From Verrucomicrobiota bacterium (GTDB lineage: Bacteria; Verrucomicrobiota; Verrucomicrobiia; Chthoniobacterales; UBA6821), in contig VHCR01000015.1 in assembly GCA_016871655.1 (NCBI GenBank), forward strand, positions 1 through 13,484: a DNA stretch of 13,484 nt, read 5' to 3'. Positions 1-13,484 of the stretch are shown here, piece after piece. The notes under the pieces were generated by a model. The model was not told the origin of the DNA and made no database searches. It was given only the letters and a program-made list of their open reading frames with translations. Positions within the stretch are counted from its first letter, which is position 1, and every line of letters begins with the position of its first letter. The position numbers and the translations under genes are program-made.

Positions 1-615
1 CGTTGCGGCGCGAGTGATCTTGCGCGTGACAAACGTCTCACCACGACGCGGACTTTCGTGATTGAATAAAATTCCATTTGAGGCATGCAGGTTGTAAGCC
101 TCGCGATAATTCACCGTCAGCCAGTACGCAAAAACTTTGGCGCAACCGTAAGGCGAACGCGGATGAAACGGCGTTGTCTCACGCTGCGGAACCTCGTGAA
201 CAAGTCCAAACATTTCCGAAGAAGAAGCCTGATAAAAACGGACATCTTGCGTGAGCCCCGCCTCGCGAATCGCTTCCAACAAACGAACCGTGCTCAATCC
301 GGTTACATCGCCCGTGTATTCCGGAATGTCAAACGAAACGCGAACGTGGCTCTGGGCACCGAGATTGTAGATTTCATCAGGCTTCAACTCATAGAGCAAC
401 TTCACCATCTGCACCGAATCCGCAAGATCGCCATAGTGTAAAAAAAGTTTCGTCCCGTTGATATGCAGATCATGATAGAGATGATCGATGCGACTCGTAT
501 TGAACGTTGAAGCGCGCCGAATCACACCATGAACCTCGTAGCCTTTCTTCAACAAGAGCTCTGCAAGATAGGAACCATCTTGCCCCGTGATACCAGTGAT
601 GAGTGCTTTTTTCAT
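1..615 (-). CDS. gmd: GDP-mannose 4,6-dehydratase, N-terminal 205 residues (runs off left edge)
   Basis: Converts GDP-D-mannose to GDP-4-keto-6-deoxy-D-mannose in the cytoplasm, the shared precursor of GDP-fucose, GDP-rhamnose and GDP-perosamine. The reading frame is open from an ATG at 613-615 to base 1 without a stop, giving 205 residues; family members are about 345-375, so roughly the C-terminal 40% lies outside the window. Visible features are the N-terminal Rossmann motif [30 protein letters not shown], the conserved [13 protein letters not shown] stretch, the catalytic SSSEMFG segment, and the [12 protein letters not shown] segment carrying the YxxxK dyad of extended short-chain dehydrogenases. 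A weak GGA lies about 10 nt upstream of the ATG. GC counted by eye over four lines is about 50%, clearly above the GT2 and membrane-protein genes to the right. Only a tRNA gene and a repeat-like element precede it, so it is separate from the big cluster. Identification is very secure. Confidence 0.95.
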
Positions 616-639
616 AAAAAAATTTCCAACTTAATAAAA

Positions 640-855
640 AGAGTCTGATCCAAATGCGCTGCTGTGAATACGTGCGGCGGGGCAGCCGCCGGATCGACTG
701 CGAAGCAGCCCCGCGGGGGCGAGCCTCGCGGGAGCGAGCGAGTTGCATGCGACACGAGGAACGCAGACCTGCAGTATATATGGAAATACTTGAGGAAGCG
801 AGCACCAAAGTGACGCAGTTCTGGGCCGCAGCAATAGCATTTGGGCAGAGTCTGA
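640..855. mobile_element. GC-rich ~198-bp element with 8-bp inverted ends and 9-bp flanking direct repeat (MITE-like)
   Basis: The nine bases AGAGTCTGA occur at 640-648 and again, in the same orientation, at 847-855. Just inside them, CCAAATGC (650-657) and GCATTTGG (837-844) are inverted repeats, followed inwards by related GCTGCTG / CAGCAAT segments. The interior (649-846) is visibly richer in G+C than its flanks and packed with small palindromes: GCGGGGCAGCCGCC near 677-692, CTGCGAAGCAG near 698-708 and CCCCGCGGGG near 709-718. No transposase is encoded. Direct repeats outside inverted ends are the signature of a transposed element, here non-autonomous. The right copy of the direct repeat overlaps the last base of the tRNA gene. 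Removing the element and one repeat joins the tRNA to a T-rich run before gmd, a sensible empty site. A TATACT hexamer at 773-778 (minus) could act as a -10 for gmd, but no good -35 accompanies it. A structured RNA is the main alternative. Confidence 0.6.
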
Positions 856-926
856 GCCGACGAGGGGATTCGAACCCCTGACCTGCTGATTACGAATCAG
901 CTGCACTACCACTGTGCTACGTCGGC
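855..926 (-). tRNA. tRNA-Thr, anticodon CGT
   Basis: On the minus strand the sequence folds into a complete cloverleaf of 72 nt. The acceptor stem GCCGACG pairs perfectly with CGTCGGC. The D-arm GCAC/GTGC has a 7-nt loop containing GG. The anticodon stem GCTGA/TCAGC encloses loop TTCGTAA, the variable loop is AGGTC, and the T-arm AGGGG/CCCCT has loop TTCGAAT. Loop position 33 is T and the anticodon CGT (plus strand 892-894) reads the threonine codon ACG. The 3' CCA is not encoded; the discriminator is T, which is unusual compared with the A of E. coli tRNA-Thr but is found in some lineages. That discriminator base is also the last base of the 9-bp direct repeat of the adjacent element. Confidence 0.96.
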
Positions 927-963
927 AATTGTCGCGCAACAAAAGTCTCGCACGCAACGAAAC

Positions 964-992
964 CTTCTAGCCTCGGTGATAAAGGGTACCAA
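964..992 (-). promoter_or_regulatory. Weak candidate promoter for tRNA-Thr
   Basis: The tRNA lies just after an intrinsic terminator of the same strand, so a promoter is expected in between. The best pair I can see is TTGGTA (987-992) and TAGAAG (964-969) with a 17-nt spacer, each matching 4 of 6 consensus bases, which would start about 30 nt before the tRNA. Two perfect TTGACA hexamers at 993-998 and 1013-1018 (minus strand) lie nearby but have no recognisable -10 at proper spacing. Confidence 0.25.
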
Positions 993-1016
993 TGTCAAGG
1001 CTGGTTATCTCTTGTC

Positions 1017-1081
1017 AAAAAAAGAGCGAGCCACTGTTGGTCGATCTGAAAAAACCAAAAAACAGATCGCAGTGACTCGCT
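1017..1081 (-). terminator. Intrinsic (rho-independent) terminator
   Basis: On the minus strand AGCGAGTCACTG pairs with CAGTGGCTCGCT (12 bp including one G-U), then CGATCTG pairs with CAGATCG (7 bp), interrupted by a 5-nt bulge ACCAA on one side. The loop is TTTTTTGGTTTTTT. The stem is followed by one C and seven T residues (1017-1023). On the plus strand there is no T run after the stem, so it works only right to left. It would end transcripts of the polysaccharide cluster, or of a small transcript starting in the gene-free stretch, and insulates tRNA-Thr. Confidence 0.8.
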
Positions 1082-1747
1082 ATAGAATTAGACTCTTCAC
1101 ATTTCAAAACGTTCAAATTATTTTTTTCCTGCCAATGCGCTACTCACAGATAGAGTGATGGCTGAAGAGCTGAAGGAATCTATTTTAAATTATATAACTT
1201 ATTCATAAAGAATAAATTGTATATCTTTTTAACACGCTCTCTATCAACTTGTTGGACCACCTTCATAAAAACGCCGGAAAAGCCCCTAGCAGCTTGTTTG
1301 TTGAGAGGAGTGGTATGGTTATACCACCCAAAACAGAAGCATACCAGAGTTAATTTTTTTATATATTGAAAATAAAATCAGCAAATTGCAAATAATCATG
1401 TGTCTTACTGATTAACCTGCCATTGAATTCTTCTCTGTAAAAATCACCCCAATTTCTCCCTTTTTTGCTGATTATTGGGATAGTTGAAGGGCAATTTTTG
1501 GCTTTTAGAGTGCTTTTCCTCTTCTAAAAAGCCAACAAGGGAATTCGCCCCTCTCACTTGCTGATCATAATGCATCAGCCGCAACTATGATCAAACACAA
1601 TAGATCAATTAATAACTCGTATCCGCAATACGGGCTAGAGCGGCTACAATTTAAAAAGCCAAACAATAATATAACTCCTTTCTACTGAAATCGGACAACT
1701 TTTAGCCCTAAAAAATGAATGAGAAATTTATTTCAAGCGATTATTTG
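1082..1747. other. Gene-free AT-rich stretch with hairpins and decayed coding fragments
   Basis: No intact gene is supported here. Three small inverted repeats are visible: GTGGTAT-GGTT-ATACCAC at 1310-1327 (7 bp, 4-nt loop), TTGGCTTTTAGA with TCTAAAAAGCCAA at 1498-1535, and TGATCATA with TATGATCA at 1562-1593. None has a T run that would make it a terminator. Minus-strand frames show short protein-like pieces without joined reading frames (see the pseudogene entry). A perfect TATAAT at 1189-1194 (minus) and a TTGATA (1242-1247) with TATACA (1218-1223), spacer 18 nt, are possible promoter elements pointing toward the terminator at 1017-1081. Confidence 0.5.
1180..1575 (-). pseudogene. Possible decayed coding remnant, identity unknown
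   Basis: Three minus-strand open stretches follow each other in different frames or behind stops. The first is 1444-1575, ATG-initiated, 43 residues, containing VRGANSLVGFLEEEKHSKSQ. The second is 1359-1523, 54 residues with no ATG, containing WGDFYREEFNGRLISKTHDY. The third is 1180-1377, 65 residues with no proper start, containing GWYNHTTPLNKQAARGFSGV. The composition reads like real protein rather than random translation, and the switch between the first two happens close to A6-GGG and GGGG runs, as expected after frameshifts. I do not recognise the family; a dead transposase or a decayed gene of the cluster are both possible. It may equally be chance. Confidence 0.25.
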
Positions 1748-2434
1748 CTATTCTTTCCTCCATAGCTCAAACCATAAATATGAAGCTAATTTTTTACCAG
1801 TCGGCCACATTTTAAAATTTGTTTCTCCATAAACGCGAGCTACTTCCGTAGTTGGAAATTCTATTCTAGGAATTTTTAATTTATATGCTCGAATGACCAT
1901 TTCGATATCAATAGATAATCCATGATCAAGGATATTCATTTTATTAAAACATGTTTTCTTCCATCCTTTTATTCCATGAAGAACATCACGAACCCAGTAG
2001 CCTTCTCTTTTCCATATTAAGGCTGATATGCCTCCCAATAGATAGACAGCCCATTTCCGAAAACGTAACACTTTATCATCTTCTTCATTTTGTGAACCTT
2101 TGCCTTGACGACTTGCAATCACAAGCTCAAACCCTTCTTTAAAATATTCCTTAAATTTTAAAAGATCTTTAGGAGGAATTGTTCCTTTAGGAAAGAAAAC
2201 CACAACAGCGTCCCCTTTTGCTATTTCATGAGCATGCCGATATCCATTGTTAAGACCCTTCTTGGGTTGCTGATAAACAGGTATCCCTTGAGCTTCCAAA
2301 TATTCAACAGTGCCATCTGTACTACCACCATCTACAGCATAAACTTCATGAAATTCTTCTCGTGGCAAATTAGGTATGTCTATCTTACAACCTTCAAGTT
2401 CATTCCAAACTAGCAAACAAAGACTTATTTTCAT
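1748..2434 (-). CDS. GT2-type (dolichyl-phosphate mannosyltransferase-like) glycosyltransferase
   Basis: Predicted 228-residue GT-A fold glycosyltransferase that would transfer a sugar from a nucleotide donor to a lipid carrier or growing glycan at the inner membrane. Seen: the N-terminal strand MKISLCLLVWNE, the nucleotide-binding VDGGSTDGT (34-42), KKGLNNGYRHAHEIAKGD (58-75) as in DPM-like enzymes, and RDVLHGIKGWKK (149-160) matching the acceptor-loop region. The usual DXD metal site after this block is replaced by FFPKGT (80-85). One hydrophobic stretch (about 128-141) may associate with the membrane. The start at 2434 is preferred over the longer one at 2491, because the family pattern begins there, AAGG lies about 10 nt upstream, and the longer form would overlap the preceding gene by 53 nt. 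It begins 4 nt after the flavoprotein stop, so it is translationally linked. It is the last gene of the cluster. Confidence 0.85.
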   Translation of the reverse strand: MKISLCLLVWNELEGCKIDIPNLPREEFHEVYAVDGGSTDGTVEYLEAQGIPVYQQPKKGLNNGYRHAHEIAKGDAVVVFFPKGTIPPKDLLKFKEYFKEGFELVIASRQGKGSQNEEDDKVLRFRKWAVYLLGGISALIWKREGYWVRDVLHGIKGWKKTCFNKMNILDHGLSIDIEMVIRAYKLKIPRIEFPTTEVARVYGETNFKMWPTGKKLASYLWFELWRKE

Positions 2435-2438
2435 ACTC

Positions 2439-3653
2439 TTAACCTTGTGAAACAATTTCGTTAGCCATAGCCATAGCTTCTGAAACAGCAATATCGCTAT
2501 TCATGTGTTCCCATTTCCCCCATCGGCCTAATCCGTAAATTTTATTTGTCTTAGCCCATTCTAAAATTGTGTTTATGCTTTTCGGTTTTTCAAGGGTGTT
2601 TACGGGATAGGCATACTCATTGTGATGTCGAAATCCATTTGTTGGCAGCGAACGCGCTGCGTTACATTCTGTCCAATAACCACGTGATCCGGGGCAAAAA
2701 TTAGACCGCACCAACATCCTATGATAAGAAATTTTTTCTGATGGCTCATAAATCCAATGCGCTTTTGTTGGTAAATTTTTTTTCTGATAATCGACATCTA
2801 TAGAAATATTGACCAATTTTTTAATGTTCTCTCTAATCCTTTCAGGCAATGATGAATTTGCTTCTAGCCAATACATCCATGGGATTGAGGTTATGATTTT
2901 CTCAGCTTGATATGTCTTATTGATTGTTCTTGTTGTCAGATCAATGCTTGTTATTGGAGAGCTTCTTATCAATTGGCTCCCCAAAGCGCTACCCATTCTT
3001 TTCCAGACCTCCCCATAGCCATAATGTTTAGGATAAAGAAATGTCCCATGCGCAGGAAGAGTTCCACTAGCTTTCCCTTCAAGACAACTTCTAAGAGTTT
3101 CACGAAAAGAAACATTTGGAAGCTTATAAAGCCAATAAGTTCCAAGTAAATTTAGATCCATTGCCCAAATTTTGCGATTGTAAGGAAGCATATAATCATT
3201 GGCTATGCACTCTCCTAGCTTCCAGCGAATCCATTCAATAAAAGATTCAGGCATCGTCTCTCCTCGAACACTTCCTGTTTGGGCAATAGATTCCAAATAA
3301 TTAAGCTGATCTTCTCTAAAAAACTGCCAAAGATTCCCTTCTAGAGGATGATCAATTTCTTGACCTCTAAGGATGATCTTAGCTACACGATGATAGCTGT
3401 TCCATTCTTCTTGCGGCAGGAAGCGAAATAAAAAATCTAAAACTTCTTTTTTCTTAACATCCAAAAAATGACCGCCTCCAATATCAAGAGGAGCACCATC
3501 GACTATTGTTGACCGACATAGACCTCCAGCTTCAGCATTTGCTTCAAGAACAAGAAGTTCGTTTTTTGAAATGCCGAGATCAAGGAGAGAATGAGCAAAA
3601 GTTAATCCACTTGGGCCTCCTCCTAAAATTAAATATTTAATCTTTTTTACCAC
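2439..3653 (-). CDS. FAD-dependent oxidoreductase, UDP-galactopyranose mutase-like
   Basis: Predicted 404-residue cytoplasmic flavoprotein of the amine-oxidase/UDP-galactopyranose mutase class. Seen: the FAD-binding GGGPSG (11-16) after a hydrophobic strand, acidic E37 ending the second strand (LLVLEAN), the GG doublet AGGLCRS (42-48), DIGGGHF (57-63), and a C-terminal GLGRWGKWEHMNSD (374-387), the usual FAD-contacting end of this family. The length (about 400) fits mutases, which are typically 370-400. In a glycan cluster a sugar-nucleotide ring-contraction role, or a related redox modification of a polysaccharide precursor, is likely; the exact substrate cannot be read from the sequence. 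The start is GTG at 3651-3653 with no visible Shine-Dalgarno and only 4 nt after the upstream stop, suggesting translational coupling. GC is low like its neighbours. Family placement is secure, mutase activity is not. Confidence 0.85.
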   Translation of the reverse strand: MVKKIKYLILGGGPSGLTFAHSLLDLGISKNELLVLEANAEAGGLCRSTIVDGAPLDIGGGHFLDVKKKEVLDFLFRFLPQEEWNSYHRVAKIILRGQEIDHPLEGNLWQFFREDQLNYLESIAQTGSVRGETMPESFIEWIRWKLGECIANDYMLPYNRKIWAMDLNLLGTYWLYKLPNVSFRETLRSCLEGKASGTLPAHGTFLYPKHYGYGEVWKRMGSALGSQLIRSSPITSIDLTTRTINKTYQAEKIITSIPWMYWLEANSSLPERIRENIKKLVNISIDVDYQKKNLPTKAHWIYEPSEKISYHRMLVRSNFCPGSRGYWTECNAARSLPTNGFRHHNEYAYPVNTLEKPKSINTILEWAKTNKIYGLGRWGKWEHMNSDIAVSEAMAMANEIVSQG

Positions 3654-3657
3654 GATA

Positions 3658-5379
3658 TTAATTTATGTTGTTTTTATTGAAACCATTTTCCTTGGCTTTC
3701 AGAGAGTCTTGATAAGCTTTAAATCCTTTATAAATTCGAGCAGATCTGAGATCCCTATTCCAAGAAGACGGTTTACTTTCATCCGTCACAATAAGAAGCG
3801 AATCATTATTTATATCAATAAATTCTGAGGCATAAACTCCATTTCCAAACACTCGAAGTTTATGCGAATTCAAAATGGCACACCGGTATGATGAATACTT
3901 GAAGCCAAGAATAAATCGAGCATATTGAGATGCTGGCCAATAGTACGATAAAGAAGACTCAAAAATTTGAGGGAAATCTAATCCCCGCAAAACAGGAGTC
4001 CCATAGCCTATCTGAAAGTTGGGTACATAAGGGGAGTTATATGCATTAATAAACAGAATACTTGGCTCTACCATACCAACAGATGCTGTGCTGATGTGAT
4101 TCCACATTTTTTGATCTTCTTTCCTTATTGCAGGAAGACATATTAGTTGAAGCTCTAACCAAAGACCAAAAACAGTGAGGCTAAAAAAAATCGAAGGGAA
4201 AAGACCTACACATTGCCGCACTCTTGGTTCAGCAAAGAAAGAAGCTAAGAGCATTCCCAATAGTGTATAAGGAATATACCCATATCGCCTTGGAAAAACC
4301 ATGCTGATTTGCCCTGCCCCAATTGATAGAATCGTGATAATCAGAAAACTTACCACACAAGCAAGCAGAAAAAGCAACGGCACTAAGAAAACTAGCTGTT
4401 TATGATCCAACTCCTCGACACTAAGAAAGGAAGAATTTTTAAAAAAGTAAGCAATAGCTATTGCCAGAAAAATCATACAACTCATTAATCCCAAGTTTAC
4501 TTTATTTCCCACAAATATAATTATAGGAATTATTTGATCCTTAATTCCCAAGCATAATGAAACGAAAAAGATTTTGAGATTAGTAGGTAATGTTTGAATA
4601 TTTGGTAGAGAAAAATGATAGCGTGCCTGTTGTCTCGACGCCTTGGGGAGTAAGACGATCCACGTAACACGATGAAGTATTACTCCTATAATAATAGGAG
4701 CAAGTATGATTGCTAATTCTGTGGTGCGTTGCCCAAAAGATTTTTTAGATGGAGCCAGGAGAGCAGTCAATCCAAGAATGAAAATAGAGAGAGGCAAATG
4801 AGCTTCTCCTGTCCATGCGATACAACATCCAAGACTTATTAATACTAGGCGTTGCAACCAAAGTGAATAACTAGTTCTTCTTGCACATTCTGATAAAAGT
4901 TGCTGTAAAACAAGAGCTGCAACAACTGTCAGTTGGAATGGCAGAATAAGATAAGAATAGTGATGAAAGCAAAACGTAACAGAAAATGGAGAAAATATCC
5001 AAATGAATGCAATAATTAGGGCCTGAAAATAATCTATCAAAAATCCACGTAGCAATCGGTAAATAGCCCACCCCGTAATTAATTGGCTAATACCTATAAA
5101 TATTCCATAATAGATTGCCTGCGTACCAATTGAGAGAGCAAGGAGTAAATGTATGGTTCGTGACAGTCCATAAAGACGATATTCACCTGGAAGATCTAGT
5201 GAAAAAAAGATGGTTTTTAAGCCTCCAAGATGATTGTTGTGAAAAAGCTTTGGTAAATACTCCACCAAAAACAAGTCGTCATGAAATAAGCCCGCATTAT
5301 AGGCATAGACACTTATGATAAAAATTCCAAAAATACTAAAAAGCCAGTAGTATTTTTTTATTGTAAAGCAAGCAGTCAT
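3658..5379 (-). CDS. Polytopic membrane protein, GT-C-like, HDD motif
   Basis: A 573-residue inner-membrane protein of unassigned family. By eye there is one N-terminal transmembrane helix (about 11-28), then NAGLFHDDLFLVEY with HDD at 33-35 on the presumed periplasmic loop. Further hydrophobic helices lie between about 74 and 412, followed by a soluble C-terminal tail of about 160 residues. An acidic pair in the first external loop after helix 1 is the layout of GT-C glycosyltransferases that use lipid-phosphate sugar donors, so a periplasmic glycan-modifying or side-chain transferase role is inferred. The paralogue-like gene immediately upstream has HDD at the same place. The start ATG at 5377-5379 lies 18 nt after that gene's stop; no strong ribosome binding site is seen. 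Alternatives are a polymerase-like or flippase-like membrane protein. Confidence 0.6.
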   Translation of the reverse strand: MTACFTIKKYYWLFSIFGIFIISVYAYNAGLFHDDLFLVEYLPKLFHNNHLGGLKTIFFSLDLPGEYRLYGLSRTIHLLLALSIGTQAIYYGIFIGISQLITGWAIYRLLRGFLIDYFQALIIAFIWIFSPFSVTFCFHHYSYLILPFQLTVVAALVLQQLLSECARRTSYSLWLQRLVLISLGCCIAWTGEAHLPLSIFILGLTALLAPSKKSFGQRTTELAIILAPIIIGVILHRVTWIVLLPKASRQQARYHFSLPNIQTLPTNLKIFFVSLCLGIKDQIIPIIIFVGNKVNLGLMSCMIFLAIAIAYFFKNSSFLSVEELDHKQLVFLVPLLFLLACVVSFLIITILSIGAGQISMVFPRRYGYIPYTLLGMLLASFFAEPRVRQCVGLFPSIFFSLTVFGLWLELQLICLPAIRKEDQKMWNHISTASVGMVEPSILFINAYNSPYVPNFQIGYGTPVLRGLDFPQIFESSLSYYWPASQYARFILGFKYSSYRCAILNSHKLRVFGNGVYASEFIDINNDSLLIVTDESKPSSWNRDLRSARIYKGFKAYQDSLKAKENGFNKNNIN

Positions 5380-5397
5380 ATAGTTAACAAAACAAAG

Positions 5398-7398
5398 CTA
5401 ATCTTCATTGCACGTTGCTGATCTGTGTATTCTATTTAAAAAATTTAGAGACTCATGAAAAAATACCCAGCATCCTAATACAACTAACATGCTAAACTCT
5501 GGCATTACGGGAAAAAGATACCTTGGTTGAGCCCCATTCCAAGCACTAGCATCAAGCATAGCAAATAATAATATTCTCGTTATTACGGCAGTACTTAATA
5601 AAAAAATCACTACTACTAATGATGAATTACGTCTTAAAAAAACTCCCATGAAAAGACCAAGCAATGCAAGCCATTGTGCACACCCAATAATTTGGTAGTA
5701 AATTCGTTCAAACCAATCTTGAAAGTTCCAACTCCAATAGACTAAGGCTTTCGGTTGATCGAACCGATCACAAGCAAGATAGGCATCTTTTCCCTTTAAA
5801 ACTTTTTGGTTCACTTTCCCAACAATTAGCTCTTTAACCTGCCAAGTAATATGCTCTCCATCATCTGTTGAAACAATAATTTGATTTTCTAGCAACGTGT
5901 CTTGGGTGGATAGTGGAATATGAAATACAAATGCTCGTGCTTGAGGGCTAACATCATTACGAGGTTCTGTTGGAGACAATGATGCAATAATTTTTCCTGA
6001 TGAATCTGCTATCGCTATAAAAATAATTTTTCTTCCAGGAGTTAATATCCACCCATCTATATTATAACTACTTTTATTAGGAAAAGATCTTGAGCGTCTA
6101 TTTGCAATATCATCAAACTCCTTTTTTACATCATCCCCCAACATTGGTTGATCACTTTTATTCCTAACAGGCAATGAAGATGTTAAAAAGGTATTATAAA
6201 CAGATTTAAGACTATCCCTATACTTTGGCAACCAGCATGAAAAATTGGGATCTATCATAGCTATTGGAACAAAACGCTTTGGTAGCTTGCCTTGAATTAG
6301 CGCTGATCTAATTTCTTTTCCTATCTTCTTAAAAAAAGCATCTCCCTGTGCAGGGGTGGATGCATAGCCTGCCCTAGCGGCAGATTCATACAAAGCCCAA
6401 TAAAACCACCCAGCTGATATCTCTAAGGGATCAAGTGCGGTTAGTCCTTTAGAATCAGTCCATGGTTTTGAACAGCCTGCCCATCCTCTACCAACAGGCC
6501 CTTCAAGTTGTTCTTGCAAAAGAGCAAAAGAAGAACTCTCTTTATAGGCCGCCTGTCTCGCTTTTACTGTAACAGGAATATAAGCTATCTCTCTATCAGG
6601 CTTGATGCTTTGAAGGGCTTTAAAAGCCATTTTATAACCTGGAGCTGACAATATTGAAGTGGAAAATAATCCCCACCGGATGTAGTTAATAGAGCAGATA
6701 GTTAAAGTCAATGCCAGACAAGCACATAATGGCAATATCACTCCTACCCCAATTCTTTTACATACAAGCTGCCTTGTATCAGCTTTGTCTACAGCAATAA
6801 CACAAAGTGCTAATATAATAAAGATTGGCAAAAGTACGATAGCCTCTTTTCTGCTATTCCATGCTAATGCCCAAAATATAGCTGCTAAAACTGCTGGCTT
6901 AATAGCATCAAAAGTTTTTCTAGCTATCCACCATTCGAGGCTTTGAGATAGAGCTAATAAAAGAAGTGATGCAAGAAGTATCTCGGCGCCAAAGCGATTA
7001 GGTAGCTGAAAAGAAGATGGATTGAAAATAGCCGCAAGGGAAAGTACCCCGCCAACAAGTTGAGGAATACCAATACGGCATAATGTTATTGAAAGAAGAG
7101 AACAGCCAAAACAATAAAGAAGCTCCATTCCTATTCGTAAAGGAATCCCTGTAATGCTAACTATTTTAATGAATAGCGGATAAATAGGGAGATGATACAA
7201 AAAATTTGTTGCATAAGTTCCACCCCAGTACCATCGTTGGGCAGCCCATACCTGCCACAAGTCATCATGAGGAGAATATGTTCCTCTCATTTCTTCTCGA
7301 GAACAAAGTACTAACTTAGCAATGGTTAAAAATACTAACCAGCAAATAAAATATTTAGATATTGGCTTACAGCTACTTTGTTTTATTTGAAGCCTCAT
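5398..7398 (-). CDS. Polytopic membrane protein with large soluble domain, GT-C-like, HDD motif
   Basis: A 666-residue inner-membrane protein. Helix 1 is at about 16-33, followed by YSPHDDLWQVWAAQ with HDD at 44-46, a Trp/Tyr-rich loop and LPIYPLF, as in GT-C transferases. Several helices follow to about 240. A soluble segment of about 320 residues (245-565) includes a beta-rich portion around NIDGWILTPGRKIIFIAIAD that looks like an immunoglobulin-like sandwich. Three C-terminal helices (about 567-656) contain QPRYLFPVMPEF, a typical GT-C-type ending. I infer a lipid-linked-sugar-dependent transferase acting on the periplasmic face. Its ATG (7396-7398) lies only 8 nt from the end of the 162-bp palindrome, and its upstream leader has no clear Shine-Dalgarno. 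A seven-codon frame starting in the palindrome (ATG at 7413-7415) ends in an ATGA overlap with this start. Confidence 0.6.
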   Translation of the reverse strand: MRLQIKQSSCKPISKYFICWLVFLTIAKLVLCSREEMRGTYSPHDDLWQVWAAQRWYWGGTYATNFLYHLPIYPLFIKIVSITGIPLRIGMELLYCFGCSLLSITLCRIGIPQLVGGVLSLAAIFNPSSFQLPNRFGAEILLASLLLLALSQSLEWWIARKTFDAIKPAVLAAIFWALAWNSRKEAIVLLPIFIILALCVIAVDKADTRQLVCKRIGVGVILPLCACLALTLTICSINYIRWGLFSTSILSAPGYKMAFKALQSIKPDREIAYIPVTVKARQAAYKESSSFALLQEQLEGPVGRGWAGCSKPWTDSKGLTALDPLEISAGWFYWALYESAARAGYASTPAQGDAFFKKIGKEIRSALIQGKLPKRFVPIAMIDPNFSCWLPKYRDSLKSVYNTFLTSSLPVRNKSDQPMLGDDVKKEFDDIANRRSRSFPNKSSYNIDGWILTPGRKIIFIAIADSSGKIIASLSPTEPRNDVSPQARAFVFHIPLSTQDTLLENQIIVSTDDGEHITWQVKELIVGKVNQKVLKGKDAYLACDRFDQPKALVYWSWNFQDWFERIYYQIIGCAQWLALLGLFMGVFLRRNSSLVVVIFLLSTAVITRILLFAMLDASAWNGAQPRYLFPVMPEFSMLVVLGCWVFFHESLNFLNRIHRSATCNED

Positions 7399-7406
7399 AT
7401 TTTTAG

Positions 7407-7568
7407 TATACCCATGACGTTTGAATTTTAGGAAAATTATACGCAGGAATTTTTGGGGCTAGCAAGGCGTCAGAGCGCGCTGCTACCGAGGTAACAGTAG
7501 CGATGACAACGCTGCTAGCGCTAAAAATAACCAGTAGAAATTCCTAAAATTCAAACGTCATGGGTATA
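7407..7568. repeat. 162-bp near-perfect palindrome with 28-bp perfect inverted ends (MITE-like)
   Basis: The left arm 7407-7434 begins TATACCCATGACGTTTGAAT and ends TTTTAGGAA; the right arm 7541-7568 is its exact reverse complement over all 28 bases. Inner parts pair imperfectly too: GCTAGCAAGGCGTCA (7458-7472) with TGACAACGCTGCTAGC (7504-7519), then CGCTGCTACC with GGTAACAGTAGCG around the centre, so nearly the whole unit can form one long hairpin. The ends can be read as TA|TACCC...GGGTA|TA, i.e. TACCC inverted ends flanked by a TA target duplication, the habit of IS630/Tc1-mariner-type elements. No transposase is encoded. It splits the cluster between the giant glycan protein (24 nt away) and the next membrane protein (8 nt away). 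It lacks a terminator-type T run but the hairpin could still damp or stabilise the transcript. Confidence 0.85.
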
Positions 7569-7591
7569 GATAAGCTGGTCTTGTATTCATT

Positions 7592-10500
7592 CTAACGTGT
7601 TATCCCCTCTACATGAGTCATCTCAATTTGGTATCCCTCTTTTTCTACAACGAAAGGAATAATTCTTTCTAATGCATGCAAGATAGTTCCATCAATAGGG
7701 AGTGGCTCTTCGGGATAATCTTGATAAGTTAGCTTTAAGTCTAATAGCGGCTTCAGAGCAACCGTTCTAGCCCAGAACATAGTGCCTACAGGAAAATTAA
7801 ATTGCTCATAAAATTTATCAATACCTAGCCGTAGAAGAAGTTCTTTTCCTATAGCTCGATTTTGATCCCACGCATTAGTATAAGGATCGCTAGGGAAAAC
7901 CAATCCTATCTTTTCATCTTCTGCGAGAGCCTCGACAATAATGTCTGCCATAGGCAAACGCCCTCCAAGAAGATTTTCCAAAAGAAATTCACGCCACTCT
8001 TTTGCAATGGAATCTGCCACATGAACACTCTTTTTTGTGTGTAAATGCCCAATAATATCATATTGAGCGATAAGAGATGTTCCAAACTCTGTCAAAAATG
8101 CTCCGATATCTCTTCCTTTATTTTTGACAATGCGTATTTCTACTTTTGCTTGATAGCCTCTTAGTTTTTCTACAATTGCTCTAGTGTCTTGAATGGAGTT
8201 AGCAATGGTAATTAATAAGTCAGGTTTGACTTGATTTAGTTCTAAGCGATCCATGATCTCCATGAATAAATCTTCATAAAAAACATGAATATGTAAGCCA
8301 ATCCGCAAGCTTGAAGGAATGGTTCTTTCCTTTTTTATTTTACTTGAAAGAAGGTTTACATTCCAACGTCCTTTCGGTTTCCCTGCTTGAAGAAAATGAT
8401 GGAAAGGATCTGTTCTATCTTCAGGGCTCATGCAATCTTCTTTATAAATACCAGGGTGAAATCCAGGAATTGGTTTTTTTCCATAATCACAGGGCCATGA
8501 CCAACCTTTTTCGGGAATAACTTTCTCCACAATATTCTGCACTAAAGGAATCGACTTTATCACATTTCTTGTTTTATGGGGCAATAGCTTGCTCATTCTC
8601 GCAAAACACTTCATCCCCTTAGATAGATAAGGAATAACTTTTAATGGCGGAGAATCTGCTAGATCAACTGCTGAAGCTAATCTTGACGAGGCTAATTCTG
8701 AGGCTATTTTTTTGGCATACTTTTTGAAGGAAAATTCTTCTCGAACAAAACTAGAACAACCTTGAAAGTCAATTTGATGAATCGCTTTTGCTAAGACAGC
8801 GCATGCTGAATTAATGTCAAAATTGTTTGCCTCATAATACGATTCTGGAGGAAAAACTCCCTCAACTCCTGTAGCTCCAGAAAAAAGGACTATGGGAACA
8901 TTGTAGCCTGCAGCTATCAAAGCAACCAAGGGAAAAGGATCCTCTCTCGAAGAAAGAAAAAAAACATCTGCTGCTGCAATAACTTCTTCTACGTTGGGTC
9001 TCTCATTTAAAAAGATAAAATACTTCCTAATATTTTTAGGAATCGTTGCAATTTGGTTCATTGCATAATCGCAACCAAAATAAGTTCCAACCCAGAGGAA
9101 TATTGGTATTGGTTGATTTCTCTGCATTGAGCCCAAAATAGATTTCTCTCCTGCCTGAATGAATAGATCAAATCCCTTGCGATGGTCATACGCCCCACAA
9201 CCAACAATTAAAATGGTATTATTAGGCAGCTTTATTTCGTTTAAAAATTTTTCCCTTAATAAAAGCCTTTCTGTTTTAGGATATGCAAAACTTACGCACG
9301 GATGAATAATACAGGTTTTTTTCTCATCAATTTTGTATTCTTCGAAAGCTTGTTTATAGGTTAAAGAAGAGGGAAATATCAATCGTTGCGAGTACTGATC
9401 AAAAATTTTCATCGTCGCAGCTCCGCCGAACCATTTATTGATAGAAGCCGGCATTTCGTAAATAAGCGAAACAATGTTGAATCCTCTCCGCCCAAAAACC
9501 GCCACAGTTTCTTTACTGTCAACCGTACTACATAAACAAGTGACCTTATGCTTCGAAGAAGCAAGATGCTCTGCAATCCATTCAAAATATTTGGTATTAA
9601 CTGCAGAACTTGTAAAAGTTTTTCCTGAAGGATCTCCTAGAACAAGTGTCTGACACACCCTTTGGTAATCAGGAAGCAAAGGCCCTCCGCGTTTTAAAAT
9701 TGTAATAAGATGCAATTTTGGATCTTGCGATAAATGTCTTATGATTCCTAGAAGAGCTATAGGCGCGCCAGTCCGCAAGGCTTCATGCCCAAAAACTAAA
9801 ATTACTTGTTTGTCTTTAGGAAAAGGGAGGTTTGCTTTTAAAAAGTTAGAGATACGTTGGCAATCTTTTTCTTTCTTATCATGCTTTCCTCGACGCATAA
9901 AATGGACAACAGGAGAAAACTCACTTCTCTTGAGGTCATTATTTTCTTGAAGATAACTAGCTACATCAACATGTGAATTGGGGGCGCGTCCTTCATACAT
10001 GCCATGCAATATAAAATGTACAAAAGGATTAACCTTGGCGCTCTTCACATCTACGTTTTGTTCTAAATACCAATTTGTATGAAACAATGGGCCGGGGTTT
10101 CTTCCTTCGGCAGCTCCTGAATTGATGTAATGCAAAATGGGATCAACTCTCGCATTCTTCACATCAGGATTTTTTTCTAAATACCATTGCCGATCAAACA
10201 AGTTACTTCGGCCTATAAGATACGCAATGAGATGTCTTTCAAAAGGTGTTTTGAGTCGCTCGATGAGGTTTAATACTTTCAAATTGTATTGCAGGCTTTT
10301 ATTATTTTTTATCTTGAAAATTAATTGATCACTTTCAACGAGTTGGCGCTCTTTTCCAGCCAATAAAATATCTTTTTGATGAAGGAGATTTTCTTTTTCT
10401 GTTAGCGATGCATTTTTCTCTGCAATGATCGCTATTTGTTTTTGAAGCTGATCTTCTTTTTCTAAAACGAGATCTCTTTGTTGTTCCGTCAACTTTTCCT

Positions 10501-11347
10501 GTTGAAGAAATTCTTCTTCTTTTTGACGAAGTTGTTTTTCTATTTCATGAAGAATTATTGTTTGGCTTTGCGCGAGATTTGAACTTTCCTCGGCAATTCT
10601 TTTTTGCTCTTCAAGTTCTAATTGGTTTTTGTGCAATGAATATGTTAACTCATAATTCATGCCTAATTTTTGAAATAATCGATTAAAGCTTGAAGTGTGA
10701 AAGTTTTCTTTTTCTATCTCGGCAATTTTTTTTAAAAATGGCTCTCTCTCTTTTCCGACTAACAGAACACCAAGTCCATGAGAGTGTGTAAAGTTAAACC
10801 CAGGATATTGAGTCAGCAATTCTTCCCACAGTTGATACACGCCAAAGTTGTTTTCTTTTACACAAGTGTCATGAAATAAAACAACGCCCTTTTTAGAAAG
10901 TTTTGGCAGCCACATTTCAAAGTCATGCTTGACTGCTTCGTAGGTATGCAAACCATCGATGTGAAGCAAATCAATAGATCCGTCAGAAAATTGATGAACA
11001 CCCTCATCAAAGGTCATTCTCATCAAAGTTGAGAACTGGCTGTAATGCTGATCATGATATTTTTTAAATTTTAAATAAACTTCGTCGTCGTAAAATCCTG
11101 CCTGATCATCTCCTTTCCACGTATCAACAGCGTAAGCTCTTGTTGTAAGATCATTCTTTTTAATAGCTTCACAAAAAGCGCTATAAGAAATTCCATTGTG
11201 AGTACCAAGTTCTACAATTGTTCGTGGTTTTAATAGACTAATGATCCAAAATGCAAAAGGGATATGCCCGTACCATGCGGAAAGATCATGATCTCTGCTC
11301 AAATCGCAACATGCCGAGGATAAATAGGGAATCGCTAGACCATCCAT
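7592..11347 (-). CDS. Multidomain glycan assembly protein: methyltransferase, coiled coil, repeats, GT4, RgpF-like
   Basis: Residue numbers are from the alternative ATG at 11362; the preferred start is residue 6, giving 1251 aa. A class I SAM-dependent methyltransferase spans about 36-205 (VELGTHNGIS motif, LLHIDGLHTYE, GVVLFHDT). A coiled coil spans 240-350. Two exact 38-residue tandem repeats (389-426 and 427-464, each with WYLE..PDV-like and H(Y/F)I...G..EGR elements) are followed by a degenerate third (465-498). A GT4-type GT-B glycosyltransferase spans about 516-895 (GHEALRTGAP, then DHRKGFDLF, and SREDPFPLVALIAAG). A fourth repeat-like piece (968-1001) precedes an RgpF-like domain (1018-1256; VKNKGRDIGAF, HLHTKKS). 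It is likely a cytoplasmic, membrane-associated enzyme that builds and methylates a rhamnose-type polymer. The start at 11347 is chosen because GGGAG (11356-11360) sits 8 nt upstream, whereas the earlier ATG overlaps the wzt stop. Confidence 0.9.
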   Translation of the reverse strand: MDGLAIPYLSSACCDLSRDHDLSAWYGHIPFAFWIISLLKPRTIVELGTHNGISYSAFCEAIKKNDLTTRAYAVDTWKGDDQAGFYDDEVYLKFKKYHDQHYSQFSTLMRMTFDEGVHQFSDGSIDLLHIDGLHTYEAVKHDFEMWLPKLSKKGVVLFHDTCVKENNFGVYQLWEELLTQYPGFNFTHSHGLGVLLVGKEREPFLKKIAEIEKENFHTSSFNRLFQKLGMNYELTYSLHKNQLELEEQKRIAEESSNLAQSQTIILHEIEKQLRQKEEEFLQQEKLTEQQRDLVLEKEDQLQKQIAIIAEKNASLTEKENLLHQKDILLAGKERQLVESDQLIFKIKNNKSLQYNLKVLNLIERLKTPFERHLIAYLIGRSNLFDRQWYLEKNPDVKNARVDPILHYINSGAAEGRNPGPLFHTNWYLEQNVDVKSAKVNPFVHFILHGMYEGRAPNSHVDVASYLQENNDLKRSEFSPVVHFMRRGKHDKKEKDCQRISNFLKANLPFPKDKQVILVFGHEALRTGAPIALLGIIRHLSQDPKLHLITILKRGGPLLPDYQRVCQTLVLGDPSGKTFTSSAVNTKYFEWIAEHLASSKHKVTCLCSTVDSKETVAVFGRRGFNIVSLIYEMPASINKWFGGAATMKIFDQYSQRLIFPSSLTYKQAFEEYKIDEKKTCIIHPCVSFAYPKTERLLLREKFLNEIKLPNNTILIVGCGAYDHRKGFDLFIQAGEKSILGSMQRNQPIPIFLWVGTYFGCDYAMNQIATIPKNIRKYFIFLNERPNVEEVIAAADVFFLSSREDPFPLVALIAAGYNVPIVLFSGATGVEGVFPPESYYEANNFDINSACAVLAKAIHQIDFQGCSSFVREEFSFKKYAKKIASELASSRLASAVDLADSPPLKVIPYLSKGMKCFARMSKLLPHKTRNVIKSIPLVQNIVEKVIPEKGWSWPCDYGKKPIPGFHPGIYKEDCMSPEDRTDPFHHFLQAGKPKGRWNVNLLSSKIKKERTIPSSLRIGLHIHVFYEDLFMEIMDRLELNQVKPDLLITIANSIQDTRAIVEKLRGYQAKVEIRIVKNKGRDIGAFLTEFGTSLIAQYDIIGHLHTKKSVHVADSIAKEWREFLLENLLGGRLPMADIIVEALAEDEKIGLVFPSDPYTNAWDQNRAIGKELLLRLGIDKFYEQFNFPVGTMFWARTVALKPLLDLKLTYQDYPEEPLPIDGTILHALERIIPFVVEKEGYQIEMTHVEGITR

Positions 11348-11360
11348 AAACTTTACTCCC
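11348..11360 (-). promoter_or_regulatory. Ribosome binding site deciding the start of the multidomain gene
   Basis: GGGAG at 11356-11360 on the minus strand, 8 nt before the ATG at 11345-11347, is the best Shine-Dalgarno in the cluster. It lies inside the last codons of wzt, and the earlier in-frame ATG (11360-11362) overlaps it, so initiation at the second ATG is favoured. Confidence 0.6.
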
Positions 11361-12747
11361 ATTTTTTAAACACAACTTCTCTCATTGGAATTCCCACCAC
11401 CCCACTGCAGACGCTGGTCGCATCGGATCTCAATGGGAGCGCATGATGGATCCAGTGATGTTGGACATGTTGATGCTGCGTTCCGTTGGCGATGGCAACT
11501 TCGATGCTGTAATTTCCTTTGGCGAGTCGAGGCATTTGAAAATGAAATTGAGCGATGAGTTTGTCGCCTGAGTGGCATTCTTGTGGGTCGTCATGGTAAG
11601 AAAGAAAAGTATTCTCGCCAAATAAAATTTGCCCCAGATAATCTTTTAAATGAAAACCGACAATCGGAGCCTCTAAGTTTTCATGGCATTCTGCCTCAAT
11701 TTGTAGAACAACCTCCTCCCCGCCTACAATCCAGCTGAGAGGACTGTGACTTGCATCCAGAAGTTGCACGCCGATAATTTTTGCTCCACTTTTTCCAAAC
11801 GCAGCTGCCTCAGGATTAAATTGAAAAACTTCAATATCGTTTCGCAAATTTGTGTGATTGATCCAATCTAGACGTTGGTCTTTGAAATTTTGTACTTCTC
11901 TTTTTTGAGGAGGTTGCGAAAAGGAATTTATTTTTGTTGTTTTCTCAATTTTACTTTCCCCTTGCTGTGCCTCATAAAGATTTTCTAAATAAAGTTCTGA
12001 AATTTCTTTAGGACTTCCCTCCGCCATCATCCCTCCTTTTTCCAATAACACGGCTCTGTTGCAAATGCTTTTCACAGCAGCCGTATCATGACTGACAAAA
12101 ATCAATGTACGCTCTTTGATGAATTCTCGAATGAAGCGCATGCATTTTTGTTGAAAAAAAGCATCTCCTACTGAGAGTGCTTCATCGATAATTAAGATGT
12201 CAGCATCGACATGTGCCATAACAGCAAAGGCTAAGCGGACTGCCATTCCGCTTGAATAGGTCTTCACGGGCTGGTTGATAAAATCGCCGATGTCGGCGAA
12301 GGCTTTAATTTTTTCAAAGCGGTCCTCGATTTCTTTACGAGTGAGACCGAGGATTGAGGCGTTTAAGAAAACATTTTCGCGGCCCGTGAACTCAGGATTA
12401 AAACCGCTGCCTAGCTCTAGCAAAGCGGCGACACGCCCGTGAACCGAAACGGAACCTTCGGAGGGTTGAAGCGTCCCGGCAATGATTTGTAGTAATGTCG
12501 ATTTTCCAGAACCATTTTTTCCAATGATCCCAATCGATTCTCCTTTTTTGATTTCAAAAGAAATATTTTTGAGTGCATAAAACTCGCTGCAAAGTCCGTG
12601 CAGCTTGGCATCAATTTTTTTGCGAAGCGGTGGAAAGAGCTCTCCAGCTAAATTCAAGAGCGGATGCTTCAACCGCGCTGCAGGATCACGCCAGATCGTG
12701 TAGGCCTTGGAAACATTGTTGATAGAGATGGCGATTTCTTGAGGCAT
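11353..12747 (-). CDS. wzt: Wzt-type ABC transporter ATPase with C-terminal glycan-binding domain
   Basis: A 464-residue ATPase that powers export of an undecaprenyl-linked polysaccharide across the inner membrane with Wzm. Seen: Walker A GKNGSGKST (76-84), the family-typical ELGSGFNPEFTGRENV (111-126), ABC signature YSSGMAVRLAFA (164-175), Walker B DILIIDEA (183-190) and the switch histidine VSHD (H220). After a polar linker (about 258-300), residues 300-464 match the beta-sandwich carbohydrate-binding domain found in Wzt proteins that recognise a modified chain end, as in E. coli O9a. The length is typical of the two-domain form, not the short KpsT/TagH form. It starts 5 nt after wzm. Its stop region supplies the Shine-Dalgarno of the downstream multidomain gene, implying coupled translation. 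Somewhat higher GC than the middle of the cluster. Identification is secure; the exported glycan is unknown. Confidence 0.95.
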   Translation of the reverse strand: MPQEIAISINNVSKAYTIWRDPAARLKHPLLNLAGELFPPLRKKIDAKLHGLCSEFYALKNISFEIKKGESIGIIGKNGSGKSTLLQIIAGTLQPSEGSVSVHGRVAALLELGSGFNPEFTGRENVFLNASILGLTRKEIEDRFEKIKAFADIGDFINQPVKTYSSGMAVRLAFAVMAHVDADILIIDEALSVGDAFFQQKCMRFIREFIKERTLIFVSHDTAAVKSICNRAVLLEKGGMMAEGSPKEISELYLENLYEAQQGESKIEKTTKINSFSQPPQKREVQNFKDQRLDWINHTNLRNDIEVFQFNPEAAAFGKSGAKIIGVQLLDASHSPLSWIVGGEEVVLQIEAECHENLEAPIVGFHLKDYLGQILFGENTFLSYHDDPQECHSGDKLIAQFHFQMPRLAKGNYSIEVAIANGTQHQHVQHHWIHHALPLRSDATSVCSGVVGIPMREVVFKKWE

Positions 12748-12752
12748 GATTT

Positions 12753-13484
12753 TTACAAGACATCAGCAAAAGCCGATTTCACTTTCATAAAAAAAGCATA
12801 GCCGATTGTAGCAACAAAAAAACTTATCAAAATTTGAAGCGCGAGCGTTCCCCAATGAGGCAATGCGCCAAAGACCAAAGCATTTCGCGCCATCGAAATT
12901 AAGACAGCGCCTGGATTTAACATCATAACCCAACGCCAAGCTTGAGGAATCGCAGTCATTGGAAAAAAGATGGCGCTTGCGAACATCAAAACTGTAATGA
13001 TTGCAGGCATCGCTGCTCCAATATCGCGTAAAAAAACGCCTAAAGCAGAAAGCATCCAAGTCAATCCCAAGCAGTAAAGAACTACGGGAACGAAAATCAA
13101 AATCAGCGTGAGTGCTGAGAGCGAGATAGTTCCTTGAGAAATGATGATCAACAAAAGAAGCGGAGTAAATCCGATGAGCGTATGAACTAGCGCCGACAAG
13201 ATCATGGCGATCGGCAAAATTTCCAAAGGGAAAATGACTTTCGTTACCAAGTTAGCATTGTGCACGATCAACATTGGGGCTCCTGCAAAGGCGCTAGCAA
13301 TCAACTCCCAGACAAGCATTCCACAAAAAAGTCCGAGCACAAATTGCATTTTGGTTTCTCCTGGATGCCCATAAGATCCTCGAAAAATAAAACCAAAAAC
13401 GATGCTGTAAACAGCCAGCATGAGGAGCGGCGTAAAAAAAGACCAGCAGAGGCCGAGTAACGTTCCTTGATAACGTTGTTGAAC
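12753..13484 (-). CDS. wzm: Wzm-type ABC transporter permease, N-terminus cut by right edge
   Basis: Membrane subunit of the polysaccharide ABC exporter. The frame stays open through the right edge: 243 residues are visible before the TAA. The first residues (QQRYQGTLLGLCWSFFTPLL) are the conserved pre-helix-1 region of ABC-2 type permeases, usually about 20-30 residues from the true N-terminus. The in-frame ATG at 13419-13421 is therefore internal and not the start. About six hydrophobic segments are visible. These include the segment with LVWELIASAFAGAP, the loop VTKVIFPLEILP, the amphipathic ALGVFLRDIG, and a last pair ending near ISFFVATIGYAFF. A loop FFPMTAIPQAWRWVMMLNPG precedes the last pair and is typical of O-antigen/capsule permeases. 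It sits 5 nt ahead of wzt and forms the functional pair with it. Promoter and true start lie outside the window. Confidence 0.93.
   Translation of the reverse strand, partial: VQQRYQGTLLGLCWSFFTPLLMLAVYSIVFGFIFRGSYGHPGETKMQFVLGLFCGMLVWELIASAFAGAPMLIVHNANLVTKVIFPLEILPIAMILSALVHTLIGFTPLLLLIIISQGTISLSALTLILIFVPVVLYCLGLTWMLSALGVFLRDIGAAMPAIITVLMFASAIFFPMTAIPQAWRWVMMLNPGAVLISMARNALVFGALPHWGTLALQILISFFVATIGYAFFMKVKSAFADVL

What the first reader, a model, noticed from the sequence alone, without database searches (positions are those of the whole stretch)
7592..11347. One polypeptide may merge chain terminator, length ruler and polymerase next to Wzm/Wzt
Seen: a methyltransferase domain, then a coiled coil of about 110 residues, then repeats, GT4 and RgpF-like domains, encoded right after a Wzt with an apparent C-terminal glycan-binding domain. 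Known: in E. coli O9a, WbdD caps the chain by phosphorylation/methylation, its coiled coil sets chain length, WbdA is the separate polymerase, and the Wzt C-terminal domain reads the cap. Inference: here these parts lie in one chain, physically tying polymerisation to capping. I do not know whether exactly this arrangement is already described.
Basis: partly seen in the sequence, partly recalled or inferred. Interest (0 to 1): 0.72.

Follow-up and report, generated by a model that had tools for sequence, protein, structure and literature searches.

The report
Sugar-chain builder fused to its cap-maker
One bacterial protein appears to build a surface sugar chain and to cap its end with a methyl group that the neighbouring export pump then reads; the design is known from other bacteria, but related gene clusters suggest that cap-maker and cap-reader are swapped together.

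Summary
ORF 7592-11347 (-) encodes a Methyltransf_24 O-methyltransferase, a predicted long helix, repeats, a GT-B/GT4 module and an RgpF module, 5 bp after a Wzt with a Wzt_C domain. The idea is in print: K. pneumoniae O12 WbbB, O7 ORF6 and G. stearothermophilus WsaE already join terminator and polymerase in one chain. The architecture is common: 101 of 120 listed homologues carry all three Pfam domains. No kinase was found, so a plain methyl cap is expected, unlike O9a.

New support: the Wzt reader domain follows the cap module. Same cap, other polymerase: 43% identity (48 pairs); same polymerase type, sulfotransferase-like module: 16% (56 pairs), although those polymerases are nearly as alike as within one cap type. 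The window reader is nearest the Aquifex reader of 3-O-methyl caps and keeps its methyl-stacking Trp. In a same-genus genome, reader and whole fused protein are both replaced.

Unproven: ruler function, chemistry, and GT4 activity, whose second acid is lost. New variant of a known kind.

The parts
7592..11347 (-). fused terminator-spacer-polymerase protein (1251 aa from the ATG at 11347; ORF extends to 11362, 1256 aa)
10748..11320 (-). methyltransferase domain, residues 15-205 (Methyltransf_24); SAM motif E51-G53-G57, D80; motif with D136, H139 and D165
10370..10690 (-). single predicted helix, residues 225-331 (confident to about 320), proposed ruler
   Evidence: COILS-like 249-330
9923..10246 (-). 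short (F/W)YL...HY...G..EGR repeats, residues 373-480
8708..9817 (-). GT-B/GT4 module, residues 516-885; Tyr at 635, Ser at 612, Ile at 816 (second acid of the motif)
7595..8479 (-). RgpF module, residues 962-1256; the 14 residues checked are invariant in 61 of 61 rows, window included
11353..12747 (-). Wzt: NBD plus C-terminal cap-reader domain (Wzt_C residues 315-452, Trp432)
12753..13484 (-). Wzm, 5' end beyond the window
   Evidence: 72% identical to G005 Wzm

Best explanation
The protein is a one-chain glycan assembly machine for an ABC-transporter-exported, probably rhamnose-containing surface polysaccharide. The C-terminal glycosyltransferase modules (RgpF, perhaps with GT4) extend a lipid-linked chain at the membrane. 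The helix, about 14-16 nm long, holds the N-terminal methyltransferase away from them. When the non-reducing end reaches the methyltransferase it is O-methylated directly, without phosphate. This stops growth and creates the epitope that the C domain of Wzt reads before Wzm exports the chain. Shown here: anatomy, predicted folds, motif conservation, gene order, and correspondence of reader type with cap-module type. Inferred: methyl cap, rhamnose, ruler action and order of events.
For: Domains and folds. SAM-type motifs kept. The Wzt C domain follows the cap module: MT24 loci with different polymerases 43% (48 pairs, 24.5-53.7%); MT24 against SULF loci with the same polymerase type 16% (56 pairs, 12.4-19.2%); NBD 60% and 55%. 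Pairs aligned singly agree: 145 against 23 bits, ranges not overlapping. The polymerase domains themselves do not separate so: RgpF 47% within MT24 and 42% to SULF, GT4 36% and 39%; the cap label needs 6 and 5 changes on their quick trees against 3 on the Wzt-C tree and 2 on the NBD tree. MT24 modules on other polymerases (L048, L049, L070, L098, L099) have the same reader type. Window reader: best solved matches are the Aquifex-type CBD chains (E 2.6e-10), against 0.0031 for 2r5o. The residue at the Trp that stacks on the methyl in Aquifex is Trp in 14 of 14 MT24 readers and Arg in 7 of 7 SULF ones. Same-genus G001: Wzt NBD 68% identical to the window, C domain 20%, but 50-52% to Caballeronia, whose terminator module G001 also shares (44% over 617 aa). 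rmlA- and rmlC-like genes lie upstream of wzm in G005, rmlB- and rmlD-like genes downstream in G001.
Against: No chemistry or glycan structure is known to me for any MT24 member examined. The GT4 module lacks residues kept in 57-58 of 61 aligned rows, so it may not polymerise. Heptad evidence is modest. Only 5 of the 11 one-ORF MT24+GT4+RgpF loci among 80 have a C-domain Wzt within 200 bp upstream, and 4 of 11 have no Wzt in the DNA held. In G001 the polymerase half is changed as well (31% to the window, 34% to L034), so that case does not separate cap from polymerase. Reader and cap module are neighbours in the DNA and could move as one block. The rml genes are not in the window, which shows a partial gmd.
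Confidence: 0.72

Rival explanations
1. The methyltransferase decorates sugars along the chain or on side branches and is not a terminator; Wzt-C reads something else, and the helix is a mere linker.
For: Methyltransf_24 is a broad O-methyltransferase family, and the fold is nearest to many small-molecule methyltransferases. No product is known. Four of 11 one-ORF loci show no Wzt in the DNA held.
Against: The methyl-stacking Trp is kept in 14 of 14. In the K. pneumoniae systems discussed in PMC11231755 the terminator lies at the far end of the coiled coil.
Confidence: 0.15
2. The C-terminal half is not the repeat-unit polymerase but a single-linkage or adaptor transferase with a dead GT4 domain; elongation is done by other proteins, and the protein is terminator plus scaffold.
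For: Tyr635, Ser612 and loss of the second acid at 816 in the window; P0002 and P0003 share Tyr and Ser and have Ile and Thr at 816. The G001 locus holds a second GT4-RgpF protein.
Against: The RgpF residues checked are all kept. No second RgpF-type match at E<=0.001 in the 86.7%-complete genome. The GT4 fold is intact in the model and 70% identical to G005, so it is maintained.
Confidence: 0.3
3. Cap module and Wzt-C are co-inherited as one stretch of DNA, without molecular recognition between them.
For: The C domain of Wzt and the N-terminal cap module are usually adjacent in the DNA, so one exchange can replace both. The NBD tree also sorts by cap type.
Against: The pairing holds where the two are not adjacent: L048 (opposite strands), L070 (two ORFs between), L026 (Wzt between two MT24 genes). 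Reader class agrees with the nearest solved readers of methyl and methyl-phosphate caps.
Confidence: 0.17

Closest known systems
WsaE of Geobacillus stearothermophilus NRS 2004/3a (passages of PMC2943079 and PMC3898925)
   Same: N-terminal O-methyltransferase plus two rhamnosyltransferase domains in one chain, right after wzm and wzt; methyl cap on a polyrhamnan, predicted to be bound by Wzt
   Different: Gram-positive S-layer glycan. Sequence relation not tested (WsaE not in hand). [quoted passage not shown]
ORF6 of Klebsiella pneumoniae O7 (abstract, passages and part 1 of 2 of the Discussion of PMC11231755)
   Same: N-terminal methyltransferase, coiled coil and two C-terminal GT modules in one chain, in a cluster with wzm, wzt, rmlC and rmlD; termination shown experimentally
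   Different: Has a kinase and a predicted CBM domain and makes a methyl-phosphate cap; GT2 modules instead of GT4-RgpF
WbbB of K. pneumoniae O12 (as described in PMC11231755; the primary paper, Williams 2017, seen only in its reference list)
   Same: Terminator, coiled-coil ruler and polymerase in one polypeptide of an ABC-transporter system
   Different: The terminator is a beta-Kdo glycosyltransferase, not a methyltransferase
WbdD/WbdA of E. coli O9a and O8 (passages of PMC3482155; PMC11231755)
   Same: Methyltransferase on a coiled-coil protein ends the chain; the Wzt C domain reads the end. O8 WbdD methylates sugar hydroxyls directly and lacks a kinase
   Different: Polymerase is a separate protein; O9a adds phosphate first
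Aquifex aeolicus Wzt-CBD (passages of PMC9445017)
   Same: Nearest solved reader domain to the window Wzt-C; methyl-stacking Trp kept
   Different: Of the pocket residues, Leu300, Thr346 and His350 are His, Glu and Ala in the window by the alignment, so the capped sugar may differ

Membership tests
Terminator-coupled, ABC-transporter-dependent glycan assembly | Wzm/Wzt pair next to the assembly genes | tested here: met
   synteny in G005
Terminator-coupled, ABC-transporter-dependent glycan assembly | Wzt carries a C-terminal cap-reading domain | tested here: met
   Wzt_C E 3.5e-35; solved CBDs matched E 2.6e-10; binding itself not tested
Terminator-coupled, ABC-transporter-dependent glycan assembly | Cap-forming catalytic domain at the far end of an extended coiled coil | tested here: inconclusive
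Terminator-coupled, ABC-transporter-dependent glycan assembly | Active polymerase modules | tested here: inconclusive
   RgpF residues kept, GT4 residues altered
Terminator-coupled, ABC-transporter-dependent glycan assembly | Exported chain bears the terminal modification; helix length sets chain length | not testable with these tools
   needs glycan analysis
WbdD of E. coli O9a | Kinase domain between methyltransferase and coiled coil | tested here: not met
   No kinase family at E<=0.1; about 20 residues between fold and helix
K. pneumoniae O7 ORF6 type | Methyltransferase-kinase plus CBM before the coiled coil, GT2 modules after | tested here: not met
   GT4 and RgpF instead
K. pneumoniae O12 WbbB type | Kdo glycosyltransferase terminator | tested here: not met
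   N-terminal domain is Methyltransf_24
WsaE | O-methyltransferase, then two rhamnosyltransferase domains, in one chain directly after wzt | tested here: inconclusive
   Order and position match; sequence relation and sugar specificity not tested

The most novel reading that the evidence does not exclude
Cap-making module and Wzt reader domain form a transferable matched pair that is exchanged, across phyla, on a common GT4-RgpF chassis: methyl (Methyltransf_24, Trp reader), methyl-phosphate (methyltransferase plus kinase-like region, O9a-like Arg reader) and a sulfate cap not found in the papers searched (sulfotransferase, Arg reader). One residue at the Aquifex Trp362 position would predict neutral or anionic caps from sequence.
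Probability: 0.4. Interest if true: 0.66.

Novelty: new variant of a known kind. Interest (0 to 1): 0.46.

Why it matters
If right, the cap chemistry and export specificity of many unstudied surface glycans can be predicted from sequence, with the cap module and the Wzt reader as two separate readouts. The contrast between two genomes of one genus gives a clean test of cap reading by Wzt. The predicted sulfate-terminated chains would add a cap type. The fused MT24 proteins, with 205-366 residues between methyltransferase and GT4 in nature, give a natural length series for testing the ruler model in a one-chain system.

Tried and rejected
O9a-type phosphorylation plus methylation: rejected for the window because no kinase domain was found. 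A first home-made heptad score found no coiled coil even in the window and was dropped for a COILS-like score with MTIDK weights recalled from memory; that score depends on composition, so it is not leaned on. Widening the context survey within the window's phylum failed: 13 of 387 genomes hold the polymerase at E<=1e-30. A plasmid search gave 54 records, none covering 80% of the query, and was not followed. The RgpF fold was not identified: the 50 Foldseek rows shown for the second model are GT-B enzymes matching the GT4 module. Literature: in the listings I saw no paper on a sulfotransferase chain terminator. In passages of PMC4483657 a 216-aa sulfotransferase-domain protein of unknown role is listed between wzt and wbbB in Aeromonas. 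In the listings I saw no paper on the MT24-RgpF arrangement; only PMC11231755 and others already cited came up as relevant. The library holds open-licence papers only. Rows dropped: L090 (718-aa Wzt) was left out of the 25 Wzt candidates. My sulfotransferase profile hit 14 of 66 GT4-RgpF ORFs; for 5 of these 14 (L028, L041, L050, L066, L071) Pfam found nothing at E<=0.001 in the N-terminal 300-400 residues, so they are not counted as sulfotransferases.

Mended: number of RgpF residues (14), confidence of the helix end, one coordinate, the G001 case (its polymerase half is changed too), the adjacency of reader and cap module (rival raised from 0.12 to 0.17), and a new control on the polymerases.
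Full report
WHAT IS THERE. The protein begins 5 bp after the stop codon of wzt. In 1256-aa numbering Pfam finds Methyltransf_24 (50-166), a GT4 catalytic half (716-830) and the C-terminal half of RgpF (1005-1244); Wzt has Wzt_C (315-452) and Wzm follows, cut by the window end. The first AlphaFold model (residues 1-560, mean pLDDT 83.5) shows a methyltransferase fold, one unbroken helix 225-331 (confident to about 320, weak beyond), then helical repeats. 96-107 residues at 0.15 nm each would be about 14-16 nm (my arithmetic). The second model (360-1256, mean pLDDT 83.7) shows a GT-B fold for GT4 (best match MshA 3c4q, E 9.4e-16) and a separate alpha/beta RgpF domain.

POLYMERASE HALF. All 14 RgpF residues I checked are invariant in 61 of 61 rows, the window included. 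GT4 is different. Residue 635 is Tyr (His in 57 of 61 rows), 612 is Ser (Asn in 57), 689 is Cys (Gly in 58), and the second acid at 816 is Ile (Asp or Glu in 57; Ile in the window and P0002, Thr in P0003, Ala in P0109). The module is still conserved within the genus (70% to G005), so it is not simply decaying, but its catalysis is in doubt.

HOW COMMON. A protein search scored 7998 candidates and found 1409 homologues at E<=1e-3; 101 of the 120 listed (the window's own protein included) carry Methyltransf_24, a GT4 domain and RgpF together (counted by eye). In 11 of 80 one ORF holds all three modules. Of these 11, five have a Wzt with a window-like C domain within 200 bp upstream on the same strand, one has it 986 bp away on the other side, one has only a short Wzt-like NBD, and four have none in the DNA held. 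In L025 the methyltransferase part (308 aa) and the GT4-RgpF part (813 aa) are separate neighbouring ORFs. The distance from methyltransferase to GT4 ranges over 205-366 residues in the 13 rows (window included; L004 and L023 appear to be the same genome). The 3.5-residue periodicity beats 95% of shuffles in 23 of 48 MT-containing ORFs tested. Between window and G005 the methyltransferase is 80% identical, GT4 70% and RgpF 73%, but the helix is 51% with gaps and the repeats 52% with a 39-residue loss.

READER FOLLOWS CAP. The same GT4-RgpF chassis carries other N-terminal modules: sulfotransferase families and Methyltransf_11/12/23 types. Of the 7 'SULF' loci used, 5 pass a Pfam cut-off (L031, L032, L057, L069, L095) and 2 are below it (L035, L061). 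Conversely, MT24 sits on other polymerases: GT2+GT2+GT4 (L037, L048), WbsX+GT2+GT4 (L099), GT2 (L098) and weaker GT matches (L049, L070). I compared 24 of 25 Wzt candidates: 14 MT24 including the window (7 of them Pfam-confirmed, the others by my profile), 7 SULF and 3 MT11. MT24 with another polymerase: C domains 43% identical (48 pairs, 24.5-53.7%). Same polymerase type but MT24 against SULF: 15.8% (56 pairs, 12.4-19.2%). The NBDs give 60.3% and 54.9%. Pairs aligned singly give 145 and 23 bits for C and 310 and 268 for the NBD, and leaving out the window's genus changes little (147.5 and 23.2 for C). The loci mix phyla and classes. As a control, the polymerase domains do not split this way: RgpF is 47% identical within MT24 (56 ordered pairs) and 42% between MT24 and SULF, GT4 36% and 39%; the cap label needs at least 6 and 5 changes on the RgpF and GT4 quick trees, against 3 on the Wzt-C tree and 2 on the NBD tree. 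So the cap module seems to have changed several times on this chassis while reader type stayed with it. Against: the NBD also differs by cap type (none of 2000 label permutations reaches the observed difference), reader-side events are few, and the trees were quick ones whose branch support I did not weigh. In L048 Wzt is on the other strand, and in L070, L102 and L026 it is not immediately upstream.

A CONTRAST WITHIN THE GENUS. In the same-genus genome G001 the locus keeps Wzm (71%), a UGM-like protein (77%), a GT2 (82%) and a membrane protein (65% over 440 residues). Its large protein, however, starts with a Methyltransf_12/23 domain and shares 44% over 617 residues with the N-terminus of the Caballeronia protein L034. 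Its Wzt NBD is 68.3% identical to the window's while its C domain is 20.2% identical to the window's and 49.7-52.1% to Caballeronia's. The polymerase half of the G001 protein is also distant (31% to the window, 34% to L034), so here reader and whole fused protein are changed; this case alone does not separate cap from polymerase. The G001 N-terminal stretch looks kinase-like to me by eye; no tool confirmed it.

WHAT THE READERS RESEMBLE. The window C domain best matches 8dky and 6o14 (E 2.6e-10 and 3.3e-10), and 2r5o only at 0.0031. Profiles: 14 MT24 readers, Aquifex-type chains E 6.5e-19, 2r5o 5.5e-7 and 5hno 1.4e-4; 7 SULF readers, 2r5o 2.2e-8 and 8dky 7.8e-5; G001 with L033 and L034, 2r5o 1.6e-23 with no Aquifex-type chain at E<=10. 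That 2r5o is the O9a domain is recalled. That 8dky/6o14 and their full-length kin are Aquifex is recalled and agrees with seven residue identities named in PMC9445017, with an offset of one. In Aquifex Trp362 stacks on the 3-O-methyl group (passages). The aligned residue is Trp in 14 of 14 MT24 readers and in L045, and Arg in 7 of 7 SULF readers and in L033 and L034. That Arg suits an anionic cap is inference. Nearest-structure similarity thus agrees with module content: methyl for MT24, methyl-phosphate for the methyltransferase plus kinase-like type.

SUGAR. Upstream of wzm in G005 lie galE-like, rmlA-like and rmlC genes; in G001 rmlB- and rmlD-like genes lie downstream. With RgpF this points to L-rhamnose. 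The window itself shows only a partial gmd, past a tRNA gene.

COMPARISON WITH WHAT IS KNOWN. PMC11231755 (abstract, passages and part 1 of 2 of the Discussion) states that O12 WbbB joins polymerase, ruler and terminator in one polypeptide, and shows that O7 ORF6 joins methyltransferase-kinase, coiled coil and two GT modules. PMC2943079 (passages) describes WsaE as methyltransferase plus two rhamnosyltransferases, with wzm, wzt and wsaE having overlapping start and stop codons. Export reading by Wzt-C is established (passages of PMC9445017 and PMC11127046). The window therefore works like this known kind without matching any one prototype: no kinase (unlike O9a and O7), no Kdo transferase (unlike O12), and a COMT-like methyltransferase with GT4-RgpF.

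VERDICT. What is added is the comparative evidence that cap module and reader travel together, a residue-level rationale, and a testable prediction of sulfate caps in relatives.

Noticed in passing
window 1748-7398: Downstream of the fused gene: two large membrane-like proteins without Pfam match (666 and 573 aa), a UDP-galactopyranose-mutase/PRK07208-like flavoprotein and an AglJ-like GT2. They look to me like a set for adding sugars outside the membrane from lipid-linked donors (compare passages of PMC11127046); a G001 membrane protein in the matching place has a weak PMT_2 match.
   Followed up: partly
window 1-957: tRNA-Thr (CGT) at 854-926 beside a truncated gmd, with GC 52% in the first kilobase against 35-44% elsewhere: a likely edge of the glycan island.
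   Followed up: no
L031, L032, L057, L069, L095; also L030, L060: Sulfotransferase domain fused N-terminally to the same GT4-RgpF polymerase; in the first five a Wzt of 394-486 aa lies nearby. A possible sulfate-type chain terminator, not seen in the listings of the papers searched.
   Followed up: partly
L105:5516-7915: The G001 locus has a second, shorter GT4-RgpF protein (800 aa) after the GT2 gene; the window lacks it.
   Followed up: no
L045:6807-9902: A separate 1032-aa protein with two Methyltransf_11-type domains beside Wzt, whose reader keeps the Trp: perhaps another methyl cap.
   Followed up: no
L103:12840-14264: In G005 a 475-aa protein fuses Methyltransf_23 to a GT2 upstream of the rml genes.
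   Followed up: no
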